A stretch of 64,000 bases of DNA from Scytalidium lignicola. Taxonomy: Eukaryota > Ascomycota > Leotiomycetes. The notes under the pieces were generated by a model that worked only from the letters and a program-made list of their open reading frames with translations, was not told where the DNA came from and did no database searches. A program made the position numbers and the translations under genes. The stretch is from NCBI GenBank assembly GCA_002812745.2, contig NCSJ02000004.1:186001-250000 (forward strand), in the 5' to 3' direction. Numbering within the stretch: the first letter of the stretch is position 1; every line of letters starts with the position of its first letter. Positions 1-64,000 of the stretch are shown here, piece after piece.

Positions 1-233
1 GCTACTATAAGAACGTCTCCGGTGTAGACTTGTATCGTGTGGGGAGACTATATTGAGACTGTAAAAGAATTGCAAAACTACTGGTAATATGCTCTCAGCA
101 ATAACACATTCTTGTAAATGGGTTGAGTGCGCAGTCTCTCCGAGAAGAAAAGGGTATCATTATGTAACCATTATCTAAATTATCGTCGTCATACATAATC
201 CCAGTAACCCGTAACTCCACGTTCATGAAAACT

Positions 234-3200
234 CTACTCTTCATCACTGCTTTCAATGATGAAACCAGCTCTGACCCTCTGCCTAGCAGTCCTCGAAATA
301 AGAGTGACATCCTCATCCTCATCCTCATCTTCTCCTTCTTCCTCTACTACAAGCCTACTGATATCTTTTGCACCTAAATCATCGTCTGACAGCTTCTGTC
401 GTTTCGTTTGTGATGCCCGAGCATGTGGACTTGACATTGGTGTATCTACATCTTCATCGTCTGAGTCCATGGGAACAATATTCCTGGTGTTTGGCGAGGA
501 TATCTCGCTTCCACTCGCATCATGATCACTGTCAGAAGATATAGCACTGGATTGCCGCTTCTTACTAATCGTGGATGAAGCATGGTGATCTTTTGTTTTC
601 CCAACGCTAAGCAATTCCTTCACGATTGAGACTTTGGACTTCGCCCGCTGTTTTTCTTCCTGCTCAAAAAATACGCGATCGCGCTCTTCATCGGTTTCGT
701 CATCACTATCATGCACGAAAAGCTCGCTCTTAATCTTGCGTCGCTTTTCAAGTTCTAGTAATTGCCGTGCTTCTCTTTGTGATTCTAGCTGCTCTTCTGT
801 GGGACTATCTTCATCTTCATCTTCACTCCTTACCCTCCTTCTCCTTTGTCGCAATTTCTTCATCTCCTTTAGAGCATCTGACTTCTTCAAGGCCGTAGGT
901 CCACCCGCTGGGAATAGAAATTCCTCTTCATCATCATCGATTCCATCGTCTTCATCATCGAAGTTCTGCCTCTGTCGAGGAGCTGGAACAGCTGACTTTC
1001 GTCTAATAAAATCTGCTGCTTCTTTACCATCATCAAAGCTAGGGGGGTTGAACTCGGCATTTTTTATGAGATCGAGCGCTTGCTTGATTTGGTCAGCCGT
1101 TAGCTTTGAAGGGAAAAACCATTGGGCTTCTGGATCGTCTTCTCCCAAGTGTTCGATACCAATCAGCGTCATGAGCAGACGAAGATGCCCATTTTTAAAC
1201 ATGTGAAGTCTACGCGTGTCATTATCTAGTTTGAGCACTATTCTCAATATTAGCTGGTATTCAATATACACTGACGTAAATACATACCAATAGATGGTGC
1301 CAAAGGCTTCTCAGTTTGGACGGCAGGGGTTTCTAAGGCATCGGTCGAAGGGTCATTTTCGACGGAATTTAGCGCCTGGTTCATATTTTCCCAACTTCTT
1401 CTCTCGCTCTCCGCTGAGGATAGCTCGGATTTGGCCCATTGAACATCGTCTCCATTATTGCTGTCAAGTAGCGCACTTACGACGACACCAATTTGCTCCT
1501 CCCACTCCATACCGGGTTTGACCTCTAACTCGGCTGCAGGTCGTGGTTTTGCGGCAAATGTCTGTTTTTCATATCCATATTCTAGATAGTGTGCAGTGCG
1601 GTTGGTCTTGGAAAATAGCATTTCAACCGCAAGTTCGGGACGCTCCTGCCATTTTCTTACACATCGTTTCACCAATTGTTTTACAAGCTCATCCCATTCT
1701 TTGTAATAACTTGCAGCTCTATCCAGACCCTCAGGACCTTTAGCCATCTTGTATAAAAGAGCTATAATGTCTACTCTGAATAACATGACACTCATTTCCT
1801 CTTTGAATGCTACACGGTAGAAAAATCGATGACAACGCTTGAGCTGCTCGGCATCGAGATCGTTGTAAAACTTGGCAAACACGAGGAAGGTATCAATGCA
1901 TCCTTGGGTTAGGAACTTGACGACGAAACGTTTGAAGTCGAAACTTCTTTCCCTTGACGCTCGCTCAGCTCTAGCTTCGTCTTCTACCTCTGAATCATCG
2001 CCGATGCCGTCATCTCCTCCTTCCTCAGTCTGCATCTCGGCTTTCTTCTTTCGTCGAACCCGTCGTCGAGACCTGACCTGCAGGTCAATATTCTGTTTGG
2101 AGTATTGCTCTAAGATGCGTATGTAATTGTGTGCGAAGTCAGTAGTAGAATCAAGATATCCAAAACCTTGATCTTTATACGTTCTGGTAATTTGAGCTAC
2201 TCGGTCATGTGTAGTCTCCTCATAGAAAATGCGGCTCAGGATGTTCTCGGCAATTTCCTGATCATCTTCGAGTGGTGATCCAGCCATCTCCTGAACAGTC
2301 AAAAGAATCTGCGTGAAGCATTTCATAGCAGAGCTGAGATCCTCCCATGATCTGTGTTCTAGGTTGAAATCCATAGATCTATTTAAGGTGACAAACGTTT
2401 CCTGATCCAAGACACCGGCAACAAGCGCATAACCACTCACGTCATTAGCAACAGCGCCTTTTGCTAATTTATCTTTCTTTCTTCTTACGCGTTCTGCTTG
2501 AAGGAACCAGGAAACGAGATAAAAGAACATTCGAGGGTGATATCCCAGAATCCGATCGGCTTCACGGTCTAGAGCTTTGCGGATATGGATAAAAAGGGGG
2601 TTGAAACCAGAGTCCAAAAACTCTTCCACGAACCTTCGAAGCTGTGCTGTGGCGGACATATTCAGTGGGACCGGGGTGTCAAAACCCAGAGGCCCATTCT
2701 CGCCTTTGACAGATTTGCGGGGAGGCTTGAACTTCTTTGATTTATCAATGCCAGCAAGAGCTACAGCACGGTCCGTCAGGGCCGCTTGATTAGTGACGAC
2801 AGATTTTTTACCACCTTCCCTATCGACCCACAATGTTGTCCCAAATCGGTTGTGTCTTGTTGGGGCGTTCATCTGATAGCCTCGTAACATCGCTTTCTCC
2901 TTTGCGCGTAGTCGAACAAACTCATCCGCCTTGTCGTTGGCTAGTTCCTCATGACTACTGAACAGTTTCTCAACATTCACCCCTTTTACCAAATGGAATA
3001 AAATTTCCATAACTACAACATCTTGAGTACTGAACTCCTCACCCATTGTTGAACAAACCGTCAGCAGCAAGTGGAAGATATCCTGATAGTCAAAAGCACC
3101 GATTGTAGCGGATCTCGAAATCTCAGCTTCATCTCCTTCATATTCGACATTTGGTGGCGGTGCAATCATAACCATATTCCGTAGAAAGTAGAGAACGAGT

Positions 3201-3794
3201 TTTATAATTCCTTCATCACGGCTGCTCCGTTCGCTCATAGGTAATGCCATGGATGGTAGCGCGCATCTAACGGCAGTAGACAGTATCCTTGCTCCATCAA
3301 AATTGATAATTGCCCTCTTATACCCCAGCTGGGCAATTTGAAGGAATGGGACATGTCGGTGATGATTGACGGTCATTTCCTTCGGATCCTTTTCAATTGG
3401 CCAAGTTAATGGTACCAAAAGTTCTAAGCAACCCAAAGCAATCTTCGACTTCAATTTATCGTCCGTTGCGTCCTCTGGCCATGCTGCTAGAATCTGCAGT
3501 AAATCTCCACCCACGAGGTTGGATTCTGCTAGACACCGAGCAACATCCAGTCTATTTGCCTTTTCGTCGTATAGTTTCAGCCACCTCTTCAGATCCCGGA
3601 GACATGCCAGCACATCATCTCCCAGTACGTATCTGCCGTCGTCCGCTTCATATCCACCAAGCTTTGAATCTCGTTAGTTTTTTAATTGAGTGGAATTGGA
3701 TGTGCGCATTTTGACTTACAGCACCAACAAGACTGGATACATATGCCCTGACCTCCGGGTCTACAACATCTCTTTTGCCGTCTCCTAAATCCAT
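234..3794 (-). CDS. TOF1: Tof1/Timeless replication fork protection protein
   Basis: Fork-pausing and checkpoint-mediator protein of the Timeless/Tof1/Swi1 family, which works with Csm3 at replication forks in the nucleus. Three exons are supported: 3794-3720, 3661-1288 and 1237-234, giving 1150 residues, normal for the family. The start is the ATG at 3794; the first exon encodes [20 protein letters not shown] and splices in phase into the Timeless domain ([21 protein letters not shown]). Intron 2 (1287-1238) has a GTATGT donor, a CTAAT branch and a TAG acceptor. Residues of about 25-330 are the alpha-helical Timeless domain. The C-terminal 300 residues are highly charged, with runs of Asp/Glu and basic KR patches, as is usual here. 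It diverges from the dehydrogenase at 4126 and has two ACGCGT boxes close upstream. The family call is firm; exon borders were inferred by eye. Confidence 0.93.
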
Positions 3795-4125
3795 CTTCAA
3801 TGGCGTGGTGCTGAGGAACTGACGTTGGTATCTCCAGGCGTCTTAAAATGCACTTTACGCGTTGCTTGACGCGTCTGGACGTGTGGCCCGTGTTTGATGG
3901 AACTAGCCGGAGTCGTTTACATGTGTAACGGGCTTCGAACCGAGTTACGTCCGTCTACCGGTCAGTTACGTACTTACGTACATAAAGCCGCCGCTTACCG
4001 AAGAACTGTCGTCTGTTAAGCCGAGGTACTCCACGTTAAGCTTATTTCTAGAGCTTCTTTAGACAACAAATCCCAAATATCTTTCAATTCTTCTGTGCCA
4101 ATTTAATTGTACGATAATTGCGAAG
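3795..4125. promoter_or_regulatory. Bidirectional promoter TOF1 / hydroxyacyl-CoA dehydrogenase, with two ACGCGT boxes
   Basis: 331-bp spacer between two divergent start codons. It holds two ACGCGT hexamers (3857-3862 and 3869-3874), 12 bp apart and 63-80 bp upstream of the TOF1 ATG. ACGCGT is the MluI cell-cycle box bound by MBF in fungi. TOF1 is a replication gene, so S-phase control is a reasonable inference. Confidence 0.55.
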
Positions 4126-5295
4126 ATGTTTTCGCCAGTATTCAGGAGGCAATTGCTGAAAACTAGCACACATGCTAGAAGATTCAGCTCGAGCCCGATT
4201 GCCGCGGCATTGGAAGTTAAACGTTTAGGCGTTATCGGCGCTGGACAAATGGTGGGTGAATATAAAATAGATCTGTGTTTCTTCGTCTCGAAATTCTCTA
4301 ATATGGATCGCTAGGGTCTTGGAATAGCACTGGTAGCTGCCCATAAAGCCAATGTCCCAGTTACACTGGTAGACACGAGCGAAGCATCACTTGATAAGGG
4401 ACTCAAATTTGCCGGTATGGGAGTACCAAAGCCAGCGCTCATCTATGCAATACCAATACCAATAGTCTGAAGCTGATATATGTGTCCTTATGCAGAGAAG
4501 ATCCTTGCAAAAGATGTCTCCAAAGAACGTATAACCCAAGCTCAAGCAGACGAGATCCGATCCCGCCTGAGCCCCACAACCTCCATGGACTCCCTTAACG
4601 ATGTGGACTTTGTGATTGAAGCTGTCCCCGAGATCCCTGACCTGAAATTCTCCATATTCAGCCAGCTAGCCAAGATCTGTCCACCTCACGCCATCCTAGC
4701 AACAAACACATCATCCATCTCAATCACCCGTATTGCAGCTTCGACGACTAGTGATCCAACTGACACCTCTGCCTCGTCACGAGTCATCTCGACTCACTTC
4801 ATGAACCCTGTTCCCGTTCAGAAAGGTGTAGAGATTATCACAGGTCTGCAAACGAGTCAAGAGACGATCGATACGGCTCTTGAATTCTGTAAGAAGATGG
4901 GCAAGATCCCGTCAAAGTCTGCCGATTCGCCTGGTTTTCTCGCAAACAGGATCCTAATGCCTTATATCAATGAGGCAATCATCTGTCTGGAGACTGGTAT
5001 AGGTGGTAGGGATGATATTGATGCGATTATGAAGAATGGCACCAATGTCCCCATGGGTCCCTTGCAATTGGCTGATTTCATTGGCATTGACACTTGCTTG
5101 GCTATTATGAGGGTTTTGTACGAGGAGACTGGTGATTCCAAATATAGGCCTAGCGTCTTACTAAAGAAAATGGTGGATGCAGGTTGGCTCGGGAAGAAGA
5201 GCGGGAAAGGGTAAGTTATTTGTTCTTGGCTCCTCTCTCTCTCTTGGTGCTCGAGGCATGCTAACTTATGATAACTTAGATTTTATGATTATTAG
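4126..5295 (+). CDS. 3-hydroxyacyl/3-hydroxybutyryl-CoA dehydrogenase, probably mitochondrial
   Basis: NAD-dependent oxidation of 3-hydroxyacyl-CoA to 3-ketoacyl-CoA in fatty-acid or butyrate metabolism. Four exons: 4126-4251, 4315-4414, 4496-5210 and 5280-5295, giving 318 residues, the usual length for the single-domain enzyme. The first about 25 residues are basic and Ser-rich (MFSPVFRRQLLKTSTHARRF), which looks like a mitochondrial presequence. A Rossmann motif follows, split by intron 1 (GVIGAGQM|GLGIAL). Also visible are the segment VDFVIEAVPE, the catalytic His segment STHFMNPVP, and the conserved ANRILMPYINEA before the C-terminal dimer domain. The last exon supplies only the terminal FYDY, after KKSGKG, a typical family end. 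The ORF therefore looks cut off unless the 16-nt final exon is added. Intron 3 has a CTAAC branch. Confidence 0.92.
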
Positions 5296-5990
5296 TAAAT
5301 ATAAAAGTGATAGATCATTAATCATGACACTTTGCGATCATATAGAGGTATACTACGTGCTCAATAAATTAATAAGATCATGCATAATGGATAGAAAAAA
5401 AGCAAGTAGACTATTCCATTCCTATCTCATAGATTCATTTTGATTGCATCAGAATTCAGTATTTACAGGCCTCGCCTCCTGAACCAGCTCAAGCCNAAAA
5501 AAGAAGACAACTATACACAAATAAAAGGGGGGTTTTTTGCTCATATCCATCACCAACACAAAAAGAAAATTAAGAAGAAAATAAAACGCAGCATGGAACC
5601 AAGCAAAAAAGAAAGAGCAATCAATCGCATGACCCAAAAACCGTTGTCTCCAAGATCTGATACCCCCCAGCCATATATCCAAAGAAAAACCAAAACCCAA
5701 GTACTNAAAAAAGTGTTACACTGGTATCTCACAACGACCAAGCTCGGCGGAGCATAGAATTGAAACGTATAAATAGAAAAGTTAAACTAGATGATGTGGC
5801 TTTCCAACGCCTGACGTAAATGCTTTCGTTAAGGAGGATCGAGTTCGTCCAGCCAGTCCTGTATCTCAGATCATAGTTACCCGAGTCACACAGGGAATAT
5901 GGTGAAAAAATTTAGCTGTTTAGCTACAGGTGTTGGAAATATCTCCTCTGCCTGAGGAGTTTGGATTCTATATTCACTTAGGGGATTCTC
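5296..5990. other. Convergent 3' intergenic region
   Basis: Spacer between the 3' ends of the dehydrogenase (+) and the homeobox gene (-). It is A-rich and low in complexity, with two single N placeholders (5496, 5706), both followed by six A's. I see no gene; it probably holds both 3' UTRs. Confidence 0.6.
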
Positions 5991-8214
5991 TTAGGACAAG
6001 CCTTGGAACGAACCAGGCATCGTGAAGCCTCTCTTCCGCTTCTGTCCCATTCCATAATCTAAGGAGGCTGAAAAGTTTGGCTCTTCCTTAATTATTGGCG
6101 GCGATTGCTGTTCGTGAATCTGTCCTAGCCGTTGGCCGACTGGATCTCCACTCCGTGCATTATTGCCAAAGTTTCTCTCGCTCTTATGCACTCTGCCAGG
6201 GCTAAGACTCGTCGCATAAGCACTTGCGAAGTCTTGTGGCGGGGCCATTGGAGCACTAAGCTGTGGGAACGGGAAATCTCTAGTCGTCTGAACAGTTTCA
6301 GCTGTTGTCTTGGATAACAAAAAATCAATCGGCGCAGTTAACGGAGCGCTTGGGAAGCCTGTTGTAAAGACGCTACCAAATGAATTGCTTCTTTGGTTCG
6401 ATGTAATGGTGTGTTGGGTAGCTTGCGGACCTGGAAGGCCTCGATATTGATTTCGAAGATCTAGACCGGTAGGGAACGTTGCTGCAGATACTGCTCGAAG
6501 ACGAGACATGGTCGACGAGGAATTCTGCTGCATAGAGGAGACGCGTGGTGGAGAGTAAGAGATACTAACTGGGGAGGATTGAATGTTTGAGCCTGTGGAG
6601 GAAGTTAGCCTTTGGATATCCAGGGTTGTGACCCATTAACAGATTGACTAACTTGAATATGCATTCCCCTCGAACTGGTTCGTGCTAGTCGTATTATTAC
6701 TGATATGGTCACCTTGATACACCGATTGCTGTCCATTGCCTAGCTGCGGACTGACTGGTCCACTTTGGTAATTTCCGTAGTCGAGACTTTCTCCTTTCCA
6801 TGACATGCTTGTCCTCAACGGAGAATGTAAGGATTCAGATCGTGTCCTCGATATGGTCTCTCTGAGATGGAGAGGTTGCAAAGGTCGCCTTAAGTTTTGA
6901 ATACCATGATAGTTTGAAGTCGCGTTTTGGCGGTCAAAAAGATTCGCACTCCTAGGACCTCCACTTAACGAACCGGAGAGGTGGCTAGAGTAATATCGTT
7001 CAGCGGAATTCAGGGATAACGGGGAAAGAATATCAGGACTGTTCAGCGAGCCAGGCGAAGGGAATCCAGCATGAGCAAATGAAGGTGTCAAACCGGAAGG
7101 AGAAAGATGGTCATCGTTCTCTCTTCTTATGGTATCCATCATCATCGGTCTCATCAAGTGATCTGCGTACGATGGTGCAAAGTCTGCAGGAGATTGTAAC
7201 GGAGTACTAATCCCGTGAACAGCTCCATAGGGAGAATGCAGAGCTTGGACATTATCAAAGTCATCAGGAACAGCTCGCATTTTCATCATGCGTTCCCGGT
7301 CATCTGCTGTCAGTCGCTTGATCTTGGCACGTCTGATCACTGTTAAATCTACAAATTCTAAGATATCTGTCATGGACACTACTTACCGGTTCTGGAACCA
7401 AACTTGGACTTGTCGTGGACTAAGTCCTGGAATCTCACGAGAGAGTCGTTCTCGGTGGGCAGCGTCTGGATGAGCTTGCTTCGCAAACTCACTCATTAAG
7501 AATCGAGTCTGTTGATGTGTGAGCCTAGTCAGCTTTGTTAGCATCAGTGTCTCCTAGTAACTAGTGAGAAGAAAAGTTGTACCGGAATCGTTTCATCTTT
7601 CTCCGTTCTGCACGTCGTTCAGCGGCTGTTTGCTGAGTAGCTCCTTCTTCGGTTTCTAGTATCTCATCGTCATCTTCCTCGTCATCATCTTCATCCTTAA
7701 CTTCTGGTTGCATAGATCCTTCATCAACATTACCAGGGTGCAATCCTAGCTGCATTGGCGCACTTGATGAAGAACTGAGTGGGTTTGATGTAAGTGAAAG
7801 CGCTGTTGATTCGGTCGAAACTTGAGATTCATCACGGATACCACTATCAACCGACCGCTCACAGTCTCCTGGTGCAGAACCGGGCCTCTCCACTATCGGG
7901 GCGGGTTGGGCGCCTTGCCGTAGACCCAACGATCCAAGACTCTGGCGGTGCCCTAGTATTGGTCTGGCAGCGCCCTGTAACTCGCTAGGATGGCTATTTG
8001 TTCCATTCGAAGTAGCAGACTGATCAAAATGCGTTTGAAGCAAACCATTTTCCCCGGGAAGAGAGAATGGTGAATACTGTTCCCGCCAGTCCTGCTGTGT
8101 TTGTAGTGGCTCAAAGTTCGGCATGCGTGGGGAAGCCGCGCTGTGATAGATGGCCTCGAGCTTGCTAGAAGACCAAGGAGTCCTAACTTCTTCGCATTGC
8201 CGTGTAACAATCAT
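5991..8214 (-). CDS. Homeobox transcription factor
   Basis: Nuclear DNA-binding regulator with a central homeodomain. Exons: 8214-7583, 7524-7387, 7332-6653 and 6592-5991, giving 683 residues. The homeodomain (about residues 205-265) is only complete after splicing: it starts at KMKRFRLTHQQTRF in exon 1/2 and reaches the recognition helix QVQVWFQNRRAKIKRL across the exon 2/3 junction, with the invariant W, F, N and R present. A long acidic stretch (DEDDDEEDDDE) lies just before it. The C-terminal half is Ser/Pro/Asn-rich and looks disordered, as in activation regions. Intron 3 has an uncommon GTTAGT donor but a good CTAAC branch and CACAG acceptor. The residues after the homeodomain (RAVPDDFDNVQALHSPYG) remind me of the Htf1/MoHOX2 conidiation regulators, but I hold that assignment loosely. 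The unusually long upstream region fits a developmental regulator. Confidence 0.88.
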
Positions 8215-10380
8215 TGAGTGTAGAAAGTTTTGTTTTTTGTTTTTGTTTTTGTTTCCTGATCCAAAAGAAAGTCTAGACGTCGGTTTGGGGATGTTGAGCG
8301 CCTAAGTTCCCAATGCACCGTCCAAAGCGCCGAGAAAGCTATTCTGGGCCGGGATACTGCCGTAAATTGAACGAGAGAAGACCACGACAGAGAGTGAGAG
8401 GGGCAATGGGCAAAAACGGTTGGCTCACTGACAAGGGAGGTAGAAAGGAGGGCCTATCTATAGGTCTTCTTTTTGGGTTCGCATGAGAGCCAGCTCCTCG
8501 TTGACAACCTTGTTGACAGATAACGGGGTTTAACGAAGCGCAGCGCTTCGCTGAAAAGATTCTGGAGGGTCCTTCTCCCCTCAATTGATGGACGGGAATT
8601 CAAAAGAACTATTCTCGATCTTGAGCAAAATTTCGTGGCGACCAGACGGGGCTCCTGCAATTTCGTTTGCTGAACACACTTGGAGAAGGGAGCAGTTCCC
8701 GGTGGTGCTTCAGGATGCACACCTTTTTCGAGGAGAGCAAGAGATATTGCGCAGCAATACAAGCAGTTCAGAGATCAAAGCAGCCGAGAGAGGGAATTGC
8801 AGCAAACCCTGGGTGATTGGGCACCGAACCTATTGTTGCAGCTATGCTGCGTCTGCGTAAACGAAGAAGATAAATTGGCTCGCCAATTTAATGACGTGCT
8901 GCGTCCGCTTTCAGGAATCTTCAGAAATGAAAAGAAGCTTGTTGTGGAAGCGGTACTTCAGCTTTTTTCCCTCTACAGCTGCTTGAGCGGCTTTCGGATG
9001 ATATATTGCGAGATTGGGAGGCTTGAATCTGATCTTCTGAGGGAAAAGCCACCAAGGCGACCCCCCCAAGAAGCGGCCCCCTACCCACCAAAGCACCACT
9101 TTCTTTAACCTTGCTCAAGCAGGCCCTTTCCTTCACCCCGGACAACCCGCACCGCTGAAGTAGATTATCAATATTCGATGAAAGGCTCTTCCGACCCTCG
9201 CGCGGAGAATTTTAGGTGTTGGGTGAGATACAGGGGCAGCACGGTCTCATCAAGGATATCTGTGCAAGAATGTTGCAAGAGCCAGGTAACAAAACAGGTG
9301 CCCAGTCTAGCAATAGCAGTTTTATAATGAATGAGGGTTTTCCCTAACAGATTGAAATAATTGGAGTGTTTGGCTCTGACCTTTTCTTCTTCTATTTTTT
9401 TCNTTTTTTTGGCTAAAGAAGGTTCAGGATCGAATGCACATGGACTCGGGAAAAGAAACATAAAGATATGAATACTTAGCCCACAGCTACGGTAGCAAGC
9501 AATCATGATTGCACCGGGTCAATTACTCTACTGGGGCCAGGTGCNAAAAAAAAGGGCCTTGGAGAGAGAGGACCCGCGGAATGGTCTGGCAAAGAAGGTT
9601 GCTGCTCACTTGCAGCAGCAGCAGCAAGGAAGCTGGAAGCCCAGGATCGAAGGGGTGAAGGGAGCTTGTAAAACCTACTATGGAGTGCTAGCGTCTGTCT
9701 GGCCCAATCCACACTTATGATCTAGTACGGCTGCCCCAGTTACAGTTAGTGCAGTGTAGGACGAAGCACGAGCAAGGAAGCAAACTGGGCAAGGAGCGCC
9801 AGGAGCAGAAGGAGGAGCAGGAAGCGGACCGGGGTGCAGGAGAGGTAGGGTTTCCCGGCCGGCGTAATCATCCGATGGTGAGATGAAAGCAACAGCACGA
9901 TGATAGTGGGCTAACCAGGGCCACGAGCTATCGTTGTGGCTGTTAGAGACCGGAAGAGAGGCAGAGCCCAGAGGTACGTCCGTACCACAGTAGAGGAGAG
10001 AAGAAGAGGGAGAGGTCAAGTAGGCGGGAAAGGGGGGAGCAGCAGGGCGGCGGCCGCTTCATGGTTGGCGAAGCGTGAGCGGGCGATCCAAACTAAGCCC
10101 GATGGGGTTGCAGGTCGCAGGGACCTGTGCTGCACTGGAGAGCCAAGAAACCGAGCGGAGAGATCGCAGCTGGGCAGGTTTGCCGGATACGATTGGTCCC
10201 CGGGTGTTGGAGGATCATGAGTCGACGGGTCGACGCATAGCCGTTGCCATGACCAGGAAGGTTAAGACGTCGCAGCCCAATCAGCACGGGGGCAGGTGCA
10301 GCCACGAAAAGAAGAAGGTCCCCCCCCCGGTCCGCACGAGACTCACGGCCGCTTGTGCTTAACAACGTAATGACTCTCAA
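8215..10380. other. Upstream region of homeobox gene, no convincing gene
   Basis: Starts with a T-rich (GTTTTT)n-like tract just upstream of the homeobox ATG (8228-8256). Open frames at about 8585-9108 have no credible ATG context, motif or codon pattern. There is a short CAG run (9612-9626), two N placeholders (9403, 9545) and several C-rich runs. It probably contains promoter and 5' UTR of the homeobox gene. Confidence 0.5.
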
Positions 10381-13300
10381 CTGAGTGAGGGAGAGCTATA
10401 CTGGGGTTGAATACTGTACAGTAATTTCTTGCAACTCAGACGAATTGTCTTTGAACCTCGAATCAATCATCATACAACCCCCCTCGGATTTGATAACACT
10501 CACGCTTCCCTGATAGGCGATGATCCATGATTCTCACCCTGATCCTGATCTTGATCCCTACCCTTCGATCATGGAACATTGTGTACAGTACTCTCAACAT
10601 CAGAACCCAGCCAGCCGAGAAGATCTTCCCTGGCTAGCTTGTCTGGAATGTACCCATGTACTACAATACAGTAGCGTACCAAAGTACAACTGGAGCCGGG
10701 GGTGTTCTGAGGCTACCGTACAGGTCATGTTCCAGGAGCGTAGAAGATGGCTAGAAAAGCTGTCCTCTTCGAAACTTTCGGGGGGTAGGTTGGGCAAAGT
10801 CAGCCAACAGGGTCATTGCCCTGGGGTTTCACATGGCCCGGGGACACCACGTCCAAAGGCAATTCGCAATTCTCCCATAATTCTCCCGACAGTTGAAGTT
10901 CCTCTCGGCTTGGCCACAGTCGAGAGGGGAGAGCGAAGAGCGAGAACGACCTGGTCGAGCAGCCTGGACCAGTCCACTTCCAGTCCCTGTAGACGATCCG
11001 CGCAAGTACAGTCGCCTCTACTTCGGCGTGCTCAAGTTTGAGGAAGAAGGTTGAGGAAGTTCGTACTGTAGGTATACCAGTATTACAGGTCCTGGAGGGT
11101 AAAAAATAAAAATAAAACAAGATGTGCTTTGGCATCCAATCGAAGATCGAGCATACAGCACTTTACAGGCAACAACTCATAGTAAGCACAGTAAGACGTC
11201 GCGACCGTTACTACTGTAAAGATTCTAAAAGTTTTCGATCAGGCTTTACCCCTTGCTATTGCGGATGACGCTGCAGGGGTTGCTCGAGCAGGAGCCCGTG
11301 CGTGGCGTGAATCCCGCCGACATCTTGCCATGACGATGGGAGGGTTCCGATAATAAAAAAATAACCTATGGTACTGTACCGCGTCATGCGTTGCAACGTA
11401 CTATGTTCGTACGGTAGCACAAAGTACCGTACAAAAAATACCATGTCGCACTCCCCAGGACGGAGACATCTCCTGCATCTTCAAGGACGACCTATCGCAC
11501 CAGAGCGCTTTGGCTGTGCGAAGAAACGCTCAGGGTGGGAATAAGGTACGTCCGTACGGGTATTGTACGGGTATTTTACTGTAGTAGTACTGTATGCAAG
11601 TTTGGGGTACTGGATTCCACAATTGTTTGCCGGTCCGGCGGTACGGACACCGTCACCACGCGCATTTGCCCCTCTCCAAAGCGTCAGTGCCTGAATATCC
11701 AGACGGATAAAATACAGTACAGTACAAGTACAGCACCAGTTCAGTTGATGGTGCTTAGGGGAGTATAGCTTGTGGGTATGCGAGAAAGAAAACTCCTCAG
11801 ATACCCAACGCCTGCCGACCGATGGATGGATGGTCTGGCAAAATCTGCCCACAACCGCGATGAAGCCACTGTGTATGGCCAGGCTGGGTGCAGCACGTTG
11901 CTCACCATAGACTCGACGTCCTGGAAACCTGGTCGCTGGAGCAAGAGCTGTGCCTGTATCTCCGTACTGTACTTACATTACAGTACAATTGGTGGTGTCG
12001 CGGGGGTTTCGCTTTCCCTGTTCTCATTTCCCAAGGACTGAGGTTGCGGGTCCCCAGAGTGAGATTCTGCGGCAGGTTTACTGGCGACTGGTAACCGTAA
12101 GTTACCGTATCTTCCCAGGAGATTTTCTCAGATCAGACTTTCCAGTGGCCCCGCCGTCAGCCACTCGCGCGATCTGATCTGCCACTAGGATTTTGGCGAG
12201 AATGTGCCTGGGCGGCCGGTCTCGAAATCCGGTAGTGGAAGGGAGCGCAATGCTGGAAGACCACACAGCCCACTATTTTCTTTCGAGAAGATTGAGCCTT
12301 TCTAGACCTGTGCGCGATCTTCTGGGCCTCCGTCCCCCACATGCAGGCTAGCTCCGATCCGCCAACAATGCCTCTTGTAAGGCTGAGACGTGTCAGAGAA
12401 GAATAGATTAAAGAATGGAGGGAGAAGAGACAGTGCGCCCGAGGGTAAACTACAGAGCTGTCTTCGTTCCTCGGGAGCTCTTGCGACTTACGGGACGTAG
12501 GGTCTAGGGGAATCATCGGTACCCACCGTGGCGTCCCGCTGATGGAGCAATGCTGACGGGGCCACTGCACTCACCAAACTGGGGAAGTTCGAATGCGGTG
12601 CAAGGCTTTTTGCCTCGAGTCATTTTTCGCTCGTATTGAAGCACTAAGGGTCTGCTAATCTGTCAGAGCTTTTGCACGTTGCACGGTTGCAGTGATTAGG
12701 GAGGGCTCCAGCATGATTGATGGCCAAACAAGGAGCTCGTGGGAGCGCAGTAGCTTGGAGATAAGAAGAAAACGGCGAAGGGCAGAAGTACCGGTACGAA
12801 GCAGCATGCAGTACAGTACCACCTGCCGCCGTGCGATCCGAGGATTCGTTGCCGTGAATCTAGCAGACGTCGACACAGACGCAGGTACCAATGTCTAATC
12901 CTGCCCTGGGTGAAACGCGGGTGCCGGAATTCAGGTAAAGAGCTGTCGTAGGGGGAGAGAAGAAAACATTTGTAATCACGGTAGAAGCGGATGCGAACTT
13001 TTACTGTAAGTTAGCTGTCTGTGGCATGGGTGAGCTTAGAATGCAGCTTTTTCAGCCAGGGCATTTTGTGGGAATGATAGACTGACCAGGAAAAGAAAGA
13101 GTGGTCAATCAATGATGTACTGTGGTAATTACGGTAGTTCCTGTTCGGTGGTCCATTTTATTGTGGAAGAAAAGCAGCCTCCGCGCGTCAATGTCTATTT
13201 CCGTACTGGACAAGTACTGTACAGTAACTTACTTGACTGCGCTTTACAAGGAAGCCCCAATACTGTATTGCTGTACCGGTACCTAACCGGCCAAGTAACC

Positions 13301-13809
13301 TAGCACGCTCAGCACGCCAGCTGGCCAAGTAAGCCTGGTGGCGACAGGACCCTTCGGGACTTGAGGCAGAAAAGCCAACAGGGGCCGCTCAACGGGGCAA
13401 ACGGGGCAACGGTAACCGTTAAGGTTACTGCCAGAAGCGGGGCCAACACTGCAGCAGCGATGCCCTTGCCCATACCACGCTGTGTACCATTGCCTTTCCT
13501 GTCCTGGAGTCTACGAGTGGATAGAGCAGCAATGTACGGACGTAACCTCCACGATGATAAGCTCGTGGGTACATGTATGTACTGTACGGTACAGTACAGT
13601 ACCACGATCGAAAAGTGTGCCCCTGGAAACTACGTGAATCACGGCTCCTTAATATTGTAATACTTGTGGTACAGAATGGTACAGTACCAAAAGTACATCC
13701 TACAGGACGGGACGGGACTTTAACCCTCTATTTGGTTCTACAACGTGGTATTCATCCAGCGGGATGCGGCTGCGGCGATAACCTTAGCTCTGGTCAGCAA
13801 AAAGTNCTA

Positions 13810-13826
13810 CCCCCCCCCCCCCCCCC
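13810..13826 (+). repeat. Poly-C tract (17 C)
   Basis: Uninterrupted run of 17 C, four bases after an N placeholder at 13806. Its length is likely to be uncertain in the assembly. Confidence 0.8.
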
Positions 13827-14478
13827 ATCTTTGCTTTTCCCTCCCCTTTCCCTAGTCTCGAGCACAGGCTACGGCACTGCAACAGTAGTGCTCGTCAGCG
13901 TTGAATGCCGGTGTGATGAATCAACGAGGACACAGTAAGCCCTGCTTTTCACAGTTCGGCGCAGAGAGAAGCGCAACGACAGTAAGTACTGTACTGTAAT
14001 GATCTCGTTCACCCACCTTGTCCACCACTCCGTCCACCACTGTCTCGTCACCTCGCAACTTCAGGGCTATCCTTATACTGTATTTGTACTGGTACTGTAT
14101 CGGATTTCACAGTGGCCCCCTTTTGTTCCACAGCGGTCTCGATCAATCCAAGCCCCAGCGCACACCCGTCGATCCTGCCCTGCCCATCCACACCACTGGA
14201 TCTCTCTTGTTCCATATACAGAGCATGCTACGGTAACAAGCCTCTGCGTGAGATTGTCGATGCAAGTCACTTGGCCCTGGTTCTAGATCCCAACGCCTTC
14301 GTCATGCACATGACCTGAGTCGCCAATTTTAATGATCCTTCCGTTTGTCAGTGATCTGTAAGTGGACGTTCGAGCCATGCATGTAAGTAGCACATTCGAC
14401 GCTGGTCCTGAAGAGGAGCTTGCACCTTCCTGCATACCTGCACATGCAGATTTACTCGGTCATACAAACTAGTATCAA

Positions 14479-14542
14479 AGAGAGAGAGTGTGTGAGTGAG
14501 AGAGTGTGTGATTGAGAGAGCGTGTGTGAGATGTGAGAGAAC
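14479..14542 (+). repeat. Low-complexity GA/GT microsatellite
   Basis: Imperfect purine-rich tract made of GAGAGA and GTGTGT blocks, within the gene-free region upstream of the homeobox gene. Simple-sequence repeat with no coding potential. Confidence 0.8.
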
Positions 14543-15972
14543 GTCTCAGACCAGAGAAAATATTGGCTGGCATATCAATACTACCATATTCTAATCATAC
14601 TCAGGACTCGGCATCACATCAATTGACAGCAATATCTACATTCTGTTCATCATTTACAGCCATCATCATAGTTTACTGCCAACAATCTGAAAACCATGGT
14701 ATTGTGAGCTCCTTCGTTCTTTGCCTTTCTGCTTAAGCGCTTAAAATCGCACACTAGCCACATGCGATTTCCAACTTCGGGCTTGGCATGGTCCTTCGCA
14801 GTAGAAGCGTATCGCAGATCATCCTAATCCAGCACTCTTCTCGCTGTGAACCCCGGGCTAAATTACGGACAGCTAGGTTCCTCTCTGGCTGGTCGGTCCC
14901 GATTACCCGCTTCTCTGCATCTGCCATCTCAACTCACCACCAGGGCAGATTCTACTTGTAGCAGGTAGTTCCAATACAAATACACGTGCACTCCGTATAC
15001 CACTGTACTCGTATCAACTTCGCAAATAAGGGATGTAGCATCCTGGGCTCGGCGTCTGCGTTCTTTGATGCCCATCTGAAGTCTGTTGCAGAAACATAAA
15101 TCTTGAGCAACCCACCCCCGCGCAAACGTCAACACACACTGGCTTTCGTTCCTGACCCTACTCGCTCGTACACGCTCACCAACGTCGATCCTTTCCGGTG
15201 GGCGACGCCACGAGTGCTACAGCACGAAGCTGCTAACCCTGGCAATTGCTACGACAAGTCCGTACAACCATACCATTTATCCGGCACACCCACCATCCCA
15301 GTACGAGTCTCAGTACAGTATTGTTACTGTAAAACGCCCTTCGAACTGGCCGATGATATAAGTATAGNTTTTTTTTCCCTATGCTTATTGGACGTACGGC
15401 CGTATGACTCTTTCACAGTTGAGAAGATATGATGAGCCCAGCCAAAGTCACTCCTTTTCCTACCCACTGCATCATCTCCATAGTTCTTCACTGGCGTTAC
15501 ATCGCTTGCATTGGTCTGCATCCTCCGACTGCCATGGACTAGTAAGGCCCTCAGTGAACTCGGCGGAGGTCCATGGAAGAAGGTCCGGTTCATACTTAGT
15601 GCGGCCAGTGAGAAGTACCTCTCAGAAGGCCTCGTGCACTTGAAGAATCTGCACCGTGGAGCTTGCCCCATTTCCCCATACAGCCTCAATGCGGGTGCTA
15701 GTGACGGGCGAACGCTTAATAGCTCCGAGTATCCATTGCCATCCTCCAACCAGGACAGACTGCAGCATCTGCTCTCGGCACTTTGGCAGCAAACCTAATA
15801 TATTCGATATTGCAGTGGCTTGATATGATCAACTCCAACAACAAACTCATTGGATCTTCCCACTTCATGTGCCTGGACGACAGCACTAGGAAATATCAAG
15901 GTCGAGACTCCGTAACTCCTTCCAAGGCATCTCAGCCTCCTTTGACCGACTGCTGTGAGTTTGTACTGTACC

Positions 15973-18474
15973 CCAGAGCCGAAACCTAGAATCAACGTCG
16001 AGGACCAAATTTCACCACGTTTGCCAAGAGAGGGGTAATGTCTCTCTACCCTTCGGACCGCTTGGGATCCAATGCTCCACAGACCCTTAACTACAGCACT
16101 ATTAAGTGTCGGTGCTACCACTATCTTTGGTACGCTATTTTATTTATGCCTAGCTGAGGCCGCCCTAAGACTTGTGATACCTATTTAACTTGATTTACTC
16201 AAGCGAATAAACCTCCTAACTACTGAGCGGTGTGCTTCCACAGTCCACAAAGATGTGATTCATGACGCCGAGTTTTGAAGGAGGGGAAGAGAATGTGCGC
16301 GGGGTCTTCCTGCTAGTTTATGGTTCTTTTCTTCAAACGGCAATGATAGGCAAGGTTGGAACACATTGAGCGGAATGTCAATCCCGCCAAATCATCAATC
16401 AATGGTTCGACTTTTCCATGATTCCCAGCTTGAGACTGGAGAATATTTGCCAGATACTGAATATGGATGGCCTGTGATACGTGATACCACCAATTCCATT
16501 GCCTAGGTGCGCGCTATCACGGCTCCCACCCGTATCAGAACAAAGAAACCTTACCGGTCACACTGCACCGGCTGCCACGATAGTATGCCAATTTTTGCCT
16601 AAGCTGTGACAGGAACATTGGGACTTGTGTCTCGACGCGAGTGGATCCCACCCAGTACGCTTATTCCAGCCTTGTCCGTGGATTGTAATCCGTTATTCCA
16701 TTTTAGAAGCAGAATGGGTGAGCGATCAGCCTGCCTCTGCGGAACGCCTTCCCTGTTTTTATTCTCTGCCGGATTCCAGGCTGTCAAAAGATGAAAGAAT
16801 TACCTATTGGTAAGAAAATGGGTTTAGTTGGCGTTGATATCTCCGTCCGCCCGCATATTCTATTGTATCTACGCTCAATAAATAGCACAGGCGAGTGGAA
16901 GTTGGTTTGATAAGAGCAGCTATCTAAGATGCGTGGCTATTATGCTATATCTATCGTAAGTATCATCTATTTTTTGGCGGCAGAATTACTTTCTATGTTG
17001 CGACATTTAGTTCTGTGTATATGCTTGTAACAGNAAAAAAAAAAGAAGACAAGGGGGAATGTTTTGAGCAATGCATAGATTGTAAATAAAATCTGGATTT
17101 CAGTGTCAACGATAATTATAGGTTTAGCTACCTATATTCTGATACACGGGCATCTTATTACAAGAGAGGAGAATATCACTTGTTGCCTTCGAAAGGACTT
17201 GGTATATCTCTCATCTTTATACTAAGTCTAGTCTCTTTTATTTCTAAAGTTGCTGGAAATCTATCTCCCCTCTCATCTCTATACCATAATGGTATATGTT
17301 GAGACGAGGACTTTTGCACTAGAACCAAATAATTACGGCTATGCACATGCACATATGCACTGCAGTATATCTCAATAAATAGTAAACTACCTAAAATCAA
17401 ACAAAAAAACGGATAGCTACTGTGACGATCTCCGAAGGAACGAGGATGCATCCGTCCACCTCTCTGTAGTCCTGTATCCAAATAGCCCTACTACGTACGT
17501 AGTAGGATACGGATCCCCCGTAAGATACCCCCGATCGCCCATGCAAATTAATATACTTGTCACCTAACCATTCCCTCGGACTTTTGTAGTCTGACTGCAA
17601 GTACAGCACGGTTCAGTCTGACATCTGCACTACTAAAAATCGGATGACTGTACCCTTCTTGAAGCGAAAAGTAATGTAATCAGTGGGTGAAACGGTAGGT
17701 TTACACGTGGAAAGCTTCCGTCATGCTAAGTTTACGCCATCCTATATAATAAAGCTTTAAGATGTGACACCGGGCTGACAGGGCCAGAATCCGGGTCGAC
17801 GGAACTAAGGGAGGTAAGATTCTAGATCGAATACNTTTTTTCTGTCTTTATTTGCTTGCATAGAGATAGATACATATTAATATTAATATTAAGAGTCCGT
17901 GCTGAGATTTGTCACATCTGATAATTGCTGCCCTTGAACCGTTGCATGAAAGTGAAAGACGAAAATAGGAGATGAAGTATGGTCGGGGGCAAGTGGTTAA
18001 TACTGTATAGCTGAAGAATAATAATTAGGAATTATAAATTATAAATATAGATATAGAAATCTTATAGTGGAGATCTTTTCAGATAATTAACGGGAAGGAA
18101 TTAGGATTTGTTTGCGTCTTATAATAAGAATGATACAGGGCAAGCTGTTCCAGAGAGTGCTATGGTTACGGATTTATTAATTAGTTAGCGATGGAGATAA
18201 TTTTACTGTAGCGGCTCCTCTACAGCTCTAATTGCAGGTACCAGGTTTAAAACCATCAAGCTCGCTTCGAAACCCTCACGTGTCTACATCAGGAGAGAAA
18301 GGTGAGATTTGTATGACTTTCCGTTAACCGCTAATAGTTGTAGATAACGGAATCATCTGATATACACAGATTAAAAGACATCCCCGCCATGTAAGAAACT
18401 ATACACCTCCCGACAGAGAACGCCCCTGAAAATAATACCTGATTGCCGTGATGCATAGTGATAGTAATGAATGC
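15973..18474. other. Intergenic region downstream of AQR, no gene seen
   Basis: AT-richer than the preceding GTAC field. It contains small AT repeats (TTAATATTAATATTAA at about 17876-17891), two N placeholders (17034, 17835) and only short ORFs without recognisable domains. The right end should include the AQR 3' UTR. Confidence 0.5.
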
Positions 18475-21400
18475 TTATTGTTCCTCAGCTTCAAATCCTT
18501 CTTTGATCTCCTCCTCTACGTCCTCTTCCGAGTAATATGCAGCCTCTACTTCAACCTGATCTTCCATTACCCCATCATCCTGAGCCGGGAGAGTTGCATC
18601 TGGAGGCAATCCCATTTCTGCCTTCAGCTGCATCACTTTTGCGTTTGTCATCTCATACACATACTGACCCAAGTGTTCAACGCCTTCCATCTGAGTTTCG
18701 CCTGTTATAGGTTTGCTTTCTTCTTCGGCTAGAATCCTTCTGCTGGGCCAGAGCTCCCCTGTAACAAGCATAAGCTTATCTGGCCTCTGTAGCAGAATAT
18801 CAAAGGCTTGGCGAAGCTCCAAGCACGATTCAAATACTTCTCGTCGACCAAGGATATACAAACCAAGTCTGGCACGTGAGAGCGCTACGGTAAGGCGCCG
18901 AATGTCACGAAGGTAGCCGACTCTGGAGGTACGAGTTAGTGAAAGAATAATATCTAAATCACGTTAGCTAGACCATAGATACACAACAGTTTCTTAAAAC
19001 ACGTACAATCATTTTGCTCGCCCTGGTATTTGTCCACCGTAGTGATGATTTTAGGAAGACCAAAAAGAGGATTCTTGGCACATCTATGGGCTAAAACATC
19101 TTTGATGAGAGCACGCTGTCCAGCATATGTTGTTATAATGCTGATTTTGGAAGCTGGGTATCCTAGAAGACGCATGTATTGGTAAATTGCAACCGAATAT
19201 TCTGCTTCCCCTAGATTCTGAATGAAATGAGGTGTAGGCTCTGATTCTCCTCTGCCTTTGTAATCTGGAACTTGGATGAACTGGAAGTCATACTTGAATC
19301 CTGCGTTTGCGGTTTGAAATTCAGGCGACGTATACACAAGAGGAAGATTACCCAGATTGCGATACCTCCATTGGTAGAGGGAGGCAATAGACGGACGTGC
19401 TCGACCTTGTTGGTCGAGATTGATTGAAGGAACACCCAGACGGATAAGTCGGGCAAAGAGTGATTGTTCTAGATTTGCATACTGGCGGAATGCAAGGTTC
19501 TGAATGACTGGCGAGTTTTGGAAATGATCGCCACAAAGGACTACCCTTTGCAATGACGTTTCTCTATTCTTCAAATTTTGCATCGCAAGGGGTATGAAAT
19601 TTTCAATCTCTGTAATCTGTGCCGCTTCTTCCATGATAACATTGTCGTAATGAAACCCTAAAGAAGCTATCTCCCGCCTTCTCATTGCTGCGTGGGTGGA
19701 TGTCATAGCAATTATCCGAGCTTCATTTGTGAGAAGATAGTTCGCTTTATCACGGTCTCGCCGAAGTATTTCAAAAGGCCTGACATCTTCAAGTTCAATA
19801 AAAATCTTCGAGATATGGTGATAGCAACCATTGGCTATATCCAACACAGCCTCCTTGTCAGTATCGAGAGGGAAAAGAGGTTGGGGAGCATTGGAAAAGT
19901 AGTAATGGAACGGAAATGCTTGTACAATTGCTTCGGCAGTAGCCTCCGGCAATTTTGCAACCTCTTGAAACCTGGTCCATGCTGGTTCCACATACACTGA
20001 ATTGAAATATCCTGCAGTCTCCGCTGAACTACCATGGGCTCCAGGAGCATCAAAATTAGCAGCGAGGCGGTCAACCTCCTTCAGATATAGGTCTCTATTC
20101 TCAAGGAATGATTCAACACGACCATGCTTGCTAAAGCTGGCCTCCGTGTCTAAATCTTCCTCGCCATGACCAAGCCGTAGTAGATGACGCTCATCAATAT
20201 CTAACGCAACTATTTTCTGAAATAGTTGGTTAAGGGCTTGATTGCTATGAGCAATGAGTAGAGTCCGTTGATTTGGAAAATTGTGGTACAGATTATTAAT
20301 GATCTGGGTTGCAACATCAGTCTTTCCTGTTCCTGGAGGTCCAACAATGATGGTCAATCCCGGCTGTGTTCCCGAAATAATTGCCTCAATTTGGGCAGGA
20401 GTAAATCGAATAGTGTTAAGCTTTGGGGCGTCTAGTGGATAAGGACCCGTATTTGGAGGCTTGTAAGTAGAGACTCGAACTTGTTCTGGCTGTGGCGTAG
20501 GTTCAGCATCACGTCGTCTCTTCTTGGACGGTTTAACTAGTGCCGGCTCAGCCGGTATCTTCTTAAACTCGAGGATATATGGCGGTCCAAAACTGCCACC
20601 AACATCATCGCCAGGCTCTACTGTTTTCCCCGGCAGACTTTCACTTAAATGCTGCCAATTAAGGAACGTATCCCTATAATCGACCTTCTGGATTTGATTT
20701 GGTAGATGGGTATAGGCTGCTCCAGCTGGGTCACCATACCCTAGAAAGACTTCATGGAGCCACGGAGCCAATGGCACATTAGACAATGTCAGACTCTGAA
20801 TAGAATCTAAAACGGGTTTGAAGTTATTTTCTCTCCCTTTCCTCCGCATGATGAGATTGACATTTTCATAAATGTTCGGTCTCCCGCTATCCACCTGCGC
20901 CATATCCTGCTTATACATTGCAGCATCCAATTTCACTTGAAGCCTTCGTGAACGTGGACGGGCTCCTTGGGTGTTTGTCAAATAATTTGGGTCTCTTAGC
21001 GACCTGCCCTTGTCGTCCAGTATTTGGATGACCTCAGCAGCTCGCAGATACCTTAATCCCAATTTCTGAGCATAAGGAATAGTCGATGCTCCATTTGTTG
21101 TTAGTTTGGAGGGATCAACAGCCTGGATAGCTAGTAAGAAGATGACATCATCTGGTCTTAGAGCGTCCCATTCTCTGCGGATATTGTCTGCTAGCTTACT
21201 AACATCAAGTGCTATTTCGGCTTTGACAACAGCAGGTTTATCGTCTCCGACCAGTGGTGGTGCAGCCTCTAAGATGCTAGAATTTGTCAGCTACATTTGA
21301 GGAACTTGATGGGTGAGACTTACGCTGGCTTTGTGATTGGCAACGCCATCTTTGAAAAGCCTTCGAAATGTACCGCATCACCGCGACCAGGAGCCGGTCG

Positions 21401-23036
21401 TAAACGTTTTATTGTATCCTCTACATCCTTCCGGATCTCAAAGAATGATTCGCATCTATGGAGGGTGAACGACCTCCATAGGAAATCTCCAACAGTGAGA
21501 TACTGTAGATTCAGTTTGGGGATCGCGAGTGGCTGTGACCCATTATAATCGTCACTCCGAAGGAGTGATCGCTCGAATAAGGTATGTTCAGTTGGCAAGA
21601 TACTTAGTTCACGTGCGGTTTCTTGGAAGGTCTTCCGTCTCTCATAACTTGACAATAATATCTCAGTGAGAAACTGACGATCAGTAACAACCTTGGTAGA
21701 TGATGGGTAAGATGTCCGGAAATCGAGCAAGTCACAGAGCTTAGTAATTTCAGCGTCTGTGAGGGCCTCGAGATGAGTCTCCAGCTCCGATCGCTTGTCA
21801 ATAGACGCATAGTTTGATAAAGCCAGAATCGTTAACTTATCCTTGAAATGCTTGAGGGCAACTCTTTGCAACGTAGCTAGCCTCGCACAATGACGATCAT
21901 ACGCTTCTGTCGTGCTATGCTGGATTCCAGAGTGGTCGTCAATCGAAAAATAAGTGTAATGGCTGAGCAAGGTATAGAGATCTCGCAACAGAATATTTTC
22001 TTCATCATTAAAGGCTGGTGACATTCGAATTGCTGGGAGAACATTTAGGTCATTTAGGATAGTGTTGACATATCTTCTTGTTGGCAATTGACTTTGAAGG
22101 TCTGAAAGGAATTCAATAAATCGTTCACAATATAAAACGNTTTTCTAAGGGGAAAAGGATTAGCAAAGATACGGCCCATGTTGCCAAAGCACGCACCATA
22201 TTTGATTTGGTCGTCATAAAGCTGGTTAAAAAAATCAAGTATCAATGTAAAGAGCCAAGCTCGCTCGATGCGAAGTCGGGGTTTTGTCGCTTCATCAGCA
22301 GCATCATATCTCTTCGCTGCTGCTCGCCACGCTTTTCTTATTTGCACTGTCTGGTCAAGTTTCTGCTCCCGCTTCTTCTCTGAAGATATATTGTGCCATA
22401 TCGATATTGATACCAAAGGCGCGCATTCCTTCCTGACAATGCCACTATCTAAAGACTGAAAGGCACTTATGATAAAGCTTATCAAATTTGTTCTAATTGT
22501 TGCCGAAAGCGTGCTATCCAAGGTCATGGAGAGTATTCGTCGAAAGAGACCGGAGAAGTCTGACGGATTGTCGGAAAATATGTCTCGTGCTTATTAGCTT
22601 TCATGTAGATATATTGCCGATCCATTACTTACCCCATGTAGCCAAATGCTCGTGTGTCTTGACATTCACTATGAGCGCAATGAGGAGAACATGAAAATTG
22701 GAGGCATCATCAGAATATCCCGGCCACAAGTAACTGACAATGTCCGTTAGCATATGGCCGTTTTGAAGAGAATAAAACATACTTTTCCAAGATCTGCAAA
22801 TTCTCTAGAATAAGCAGGGATCTAAAAGCAAAGTCTTCCTTTTCTAAAATATCCCAAATCTCATTTTTCAAGACGTCTGGCCGCACCTTAACCTTGGTGG
22901 GCTTTTTCGAACTCTTATGCCAAAGCTTTTTCGCAAGTTGTGCAAAGGCACTCCCACCTTGCAAATCCTCAATAGTCGGTCTCCCATCATCTGAAACATG
23001 GCGAGAGTCTTCTTTAACCCTTGCTCCTGGTGCCAT
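18475..23036 (-). CDS. AQR: Intron-binding protein Aquarius (Cwf11), spliceosomal SF1 RNA helicase
   Basis: Superfamily-1 RNA helicase of the spliceosome that contacts the intron upstream of the branch point. Six exons: 23036-22783, 22733-22633, 22589-22197, 22144-21324, 21276-19007 and 18953-18475, giving about 1438 residues (human protein about 1485). The N-terminal armadillo-like region contains YLWPGYSDDAS, created by splicing exons 1 and 2. The Walker A motif GPPGTGKT lies near residue 833, with QALNQLFQKI after it; the DEAA-type Walker B is seen as MEEAAQI. C-terminal motifs TVDKYQGEQND and RRLTVALSRARLGLYILG are in place, the first spanning an intron. An N at 22140 sits four bases inside exon 4. 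Dropping it and using the GTGCGT...CCCCTTAG intron (22196-22145) gives KYENVLYCERFIEFLSDLQS, continuous into LPTRRYVN. The acidic C-terminal tail is normal for fungal members. It shares a short promoter with THOC1. Confidence 0.93.
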
Positions 23037-23324
23037 TATGCTGTCTGGAATGAGGTAATAATGGGGCGCTCGGAGTGCGCGTGCTCCAAAGATGATTTCT
23101 CTATCACAACAGCGCGTTTAGCGTTTAGTAAACGCAACGCGAGATGCATAAGTGGGACTAAATTAGATCCCGCCGCTAGTAGAAACCTCCCTGTAAATGA
23201 GCTTCAAATGTCGCGAGGCTAATATTCCCGACATTCATGGCCAACATCTTCCATTCCGCCTCAACACTGCCCTCGGCCGCCTAACTCTGTGCAGAAATAC
23301 TTCCTACTGCTTTCAAATTGCAGC
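23037..23324. promoter_or_regulatory. Bidirectional AQR/THOC1 promoter with nested palindrome
   Basis: 288-bp spacer between two divergent start codons. It contains a nested inverted repeat at 23113-23141: outer arms CGCGTT/AACGCG and inner arms GCGTTTA/TAAACGC around a single G, with a 2-nt bulge (TA) on one side. The two genes act in splicing and mRNA export, so one element could serve both; that is an inference. Confidence 0.5.
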
Positions 23325-26158
23325 ATGGCCGGCCATCATGTTCAAGCGGTGGATGCGTTTGGCCAGCTTCTAGTTGAGATGTTGGCAACTGCGGAGCAAG
23401 TCAAGGAAAAGACCGCAGTCGAACATCCTTTGAACAAGTCAGATCTGGGCAAGCTATTTGATAAAGTAGACATAATGTTTACTTCGGCATCGACTCCAGA
23501 TGTCAAGAAACGCAGTCAGTACGCGATCATCGAGACGGCGGTTTTTGACGCGTTTAATGGTTTACTGGTAAGTCCTGTCTAATTTCTGGTAGATCTATCT
23601 GCAACTAGTTAACACCTATATAGGCAACAACTGCTATTAATACGGAGTCTTTCAATAGAGTATGGAATCTTCTGGACATTATATCAATACTTTCCGATGA
23701 TGAACAATGTGATCCGGCTCTCTTATTTTGGCTTATCGAAGAGCTTTTGGACAGTCAAACTATCGCTGGTTGCCGAAAGATATTTGACTATCTTGAGTCA
23801 CGCAGGGAAAGAATTACAGCAAAACATTTCTCGCAGAAAAATTTGATTATTTTGAGAAGCTGTAACGAGCTCTTGCGGCGATTGTCACGAGCAGAAGACA
23901 CCGCTTTTTGTGGTCGGGTATTTATTTTCATGTTTCAGAGCTTTCCGTTAGGTGATAAAAGCTCGGTCAATTTGCGTGGCGAGTATCATGTTGAGAATGT
24001 TACCACGTTCGATGTGCCTTCACCTGAAGAATTAAGTACAGAGAAAATGGTTGAGGACATAGACACAGACATGGACTTAAAGCCTGCTGTCAATGATGTC
24101 GGCAGTTCTTCAAAATTGGCTGGGGAACGAGGCATTCCGTCAAAGCTCGTAACTTTCTCCAATCCGGGTGCGCCTAAGGATTTTGACAAGTTGTACCCTA
24201 CTTTCTGGTCACTACAAGAGAGCTTCAGCCAACCCAAAAAGCTATTCGATAAACAGCGATTAGCAAGTTTCAAGAGCGGTCTAGAGGCTACTATGGCCGT
24301 CTTCATGTCTGTCCAAAATGACAGTAATGGACGCCCGACCAGAGTCGCAGATGAGAACAAAAGAGGGACAAAGCGAAAAAGAGGCCACGGTGATGATGAC
24401 CTTGCTAATTCATTTAATCCAAAATATCTGACTAGTAGAGACTTGTTTGAGCTAGAGGTGGGTAGTCTCCTAATAAATTCATATATTCTCATAGCTGATT
24501 ACTAAAAGATCAGCGATTTATCTTTCCGAAGACACATTCTTGTGCAGGTACTGGTTCTGATGGATTTTTTACTTTCACTAAGCACAAAAGCAAAAGAAAA
24601 GCTGGCAAAGGCTACCTTGCCAGATAATCCTAATAAGTCCGTCATTTATGCCGATCAAACCTTTGGTGAAGAGGACGTAAGTATATCCCCACATATGAGG
24701 AGTTTTGCCTATATAAGCTAACACTGCTTCAGACGAAGTGGGCTATCGAAATGAAAGAAACAATAGCAGAATATCTTAAACAAGGATATGAGGGTCCCTA
24801 TTTCTACCGTATGGTCGAGACAGTCCTTTCTCGTGATAAGAACTGGGTTCGTTGGAAAATCGAGAACTGCCCCACAATATCTAAACCACCAATTACGCCG
24901 GAAGAGTATATAGCGGCAAAGTTATCAGCCCGCAAAACCACTACCAATAAGAGATTACGCGCACAACCATTGGGCTCACTTGACCTAAAATTTCTCTCGG
25001 AAGAGGAAGGCAATCGCGGATTGGAAAGGTTAAAAGATCCATCGAGATATCAAATTCCCGCAATCAAGAGTTTTAAAAGCGGGATGGAGTTGGATGATAT
25101 GGATATTGATATGGCCAAGGATGAAGAGTTNAAAAAATGCTGCGATAGAAGCGAAAGCAAGCAAGAGCTGGAGAGCATTACGTATCGCCACTGCTACCAA
25201 ACTTGTCACGTTTGATAAAATCGAGCGCTACGATAAGATCGACAGCGTCTTTATAGATGAAGTCAAACCAGAGGAGCCCGTCGGGAATGCTGACGATGAA
25301 TCCACAGATGCTGACGATACTATTTTCCCCAAAGATAGGCGCCCGATAGTTATATCAGGCCCTGGCGGCGTAGGAAAGGGAACCATGATCAAATTGCTCA
25401 ATGAGAAGCATCCTAAAGTATTTAGCAAAAATATTTCTCATACAACACGTACTCCACGAGAAGGCGAGGTACATCGCCAGGATTACTTTTTTGTTGGCCA
25501 AGCAGATTTTGATATATTGCGAGATGGAGACGAGTTCCTAGAGTACAATAATTTCAATGGGAATGATTATGGAACAAGTCGAAAAGTTGTTGAAAGTATC
25601 ATCGCCTCTGGGAAGATACCAATTATGGAGATGGAACTCAACGTAAGTTTATGTAACATATCTAAAATTAGCGCTTTCTAACCTGAATACTAGGGTATTA
25701 AACAACTCAAAGATAAAGGGTTCGCAGCCCGGTTTATTTTCTTAGAACCACCAGATCTTTCTGAACTGGAACGTCGAATGCGGGAGGAACGTGGTACGGA
25801 TTCGGAAGAACTTATACAACAGCGACTCGGTATCGCTAAGAGAGAATTGGAAGAGTCAAAGGTAGAGGGGACCTATGACAAGGTTATAGTCAACGACCAC
25901 CTTCAACGATCTTATAACGATCTTGAGAACTACATTTTTAATCAAGGAAATACTTCCGAGGTTCCTAAAGAATATGGCGAGCCAACCACCGAAACTTCCA
26001 TAGAGTCTTCCCTTAGAGCAGATAGCATCTTTGCAGCAGGAGGTCTGAAGGACGAACCACCTGAATCGCTAGATACAGCCAATTCTCAGATGGAAGTAGA
26101 TACTGCAGGAACTATGGAAGTGAGTAGGGATGCCATGGAGACTGAGCCAAGCCCATAA
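23325..26158 (+). CDS. THOC1: THOC1 (Hpr1-type THO subunit) fused to a guanylate kinase domain
   Basis: Exons: 23325-23567, 23624-24457, 24509-24676, 24733-25642 and 25694-26158, giving 872 residues once the N at 25131 is removed (GAG TTA AAA AAT). The start is the ATG at 23325 (MAGHHVQAVDAFGQLL). Residues 1 to about 590 are THOC1, the THO/TREX subunit for transcription-coupled mRNP export: the hallmark EDTAFCGRVFIFMFQSFPLG, then RGEYHVENVTTFD, EYLKQGYEGPYFYRMVE and the C-terminal SKSWRALRIA. After a 30-residue acidic linker comes a full guanylate-kinase fold (about 615-805): P-loop SGPGGVGKGT, GMP-binding SHTTRTPREGEV, EFLEYNNFNGNDYGT, FLEPPDLSELERR, lid RGTDSEELIQQRL, and YDKVIVND. A 70-residue acidic tail follows. 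Key kinase residues look intact; GKGT replaces the yeast-type GKST, as in many bacterial enzymes. The family calls are firm. That both domains are on one protein rests on the frame across the N. Confidence 0.88.
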
Positions 26159-27014
26159 AGATTGTGGAATTGAAGCAGCCTTGACAATGTATTATAGTAT
26201 TGGGACATCAATCAGCAAACTAAACCAGTGATAGAAAACAAAAATATCTATCGTCGCTCAAAATAACAAGTCTTGACGCTTCACCTTGTAAAAAGTGTCA
26301 AAGATGACATAGCAGGAAAATGTTCTATCGCTCCTAGTTGCCTCGTAGTAGCTCTCAAGATCTAGTGGTTAATACGCTTTCTCGGAGTATTTTAGTACGA
26401 TTTAAACTAGTCATACCGCTTTATGAGATTTTCTCCTGCAAGAGCCGTTCGTTTCTTTCAATCCCAAAAATTGAAAGTGCTTAAAAATATTATCGGAGGA
26501 CATAATACAAAGAAATTAAAATAAAATAAATATGTCATTATAACTAGTGTGATTGGCTACTAAAAGTGTACAGCAATAACTGACCTACAGACACCAGAAG
26601 AAACTTTATCAGGTATTTCTCACGATGCCCATCTGCCTTATTAATAGGATATTAAATTTGTTGTGATATCCTAGTTGCCACCTTAGGCACCACGTTTCAC
26701 CTATTACACGTGACTTCCCTTTCTAGTAGTTAGCTTCACTTGTACGTACGTAGCTACACTACAACACCACAATATATTTGAGTAACCCCGATTACGCAAC
26801 CTCTTGCTGTGCTTAATTCAACAAAATTACCCCATTCTTACAGTTTGGATAGGGCAGAGGAACAAGCGAGACGATGACAACCTTAAATTGATAAACCGAT
26901 TGTAGGACCCCGTTGGATGGATGATAAGGAAACAATTCATATAACTCATGTTGCAATTTCGAGTCATCTTTTAACCGTCGATCTCTGCTATTTGTTGTAG
27001 ATATTCCTTTCAAA
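26159..27014. other. AT-rich intergenic region
   Basis: Between the THOC1-GMPK stop and the secreted deaminase ATG. AT-rich; no ORF with recognisable content. It should contain the THOC1 3' UTR and the deaminase promoter. Confidence 0.5.
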
Positions 27015-27916
27015 ATGAATTTCCTTCCCTATCCAGCCTCTCTCTCTAGCATTTTCCTCCTTATACTCATCCACCTTACGAGAGCTGATCTACATCATGT
27101 AATTCAGCATGATATTAATTCTCCTGCTACGGATGATCTATCATCTGACCCAGTGCCATACAGCACACGAGCTTATTGGATGAGAATGGCAAACCAAGCT
27201 TTATCAGAGCTCTCTTCGCCATGCCCATTCCAAGCTTTTGGTACAGTTATAGTTAACCATACGGATACTAGTTCAGATCCCAAAGGGAAACTCGTATGTA
27301 TAGGGGTTAATTCAATGGCTACAACCGGAGATCCCACGATGCATGGTATAGAATAATTCGTTAAGTATATATGAAAGTATCTTGATACTAAATACTGTGG
27401 ATAGGGGAAATTGCTGCAATCACAAATTGTTCAAAAGTCCTCACCGACTCCACTGGTCCATACAAACTCAGTCCGTCCGAGGCCATGAAAGCTTATTCTA
27501 AATTGAGCATTTATACAAATGGGGAGAGCTGCCCAATGGTATTGCGAACCAGTCTCATTATCCTCTGAAGTGTTTATGAGCAGTTCTAACAGCTATCATA
27601 GTGTGCATCCGCAATTCGCTGGGCTGGTTTTGCCGAGTATATCTACGGAACAAGCATTGCCACTTTAACAGCTAAGGGCTTTACACAGATCCATATTTCA
27701 TCAACAGATATATTTCACGAGACTAGTGATTTGCCAGGCACTACAAGACTGGTTGGTGGGATCCTGGCAAATGAGACCGATGTGTATTTTGGCTGGCAGT
27801 ATCACAGAGACGCCAGATGCCCGGATGGTTGTGTAAGAAGCAAAGGAGAGGAGAGCTGTCAGCCACTGGAAAGTCCTGAAATCCAAAAAAGTGGCAAGAA
27901 TATGAAAGAACTTTGA
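27015..27916 (+). CDS. Predicted secreted zinc deaminase (CMP/dCMP or TadA/guanine deaminase-like)
   Basis: Zinc-dependent deaminase of the cytidine/deoxycytidylate deaminase superfamily. Exons 27015-27345, 27405-27538 and 27602-27916, giving 259 residues. The zinc site is visible only after splicing: His110-Gly-Glu112 forms at exon junction 1 (MHG|EIAAI), and Cys153-Pro-Met-Cys156 spans junction 2 (NGESCPM|CASAIRWAGF). The HxE plus PMC pattern resembles TadA and guanine deaminase more than free cytidine deaminases. The N-terminus is a good signal peptide (hydrophobic SIFLLILIHL, likely cleavage after LTRA near residue 24). There is a potential N-glycosylation site (VNHT) and the C-terminus is Cys-rich (ARCPDGCV), all suggesting export through the ER. 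Superfamily members are usually intracellular, so location is the odd point. Substrate cannot be read from sequence; a base, nucleoside or nucleotide outside the cell is a guess. Confidence 0.8.
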
Positions 27917-28872
27917 AAGGTTAGAACATCACGCATGATATTAGTTGATAGTGAAGGGTAAAACTTCCCATGCTATCTACTTCAACAAAGTTAATATTTA
28001 CTAGCTTAACTATCAAGTTTCTCTTTCATCCGGTTTGGATAATTACAAAATGCAGAATGCAGAATTATGAGATTTATTATCTCAAATACTATTAGCATAT
28101 ACCTTTATTTAAGATACACCATTATTTCATGTACTGTTAGTTATTCAGAAACGGATGGTTGGAATAATATAAGAGGCATGAGCATGAAGCACCAGTGATC
28201 AAGTTGGTATCTCATGTTTTCCTGCCATTTATCTTATGAGTGCAGAGCATATTCGACAATAAGAGAACAGTTTGTTACACCTTATACAGGAAAGATGTCG
28301 GCTTTCATGTTTCGGTATCGCAAATAGAAAGAGCATCAGGAACGTTCCTTCCTTCGTTTCATTCATTCACGCTAACCCAACGACGCGCCAGACCCCGATT
28401 CACTCAAAAGAAGATTTGTATTATGAAGACTATTTTCTTTCATTATTATTTCAGGCCACATTCTAAACAATTTACTTCACAGTAGCAAGGTTCGAACAGA
28501 TTCGCACTTCGTCAAATTGGAACACGAGAATCATCATCAATAGAAGGAAAATATTCTCCTATATCTCAAAAACATATTCTTGTTCTTCCTTGCAACGGTA
28601 ACTTTACAGATCCATATTATTGTTGGATGTCTATATCTATCAAGGACATCTACCTGTTGATGTGGAAGTCTAGATGCAAGAGTTAAATCTGAAGATTGAA
28701 CTGCAAATACACCTACCATGGTAACTATACCTACATTACATTGTTGCACGGGTGAAATCTGACATATCTTCGAGGATCAGGATCTACTACAACCAGACCA
28801 TAACTTGCAAGCAATTTCCAGAGTATAGGCATCGACCAGTGGAGCAGAGTGCATTAAGCTAACATGTTGTAG
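27917..28872. other. AT-rich intergenic region
   Basis: No gene recognised. An upstream exon of the 28873 gene may lie in the right part: a CTAAC branch followed by TTGTAG at 28872 looks like an acceptor, but I could not choose a donor or ATG. Confidence 0.4.
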
Positions 28873-30108
28873 TCGAATGACCGATGTCCTCTTCTCAACC
28901 TGCCTACCTTAGTCAAGGACAAGATTTGGGAATATGCTGTTTTTGTACCTAGCCCTATTGAACCTCAACAGTTGCGTCCTAAGTCAAACAAATTCGTTTG
29001 GTCCTCAGAGCAAATTAAGATCCATAGTCGAGAAGGAATAGATATCATGGTCTCTAACGTTTCTCAGTTAGTAGTGGTACAACTATCTAAGGTCTGTCGA
29101 GGAATTTACCAAGAAGTAGTTGGTAGCCGCGTCTTCTACAAGATCAATCATTTCGAGTTTGGAAGAGATGTGCGAAACGCTATCACCTATCTCATAGCTA
29201 TTACCCCGGCCCGACTGGAGGCGATTCGCTCTATCTCAACTGCCTGGAGCCCTTATTCTCCAATACCAGAGTTATTTACGGTGATAAACCTCTGCAAAAA
29301 TCTTAAGCATCTTCATTTGCACATACCAGAAAATTGGATCATTGAGATGCATATGCGGCAGGGCAAGGGAAGATCGCAAATTCGTTGTGGTCGAGAAGTC
29401 TTGACAGCTGTCAGAGGTTTGGAGAGCCTGGAAATTATATCAGATAATGCCGATCAAATCTCCAGGCATTTCAAATCCGTGGAGAAACTACTCAAAGAGG
29501 AAATGAAGAAGCCTAGGTGCTTGCAATATTCCATGAGGAGATTTCGAAGCGCGCAAAGAATCGCAAATCTAGATATTGATGGAGACGGTCGGCTTGGTGA
29601 GGACAGAAAGCCAACTTCGATAGCCAGCCGGACACGTCTACAGATGCAAAACCTAGAGAATCTGGCCATGGATGGTACATTGCCCAAGAAGATACTATCT
29701 AAGTATGATATGGAAGGTACGCTGGCCTGGCGTGTTGACCACATAGTTACATCTAAGAAGTGCATCTCTCTCGAAGGTACAGGTAGCGTTCAATTTCAAA
29801 TAGACTGCCAACCGATCTATATGGAAGATATTCGCCATTGGTGGGATTGGAAGAATAACCTGCCAATGGAACGTTGTTGGGAGGATATTGTGACTATAAA
29901 CGTCCCTCATAACCACCCAGCTATTATGGCGTTCTACAGGGAGAATAGAGCTGCATATGGAAAGGAAATTATTGTGGACCTGTGGAAAACGGGTGCAGGA
30001 GCTGAAACAAATATGCAAAAACAAGTTCTGACAACGTTTGTTAAAGAGCTTGAAGCTATAATATGCATGACAGCGGAGGCTGACGGTGGGACTAAAGCCT
30101 CGAAGTAG
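28873..30108 (+). CDS. Hypothetical 2EXR/F-box-like protein, 5' end unresolved
   Basis: Open frame of 411 codons. I do not recognise a specific orthologue. The first part reads NLPTLVKDKIWEYAVFVP, the LPxExxxxIWxxA pattern that begins the 2EXR and F-box-like proteins expanded in Leotiomycetes and Sordariomycetes. Next comes VVVQLSKVCRGIYQEVVGSR, resembling the 'LL.VCRESR' block of that family, and then a leucine-rich region (CKNLKHLHLHI). No in-frame ATG precedes NLPTL. Either a short first exon is spliced in at the acceptor ending at 28872 (CTAAC...TTGTAG), or translation begins at the internal ATG at 29047, which would lose the family motif; I favour the first. A basic middle section (residues about 150-250) has no known motif. 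It sits in an AT-rich accessory stretch between a secreted deaminase and a possible LTR. Confidence 0.55.
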   Translation, partial: SNDRCPLLNLPTLVKDKIWEYAVFVPSPIEPQQLRPKSNKFVWSSEQIKIHSREGIDIMVSNVSQLVVVQLSKVCRGIYQEVVGSRVFYKINHFEFGRDVRNAITYLIAITPARLEAIRSISTAWSPYSPIPELFTVINLCKNLKHLHLHIPENWIIEMHMRQGKGRSQIRCGREVLTAVRGLESLEIISDNADQISRHFKSVEKLLKEEMKKPRCLQYSMRRFRSAQRIANLDIDGDGRLGEDRKPTSIASRTRLQMQNLENLAMDGTLPKKILSKYDMEGTLAWRVDHIVTSKKCISLEGTGSVQFQIDCQPIYMEDIRHWWDWKNNLPMERCWEDIVTINVPHNHPAIMAFYRENRAAYGKEIIVDLWKTGAGAETNMQKQVLTTFVKELEAIICMTAEADGGTKASK

Positions 30109-31288
30109 AAAGCAGTTAAGCCTGGAAAGTGCTAAGTGTTTGCGAAGTCTGAAAATCTTAATCGAATAACTCATTCGATTTAAAGGCATAGATTGATATC
30201 TCCGTTTCTTCTTTTTTTCGTCGGATGGTTCGGTGGATTAAGTAGCCCTGCACCCGAAAGAATTGCAAATTGGTCTCAGTCATAGCTTCAGAGACTGATT
30301 CTATGTTTCTGACCCGATTTTAGCTTAACTGCTAGAAAAGTTAGTTAAGCCTGGAGAGAATAAACAAATGAAAATATAAATTTGATATCGCGTGTGCCAT
30401 TTCTGTATTCCCTTTAACCTCCGGAAGTTGGTTTGGGTACTATTATTATGGTTGTCGATACAACTAGGAGAAAATCTTATATACTTCCAAATGACAGGCT
30501 TGTACACCTAGAAATATGACTATGTATTGTTGCAGATTTCAGGTGTTACATAAGGATGGGGTTGAGATACCCCGAGGGCCGAGGAGAGGGTGTTGCAAGG
30601 AATCTTTTGTCCAGGACACCTTTGGCAGCAAATGATTTATTAAGTCTCAGGTCATATATCATAGTTCGGGTTATTTGCGGCTTGGAGAGTAGGGGAATCG
30701 GAAGCGTCTACTGACGTCGATGTCACAAATTTTTATGACACCCACACCCAATAATCTGTGCTCAAGCTGGGACACTTCCATTGGGGGGACTACCCGTAGT
30801 GTAGGTGGGTCTCGCTAAAGGTCCCTGTAATATCTCCCCCTCAATGATCGCATCATTCCGATAGTAAAGTGGCCAGTGGTCCTCACCGACCTGAACAGCC
30901 ATACAAATCAACACCACCTTTGACTTCTCACTTGCCGGTCATATATTTTATCAGCATCCATCATCTTCAATGCGAATGTCTGAATTTGATCCGCAGCTCT
31001 TGCTTGTTCGCCATTCCCTCTAGCAACCATATCTTTCGTTATGCTGTTCACAACGCTGCCGAATTTCTTCACGATTTCACCAAGCCATAGCTTACTTTCC
31101 CTTTGATTTAGCACACTTTTAGCAAATATTCTTCAGGCAATCGCCTATGGTCGTATAGACAGCACCACTCAAGCGCAGCAATCTTCATTGAGTTATAAAT
31201 AACGCGACCGAAGAACGAGAAAGTGAACTCCTGTACTCATTGAAAATCGTTACGGGACTGTCCAACGGCCCCACCACATGTTGTTTTG
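30109..31288. other. Intergenic region with possible LTR remnant
   Basis: No gene recognised. It includes the candidate LTR at 30544-30832. The right part should hold the promoter of the RING/LON gene. Confidence 0.45.
30544..30832 (-). mobile_element. Possible degraded LTR of a retrotransposon
   Basis: A 289-bp segment bounded by TGTTACA on the left and TGTAATA on the right, a near-perfect terminal inverted repeat in the TG...CA style of LTRs (CA changed to TA). Just outside the right end is TCTCCCCCTCAAT. Read on the minus strand this is ATTGAGGGGGAGA, a purine tract placed where an LTR element's polypurine primer would be. No gag, pol or integrase remnant is seen next to it, and a target-site duplication cannot be checked. 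Tentative. Confidence 0.3.
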
Positions 31289-32977
31289 ATGTCCTCTCTT
31301 CCCTTAGGCAATACGGCACTATCCCTCCAATCGACCACTTCCGGATCTCCACTTGTCGACGACAGTACACCCAATCGTCCGCTAGACCCAGTACAAGATG
31401 CTCGAGAGATAGTCAGACTTGTTCAGTGCTCGCAATGCTCTCTTCCTCTTCGCGAACCCGTCACCCTACCATGTGGGAATATACTCTGTAAGAGATGCAT
31501 CCCAGAGTTACAGCCTCGACGAAATATATCATACCCAGCTATTGCCGATAGATTACAAGGGTTTACATGCCCGTTTGTAGCTTGTGGTGAGGAACATGCT
31601 GAGCCTGATTGCAGTGTGGACGTAGGGCTGAGCAAGGTAATGGAGGTTATTCAGGCGAAGTTTGATGAATTCAGGAATTCGATTGAAACCTCCCAAGCTT
31701 TGATAAGGATTGAAGAGAGAGATAACTGGGCTGTTGCGGGGGTGTCTTCGTTGCAAGATAAGGAACCCAAAACGCAAGTGCTCCCTGGAGGTCGATTGGC
31801 TGCGGCATATACTATGGCAGAGATGGGCGAGCTTCTCTACAATGCAGAGGTTACCTTCACTAGCTTGCCACCAGTAGCTGAGACAGCTGAGTTACTAGAC
31901 CAGACTCTTCTCGAGAATTTAAAAGAGGTGATGAGGCCGGAATTGGACTGCCAAGTATGCTATGCGCTCTTTTTAGATCCTGTTACTACCAACTGTGGCC
32001 ATACCTTTTGCCGGAAATGCTTACAGCGTGTCCTCGATAACTCCAGCCTCTGCCCTGTTTGTCGGCGGGGACTGGCAATACCACCACCCATGAGCTCCCA
32101 GGCACCAGTGAATGTACTTTTATCTAAATTACTTCGAGGTCTTTTCCCCGATGATGTTGGCTTACGCATGGAAGCGGCAAAGGTAGAGGATGCAGTCGGT
32201 ACGGAGGAATTGGACACGCCGTTGTTTGTATGCACGCTTTCCTTCCCGTCGATGCCAACGCTTCTGCACATCTTTGAACCGAGATATCGACTCATGATTC
32301 GACGAGCAATGGAGAGTGGAGATCGCAAGTTTGGTATGCTGCCGTACAATTCATCTCATGAGATTCAAGGAGAATTGGGTGCTGTACATTTTTGTCAATA
32401 TGGAACCTTGCTCCGTATTGTCTCCATGCATCTCTTGTCTGACGGCCGCAGTCTCATTGAAACGGTCGGGGTCTCTAGGTTTAAGGTTATTCAACACGGT
32501 ACTCTTGATGGCTATCTCATTGGCAAAGTTGAGCGCCTTGATGACATTAGTCTAGCAGCAGAAGAATCCTTGGAAGCAGCAGAAACATCCGAGAACCCGC
32601 CAGCAACACAGTCAAATCAACCGAATCTGTCAGCACAGAATCTCTTCAATGCACCTCCTCACCATGATCCATATGAGGAACATAGTGTACAACTTACCCT
32701 GGATGAAATCGACAGCATGCCAACACAGGGATTGATGGATGTAGGTGTAGCTTTCGTGAAAAGAATGAAAGAACAACGCGCACCATGGCTATATCGAAGG
32801 GAAGTTCAAGTCTACAGGGACTGTCCTACCGACCCTGCATTATTTCCGTGGTGGTTTGCTAGTGTCCTTCCGATCTTAGATTCAGAGAAATACGAACTGT
32901 TGCGGACAACGAGTGTGAGGGAGAGATTGAAAATATGCTCGAGGTGGATTTTGAGGATCGAGTCTCAGGGATTGTAG
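31289..32977 (+). CDS. Double-RING finger, LON-domain protein (LONRF-like putative E3 ligase)
   Basis: 562 residues, no intron; start at the ATG at 31289. An N-terminal RING-like motif (about 47-105) begins VQCSQCSLPLREPVTLPCGN and continues LCKRCIPEL with later Cys pairs. A second, canonical C3HC4 RING (about 221-260) has CQVCYALFLDPVTTNCGH, CRKCL and CPVCR. A LON substrate-binding domain follows (about 312-555), starting PLFVCTLSFPSMPTLLHIFE and including PRYRLMIRRAMESG. This order matches the LONRF family, which pairs ubiquitin ligation with a LON-type recognition domain without protease. The LON part carries an acidic, Gln/Asn-rich insertion (about 425-465). Function is likely cytosolic protein quality control or regulated turnover; the substrate is unknown. 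Confidence 0.9.
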   Translation: MSSLPLGNTALSLQSTTSGSPLVDDSTPNRPLDPVQDAREIVRLVQCSQCSLPLREPVTLPCGNILCKRCIPELQPRRNISYPAIADRLQGFTCPFVACGEEHAEPDCSVDVGLSKVMEVIQAKFDEFRNSIETSQALIRIEERDNWAVAGVSSLQDKEPKTQVLPGGRLAAAYTMAEMGELLYNAEVTFTSLPPVAETAELLDQTLLENLKEVMRPELDCQVCYALFLDPVTTNCGHTFCRKCLQRVLDNSSLCPVCRRGLAIPPPMSSQAPVNVLLSKLLRGLFPDDVGLRMEAAKVEDAVGTEELDTPLFVCTLSFPSMPTLLHIFEPRYRLMIRRAMESGDRKFGMLPYNSSHEIQGELGAVHFCQYGTLLRIVSMHLLSDGRSLIETVGVSRFKVIQHGTLDGYLIGKVERLDDISLAAEESLEAAETSENPPATQSNQPNLSAQNLFNAPPHHDPYEEHSVQLTLDEIDSMPTQGLMDVGVAFVKRMKEQRAPWLYRREVQVYRDCPTDPALFPWWFASVLPILDSEKYELLRTTSVRERLKICSRWILRIESQGL

Positions 32978-35303
32978 GTTTTTACCTCGTCCGATCTCTT
33001 CTTGGGTTAGACTAGGATCCAATGTTAAACTAACCAATATTGTGAATTAGGGATCAAGGGTCTTCTGGATGTGCTGTCCTGTGACTAGCCGGTCTTAGCT
33101 TTTGCATCATACTTTCCAGTTTGTGGATTATCTACCTTGGAAACGTACGCCAAGCTGAAGGGACTCTATGTGTGTATTTGTGAGGATGCACTGTATATCA
33201 GGATGAATTGGTCTACATGCGGTGCTCTAATGTCGTTTGTCTCTTTATGGAAGGCCATTTGTTAGATACGGGGTGTTTATTTGACTGCTCACTATTTAAA
33301 TGTAGCTATGTTATAGATCGAGACTGAGATAAGGGTATTTTATGCATAATCTAAAAATCCTAAAGGTTTGTAATTTGGATTTGGGTAGTATGAAATACTA
33401 TATAAGGAGTTGCTCCAAACGCGTAATTCTCCTGCTTAAATGCAAGAGCGTTAATGTTGCAATTGCGTGTCTATTCTTGGGTCATGTCTCAGTTCCCCTT
33501 TATGCGCATCGTCGATCACCCGCACAAATAAAAGTGTCATTGTCAAAGTCTGCTAAGGTTCAAGATATAGGTTTTAATTATCTGGCAAGATATTTACTTC
33601 ACATGCTTCCGCATCTAAGACACAAGTGAGCATGTAAATTTATAGTATATCGCTGCGTGCAGTATGATATTAGTATAGATTATGCAGTAAACCGATCCTT
33701 GCTTATCCAGCGAATGTAAGACATTCATACTTGCAATAAGTTACTTGTATTATGACAAACGAAGGGTGGGTCATAAGCTGTATACAGTGGCTATATATCA
33801 TTGTCAGAATTGCATGCGAGATGCCTTTGGGAAGATACCTTGATAAAGGAGGCAAATATGGGAAGGGGGAGTACGTCCTGTACTGCCTGGAGCGGCGGTG
33901 GCGATGGTAGGGGATCTTGAACGTTTCCTGTTCGCTGGGTCGAGACAGCTTCAAATGGTCTTGGGCCTGTAAGTGTTATCGCTACATCATACTTGGGCTA
34001 ATTGGCTTCCGTTGTGTACAGTAGCTCGATACACGAATGCGCAATCTCGTCTACCTACTGGGTTACAATTGGTGTGGTTGACATCATACTGCAAATCGTC
34101 AGCCTCACAAACTTCTTTTACTTTTCTAATGTCTGCCTATGAAACAAGGTGTTTTGTTCAAGTCAAAATAACGAATCTACTCCTTACCTCTTGGGACTGA
34201 AACAATGAGGATAACTATTGGAAAGCACGAAATCTTAGCTTATTCGGTGAACTCCTTTCGCTGTTAATAGGGGGAGCGTGCGTGGTGTTTGCTTTGTGCT
34301 TTCTCTCTGACGAGTGCATTCTTCGAGCACGTGCTAAAAGTGGCTTGGATAGGAAGGTTGACAGAAAGTTGATGATGAAACTGTTATATTATTATATTTG
34401 CGGAGGAAGAGAATACCATAGAACAACAGCAAGTAAATCATGGGAAAAGGGACATCACTACAATACTGTACAACGGATGGCCTTCAACCCAATATCTGAG
34501 ATCCAACATTATTATATATCTGATTCGGGTGTAACGTCCCGTGCTAGAATAAGCAATCTGAAAGTGGTCCTAAGGAAGGATGGCGTTGTGCAATACGAAA
34601 GGGATCTTTGCGAGCTTTTGGCGGCGCAGTAGATTTTTGTGGTGCACGACATTCATCACAGTCATGCTATGGACTGGCCGTCCCGGGTGTGGAGTGATCG
34701 CGCCGAAGTATTTGTTCGCAAGGTGGAAGATTCGACTGTCTTTTTTGTGGCCAAAAGACATGGCTTGGGCAACCTCCAGCTTATCCCCGACCACTCTCCG
34801 TGCGTGGGTGTTGCTGGGCGCGCCCTGCTTAGCGAGAAATCAAATTATTATTTCCTGCACCAGACGCAAATTCTCGATTTTGTTCCTTTGCACACCCTTT
34901 CTGCAACATCAGGAATTCATTTCCACCATATCTCGAACTCAACTCCGCCGGCGTCATCTTCTATTCTGTGGGAGATCAGATCGCGGCAGGATTAATACGC
35001 CTATCTACACTTTGTTAGAACGGCACGATCTTCGACAGTCTCCGGTGGTGACTGCGACAGTCATTCCTTGATTATTTATTCACAGCTTGTCATTTCACCT
35101 TGCACGAGGGAAGCGATTAAATTCGACCAACTCATCCAACTCCACTCCGCCACTTCACTTACCTTCTCAGAGTAGGTCAGATTCGATATCTGATCGACTT
35201 CCCTCAGAGGGCACGCCGAGTTCGTCGCGATAACGTCACAAAAATCCTTCCGCTAACCAACAACACGCAATAATACGACGTCGCCTTCGGCACTATTCAC
35301 CCT
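32978..35303. other. Long intergenic region upstream of eIF4G
   Basis: 2.3 kb with no convincing gene. Short ORFs (for example 34639-34995) lack domains. The last about 300 bp are C/T-rich and should include the eIF4G promoter and leader. Confidence 0.5.
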
Positions 35304-38300
35304 ATGACTTCTGTGTCTCAACAATCACAAATCCCAGCTCAGGCCTCAACCACCTCCAGCGCAGCGCAGTCGACTCCGTCGTACGCTTCTACCGCGAAAA
35401 AGGCAGTCTCGTCGCCACCGATCGCGACGGGCTCCTCTACACCATCCCCCGCCGTGGCTGTCGGAGGCTCTGTGCCGGTACAGCAACATGGGAAATCTGC
35501 GTCGATCTCGCCAGTGAATGGCAGACCACCGATATCTCCTGCTGTACCGGCTGTGGCTGCACCTGCTATCGTCCATAGCAGCTCTGCACCGAACGGCTCT
35601 GCAGCACATAGCCGTAAAAGTTCCGTGACCATAATTGCGAATGGTGGCCCTGTTGGAGGTTCTAAAGGCGGTATTCAATTCGGATCGATTACAGAGTCTA
35701 CGACTCCCACTCGCAGTGCTGCACAGATTGCCCAGCCAGTCTCAGCCCCTATCCCGATCCCGAGTAATCCCAGAGTAACCTCGCCGGCACAATCACCATC
35801 CCCTATTCCTCAACCATCTGCAAGTGGTGGGCGACCGCCTTCTGGACTGGCCCAACAAGGAAATGGTGTGCTCACCTTTGGTAGTCTTGGTGGCGACGGT
35901 GATGTGAGTTTTGCACCTTTATTTGCGGATCGAGTGCCTGCTAACTTGCATTCATAGCGTCATATGAGACAAACATCTTCTTCACAAGGCCCATTGACCC
36001 CTGGTAATCAAAGTGGTCACCTTCGCCGGGAATCATCACAATCTGTACAGAGCGATATGAGCAATCAAGGACCTGGCGGCCAGGGGCGTGGTGGCTATCC
36101 TCCTTTGCAAGCAGGCCGAGGACGTGGTGGATACAATCCACAATACCCGCAACAAATGGGCTACCCTCCTGCAGGTCCACCTTTCAGAGGCAATAATAAC
36201 CAAGGGCGGGGTGGTATGCCTACTCAATTCCAGGGTCAGGGACGCCCATATCCAAATTCACCACACCAAACCGCTCGCAGTCCCGCCATGTCAAACTCGA
36301 CCCCAGGCACTCCGAATATGAGTGCGGCGATACCGATGCCGAACCCACCGCAATATGCAAATTACTATAATCCACATATGCCACCACCACAAGTACATCA
36401 CCCCTCTACTTCAAAAAATCAGTCAACTGCTTCAAATCATAAGTTTCGCAGCAAAGGCAACAAACATAGGAATGAGAAGTCCTCAAACCAAAGCCGACCA
36501 AGAGAATCTACAAGGGAGCTCTTCGGTCACACTTATGGCACCAATGAGCCAATGCCAGTGCAGCCCATCAACAGACAGTTTGTTGCAAAGAATGGATTGA
36601 TGCACTTAGAGTGCCTAGAAAATGGTCATTATACGCATTCTGCGGATGATAATGTACCAGTACAAGCAAACTCCGGGCATCAATCTTCTGATCAAATCTC
36701 TTTCACACTTCCCCCACTTCCCCCTGTTCTTCCGTTCCCCCTTTCTCTCACAATTCCACAAATGGATTTCTCGCCCGAGAGTGGCAATTTTGATCAGTTT
36801 CTAACTTCGAGACAGAACTTTGCAGGTTATCCGCCTCAGGGTTTTGATAACCGCATGCCCATGCCCATGCAACCTACCCCGTATATGTATCCTCAAATGC
36901 AGTTTATGAACGGACCACAACAACCCCCGCAAAACGGCTTTCAGCAGGCTGGTTATATTGCGGGACAGTATGCTCAAGCACAGCCGATGACACGCAACTC
37001 TTCCCAAATTTCTGAACATAGACCTGCTTCAAGTATGGGACAGGCTCAGGCCCCTTCCGCTCCTGTTCCTCACACACATACTCCGCAGTCCAAGCCTGTT
37101 GGCGGCACATCTGCATTTACCATTCCAACTAGAGCGAATAAGGCCATTCAAATCAAGAGACCTGACGGTGAAGCTCTTGATGTCGAAAGCTTCAAGGCTC
37201 CCGCTTCTCCGGCCCCCAGCAATCGTACTAGAACCCCTCCAGTTGTGTCTACGCCAACCCCTCCGCCTAAATCCATGACCCCACAACATGGGCGATCTGA
37301 TAGTACTGCTCCTGCTAAAACGCAAGATCAGATTAAGGCAGAAATGATGGAGAAGGTGAAGGCTGCTGCCGCTGCCGAAGCAGACAAAGCTGCTGCCGAA
37401 GCAAAAGCAAAGGAAGAGGAGCAAGCTAAGCAAGAAGCAAAAGCAGCCGAGGAAGCCAAGGCTAAGGAAGAGACAGAAGCAAAAGCTGCAGCAGAGAAGG
37501 CGAAGCAGGAAGAAGAGGAAGAGTTCGAGCGGCAAATCCGAGAGATGGAAGAGGCCGAGGCAGAGCGGGAGAAGAAAGAGGCTGAAATTCTTGCTAAGCG
37601 CGCAGCTGAGAAGGAAGCGGCTGCTAAAGCAGACGCTGAGAAACGAGCCGCCGAAGCAGAGGAGAATGACCGCAAATTGCGTGATGCTGAACGCGAAATG
37701 GAACGTCTCGAGGATGAACGTGAGCGAAAGAGAGTCGAGGCCGAAGCAAAAGGTAAAAGTAGTAAGTCTAGCATTGAGACTGAATTAAAGAAAGCCTACA
37801 AAATCGACGCGAAGGATGAGGAGAAAGCTGCTCCTCTCACGCCTAGTACTCTGGCATCCAAATTATCCAATATGACTCTTGGTACTGAGAGTGGAGCGTC
37901 CACTCCAGCTTCCGATGATTCGATGGGACCACCTCCAAAACCAGCATCTACAGAGAAGCGATCTAAACCTCCGGCTCTCAACCTTGCTCCAATCAATACA
38001 AAGCCTGTCGAGCCTCCCCAACCAAGTGCTGCTCTTCAGTCGCTCAAGTCCGCTCGCTTCCTTACCATTATCAATCCCAGCCTTTACCCACCAAATATCA
38101 GCTCACCAAATCCTGCACTCAACACAGCAGCCAAGGGTCGAAGCTTCAAGTATGACAAAGAGTTTTTACTCCAGTTCCAAAAGGTATTCACCGAGAAGCC
38201 TTCATTGGAGTTTGAATCACAAATCAAATCCCTTATTGGTGATACGGATGGAGGCTCAGCAAGATCTTCTACTAGAACACCTTCAGGTATGGGTCCCAGA

Positions 38301-40196
38301 CAAGGATCGAATCGAAATGCAGCTTCGGGATATACCATGATGGGTACTTTCGGTGCCGTGGGTGGGAAAACGCTCCCGGCTGGGACTACTTCGGAACAAC
38401 GTTTTGCTATGTCTAATATGAGCCGGCCAACTGGTAGCAATCCTTTGGCTTCTTTCAACCGTCCTGGTGGAGCATTCCCCGGTGGTGCTGCCATGAATAG
38501 GACGCCCTCGAGCTCTAATATGGGAATGCCACACTCCCCGCGTCAGCAGAGCAAATCTCAACGGGGTGGCAATAGCAGCAGACGTGGCGACTACTCTGCA
38601 TCCGGTGGAAAATCTGAAGCACAGGCTGCGAAGACCATGCCTCTCACAGCCGGTATGGAACTTAAGCCTATTGAGGTTACAGCCAATGGCTGGAAGCCGA
38701 TTAGCGTTGGCGCTAACAGATCTGCCACGGGTGCTGCTGGACCTCCTCCTGGTGGACATATGGAACCCGATATGGTCCAGCGTAAGGTTAAAGCAGCACT
38801 CAATAAGATGACCCCGGAGAAGTTCGATAAGATCGCCGACCAAATCCTTGCCATTGCAGCACAATCAAAGGATGAGGCCGACGGACGAACACTGCGACAG
38901 GTTATTCAACTCACTTTCGAGAAAGCTACTGATGAAGCTCACTGGGCCTCTATGTACGCAAAATTCTGCAAGCGCATGTTAGAGACAATGAGTCCTGATA
39001 TTAAGGATGAGTCCATTCTGGATAAGAATGGTCATGTTGTCTCTGGCGGCAATCTCTTCCGGAAATACCTGCTCAATAGATGTCAGGAAGAGTTTGAGCG
39101 TGGTTGGAAGCTCAATCTCCCTGATAAGCCTGAGGGTGAACGTGGGGAGGAGAAGACCGAGGAAGCTGTTATGTTGTCAGATGAGTATTATACTGCTGCT
39201 GCTGCTAAACGACGTGGTCTTGGTTTGGTACAGTTCATCGGTGAGCTCTACAAGTTGAGCATGCTTACTGAACGTATTATGCATGAGTGTGTTAAGAAAC
39301 TTGTGGATTACACTGGTATTCCTGATGAAGCCGAAATTGAGTCGTTGACGAAGCTTCTCCGGACTATTGGTAGCAACTTAGACAGCACTGAGAAGGGCCG
39401 ACCTATGATGGATGTCTACTTCGCACGCATTCAAACTATGATTGATACTCCTGAATTACCCAGTCGCCTCCGGTTCATGCTTATGGATATCATAGACCTT
39501 CGTAGGAAGCGATGGGCCTCAAAAGAAAGCGACAAGGGCCCAAAGACACTTGAAGAAATTAGAGCTGAGGTATGTTATCATAGTATGCATTCGAGAATTA
39601 AGTTTATATCTAACACTATGTAGGCTGAGGCACAGGCTGCCCAGAAGGCTGCTGAGAACGCTCGTGGTGGCCAGCGTGGTGGTGGTGGTGGACGTATGCA
39701 GATGGGCAGAGGAGACTCACGAAACAACTTCAACCAATTCGGCAATCAGCCTCCGGTTGATTATCAAAAGAACACAGTTGGAATGGATGACCTACGCCGT
39801 CTTGCTAACAAAGGTGGCGCAAGCCGTCAAGCTAGCCAGCAGATGTCCTTCGGTCCCACCTCCATGTTCTCATCGCGCAGCAACAGCGGTCGCAAGATGG
39901 GACCTGGCGGTTCATTGAGCAGAGCAGGTGAAGATTCAGGAGCTTCATCAAGAACAGGCACACCTCCTCAACAAAAGGAGAAAGAATCTACAAGCTCGGC
40001 AAATGCGTTTAGGTAATTCCCCTAGCTGATACTTCTATCTGTCGCCTGCTAACATGGTTTTAGTCTGCTTGCAGGACTAGGTTCTGGTGAGACAGAGAAC
40101 CCAGCTTCTCCTCCCTCCACAACCGTCTCTCCTGAATTGACGAAAGCAACTCCTGCATCTGCAGGAAAGTCCGTTGATAAAGAGGGCCAGTCTTGA
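35304..40196 (+). CDS. eIF4G: Translation initiation factor eIF4G
   Basis: Scaffold of the cap-binding complex linking eIF4E, eIF4A and PABP in the cytoplasm. Exons 35304-35903, 35958-39569, 39624-40012 and 40064-40196, giving 1577 residues. The N-terminal 650 residues are disordered and rich in Ser, Pro, Gln and Gly, with RGG-like repeats (GQGRGGYPP, GRGRGGYNPQ). A long Ala/Glu/Lys coiled coil follows (about 660-830). The eIF4E-binding motif YDKEFLLQF (YxxxxL-phi) is near residue 931. The MIF4G HEAT domain (about 1135-1390) starts MVQRKVKAALNKMTPEKFDK and includes FCKRMLETMSPDI. A short basic/Gly-rich tail ends the protein. The segment encoded at 36,400-36,780 is compositionally unlike its flanks, so a small gene-model error there is possible. 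There is an N (40289) in the 3' UTR. Confidence 0.93.
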
Positions 40197-41444
40197 GCAT
40201 TCAATTCTAATAACTATGTTCAAGAAACCCCTTTTAATATCTCTGTATAGACAGACAACTGATCTTGCATTTGTGGCGGGCCCCATTCNAAAAAAAGTGT
40301 CTTAAAAGTTCTCTCTGTTCTCTCTGTTCTATCATGATACCTCACATCGAATCATAGACTACATTCCGTCACCAGATCTCTTCTTTGTTTTCTTGCACAT
40401 GTCTGGTATTGGTGCGTGGGAAGACGGTTTTATTTTTTTGTTTTTTTCTTCGTCTTAATGGTACTTTCTTGACTCATGGAGTGACCTCTCTCAGCAGGCA
40501 TCTCTGGCGAGTGGGAAGGAGATGAGTGAAAAGCCTGTGCCAATATTTCTGATTTCAGGTTGCTTTTCTAGAGATCTTGCAAAGGTCTCTTATTTAGCAT
40601 CCTTGCGTTGCATTTTCTGCGTTTGGCATTAATCTCAGCGATTTCTTGCTTGTCTCCTCTGTGGATGAATTGGCACGAATCGGTATCATGACCTTTCTTC
40701 TTTTATGTCTGGCTGGTAGGTCTTGTAATTTCGAGTTTCCAGCTCCGGAGGGTTGGTCCAGGACGGTGGGCATAGTGGGCCTGGGAAGGTTATTTCATTG
40801 TACTGGCCGGTCCTCCACCGGCTAGTATAGTGAGGGAAATGATGATAGCTTTGTACAAATATTTGATTAGTTCGATCATGCCAGCCAGTATCCACTACTG
40901 AATTAAGATCCTCCTTATGCTCTCGTGTTGTACTATGTTTTGTTCATATATATTTCGTTTTGGTCTCTCTAACTCTTTTCGTAGCTTATAATTACCATTG
41001 CTGCATGCTTTTCGACTAATAACATTTAGACAGCCCCTTGAACCTCTTATGGCTAAGAACATGTAGTTATTCTAAGCACTCTAGTTTCGTACCTAGCTTT
41101 TCCCAGTTGTGCCATGAGTATAAGTGAAGTTATAATAAACATCCGATCAAAGAATCACCTTACAGCTAACCCGCATACTGTTATAAAATACTAGATCTTA
41201 GTTGTTAAAATATAGATACTATAATTATGGGTAAATCATTTCCTCTTCAAAGACGTCACTTTTCATCCGAAAATGATTCAGATTTTTAATTAGATTTGGT
41301 TCATAATCTCTTCGTCTATTATGTATCGTACTGTTCGTGCGTAATATAATATGCTTCGTAAAAACTTCATAAAAAGCATCTGTATCAAGCCTGATTAAGT
41401 CTAGACTTATCTAGTTTTTAGGAAGGCATCAAGAGCGCGGCCAC
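40197..41444. other. Convergent 3' intergenic region (eIF4G / RAD26)
   Basis: 1.25 kb between two 3' ends, T-rich and without a recognisable gene. It probably contains the long 3' UTR of eIF4G on the left and the RAD26 terminator region on the right. Confidence 0.5.
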
Positions 41445-44400
41445 CTATTTGAACTCATCCCGTAAAACCCACCTTCCTCTCATTCGACTGGCCTGTCCTT
41501 TTTCTAACCTAGCAATCTCACCTAGCATATGCTTGAAATCGGCCGCCTGCTGAGGAGTTCTACACATCCGATCGAAATGATTCACTAGCGCCTGACTTGG
41601 AACAGAGCCGCCTTGGGCATTTATAAAATCTCTAATCAATTTCATAAAGTCTTTGCCTCTTGGTGCTCTCCCATTGTTGGTTGGTGTGCCAGATCTTGAG
41701 CGGTTAGGGCTGTTGGAACTTGAAATACCTTGCTTATTTGCAAGGTTTGCCAGAATACTAGTAGAGCTCGGTCCTGCCTGACGAATATTCATGGGCCTAC
41801 CTATAAATCCAAACTCACCAGTCCATGTTACAGTTCCTGGCTCTACTGCCTTTGCAACTTCACCAGCCCTACGCAACTCTGCAGCAGCTTCAGCGGCAAC
41901 CTTTCTAGCTTCACGTTCTATCATGCCTCGATCTGCCGAGATAATCTTCTTCCCGTTGATGATTTGGTCGTGTTCAAGGGCGCTGTGTACTCCAGACCTT
42001 GCAAATATGCCTTCCATGAGTCTTTGTTCTTCGGAAGAGGGTTTCTCTTCTTCTGGGTCACCCCGGAACTCTTCCAGACTAGCCACTCCAGTCAGATTGC
42101 GTACATAGACATTTGAGTCTCTATATTTCTGCTCTAATGACAGACCGGATTCAGCGTTATCCACACCAGGAACTCCCTGTTTAATTGTAGTAATTGAGGT
42201 ATCAGCTTCGTCTGCACTGATACCTTGAAGTTTACTACCGAACTGGACTTCTGTACCCTTGAACATCTCACCGGTCTCCGTCGTTTCAACATCTGTACCA
42301 CCAAGCGTAAACAGGTCATACAGATCCTTCATTTGAAAAGTCTGCCGCTGTTTTGGGTCTTTAAGGATCTTGTTGGTCAAGAACTGCTTGAATATTTGCC
42401 GATGATAGATCTTTTCTTCAATTGTCCCTGAAGTCATTAGACGATATATTGTGACTTCCTTCTTTTGTCCTAGCCGCCAAGCACGTTCGCGAGCCTGTAC
42501 ATCCGTTGATGGATTCCAGTCTGGATCGAATATAATTACTCGATTTGCACCTGTCAAGTTAACGCCAAGGCCGCCAACTTTTGTGGTGAGGAGAAAGACG
42601 TGAAGTCCAGGATCATTGTTAAATTGATCAACTAAACTTTGCCTCTCCCTAATATTAGTAGATCCATCCATACGAAGATATCTAAAGTCGTCAAGGCCCT
42701 TCATATAATCTTCAATGATATTCAGCATTTGCACACTTTGACTAAAGAGTAAAGTCTTATGGCCAAAACGCTTCCACATTTCTAATAATGCTTTAACGAC
42801 CTGCATCTTTCCAGACTTATTTGGGTTTCCCCACTTATATCCTGGCTTGTTTTTTAGTCCTGGATCTAATAGATCTGGATGATTGCAAATTTTGCGAAGA
42901 ATATCGATCCCGTATAATGACTGCCGTTTGTGATTCAAGATAGACGTCATTTCATCAGAAGCTAAAAACCTCTCATATGCCTCTCGTTGCGATTTTGTGA
43001 GTTTACAGAAAAGAACCTGTTCACTCTTTTTTGGTAGATCCGCTGCAACATCAACTTTCAGTCGCTGTAAGAGGTAAGGACTAATGACCGCCTTCAGAGT
43101 TTCTGCACACTTAGTAGCAGTAATAATTTGCAGGTTCGTTGCATTTGCGTAACCACCTAGCTTGATTGGCACTTCAAATGCCTGCCGGAAATTCACTAGA
43201 GTGCCCAACCGCATAGGGAAAACAAAATCAAACAAAGACCAAAGTTCAACGAGATTGTTTTGCATTGGAGTACCGGACAGAATAATTCGATTGGAGGTCC
43301 TTAGTTCCTTGCAGTATATCGTAATAGCTGTATTTGGGTTTCGAATCTTATGGCCCTCATCGAGTACAGCGTACCCCCAGTCAACCGGAATAAGCACATC
43401 ACTGTAAGTCTGGAGTCCGGCATAAGTTGTAACTAGGACATGGCCATTTTGGACGACTCTATCCACAATCCGTTTTGCTGATTTCGATGACTTCGATGAT
43501 TTCGCTGGCTTCTTATCTGTGCCCCATATTTCCTCTTCCTCTTCCTCTTCCATTCGACCCTCGTTCCGGACATTGAGCATGCCACTACCGGAGCTGTGAA
43601 GGATTGAGACTCGAAGAGGGGGCCACCAGCGATGAAATTCGTTAACCCATTGTTGTAATACTGTCGCTGGAGCCACAATAATAACAGGTTTGGTGAGTTT
43701 CTTGCTGTAATGTAGGCCTGCTATAAACGATATTATTTGTATGGTTTTTCCAAGACCCATCTCATCACCTACGATACCACCGACCTGTTGAGCATATAAC
43801 TCCCCCAGCCACTGAACACCCGTTTTTTGATAGTCAAATAAAGCTGGGTATATATCACCAGGAAGCCTGATACCATTGTCGAGCTGATGATCTAGTGCAT
43901 TCGGACATTCTTTAAACCATTCTCCATCGTTTTCATCATCATGAGTGCCTTCGATTGGATACTGTTGACGCTTTCGAAGCCGGGCACCGCTTCTCTTATC
44001 TACCCACTCGCGAAGTCTTGCCTGATACATTTGTTCATTTCCATCATCAATGCTAGTAAGGTCTATTTTCCCTTCTGCGGTATGTTTCGCCTTACTCGGT
44101 CGCTTCTTGGAAGTTTTATCAGTCAAAAGTTGATCCTCCATCTCTTCCTCTAAATCTTCTGTAAACTCATCGAGATCTGCGTCGGAGACCTCGAGACTAA
44201 AGTCTGCATCTATGTCTAGAGAAGATTCATGTGCAGAAGCTCTTGGTTCTGCTTTCTCTACTTTTATTTTCTTGCGAGGGCGTAAAGAGAACTCACTCTC
44301 GGGGGAAACGAACTCGTTCACTTCGGTGTCTGCAAACCCTGGTGCTCGGAGATTCTGATGTGACTGTGGGCCTGCATTCTCAACAGTAGCGATATCATCA

Positions 44401-45047
44401 GCCTCTTCTTCTGCATCTAGAAGAACCTCAGACAAGTTTCCTGCTACATCGCCAACTCCACTTGTAGGCATATGCGAAAATGGAGTAATCTTTCCAGTAC
44501 GAATGAGAAAATCTCTTCTACTCTCATTAGGCAACCTCTTATTCCCTCCAATTATGTCGGCCTCCTCATGCTCTTGAGTACTATCATGCTGGTGCCTTTC
44601 ATCTATTCGCCTTTGAATTTCAACAATATCATTCTTAAGTCTCGCAATATCCGCCTCGATCCGATTGATTTCCTCTGTACAACGCTTCTGTACAAGGGGG
44701 TTATTTCCAAGAGTATTCAAACGTTGTCTTTGTATTTGTCTTTGACCTTCGAGTTTGTCAATGCTGTTATTGACCTTGTCGATTCGCTTCTGATCCCGCT
44801 CGTCCTCTTGTTCAATCATAACCAAATTGGCGTGATGCGTGATGTCCCTCTCCAACTCATCCTGATCTCGAACACCTTCAGTTAAATCCTTTAGAGCGGT
44901 TGCTTCGTCCATAGTTGGTGTATCCGTAATTTCCACTTCCTCCTTGGGCATCTCAGCTGCGGTACCCGGGAAATCTTCATTAATTTGCTCTAACCCCTCA
45001 CTACCCGGACCAGACATTGCCTCATTACAATCCTTTGAAGAATCCAT
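41445..45047 (-). CDS. RAD26: Rad26/CSB DNA-dependent ATPase for transcription-coupled repair
   Basis: SNF2-family ATPase (CSB/ERCC6, S. cerevisiae Rad26) that acts on RNA polymerase II stalled at DNA lesions. One uninterrupted exon of 1200 residues; the start is the ATG at 45047 (MDSSKDCNEAMS), since the frame upstream has no ATG. The N-terminus has a coiled coil (about 65-160). SNF2 motifs follow: DYQKTGVQWLGELY, Walker A GDEMGLGKT, motif II written as DEGH (AVLDEGHKIRNP), SGTPMQNNLVELWSL, and in lobe 2 LLFSQSVQMLNIIEDY, TTKVGGLGVNLTGANRVI and RAWRLGQKKEV. The C-terminal region has a conserved GVHSALEHDQI segment and a winged-helix-like end (LVNHFDRMC). Long intronless structure is common for this gene. 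It is divergent from YAK1. Confidence 0.94.
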   Translation of the reverse strand: MDSSKDCNEAMSGPGSEGLEQINEDFPGTAAEMPKEEVEITDTPTMDEATALKDLTEGVRDQDELERDITHHANLVMIEQEDERDQKRIDKVNNSIDKLEGQRQIQRQRLNTLGNNPLVQKRCTEEINRIEADIARLKNDIVEIQRRIDERHQHDSTQEHEEADIIGGNKRLPNESRRDFLIRTGKITPFSHMPTSGVGDVAGNLSEVLLDAEEEADDIATVENAGPQSHQNLRAPGFADTEVNEFVSPESEFSLRPRKKIKVEKAEPRASAHESSLDIDADFSLEVSDADLDEFTEDLEEEMEDQLLTDKTSKKRPSKAKHTAEGKIDLTSIDDGNEQMYQARLREWVDKRSGARLRKRQQYPIEGTHDDENDGEWFKECPNALDHQLDNGIRLPGDIYPALFDYQKTGVQWLGELYAQQVGGIVGDEMGLGKTIQIISFIAGLHYSKKLTKPVIIVAPATVLQQWVNEFHRWWPPLRVSILHSSGSGMLNVRNEGRMEEEEEEEIWGTDKKPAKSSKSSKSAKRIVDRVVQNGHVLVTTYAGLQTYSDVLIPVDWGYAVLDEGHKIRNPNTAITIYCKELRTSNRIILSGTPMQNNLVELWSLFDFVFPMRLGTLVNFRQAFEVPIKLGGYANATNLQIITATKCAETLKAVISPYLLQRLKVDVAADLPKKSEQVLFCKLTKSQREAYERFLASDEMTSILNHKRQSLYGIDILRKICNHPDLLDPGLKNKPGYKWGNPNKSGKMQVVKALLEMWKRFGHKTLLFSQSVQMLNIIEDYMKGLDDFRYLRMDGSTNIRERQSLVDQFNNDPGLHVFLLTTKVGGLGVNLTGANRVIIFDPDWNPSTDVQARERAWRLGQKKEVTIYRLMTSGTIEEKIYHRQIFKQFLTNKILKDPKQRQTFQMKDLYDLFTLGGTDVETTETGEMFKGTEVQFGSKLQGISADEADTSITTIKQGVPGVDNAESGLSLEQKYRDSNVYVRNLTGVASLEEFRGDPEEEKPSSEEQRLMEGIFARSGVHSALEHDQIINGKKIISADRGMIEREARKVAAEAAAELRRAGEVAKAVEPGTVTWTGEFGFIGRPMNIRQAGPSSTSILANLANKQGISSSNSPNRSRSGTPTNNGRAPRGKDFMKLIRDFINAQGGSVPSQALVNHFDRMCRTPQQAADFKHMLGEIARLEKGQASRMRGRWVLRDEFK

Positions 45048-46726
45048 TTTCCGAAAACCTAACCAGTACAATAAGCTTAAAATTTGAAAGCTTTGTATCG
45101 TCTATAGAGGTTGCCTAGACGGCAGGTGGCGTCAGGGCCTGTGAGAGGACCAGAGGAAGAAGAGTCCCAAAGATGATAAACGAATTATTGTTTATAAAAG
45201 AGTGTCTATGAAGAAGGGGGCTCATGCTTCCTATGTAATATTGAGCGCAAATGATAAACTATTAAAGAACCATCTACGTACGGGTCGGCGTCATCTCGAG
45301 GCTCCAATCTTGGGCTGTGTGGCTGAAAAGCGTGTGGCTAACGCCATCGCGCTAAAGAGGTTAAAGCTGTGATTGGCTAGCAAAACCAATCTTGTAGCCT
45401 TGTGTTTATAACGTGACTGAATTGTTCCTGGGACTAGCTCAAGTGGTAACTTTCAATTCTTGAAAACCATCCGAGGCCTCTAGAGTTTGTAGAATACCAC
45501 AAGGCCTGCATGTCTTGCTTCGGCGTTAGTCTCCAATATGGTCGGTGCCGATCCAATTTGGTAAGGCACCCAATTATGGGTTTTCGACTACAAGTTTCAG
45601 ATAGGTTAGGGCAATCTATAAGTTACCAGTCATCACAATTAAGAATGAATGGTCAATAACGATATATTCATGTTCTACTGGCGAGACTGGGCAGGATGAT
45701 GCTAGGGCCGCTTTCCCACTAGCTCGAAGATGCTCAAAGTTACCTACTCGCGGTGGATCACTACGTAGTTGCCCCTCGCGCAATACAGTATCTAAGTGTG
45801 ATGTGAGAAGTAGCTTCTGAGTTCAAGAAGTCGTAGTAGATCATCTTTACTACAGCACCGCTAGCAATTTCCTAAATTTTCCCATACATTTTTTGACAAG
45901 CTGTAACCTGAAGTCTTAGTTTCTCGGGTTTTTTCACGAGGATAACGCATTATATTTTACATAAGAATCAAGAATCCTAAAACGGTTGAATTTTGACAAA
46001 TCTCTTCTGTACCTGATTTGCAAACCGTCTAAAATAGATAGCTAATTAACGAGATCCATCACAACCCACTTTGAACTAACGGCACTTAAAACACCATCGT
46101 ATATAACTACAAAGAGCCTGATTTTGAAGTAGATGAATGATATACAATAATATGCGCGGCTCACAAGATGCTTTCATCCCACCCGATTGCAGACTGGTAT
46201 GTAGTGAGGAATCAGTAATTGCGATTCTATATCCTACAATTCCCTAGAGAAGTCTTTCTCTCATAAAACTGCCTTGATCCGCAAAATATATAAAACTCTT
46301 TGGGGTATTACTTCTGGATACAGTAACTTAATATGGGAGTTTTAGTAATGTTTGGTGGAAGTTGAGTTGGGCATGGATACGAGCACTGTAGACATCCTCG
46401 CCAATGACAGACTGTAAGCCACCAATGTTGATGATCCACGCGCTAAAAGTTGGGACCAGCTCCAACAACGACACTTCTATCTTTATCTTTTATCGTCGAC
46501 CTGCCCACGGCCATGCGTTGGTGACAAACAGCGAGATCTTTAAGGGCTGTATCTGCCTCTCCGACGAGGTGCTCCTTTTGCCTGCGACGCGCTCCTGATC
46601 CAGGGCTTTCTCTGTCGACAGTTTCGAGTTGCGACGCATTTCGGGCTTCTGGACCATCCCACGTTAGTGCTACTCAAGCTCTTGCGCACCCCTCGATTTG
46701 CCATAACATCAACCATCTGATTCACG
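45048..46726. promoter_or_regulatory. Divergent upstream region of RAD26 and YAK1
   Basis: 1.68 kb between two start codons with no recognisable gene. The rightmost 300 bp probably form the YAK1 5' leader. Confidence 0.45.
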
Positions 46727-49648
46727 ATGGATCAATGGCAGTCATACCCCGACTCCACGGGGTCTTCCAGGAGGTATAATGGTAACACGTCGAATCAGTC
46801 CCAGATGCCAAGAGATTACAACAGCAACGGCCAAACCCAACCCCCAGCTGGGTTTACCTACGAACAGTATCAGAACGCAATGGTGGGAAATTCTCAAGCT
46901 ACCGGAGCCTCGCCTCCTTCAACATCACAAGTGAGAGACGGTAATGGAGATGTGGCGATGCAGGACGCAGGAGATCCTTACAGCGGCATGAAATACCCAA
47001 TGCGACCCCACCACCAGCAGCATCTTTCTGGAAGCCGAACTGTACCACACTATTCAAACCAAGAGCCGTCTTCAGCAGCACAGCGTTATTCTCCCATGGA
47101 TACTCTTTCTCCAACATCTCCATATGTTTCTTCGCCGCAGCAAAGTCAGTATGGCCCCCAAGCGGCAAGTCATCGCCAATCACCAACGAGACCAGGAAGT
47201 TATTCTTCTGCAAACTCATATTACAACAACCGCCAGCAAGTGCAGCAACTACCACCTATAACCCCTTATTCGTCAAACAACGAGAGTTATCCAGCCTCCG
47301 CAATTACGCAGCTGAATGCTGTATTTGGGAATGACCCAAAATCTCCTAGTCGAAGACCAGTTATGCAATCTTCTCAAGGACCTCCTGGGAAGGGACCCGT
47401 TCCAGAGTTTATCAAAGTGCGCTCTATGTCAGATTTGAAGCCTAGAGTAAACTCTCAGCCAGCCTTCCGAAGAGCAAACCCAGAGGGGGGATTCATAAGT
47501 GTAAGATCATATTTAATCAAAGCTGCCTTAATATATGCTAATGTTTTGCATATAGCCATTGCAAGCTCTTACTAGTCACCTTCCATCGACATACCGAATT
47601 TGTAACCCAAGCTTTAAGTATGAATCATCACGGAATCCAAGGCGAGTCCTCACCAAACCAAGCAAGGGAGTGAAGAACGACGGATACGACAACGAGGACA
47701 GCGACTACATACTTTATGTGAATGATATTCTTGGATCGGAGGAGACTGGCCATAAGTATATTTGAATTCCATCGTTTCTGGAACCTTTTAAACTGATGAA
47801 AACCTTAGAAACCGATATCTTATTCTTGATGTCCTTGGCCAAGGCACATTTGGCCAGGTCGTGAAGTGTCAAAATCTCAAGACTCAAGAGGTTGTTGCAG
47901 TAAAGGTGATAAAAAATAGAACCGCATATTTCAACCAGAGTATGATGGAAGTGTCTGTCCTAGACCTGGTAAGGCGACTCATCCAACCGCACAGGGTAGT
48001 ACATTTGTTAACCTTATCCCAGCTTAACAGTAAGCTCGATAAGAATGATGACCATCATCTTCTCCGATTAAAGGACACTTTCATCCACCGACAACATCTT
48101 TGTCTTGTATTCGAGTTATTGAGTGTTAATCTATACGAATTGATTAAGCAGAACCAATTCCGAGGATTGAGCACTACTCTCGTTCGAGTATTTGCACAGC
48201 AGCTTTTGAATGGACTTAGCCTTCTCAATAAGGCACGTCTGATACACTGTGATCTCAAGCCTGAAAACATCTTGCTCAAGAACCTTGAAAGCCCAATAAT
48301 TAAAATAATTGATTTCGGTTCAGCTTGTGATGAGAGACAGACTGTATATACCTACATACAGTCGAGATTCTATCGATCCCCCGAAGTTCTGCTAGGTCTT
48401 CCGTATTCGTCAGCAATCGATATGTGGTCTCTAGGCTGCATAGTGGTCGAGCTCTTTTTGGGACTGCCATTATTCCCTGGTTCATCAGAATACAACCAAG
48501 TCTCGCGAATCGTGGAGATGCTTGGTAACCCACCAAACTGGATGCTCGAAATGGGAAAGCAAGCTGGGGAATTTTTCGAGAAGAGACACGATGTAGATGA
48601 TTATGGGAGAAGGACATATCATCTCAAGAGCATAGAACAATATTCCCGTGAGCATGGGACTAAAGAACAGCCGAGCAAGAAATATTTCCAAGCAACTACT
48701 CTCCCTGAGATTATTCGATCGTACCCAATGCCCAGGAAGAATATGAAACAGAGCGAGATAGATCGAGGTGAGTCAGCTATTATACGACTGTAACCTTGTA
48801 CTGATGCATATTATATAGAAATGAATAACAGGGTTGCGTTTATCGACTTTGTCCGTGGACTACTTAATATCAATCCACTGGAACGGTGGTCCCCACAGCA
48901 GGCAAAACTGCACCCTTTTATTACACAGCAGAAGTATACTGGGCCATTTGTCCCTCCTATGAACCTCAAATCAAGCTCAATCAACAGATCACCAGCGCCA
49001 GGCACGCAGCAACAACAGCAAGCTGAAGCCTTAAGCAAGCAACGTGCGCAGGCAGCACAAGCTCAAGCTACCGCCCAGGTTCATTCCGCGGCCCAGTCAG
49101 GTTATGTTGCAGCGGCGCCGATTAACCAATACCAACAACAGCAGCCCCCAGCTCAGGCTCCGCCCATGTATAATAACAATAATATGTACTCACCAACTAC
49201 CAGCCATCAAGCGCCACCGCCATACCCCTCCCAACAAGTTGCGCAATACAATCAGATGGGCATGATGAATCAGCCACCTACACAAATGCCAGCAGTCCAG
49301 TATGGGGCGCCATCTCAGCAGCAAAGTCTGTACGCTCAAGCAACTGTGCGGTCCGGACGTCAGAGAGCCTCGACAATGGAGGTTCAACAGGGCGGCATCC
49401 CACCAGCAATACAAAGAGTTGCTAGCCATCTTGATCCAAATCAACCTATCAGATTACAGCCAAGCCCTGCGTACTATCCACCGCCTCCTGACGGAGCTCC
49501 TGATGGAAATCCCGGGAGTGCACGAAGGAGAGGTAGTAGAGCCACACAAGGTGGTCAGGGTAATCCGCGTAGCAATCGTGATTTTATCAGGAATCTTGAA
49601 GATCGCACCCTTGAAGAAGGCTTCATGGGACAGAATCAATGGCACTAA
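46727..49648 (+). CDS. YAK1: Yak1 dual-specificity (DYRK-family) protein kinase
   Basis: Growth- and stress-responsive kinase acting opposite to PKA/TOR signalling. Five exons: 46727-47500, 47556-47755, 47809-47968, 48023-48767 and 48819-49648, giving 902 residues. The N-terminal 300 residues are Gln/Ser/Pro-rich. The kinase domain begins near 326 after splicing (NRYLILDVLGQGTFGQVV), has the VAIK-type lysine in VVAVKVIKN, the catalytic loop HCDLKPENILL (about 453) and DFGSACDERQ. The DYRK activation loop TVYTYIQSRFYRSPEV includes the tyrosine pair that defines autophosphorylating DYRKs. Exon 5 adds FIDFVRGLLNINPLERW, closing the kinase fold, and a long Gln-rich tail. Every junction is phase-consistent. 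Confidence 0.94.
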
Positions 49649-51114
49649 TCTAGTTATTGGAAACTAGGTATAGAGAGTGTCAACTCCACCAACAACATCA
49701 AGTAGGGCGATCGTGCTCGCTGTACTAAATACAATTTAGGGCTTAAATGTATTGTTAGGTTGGCACTATTTGCCCTAACTATTGCGTTGACCAAGTAGTC
49801 AAACGGGTTGGTTAACACTGGAAGAGTACCAGATACCTTATCATCTACTACCAACCTTGGTGGCTTACGTCTATTTCATTATATCATAACAGTGAAGAGG
49901 CCGGGTTTTTTATGCGAAGGACATGCTGCGTACTGGGTTGTGGATAAATTGTCCACCGGGGATTTGGTCATGGCTTTATATTGCTGAATGAATGAGCCTA
50001 TACATGTAATTTATGGACATTGCATGGGATACATGCGAGGGGCGCTAACATTTAACTCGAAGTTAAAGATTCTTTAAATTTATGAATATCGGGTGCCGCC
50101 TGTGAGACTGTGTGACGTCGAGTTGATATAAACAGCGCTTGATATCACTCCATCTTGTTCCAAGGTAGGCAATATACTAGATCGTCACCCAACCCAGGCG
50201 TAGGAAGAAGCCAAACACAAGTGTCCCTCATGACGCTTGTTTCTCTTTTCTTCATTCTTGATTCTTCCTAATTAGTTCTACAATGCTCAGCTAGAAATAA
50301 GATAATACAGTTAAGTACCGCTGCTATGTTCTGTATCAAGAAGGTTGCTGACATCATTAGTAGGCTATCAGGGCATCAGCTACATATATTATTATGGGGA
50401 TCCAGAAAGTCCCTCATCTTCCTCAGCAAATATCAGCCCATCCCATCGCCGTAGCACCACTAGTGAAAACTATCCATCATCCGGGAAGGACGAGTGACTT
50501 CGCTAAGTTCTCCAACTTTGATTACGGCTCTGAAGACTGGTCTATCGGCACAAAGTATACCACAGGAAGGGCTAGGGAGCGTACTTCATTAACTAGTTTG
50601 GATATTGGGATGTTCTTATTGGTTGCTAGTATTCTTATAGGGCTTGTTGTGTTGTTGGCTACCTTAAGTGAGAGGAGAAGAAGATGGAATTACAAGAATG
50701 GGTATAAATTGTGTGAGCGCTTAGGCCGGAGGACTGTATGACCTTCAAGATTGTTTCATGTGAGGTTGAGTTTTTAGAGTAGTGGAGAGTGGAATTGGAC
50801 CAGAAAGAGTTTATAATAGCTGCAGAGGCACTAAGCTATGAGCATAATCAGCTAAACTTGTAGGAGAGGATTGGGCGTAGATACGTTTTTCAAAACAGTC
50901 CGGAATACCCTAAATTATTAACTAGAATGACATGTCTTTAAGGAGTCGTCACTTTTCATATAACTCATTCTATGCCTATCATATCGAAGGCCTACCTAAA
51001 CACCCATAATTCCAGAATATCCATATTTCAGTAGAATACATTTAACAGAGCCGACCTCGCAGGTTCAGGATAGTGGTAGTATAGAGATCATTGTCCTTAT
51101 CGTTTTCGTTGGCC
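49649..51114. other. Intergenic region with one small ORF
   Basis: 1.47 kb between YAK1 and the RRM gene, AT-rich; apart from the small membrane-protein ORF at 50394 nothing is recognised. Confidence 0.4.
50394..50741 (+). CDS. Hypothetical 115-residue single-pass membrane protein
   Basis: ATG-initiated ORF not recognised as any family. It has a soluble N-terminal part and one clear hydrophobic helix near residues 72-93 (IGMFLLVASILIGLVVLLA), followed at once by a strongly basic stretch (SERRRRW), a positive-inside pattern. The helix and charge boundary argue mildly for a real gene. Small size, isolation in AT-rich DNA and lack of known relatives argue against. Could be chance. Confidence 0.3.
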   Translation: MGIQKVPHLPQQISAHPIAVAPLVKTIHHPGRTSDFAKFSNFDYGSEDWSIGTKYTTGRARERTSLTSLDIGMFLLVASILIGLVVLLATLSERRRRWNYKNGYKLCERLGRRTV

Positions 51115-52333
51115 TCACCTGTAGCCACGACCTCGGTCTCGATTACCTCCACGTCCACGTATATTGTTGCGTCTCCCAATAAGATTATCACTGTAAAGTC
51201 CTTGAACTTTTCCTTTATCATTGTGATTATTATCCACATCCATGCTATTGTTAAATCCATACGATCCATCCATAACGTCGCCGTTGTCATAATTCTTTCG
51301 TCCATTTCTAGTACGGGTATCTGGCCAAGAATCATCAGAATGATCTACAACAATGTCACCTCGAGGGCCAAGCGGAGTAATTGATCTCGGAGTATGTGTC
51401 GTTGGAACAGAAGTGCTGCTCAGGAGTTTAGATGTTGATACAGTATTCCCGACTTTATGATAAACGTGCAAAAGATGGCCATCTGCCTGCAGCCCATTCT
51501 ATGGGTTAGTATTGCCTAATTAAATATAAAACTGTGGAAGACTTGCCGTCTGATTGTTGAAAGTTTCAACAACCGCATCTGCCCCCTCTTTTGACTCGAA
51601 TATGATTTCTGCAATGACTTGGGGCCTCTGGGCAATAATCCGACAGTTCAGAGTTATCCCGCCAACTGGTGTTACGGCGCTTTCTATATCTGCAGCAGTG
51701 GTACCGTGTGCAAAGTTCTTTGCCATGACTATATACGGGCCAGCCAACCCTCGAATGGACATTCCTGGTGCCGAGGCTAGGGGAGCAACTAAATTGAACT
51801 GACTGTTTAGAGCTGGGGATGAAGCAGAGCCATTGAGTGTTCTTTGAAGTCGATCAGCACGCGCCATGCGTGCAGCTTTCGGTGCGCGTGGTGGTAACTG
51901 CGATACTCGAGAAGCTCCTGGGTTATTTAAAGTATGAAGATCATGTGTCCACTCTGCATCAACGTTTCCAACAGCTGTTTTTACCGGCTTTTGGCTGGAT
52001 CTTGGCATAGCTGAAACAGCTCGCTGTATCTTTGTTAATTCCTGTGCAGCAATTTCTTAACAATACCTGCTGACCTTTGCAATTCCTACTCTGCTAGCAA
52101 GAGATGGCCCAGCACCAGGCTTACGATTGTTTAGCATACCTGCGCCTGAAGCGCTTGACCTACGCCCTTTACCGAATATTTCCTGAGCAAGAGCCTCATT
52201 TTTGCGCCGCTGGCGATCTGTATTGATATTAATGATGCGATTGATACTTTGGGAATGACTTGGAAGTTCTGCGCTTAGTAGTACCTGCGTTAATGATGGC
52301 CTCGAAGTCGACGGCACTTTTGCCGGGAGCCAT
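51115..52333 (-). CDS. RRM-domain RNA-binding protein with RG-rich C-terminus
   Basis: Exons 52333-52285, 52217-52075, 52023-51547 and 51498-51115, giving 350 residues. The start is the ATG at 52333 (MAPGKSAVDFEAIINA), which splices to DRQRRKNEALAQEIFGKG. A single RRM-like domain lies at about 155-245: GPYIVMAKNFAHGTTAADIE (RNP2 side), then PQVIAEIIFESKEGADAVVE (RNP1 side), and LLHVYHK. The tail ends in an Arg/Gly-rich stretch (GRGGNRDRGRGYR) typical of RNA-binding proteins. I cannot name an orthologue; the layout resembles nuclear RNA-export adaptors, loosely. Intron 3 uses a GC donor (GCAAGT) with a perfect TACTAAC branch and TAG acceptor. Intron 2 has a weak GTCAGC donor. An extra 3' intron starting at GTGAGG (51116) could alter the last residues. 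Confidence 0.75.
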
Positions 52334-53300
52334 AAGATCTGAATTGCGAAATTGACAAACTAATCTAAAGCAGTCGCAGGATAATATATTAGGAGCCGGT
52401 CAGGGAACAAGGGATTGTAGTCAAAAAAGAGCGGATGGCGAAGAAGTGGTGGATAGCCGCAGTACGCATGGAAGTGAATTTTGAGAGGTGGTTAACTGGT
52501 CTTACATAGCTTTACGCGAGGCAGACGCGCTGGTTAGCCTTCCCGTACGCCCTGCTGGACATTACGGGTATAAGTAGGTGAGGCTACGCATGTGGGGTGA
52601 CTGCTAATAAATTAAGTGTCAGCCTTCTCTCCATGTCTGCACTACATCCATAAACTTTCCCCAATATAGCAGTCTTGATAGGCAGTTTGCACAGGCGCAG
52701 TAAGACATGCACTGGTCTCAAAAACAAAGCACTCAAGTGTCAATCATTCCCGTCTCAATCATGCAATACCCATCGTTCTTTTATAATTTCTTTCACAAAG
52801 GGGCCCGCAGAAATCCATCAAAGGAATTGGCTGAGGACAACCGCTATTGTTGATTTAATCCAGATATCATAATAGAATAACCACACACACCCAGAGAAAT
52901 CTCGTTCATTATAAGATGCAGGTATTAATGAGCATGGCTTACATGCTTCTATAAGGGTAAGATTAAGATAACTAGTACGAGTGAAGGGGGTAAGATACAT
53001 CTCTGATTATGTTAATATCATCCTAAGAAAGAGCAATTCCTGAACACATAGAGAATGAAATAAAAGTGTGTGAGATTATAGTGAGCAGACTTACATAGAA
53101 TAACATTTGCCCGCTGTCTATGAAACCAGTCTCTATTTAAAGTATGAAAATAAGATGGATGGTATAAAATTTATTATCTGATAAAATAATGTACACGATA
53201 TTACAGTTGGGTGATTGGGTGGCAAGTCCCTCAAGGGATATGTTGCCTTTCCATTCATTGCCCTTCTTTTGACGGGGCTACATTCCCTTCCGCCGATGCC
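52334..53300. other. Intergenic region
   Basis: 967 bp between the RRM gene start and the PPR gene stop. AT-rich; I see nothing beyond presumed promoter and 3' UTR. Confidence 0.45.
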
Positions 53301-55415
53301 CTATTCCGCTTTAAACGAGAGGTCTAAGGGTTGTGCATTTCCAATAAGTCGGTTCTGAGCATCCTTGGGCGATGCTCCTGGCTGACCATTTACATGATTA
53401 AACCTCGTCACAAATGCTGTAAGCTTGCGGCGCTCTGCATCTAATCCCTTGTGCATACTCTGTTGTACAAGACCTTTATTCATTAGTAGGTCAATTGCGC
53501 CAATGATCCTCCTAATCAGTCGCTGGAAAGAATCCACGAATTCGATATCGGCAGTTGGTAAACGACTCCCAAGTTTTCGTGGGTCACCATAGGTAGCATA
53601 AGATCTGAGATTGAGAACAAAGGGATTAACACGTTGCAGAGCGCGCAGAATCTGTCTTCCTTGAGCGTACTTCGTCAGATCCAGTTGACCTTGCGGCATG
53701 CTTTTCTCTGCCTGGGCCGCGGCTGATACTGCAAGGTGCAAATACGAAATAAGGGCATTGATGTCTGGGACTTCAAGAGCGCGTTCCATCAAATCAAGGA
53801 TCTTCCCTGCATTAGCGAAAGCACTCAGGTTGTTTTTATCCCGTTCACAAGTCGACATAGCAATCCGAAAAGTCTTTGGCCCCATATCATCTAAAGACAT
53901 CTTCTGAAGAATCTCAACCGCTTGGGTACTAGCTCTTGCTATTCGAAGAATCCGTAAGTATGCGTGAAAGTTCTCAGCATCTGGTTTGATTTCATGCTTA
54001 TTAACAAACAGATCCCAGTATTGATCAGCGGGCCCTTTTAACCGCAATTTTAGAAGGGCATCTATAGCGAGCGAAATCGTATTCTGTCCAGGTTTAGCAT
54101 ATGCGGTCGAAGTATTGGATCGAAGCTTTGGGAGATTAGAAGGACTAAATTCATCAGCTGGCAATAAAGAATGGCCTTCTTTGACCAAAGTAGATTCGCC
54201 CGCGTTTGAGGACAGGCATAGAGTTGCATCTCCACTTGTGTCCTTCTTGGCTTGAGTTGGAGCTTTTATACTTGGTGGAGCAGTAGCTCCATACTTAGGG
54301 AATTGTCGAGGAATGTGCATTGTTTGCTCAAGAAGAGAAAAGATATCATCCCAATCCCTCTCACTACCCATGAGTAGAATGCGGCCCATGGCACAAACTA
54401 GCTCCTCATCAATCCACATTTCTCCTTTATACCATGATTTGGTGATACCACCCCACATCCGCCGGGAATCTAGTATAACTTTTTGTCGATTGAGTTCCTT
54501 TTGAGCTGGAGTGAGATCGCTTCGTCGATCATTGATCGTGTGCAGACGCAATGCGTTGAATATAGTAGTGTACGAAAGGTTATTCGGTGCACGAAGGCCG
54601 ATCTCTGGCATCTGTGCTGCAATCCCAAACAGAGCATCTATATCTTGAGCCTTTGCACACATCTTCAACATTGCGTTCATGTGTATAGTGTTGGGTTTCA
54701 CCGGCGAATTTTGTGCGAACATCGAATGATATATTGATATTGCCTTTGCAAGTGCTTGGGTTGGATTAGGGTGAGCAGCGCAACCCCTAAAGATTATGGT
54801 ATATGTATGTGAATCAGGCTGTTGCGCTCTCTTCTTCATCTGTATTCTAGTTAGCATTATTCTTGAGTTAGCTTTAATTGTCGGACTCACTTCATGGTAT
54901 GTCTTGATCGCTGAATTCATTCGCCCTTTGCTCAATTGGTAATCTATCAAATGATTCCAGCTTACGGTGCATTGAACATCTTTGCTCGCTGCCCGAACAA
55001 TAACTTGAGCTTCATTGAATTCGTTCGCTCGAAGCTTTTCCCGGACAAAATCTGCAAGTTTAAGCGGATCCTTTAGATACTTGAGGTTCTTTCGAATAAC
55101 AACATCTTCTCTTGAAACAGGCTCAGTGTTTCGTTTGTGGAGAGGAGTAACGCCTCTTGATTCTAACCAGTTGTTTCTCTCTTCCGATCCTTTTGGTGGC
55201 CTAGATCGCGCAGTGCCTGCAAATTCTTTGCGCTCGTAGTGTGCAGCATCGCCACTCGCTCTTTGGATACCATCTCCTCTTCCCAGAGTAGGAACAGTAT
55301 ATTGTTTCCGAAAATCTCGATTCGTGTATCGCACAGACCGAAGAGTAGGAAATTTTACAGTAGAAACTCCGGTAAATGTTCGCAAGAACCGTCTCATGCA
55401 TGCATCGCAGCTCAT
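53301..55415 (-). CDS. Mitochondrial-type pentatricopeptide-repeat (PPR) protein
   Basis: Exons 55415-54891 and 54839-53301, giving 687 residues. The N-terminus is basic and acid-free after the first few residues (MRRFLRTFTGVSTVKFPTLR), in line with mitochondrial import. Helix-turn-helix PPR units follow: VSWNHLIDYQLSKGRMNSAI, then SHTYTIIFRGCAAHPNPTQA, NTIHMNAMLKMCAKAQDIDA and LSYTTIFNALRLHT, with further units near residues 430-500 (NFHAYLRILRIARASTQAVE). PPR proteins bind organellar RNA, so a role in mitochondrial transcript processing or the small ribosomal subunit is likely. The orthologue is unnamed here. The intron (54890-54840, 51 nt) has no stop and keeps frame, so unspliced ORF finding would insert 17 false residues between TYHE and MKKRAQQ. 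Diverges from POL1. Confidence 0.82.
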   Translation of the reverse strand: MSCDACMRRFLRTFTGVSTVKFPTLRSVRYTNRDFRKQYTVPTLGRGDGIQRASGDAAHYERKEFAGTARSRPPKGSEERNNWLESRGVTPLHKRNTEPVSREDVVIRKNLKYLKDPLKLADFVREKLRANEFNEAQVIVRAASKDVQCTVSWNHLIDYQLSKGRMNSAIKTYHEVSPTIKANSRIMLTRIQMKKRAQQPDSHTYTIIFRGCAAHPNPTQALAKAISIYHSMFAQNSPVKPNTIHMNAMLKMCAKAQDIDALFGIAAQMPEIGLRAPNNLSYTTIFNALRLHTINDRRSDLTPAQKELNRQKVILDSRRMWGGITKSWYKGEMWIDEELVCAMGRILLMGSERDWDDIFSLLEQTMHIPRQFPKYGATAPPSIKAPTQAKKDTSGDATLCLSSNAGESTLVKEGHSLLPADEFSPSNLPKLRSNTSTAYAKPGQNTISLAIDALLKLRLKGPADQYWDLFVNKHEIKPDAENFHAYLRILRIARASTQAVEILQKMSLDDMGPKTFRIAMSTCERDKNNLSAFANAGKILDLMERALEVPDINALISYLHLAVSAAAQAEKSMPQGQLDLTKYAQGRQILRALQRVNPFVLNLRSYATYGDPRKLGSRLPTADIEFVDSFQRLIRRIIGAIDLLMNKGLVQQSMHKGLDAERRKLTAFVTRFNHVNGQPGASPKDAQNRLIGNAQPLDLSFKAE

Positions 55416-55724
55416 GTTGATAATGCTACTCTCTGTAATAGGAAAGTTTTGCTGGACAAAATATTAAAATATTAATTATGTCGCGGTCGACCGCTAGCCT
55501 CTTCCAGCCTCTTAAGGTCCCGAGCTTTAATTATAGTGCAACGCCGGTAGAGACAGGGGTGTCGCGTTACCAGTATCTTGCGATTTCGCGTTTCGCGTCG
55601 TGCTGCTCCATTAACCTCGCGTACTATATGGTTTCTCTGCACCCAAATTTCCCCATTTATACCTGTTGACATATATTTTATCGTTCCGGTAGCCTTTTCT
55701 AGTATATGGTACTCATCCATCAAG
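55416..55724. promoter_or_regulatory. Bidirectional PPR/POL1 promoter with tandem TTTCGCG sites
   Basis: 309-bp spacer between divergent start codons. TTTCGCG occurs twice back to back (55584-55590 and 55591-55597), with a GTCGCGT at 55561-55567. TTTCGCG is an E2F/MBF-like core, appropriate for a replicative polymerase about 130 bp downstream. Function inferred. Confidence 0.5.
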
Positions 55725-58700
55725 ATGTCGAGAGCAGTCAATGCAAGGTCGAAGTTCGCTGAACTTCGGGCTCTGCGCGAGTCAGGCAAGAAACGCCTGG
55801 AAACATATGAAGTTCATCAAGCAGATGATCTCTATGAGGAAGTTGATGAAGAGAGCTATAAAAAGGTCGTCCGCGATCGTCTAAATCAGGATGACTTTGT
55901 AATTGATGACAATGGCGAAGGATATGCAGATGATGGTCGCGAAGAATGGGATAGAAGGCCTGGCTATGATACGGACAGCGATGAGGAGGTGCTACCTAAG
56001 GGGAAAGCTGGAAAGGCTGGTAGGTCCCCCTTCCCCCGTTTGTAGTAGGTGAACTATATAACTAATAATCAAGTAGCTAAGAGGAAACGGGAGGAAGAGA
56101 AGGCAAAGAAGGATTCTATGGATAAGGGGATCAGTAACTACTTTACCAGAGGACCGGTTATCCCTCAACCGAAGGCGAAAGTATATTTCCTATAGTTTGT
56201 TGTAAAGACCTGTGGATACTAACTTTGATAGGTTGCTAAAACGGAAGAAGATAATCACTTTTTAGCAGATCTTCTCCTTGAAGTAGATACAAATATACCA
56301 CGACCAATATCTCAACCTACTAGAGTATCCAGGATCCGGGACAGAAGAAAATTCCGCCCTACATCCCCTGAAATAGAATTACCAAACTCTCATACTCCGA
56401 AAAAGTTAAAATTAGCAGAGTCTAAACCCATAGTCTCTCCACACATCGATAGCAGTACTAGAGATGATGATGATTTTATGAACAACATGGATGAGGATGA
56501 TAATTTGCTCATAGCTGAAGCTCAGCCATCGTCTCCTGTGGCAAAGGCAGTTGAGAGAAAGGCCCAGATCTCTATTAAGATGGAGGAAGATGAAGATGAA
56601 GATATAATGGAGGTTGCCCAAGCCGACGGTATTGCAATAGCGAGTGTAAACCTATCCGGAATAAGGCCGGCCCCAAAGGTTCAAAAATCTGATATTTATT
56701 CATCCCCTGCGAGCTCGTCTCCGGTCTGCCCACCAGCGAACAATGTGGATGCGTCAGTCTGGAATGATATTGCTGCAAAACTAAATGTTGTGAATGGCAG
56801 TCAGACGGAGTCTATGAGTTTTGGGAAAATGGATTATAATGACGCAATCGAAGAGGATGGCAGCCTACGAATGTTTTGGACAGATTATACTGAAGTTAAT
56901 GGGAGTTTGTGTCTTTTTGGGAAAGTCCAGAATAAAAAATCAGGTGCTTTTGTGAGCTGTTTTGTCAAAATTGACAATATATTGAGGAAGTTATTTTTTC
57001 TTCCACGCCAATACCGCCAGCGACATGGAAGGGACACTAGCGAAGAAGTTGATATGAAAGATGTATATGAAGAGGTTGATGAGTTAATGGGGAAAATGAA
57101 AGTTGGGATGCACAAGATTAAGCCTTGCATAAGGAAGTATGCATTCGAACTCCTAGACATACCAAAGGAAGCTGAATACCTGAAACTCTTATACCCATAT
57201 TCCAGTAAGGTCCCATCCTAATCTGTGCTGACTCTAGCTGACAATTTAGAACCTCAACTTTCTACAGATTACTTGACTGGATCGACATTCTCTCACGTCT
57301 TCGGATCGAACACTCCACTTTTTGAACAGTTCGTTTTATGGAAGAATGTCATGGGGCCTTGCTGGCTTCGAATTGAAGATGCTGAGTTTGGAGTGCTGAA
57401 AAATGCATCCCATTGCAAACTCGAAGTTCAAGTCTCGAAACCGAGTTCTATTAACCCGTTGAGTGATTCTGATAATCTGGAGGCACCGCCGCTCACTCTC
57501 ATGAGCATTGCTCTACGGACAACTATGAATGTAAAGGAAAACAAGCAAGAAATCCTTGCTATTAGTGCGCGCATTTATCGAGATATATCTCTGACTGATA
57601 CAACAACTCCTGAAAAGCTACCGTGTCGGACATTCACTGCAATCCGTCCCGCTGGATCAACCTTCCCTATTGGTTTTAACGAGCAATATGTAAAAGAACA
57701 CGGCAAGGGTCTTATAAAGTTATTCAAACAGGAGCAGGAAATTTTGAGNTTTTTTTTTGGCACAGCTAGATCTTGTGGACCCAGATGTTCTGGTAGGACA
57801 TCAGCTTGAGGGGGTTGACTTCAGCATCCTCCTCAGCCGAATGCAAGCAAAGAAAACGCCGCAATGGTCACGAATTGGTCGGATGAGACGCACTCAATGG
57901 CCGAGTTCAATGGGAAAGATGGGAGGCAGCTTTTTTGCAGAACGTTCATTAGTGTCTGGACGCCTTTTATGCGATCTTGCCAATGACGCCGGGAAATCCA
58001 CGATGGTGAAGTGTACATCTTGGAGTTTGACTGAAATGTGCTCTATCTACCTTCCTCAACCCAATGTGAGGGCAGAGCTCGACAATGAAGATACACTCAG
58101 ATCTTGGGCTACAACGAACAAGGGCTTGATGAATTATATCAATCACCTTGAAACAGACACATACTTCATCGCAGCCTTGGCCCTCAAGGTTCAGATGCTT
58201 CCATTGACTAAGGTCTTAACTAATTTGGCCGGAAATTCTTGGGCACGAACCTTAACTGGCACGCGGGCTGAGCGTAACGAATACATTCTGTTACACGAGT
58301 TTCACCGAAACAAATACATTTGCCCGGATAAGGCAACTTATAAAGGGAGACAGGCTGTCGAAGAGGAGACACCCGATGATAATGATGTAGATACGAAGAA
58401 AAAGGACAAATATAAAGGCGGATTGGTGTTTGAACCTGAGAAAGGACTATACGATAAGTTCGTCCTGGTTATGGATTTCAACTCTCTATATCCTAGCATC
58501 ATTCAGGAGTTTAATATTTGCTTTACTACGGTTGACCGATCACATATAGTAAGCTATCGTCTGTAAATATCTATTGCGACCATATTAACACTTCCTTTAG
58601 TCTGAAGGTGAAGAAGAAACTGCGCCAGAAGTTCCATCATCTGATCAGGAGATGGGCATCTTGCCGAAGCTTATTGCGACTCTAGTAAGCCGTCGACGAC

Positions 58701-60357
58701 AGGTCAAAAGTCTCATGAAGGACAAGAACGCATCTGCAGAGCAACTCACGACATGGGATATTAAGCAATTGGCATTGAAACTCACTGCTAACTCTATGTA
58801 TGGGTGTTTGGGCTACACGAAGTCACGATTTTATGCGAGACCCTTAGCGGTGCTCACAACATTCAAGGGCCGTGAAATCCTACGGAGCACGAAGGCCTTG
58901 GCAGAAAGCAACTCTCTTCAGGTTATTTACGGAGACACAGATTCTGTCATGATCAATGCCAATGTTAACAGCATCGAGGATGCTCTCAAAGTCGGTAACG
59001 AATTCAAAAAAGCTGTCAACGAACGTTACAGACTGCTAGAAATCGACATTGATAACGTCTTCAAGCGAATTTTACTTCAAGCTAAAAAGAAGTATGCTGC
59101 AATTAATATGGTTGAGATTAATGGAAAATTCGTTGAAAAGATGGAAGTCAAGGGACTCGACATGAAGCGCAGGGAATACTGCAACCTTTCCAAGGAGATA
59201 TCCTCTCAACTCCTAAACTACATTCTTTCTGGGGATGAAGCTGACCTTGTCATAACCTGCATTCATAATTACCTTGGCGAAATAGCCGCAAAAATGCGAG
59301 CAGACGAGATCAAAATCCAGAAATACACCATCTTTACCAAGCTTGGAAAGGCACCGAAGGATTATCCGAATGCAGACAGTATGCCTCAAGTGCAGGTTGC
59401 CCTACGTCAAATTGCTAGTGGGAAAACTGTTCGAAAGGATGATGTAATTGGATACATCATTACTGGTGACGGGAAAAATACATCTGATTCGGCCGCAAAA
59501 CGAGCATATGCTGTCCAAGAGGTGCTAAAGCCAGACTCAGGTCTCAAACCAGATATTGAATGGTATCTGTACAAGCAGATATTCCCTCCAGTAGAACGGC
59601 TATGTGCTAATATTTCTGGTACTGAAGCTGTTCGTTTAGCGGACTGCCTTGGTCTTGATGTTCGAAAATACAGGATCAGCAATAACTCTTTCAACGGCAA
59701 TAATGATCATGAGATTCATTCTCTCGAAAGTCTAATAGATGATGAAGCCCGCTTCAAAGATGCAGCTCGATTAACCCTCAATTGCCGGTCATGTAAGGCA
59801 ACATTTAGTTTTGAGGGCCTTATTGGTAGTCTCGATATTTGTTCTCCTTCTGGTATAACTTGCCGTTGCGGTAGCAATCTTTCGAACGTATCAGTTATGG
59901 CTCAACTTGAGCACCAAGTCCGACAGCAGACAAGCAAGTACTATGAGGGCTGGCTTGTCTGTGACGATCAAGCTTGCGGTAATCGCACACGGCAGATGAG
60001 TGTATATGGACATCGATGCCTAGGCCCAAAGGGCCTTGGCCACGGATGTCTTGGTAGGATGCATTACGAGTACACAGAAAAAAATATGTACAATCAACTT
60101 TTGTACTTTTCAACATTGTTTGATATTGAAAAGGCGAAATCTGCGGCAAGAGGGACAGATAAAGGTAATGTAGATCAGAATCTTTGTTTGGGTCCTAAAC
60201 TAACGATCCAGTAGAACGTGTGCTGGCACTTGCGGAACACAATAGAGTGAGATTTGGGACGTTAAAAGGGGTTGTGGAAAAATATTTAGACAAATGCGGA
60301 CGGCAATGGGTTGCAATGGATAGTTTGTTTCGCAAGATTGGTTGCACTACTACTTAA
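55725..60357 (+). CDS. POL1: DNA polymerase alpha catalytic subunit
   Basis: Replicative B-family polymerase that extends RNA primers with primase. Exons 55725-56019, 56077-56180, 56232-57204, 57250-58548, 58601-60164 and 60212-60357, giving 1459 residues after the N at 57749 is dropped (human 1462). Without the N the reading is ILSFFLAQLDLVDPDVLVGH, continuous across the site. Intron 3 is only 45 nt. The N-terminal region is acidic with a Pol12-binding-like part (AELRALRESGKKRLETY). Motif A DFNSLYPSIIQEFNICF, motif B KLTANSMYGCLGY and motif C YGDTDSVMI are intact. The C-terminus has two cysteine clusters (CRSCKATF...CSPSGITCRC and CDDQACGNRTRQ...CLGPKGLGHGC), the zinc and subunit-binding region. 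The exonuclease acidic residues are not conserved, as expected for Pol alpha. The last exon adds VERVLALAEHNRVRF and the terminal helices. Confidence 0.94.
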
Positions 60358-60698
60358 TAGGAGTATGTTTATAACGGCGTTCTGTTCTTCGGCATAAAGC
60401 TTTTGTATTGGTATAATGACGGGTGCTGGCCTACGCTATTATGAAATTTACACGTCAATATTAATCTGCTTTTGGGCTTGTTATAGCCGTTTGGATCAAC
60501 AGGGGCTCAATGTAATTACTCCCAATATTGAGTACTGCCGGTTGTCACCGCCATTGGTGGGGGCTTTATCTTGATCAACGAATTTGCGGCATTCTCATAT
60601 GCGCTTAAAAGATAGAAGTAGTGGATAAGAAAAGTTATTATCTCCTTAGTAGTTAAAACCGCTACACAAGATTAGTTGCATCGGAATCGGTATTCAAA
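60358..60698 (+). other. POL1-RBG2 intergenic region
   Basis: 341 bp between two genes in the same direction; no gene. Contains the POL1 3' UTR and RBG2 promoter. Confidence 0.5.
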
Positions 60699-62100
60699 AT
60701 GGTGAACATAACAGAGAGAATCAAGGAGTAGGTCAGCAGGTCATAGTTGACTTTCCAAGCTAAGAGATGATGCAGGATTGAAGAGGAGATGAGGAGGACG
60801 CAAAGTATGTTAATTTAGTCCCATCTTACAGCGCGATTTATTCTCACAAGTAGTAGTAAATTGGAACTTACTAACCAACCTTTCCTTTTAGAAAATAAGG
60901 CAACTGGTACGCACTTTTGAACTAAGTTCAGGTGATCGGAACTAATTAGACTATTTCAGAATATCATCTTGGTCTCTTGAAAGGGTAAACTGCAAAGATT
61001 GCTGTAAACATATTGCCATGCTTATCATGCTTTAGGAAACTGGCCCGTTTAAGAGCGCAACTTCTTGAACCCGGACCTGGTGCTGGCTCAGGAGGCGGCG
61101 CAGGGTTCGACGTGAGCAAGAGTGGAGATGCTCGAATTGCACTTGTTGGCTTTCCGTCTGTAGGAAAGTCAACGTTTCTCTCTAAAATCACAAAGACAAA
61201 ATCCGAAGTTGCAGCCTATTCATTTACCACTTTAACAGCAATCCCTGGTGTGCTAGAGTATGGAGGTGCTGAGATCCAGATCCTTGATTTACCAGGTATC
61301 ATCGAGGGCGCCGCTGAAGGTAAAGGTAGAGGACGTCAGGTTATTTCAGCAGCTAAGACGAGCGATCTTATCCTGATGATTCTTGACGCAACGAAGAAAG
61401 CTGAGCAACGTGCACTACTAGAAGCTGAACTTGAGGCTGTGGGCATCCGATTAAACCGAGAGCCACCGTAAGTGTTCTCGTTGCGCCATAAGTATTGCTA
61501 TTAAAATTTATTAGGAATATATATTTGAAACCAAAGGCAGCCGGCGGTATGAAAATAACCTTTCAAAATCCACCGAAGAATATTGATCAGAAGATGGTAT
61601 ACAACATCCTGCGTGACTACAAGATTCTGAACTGTGAAGTTCTGGTTCGGGATGAGAATGTTACGGTTGATGATTTTATTGATGTTATTATGAAGGATCA
61701 TCGAAAATATGTCAATTGCCTATACGTCTACAACAAGATCGATAGTGTATCCCTTGATTTCCTAGACAAGCTGGCGCGAGAGCCACAGACCGTTGTTATG
61801 AGCTGTGAATTAGACCTTGGGATCGAGGATGTCGTGGAGAGATGCTGGAAGGAGTTGAATCTAATGCGAATTTATACAAAAAGGAAAGGCATTGATCCGG
61901 ATTTCAGCGAAGCCTTGATTGTGAGGAACAAAAGTACAATCGAGGATGTCTGCGATTCAATTCATAGGACATTGAAGGATACATTTAAATATGCATTGGT
62001 GTGGGGAGCGAGTGCTAGGCATGTACCACAAAGGGTAGGACTAGGTCATGTAGTAGCAGACGAAGATGTAGTGAGCATAGTGAGCAATTGGAAGGCTTAA
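60699..62100 (+). CDS. RBG2: Developmentally regulated GTP-binding protein Rbg2/DRG2
   Basis: Ribosome-associated Obg-like GTPase. Six exons: 60699-60727 (29 nt), 60776-60804 (29), 60892-60906 (15), 60960-60984 (25), 61036-61467 and 61515-62100, giving 371 residues. The four tiny 5' exons join in phase to [21 protein letters not shown], then [12 protein letters not shown] and [13 protein letters not shown], the conserved DRG N-terminus that ORF finders miss. G1 [10 protein letters not shown]3 [10 protein letters not shown], the DRG region KGRGRQVI and G4 NKID are intact; the TGS domain lies at the C-terminus. LLEPGPGAG followed by [11 protein letters not shown] points to DRG2 over DRG1. Tandem with POL1. 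Confidence 0.95.
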
Positions 62101-62389
62101 AATTTTGGATTTGGACTTCCGGCACTGGTTTGTCTCAATAATAATAGTTCGGCATCTCAGTGAAATCATGATATTGTCATCAATTACCCTTTACCCAGTT
62201 GTTTTCTAACAGATAAGATCCTCCTAATTAACTCCGTAGCCAATTCCTCGTCTGAAGGTGCGACACCCCATCAACCAAACCGCCATAAGAAGTTTTATGT
62301 AAAACACATGCCGTACTCGACTTGAAGAATAGGACAAACGAAAGGCTTGATAAAATAGCTCAACTGAGCAACAATAAAGATGTTCGAGT

Positions 62390-62880
62390 TTATTGCTCAA
62401 CAATCTTGTTCTCATTGGAAGGCCTAATCGACTCGCCAAACATGCTTCCTGAAGCCAGATTTTTGGCTGATGTCTTCGCAAATAAAGACTTTGGTTTAGC
62501 TCTTTGAGAGTGTTAGAAGTATGAAGGGGAAATTTTATAGAGCGGTTTCTCAAAAATAAACTCACTTTCCGACTTGCTTGCTTCGATAAGCACTTAGCTT
62601 TGCTGTGCAAGGGCTCATAATATTATCAGATGGCGAAACGTAAGTTTGATTGCTCCTAAAGTTTGAGAGTTATCAGCCAACTGTCCTTTCTTCCTCCTCT
62701 ACATTAAAAATATCCAGTAGCTTAAAGCAGGACTCACTTGGCCTCTTCAATCTTAGATTGTAACACTTGACGATGGTATTCCATGCTCTTCACATCCTTA
62801 GCACTGTCTTTTACTGATTGGCCAGCAGTTAGATTAACAGATGCGTTGACATCCCGGTCCGCGAGAACTGTTGATGACAT
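62390..62880 (-). CDS. Small Spo12-like cell-cycle protein
   Basis: 114 residues in three exons: 62880-62738, 62655-62566 and 62501-62390, all phase-consistent (143, 90 and 112 nt). The start ATG at 62880 gives MSSTVLADRDVNASVN. Exon 1 ends in a helical segment (KSMEYHRQVLQSKIEEAK). Exon 2 carries YVSPSDNIMSPCTAKLSAYR, which matches my memory of the Spo12 motif (SPxDNxxSPCxxKL). Exon 3 encodes KPKSLFAKTSAKNL and a Ser/Asn end. In yeast Spo12 belongs to the FEAR network for mitotic exit. The motif is good evidence for the family; function in this fungus is inferred. Convergent with RBG2 (289-bp gap). A forkhead-like GTAAACAA lies at 63012-63019, about 130 bp upstream. Confidence 0.8.
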
Positions 62881-63180
62881 TTTAACAGAGAATTCTATTA
62901 TACTTGAAGGTGTGTAAAGAGGTTGTTTGAAGTTATGATCAATGTTTGCCGTCAATGTGCTCTAATCTTACATTTTCGTCTACGAAAAAGTATTGTGCAA
63001 TGCTCGCTAGGGTAAACAACAACCGTTGCACAGGGCAACATGACGTCATAAAATACCATCTCAACATAAGGAATAATAACAAAGTTTAGAATACTTTCAA
63101 TGTCGAGATTTTCTATTGGGAAGATGTGGTTATAAGTATTTTATTTTTTAAGATTAACCAATTTTTATTTCTTTAACGCT

Positions 63181-64000
63181 CTACAAGCGAGACTTCAATT
63201 CCTGTACATTATCCCCAGGTTGAACATGTTTCACTTTGTAGTGTGCGAACAATTGTTCAGTAATCTCTTGTTGCTTTTTAATTGTCGCCGTCACTTGTGC
63301 GCCCCTCTTATTTTCGTTCCTACCCATCTGTTGCAGGTGAACCTCATCAGGTCCATCGGCCAATCTCAAGGTTCTAATTTGAGCCCACATGTTGGCGAGG
63401 GGAGTGTCTTGACAGACACCCATAGCACCATAGCTTTGTACCGCGCGATCGATAACTGTAAGCGCCATCTGTGGTACAAGGACTTTGGCTTCTGCAATCT
63501 CCTTTAAGGCGCCTTTAGCACCGAAATCATCAACCTTGATAGCAGCGTTTAGGACAACAAGCCGAGCAGCATCAATCTCTATACGTGATTTTGCAACCCA
63601 CTCAAGGATAACGCCATGCTCCTTGAGCTGCTTACCGAAAGGCGTCTTCTTTGGATCGTTGATCCGCATAAGCATCCAGTCAAGAGCTTTCTCAGCCTAC
63701 ACTCTGTCAGTATTGACTTGGGTATGGCAAGTTATTCGACTTACTGCACCGATGGTACGCATGGCGTGGTGAATTCGTCCTGGACCTAAACGGCCTTGAA
63801 TAATTTCAAACCCTCGACCAGGCCCCAACACAATATTGCTCGCTGGTACTCGTACATTGTTGAAAACAATGTGGCCATGTCCATGAGGTGCGTCGTCATA
63901 ACCGTAAACACTCAACATTCTTTTAATAGTGATGCCAGGCGTATCAGCTGGGACTAAGATAACTGATTGTTGCTTGTACGGGTCTTTGTTGTTAGGATCA
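63181..64000 (-). CDS. Acyl-CoA dehydrogenase, C-terminal part (runs off right edge)
   Basis: FAD-dependent acyl-CoA dehydrogenase of the ACAD10/11 or fungal cytochrome-b5-fusion type. Two exons in the window, 64000-63745 and 63696-63181; the 5' part lies beyond the edge. The visible piece starts [20 protein letters not shown], has [20 protein letters not shown], then [20 protein letters not shown] formed by splicing. The C-terminal four-helix part includes [19 protein letters not shown], the Gly/Ala-rich [20 protein letters not shown], and [15 protein letters not shown] near the end. These are family landmarks. Peroxisomal or mitochondrial location cannot be read: the C-terminus ELKSRL is close to a PTS1 tripeptide (SRL), which favours peroxisomes. 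Confidence 0.9.

Follow-up and report, generated by a model that had tools for sequence, protein, structure and literature searches.

Is the gene at positions 23325-26158 of the Scytalidium lignicola DNA analyzed here (a stretch of 64,000 nt, referred to as the window) a genuine fusion of a THO-complex subunit with a guanylate kinase, and if so, is the kinase domain an enzyme or a binding module? The THO complex, with its Hpr1-type subunit THOC1, packages nascent mRNA for export.

Gene model and reading frame

The gene lies on the + strand and comprises five exons separated by GT..AG introns, with a start ATG at 23325 and a stop codon at 26156-26158; it encodes 872 residues, and X stands for the codon containing a single N at 25131. 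Exon 1 (23325-23567, residues 1-81, GTAAGT donor) encodes the N-terminus of THOC1, and the sequence of this subunit continues through exon 2 (23624-24457, residues 82-359) and exon 3 (24509-24676, residues 360-415). Exon 4 (24733-25642, residues 416-718) contains the end of THOC1, an acidic linker and the first half of the guanylate kinase domain. The second half is encoded by exon 5 (25694-26158, residues 719-872 and the stop codon), together with an acidic tail (25943-26155, residues 802-872). This tail is poorly conserved: the window and Xylogone sp. (P0001) are 42% identical in the tail and 85% in the kinase domain.

A Pfam scan of the 872-residue protein yielded the efThoc1 domain PF11957 and the Guanylate_kin domain PF00625 and nothing beyond these two. 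The efThoc1 match (residues 94-596, 23660-25276 with introns included, E 3.3e-155) starts in exon 2, scores 518 bits against a cut-off of 27 and covers positions 1-471 of the 490 of the profile. The Guanylate_kin match (residues 617-801, 25337-25942 with one intron included, E 1.2e-44) scores 152.6 bits against a cut-off of 25.2 and covers positions 2-181 of 182. Frame, start, stop, introns and Pfam matches agree with a preliminary description of this locus, which had proposed a single spliced frame joining THOC1 to a complete guanylate kinase, with an acidic tail behind it. The same description let the THOC1 part end at SKSWRALRIA, which is too early, since the efThoc1 match extends 29 residues further, to residue 596.

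The N at 25131 stands ahead of a run of six A and breaks the frame if it is counted. THOC1 sequence flanks it on both sides, in two frames, and Xylogone sp., the nearest relative, reads EESKNAAIEAKASKSWRALRIA straight across this place; the N therefore represents one base too many, and the frame is continuous once it is deleted, as had been proposed. An N before a homopolymer is the typical mark of an assembler for an unsure run length, and 11 of the 12 single Ns in the window directly precede runs of 4-10 identical bases. These comparisons identify the N as an artefact of assembly next to a homopolymer, and a real frameshift at 25131 was ruled out. Further single Ns are located for example at positions 5496, 9403, 15368 and 57749.

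A divergent neighbour on the - strand (21320-23117) adjoins the start of the THOC1-kinase gene and encodes aquarius, an intron-binding protein and also an mRNA-processing factor. Its Pfam match is split between two frames, one covering profile positions 89-214 and the other 223-393, and the switch coincides with a single N at 22140. Here one base is missing, so the idea that this N breaks the frame in the same way as the N at 25131 was rejected. The opposite signs indicate that such Ns mark uncertain homopolymer lengths in both directions, so the case at 25131 depends on the THOC1 sequence together with P0001. Frame breaks at single Ns in this assembly deserve distrust in either direction. Downstream of the fusion gene, a short open frame on the + strand (26928-27356) has a start resembling that of a secreted protein; it had no match in the Pfam scan.

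Exon 4 contains the junction of THOC1 and kinase, and the frame is open there for 215 codons without a stop. No in-frame ATG occurs between methionine 542 and methionine 633, and the latter is situated just beyond the P-loop (residues 624-632), so that this frame could not yield a stand-alone kinase that starts at an ATG and includes a P-loop. A methionine between aligned positions 552 and 623 is absent from 68 of the 106 named fusions (window included) and present in the other 38; the argument is accordingly limited to the window and the 67 other fusions of the first group. Of 1132 homologues, the 120 closest to the window were listed, and both Pfam domains were found in 113 of them; the preliminary description had proposed such a search in related fungi. 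All named ones belong to the Leotiomycetes or Sordariomycetes. The remaining seven, five Sclerotiniaceae and two Lachnellula, lack the kinase. The recurrence of the same join argues that the fusion is not due to chance, and a fusion confined to this strain was rejected. A full-length cDNA of MoGUK2, which has the same architecture, was reported to have been cloned as one from the rice blast fungus (PMC5732230). That two neighbouring genes were misread as one is thus hardly credible, although THOC1-like and GUK1-like parts each occur as separate proteins elsewhere and an N is situated near the junction: the open frame within one exon, the missing ATG, the identical join in the homologues and the single cDNA all speak against it.

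THOC1, GUK1 and the history of the fusion

A search of the 46.85 Mb genome with the efThoc1 profile matched only this gene, piece by piece. The guanylate kinase family was found at three places: a separate GUK1 on contig C325, the fusion gene and a decayed fragment on contig C260. The question raised earlier, whether a separate GUK1 exists, is thereby answered for this genome, and the stand-alone GUK1 (L001, about 1380-2109) retains all nine active-site features scored below. An upstream in-frame ATG at GUK1 would add the basic N-terminal sequence MRFSHHLRSRF and possibly give rise to a second, targeted form. The fragment on C260 (L003, 1465-1764, - strand) shares 34% identity with GUK1 along 100 positions; it is short and contains stops, and was rejected as a working enzyme.

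The THOC1 part is homologous to THOC1 of the solved THO/TREX complex (human chains 7znk_A and 7apk_A, E 6e-57, profile positions 81-577), with homology along most of the core. In human THOC1 a death domain follows the core. The guanylate kinase of the S. lignicola fusion occupies the place of this death domain.

To trace the origin of the kinase domain, 38 domains chosen from the 106 fusions were placed in a tree with 15 stand-alone kinases (13 listed proteins, GUK1 and yeast Guk1). The fused domains formed one clade (support 100/99), adjoining fungal GUK1, in a tree that was built without MAGUK domains. Since they form a single clade, independent fusions in Leotiomycetes and Sordariomycetes are unsupported. 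A THOC1 tree of 105 rows was calculated without the kinase columns, after 35 near-duplicates had been dropped from 140 rows, and placed Leotiomycetes and Sordariomycetes together on one side of a branch with a support of 100, SH-aLRT, a quick method, being the sole measure. On this tree the presence of the kinase requires six changes, a count that by itself cannot separate gains from losses. The simplest history would be one gain before the split of Leotiomycetes and Sordariomycetes, followed by five losses. The losses appear to have occurred in the Sclerotiniaceae, the powdery mildews, the Diaporthales, two Lachnellula and one Ophiocordyceps; they were derived from deposited gene models, and for single species such as those of Lachnellula and Ophiocordyceps a split model is possible.

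THOC1 of powdery mildews and of Sclerotinia-type fungi lacks the kinase. In Blumeria it terminates with HPKEKRPTI, where fused relatives have FPKDRRPIV followed by the kinase. The protein thus ends at the entry point of the kinase, and truncation is the simplest reading in this case. One protein of Erysiphe necator (P0126) is deposited as a putative guanylate kinase, yet it has no kinase domain; the name was probably copied from fused relatives. Unfused THOC1 was listed in Eurotiomycetes, lichen-forming fungi and Geoglossomycetes, in a listing restricted to short THOC1s (about 200-643 residues) that shows taxa and not frequency; 4 of the 120 rows listed there nonetheless carry a kinase domain. 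Judged by the sequences compared, the fusion is old and common to many moulds.

Active site and constraint of the kinase domain

Yeast Guk1 is a stand-alone metabolic enzyme, and its P-loop, GMP site and lid have like counterparts in the window domain, which is 43% identical to it over 183 positions. We scored nine features, namely the P-loop, the yeast residues S35, R39, R42, Y51, E70 and Y79, and two lid arginines; positions were mapped on the yeast structure 1gky, and the individual residues were taken in their customary roles. The scored set consisted of the window and 105 fusions, which remained of 120 rows after 8 without an organism name and 7 without a kinase had been dropped. These 120 rows are the closest of 1132 to the window and so do not sample the Sordariomycetes at random. 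In the 15 stand-alone kinases S35, R39, R42, Y51, E70, Y79 and both lid arginines were kept throughout, and the scoring therefore detects intact enzymes where they are expected.

The window fusion retains all nine features, covering ATP, GMP and lid contacts, and so matches the intact P-loop, GMP-binding and lid motifs described before. The P-loop GPGGVGKGT (25358-25384, residues 624-632) aligns to yeast residues 9-17, and the GMP-binding loop SHTTRTPR (25436-25459, residues 650-657) contains the equivalents of S35, R39 and R42. The lid (25778-25828) carries R751 and R762, corresponding to yeast R136 and R147. The complete set was present in 17 of the 32 Leotiomycete fusions (window included) and in none of the 74 from Sordariomycetes. 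Each lid arginine was found in 22/32 Leotiomycetes and 0/74 Sordariomycetes, the GMP-binding serine S35 in 27/32 and 2/74, R42 in 23/32 and 8/74, the P-loop in 24/32 and 34/74, Y51 in 31/32 and 28/74, and Y79 in 32/32 and 57/74. R39 (31/32 and 73/74) and E70 (31/32 and 72/74) were kept in nearly all fusions of both classes, and E45 was present in all 110 aligned rows.

Some features of the window count against a nucleotide-competent domain. The hinge beside the GMP-binding serine, F32-S33 in yeast Guk1, reads K-N, the lid is longer by one residue than in the other fusions, and yeast D99 and D101 are both replaced by E, which is also common at these positions in stand-alone kinases. Phenylalanine at the F32 position was absent from all 106 fusions; K or R occurred there in 30 of the 32 Leotiomycetes, and K, R or T in 64 of the 74 Sordariomycetes. 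Among the 15 stand-alone kinases, just 6 have F at this position and one has K; the hinge change is therefore a tendency rather than a rule and constitutes weak evidence. As described in the text of PMC4718807, a hinge change at f33 or at s36 was each able to give an ancestral guanylate kinase the protein-binding role of the animal GK domain, and a change at the site that we take as F32 lowered its activity. With f33 and s36 equated with yeast F32 and S35, a mapping of our own, the first site differs in the window, and the second (S650) does not.

In a predicted model of the relative P0001 the fold of yeast Guk1 is shared: Foldseek and VIA-align returned, among the matches listed, solely guanylate-kinase-type entries, matches that barely probe the THOC1 part. 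The pTM of the model was 0.44, and it gives no seating of the kinase domain on THO.

The constraint on the two parts was compared by the mean identity over pairs 60-85% identical in THOC1, the pairs being non-independent. In intact Leotiomycetes (72 pairs) THOC1 and kinase domain were equally conserved, at 64% each, and the gap fraction of the kinase domain was 0.003. This suggests full constraint wherever the active site is intact. For Xylariales (213 pairs) the values were 80% in THOC1 and 71% in the kinase, for Hypocreales (65 pairs) 77% and 72%, and for Glomerellales (123 pairs) 74% and 64%; the kinase domain had gap fractions of 0.002-0.004 in these orders, against 0.16-0.42 in the tail (0.16-0.53 overall). 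This pattern is read as a fold kept without catalysis. Altered Leotiomycetes (86 pairs; 70% and 48%, gap fraction 0.021) and Sordariales (77 pairs; 74% and 59%, gap fraction 0.113) are read as cases of a decaying kinase domain. Of the two roles raised in the preliminary description, a link to GMP/GTP metabolism or a binding module, the sequences lean towards nucleotide competence for S. lignicola and, for the Sordariomycetes examined, towards a module without catalysis; there the domain looks like a pseudo-enzyme.

Function of the fused domain and the case of MoGuk2

We consider it fairly probable that the gene encodes the only THOC1 of this fungus, to which a copy of GUK1 was joined in the ancestor of Leotiomycetes and Sordariomycetes, and that the added domain serves as a tethered, nucleotide-competent accessory module. 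The copy would have been attached to the C-terminus of THOC1. The THOC1 part would assemble into THO as in other eukaryotes, with the kinase domain hanging on a flexible linker, where it would probably still bind both GMP and ATP and perhaps convert GMP to GDP close to transcribed genes. The fusion could in this way bring the handling or sensing of guanine nucleotides to these genes. About five lineages appear to have lost the domain, which argues for an accessory part, and the separate GUK1 would be the main GMP kinase. In Sordariomycetes the domain is more likely a binding module built from the old GMP site.

A less likely, though serious, alternative is that the domain has already become a pure binding module in S. 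lignicola as well, with a phosphorylated partner in the old GMP site and without catalysis. Such modules are known from the MAGUK proteins (Dlg, PSD-95, CASK), which resemble the present case in that a guanylate kinase copy was fused to another protein and in that catalytic residues are lost in many relatives. The lack of F at the hinge position in every fusion, the effect of hinge changes on the ancestral kinase (PMC4718807), the loss of catalytic residues in Sordariomycetes combined with a nearly gap-free domain in three of their orders, and a genome that with GUK1 needs no second kinase are all consistent with this possibility. However, the window keeps the P-loop and both lid arginines, and S650, at the site taken as that of the animal-module proline, is not replaced by proline. 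The kinase domain is moreover as conserved as THOC1 in intact lineages, and the hinge argument is weakened by the stand-alone kinases themselves. PDZ and SH3 domains, which accompany the MAGUK kinase, were absent from the window protein in the Pfam scan.

The other alternative is suggested by published work, which also settles whether the fusion was known: it is common to Leotiomycetes and Sordariomycetes, and the efThoc1-Guanylate_kin architecture was already described in 2017. Cai et al. (PMC5732230) reported MoGuk2 of Magnaporthe oryzae (MGG_06394, 810 residues) as a member of a novel fungal guanylate kinase family. By this description MoGuk2 resembles the S. lignicola protein in its N-terminal efThoc1, its C-terminal guanylate kinase and the separate Guk1; the order of the two domains and a kinase domain that groups apart from Guk1 were likewise found for the window. 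The paper states that the efThoc1 domain takes part in transcription elongation and mRNA export and uses efThoc1 12 times, as a domain name; its main text contains no THO, THO complex, Hpr1, TREX or Thoc1. It presents MoGuk2 as a kinase of GTP synthesis, whereas we read the S. lignicola fusion as THOC1. Among the open-access matches listed, none treats the protein as a THOC1 fusion or traces its evolution, and within these limits the reading as the THOC1 of the cell was not found in print.

Applied to S. lignicola, the idea that the protein acts in de novo GTP synthesis as a second metabolic guanylate kinase and carries its THOC1 domain incidentally seems improbable. In the account of PMC5732230, GDP rose in yeast heterozygous for guk1 when MoGuk2 was expressed, GDP and GTP fell and GMP increased in the deletion mutant, which was partially rescued by GDP and ATP, and constructs without the kinase domain or without the P-loop did not restore vegetative growth. 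The yeast strain still had one GUK1 copy, however, so that the effect on GDP is indirect, and conidial shape and virulence were not restored by MoGuk2 without efThoc1, but partly restored without the kinase domain or the P-loop (PMC5732230). In addition, none of the 74 Sordariomycete fusions examined has either lid arginine. These fusions lack catalytic residues that the window keeps; the MoGuk2 sequence stood outside the comparison, no row among the 120 homologues nearest of 1132 being named Magnaporthe or Pyricularia. As a sole THOC1 gene was found in S. lignicola, deletion of MoGuk2 would by analogy also remove a THO subunit, and the mutant may reflect the loss of THOC1 as much as that of the kinase. 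Two observations of the same paper run counter to this: vegetative growth was not recovered with any of the three constructs, and GDP, GTP and GMP changed in the mutant, as did GDP in yeast (PMC5732230).

A wider statement about the family seems to us evenly balanced. THOC1 of Leotiomycetes and Sordariomycetes would offer, besides the animal MAGUKs, a second, independent instance in which a guanylate kinase became a module without catalysis, by a single join, an early change of the hinge and a loss of catalysis in Sordariomycetes with the fold kept. If true, the Sordariomycete loss extends to the serine at which a change created the animal module, the lineage of the window represents an early, nucleotide-competent state, so that one protein family allows a comparison of both ends of the transition, and the phenotypes of MoGuk2 are those of a THO mutant. 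The analysis suggests that the published MoGuk2 work merits re-reading, as a probable THO subunit was handled as a metabolic kinase. Intact, altered and lost versions in related lineages form a natural series for testing how an enzyme becomes a binding module, and in two large classes of moulds the complex linking transcription with mRNA export carries, through the fusion, a guanine-nucleotide-binding fold.
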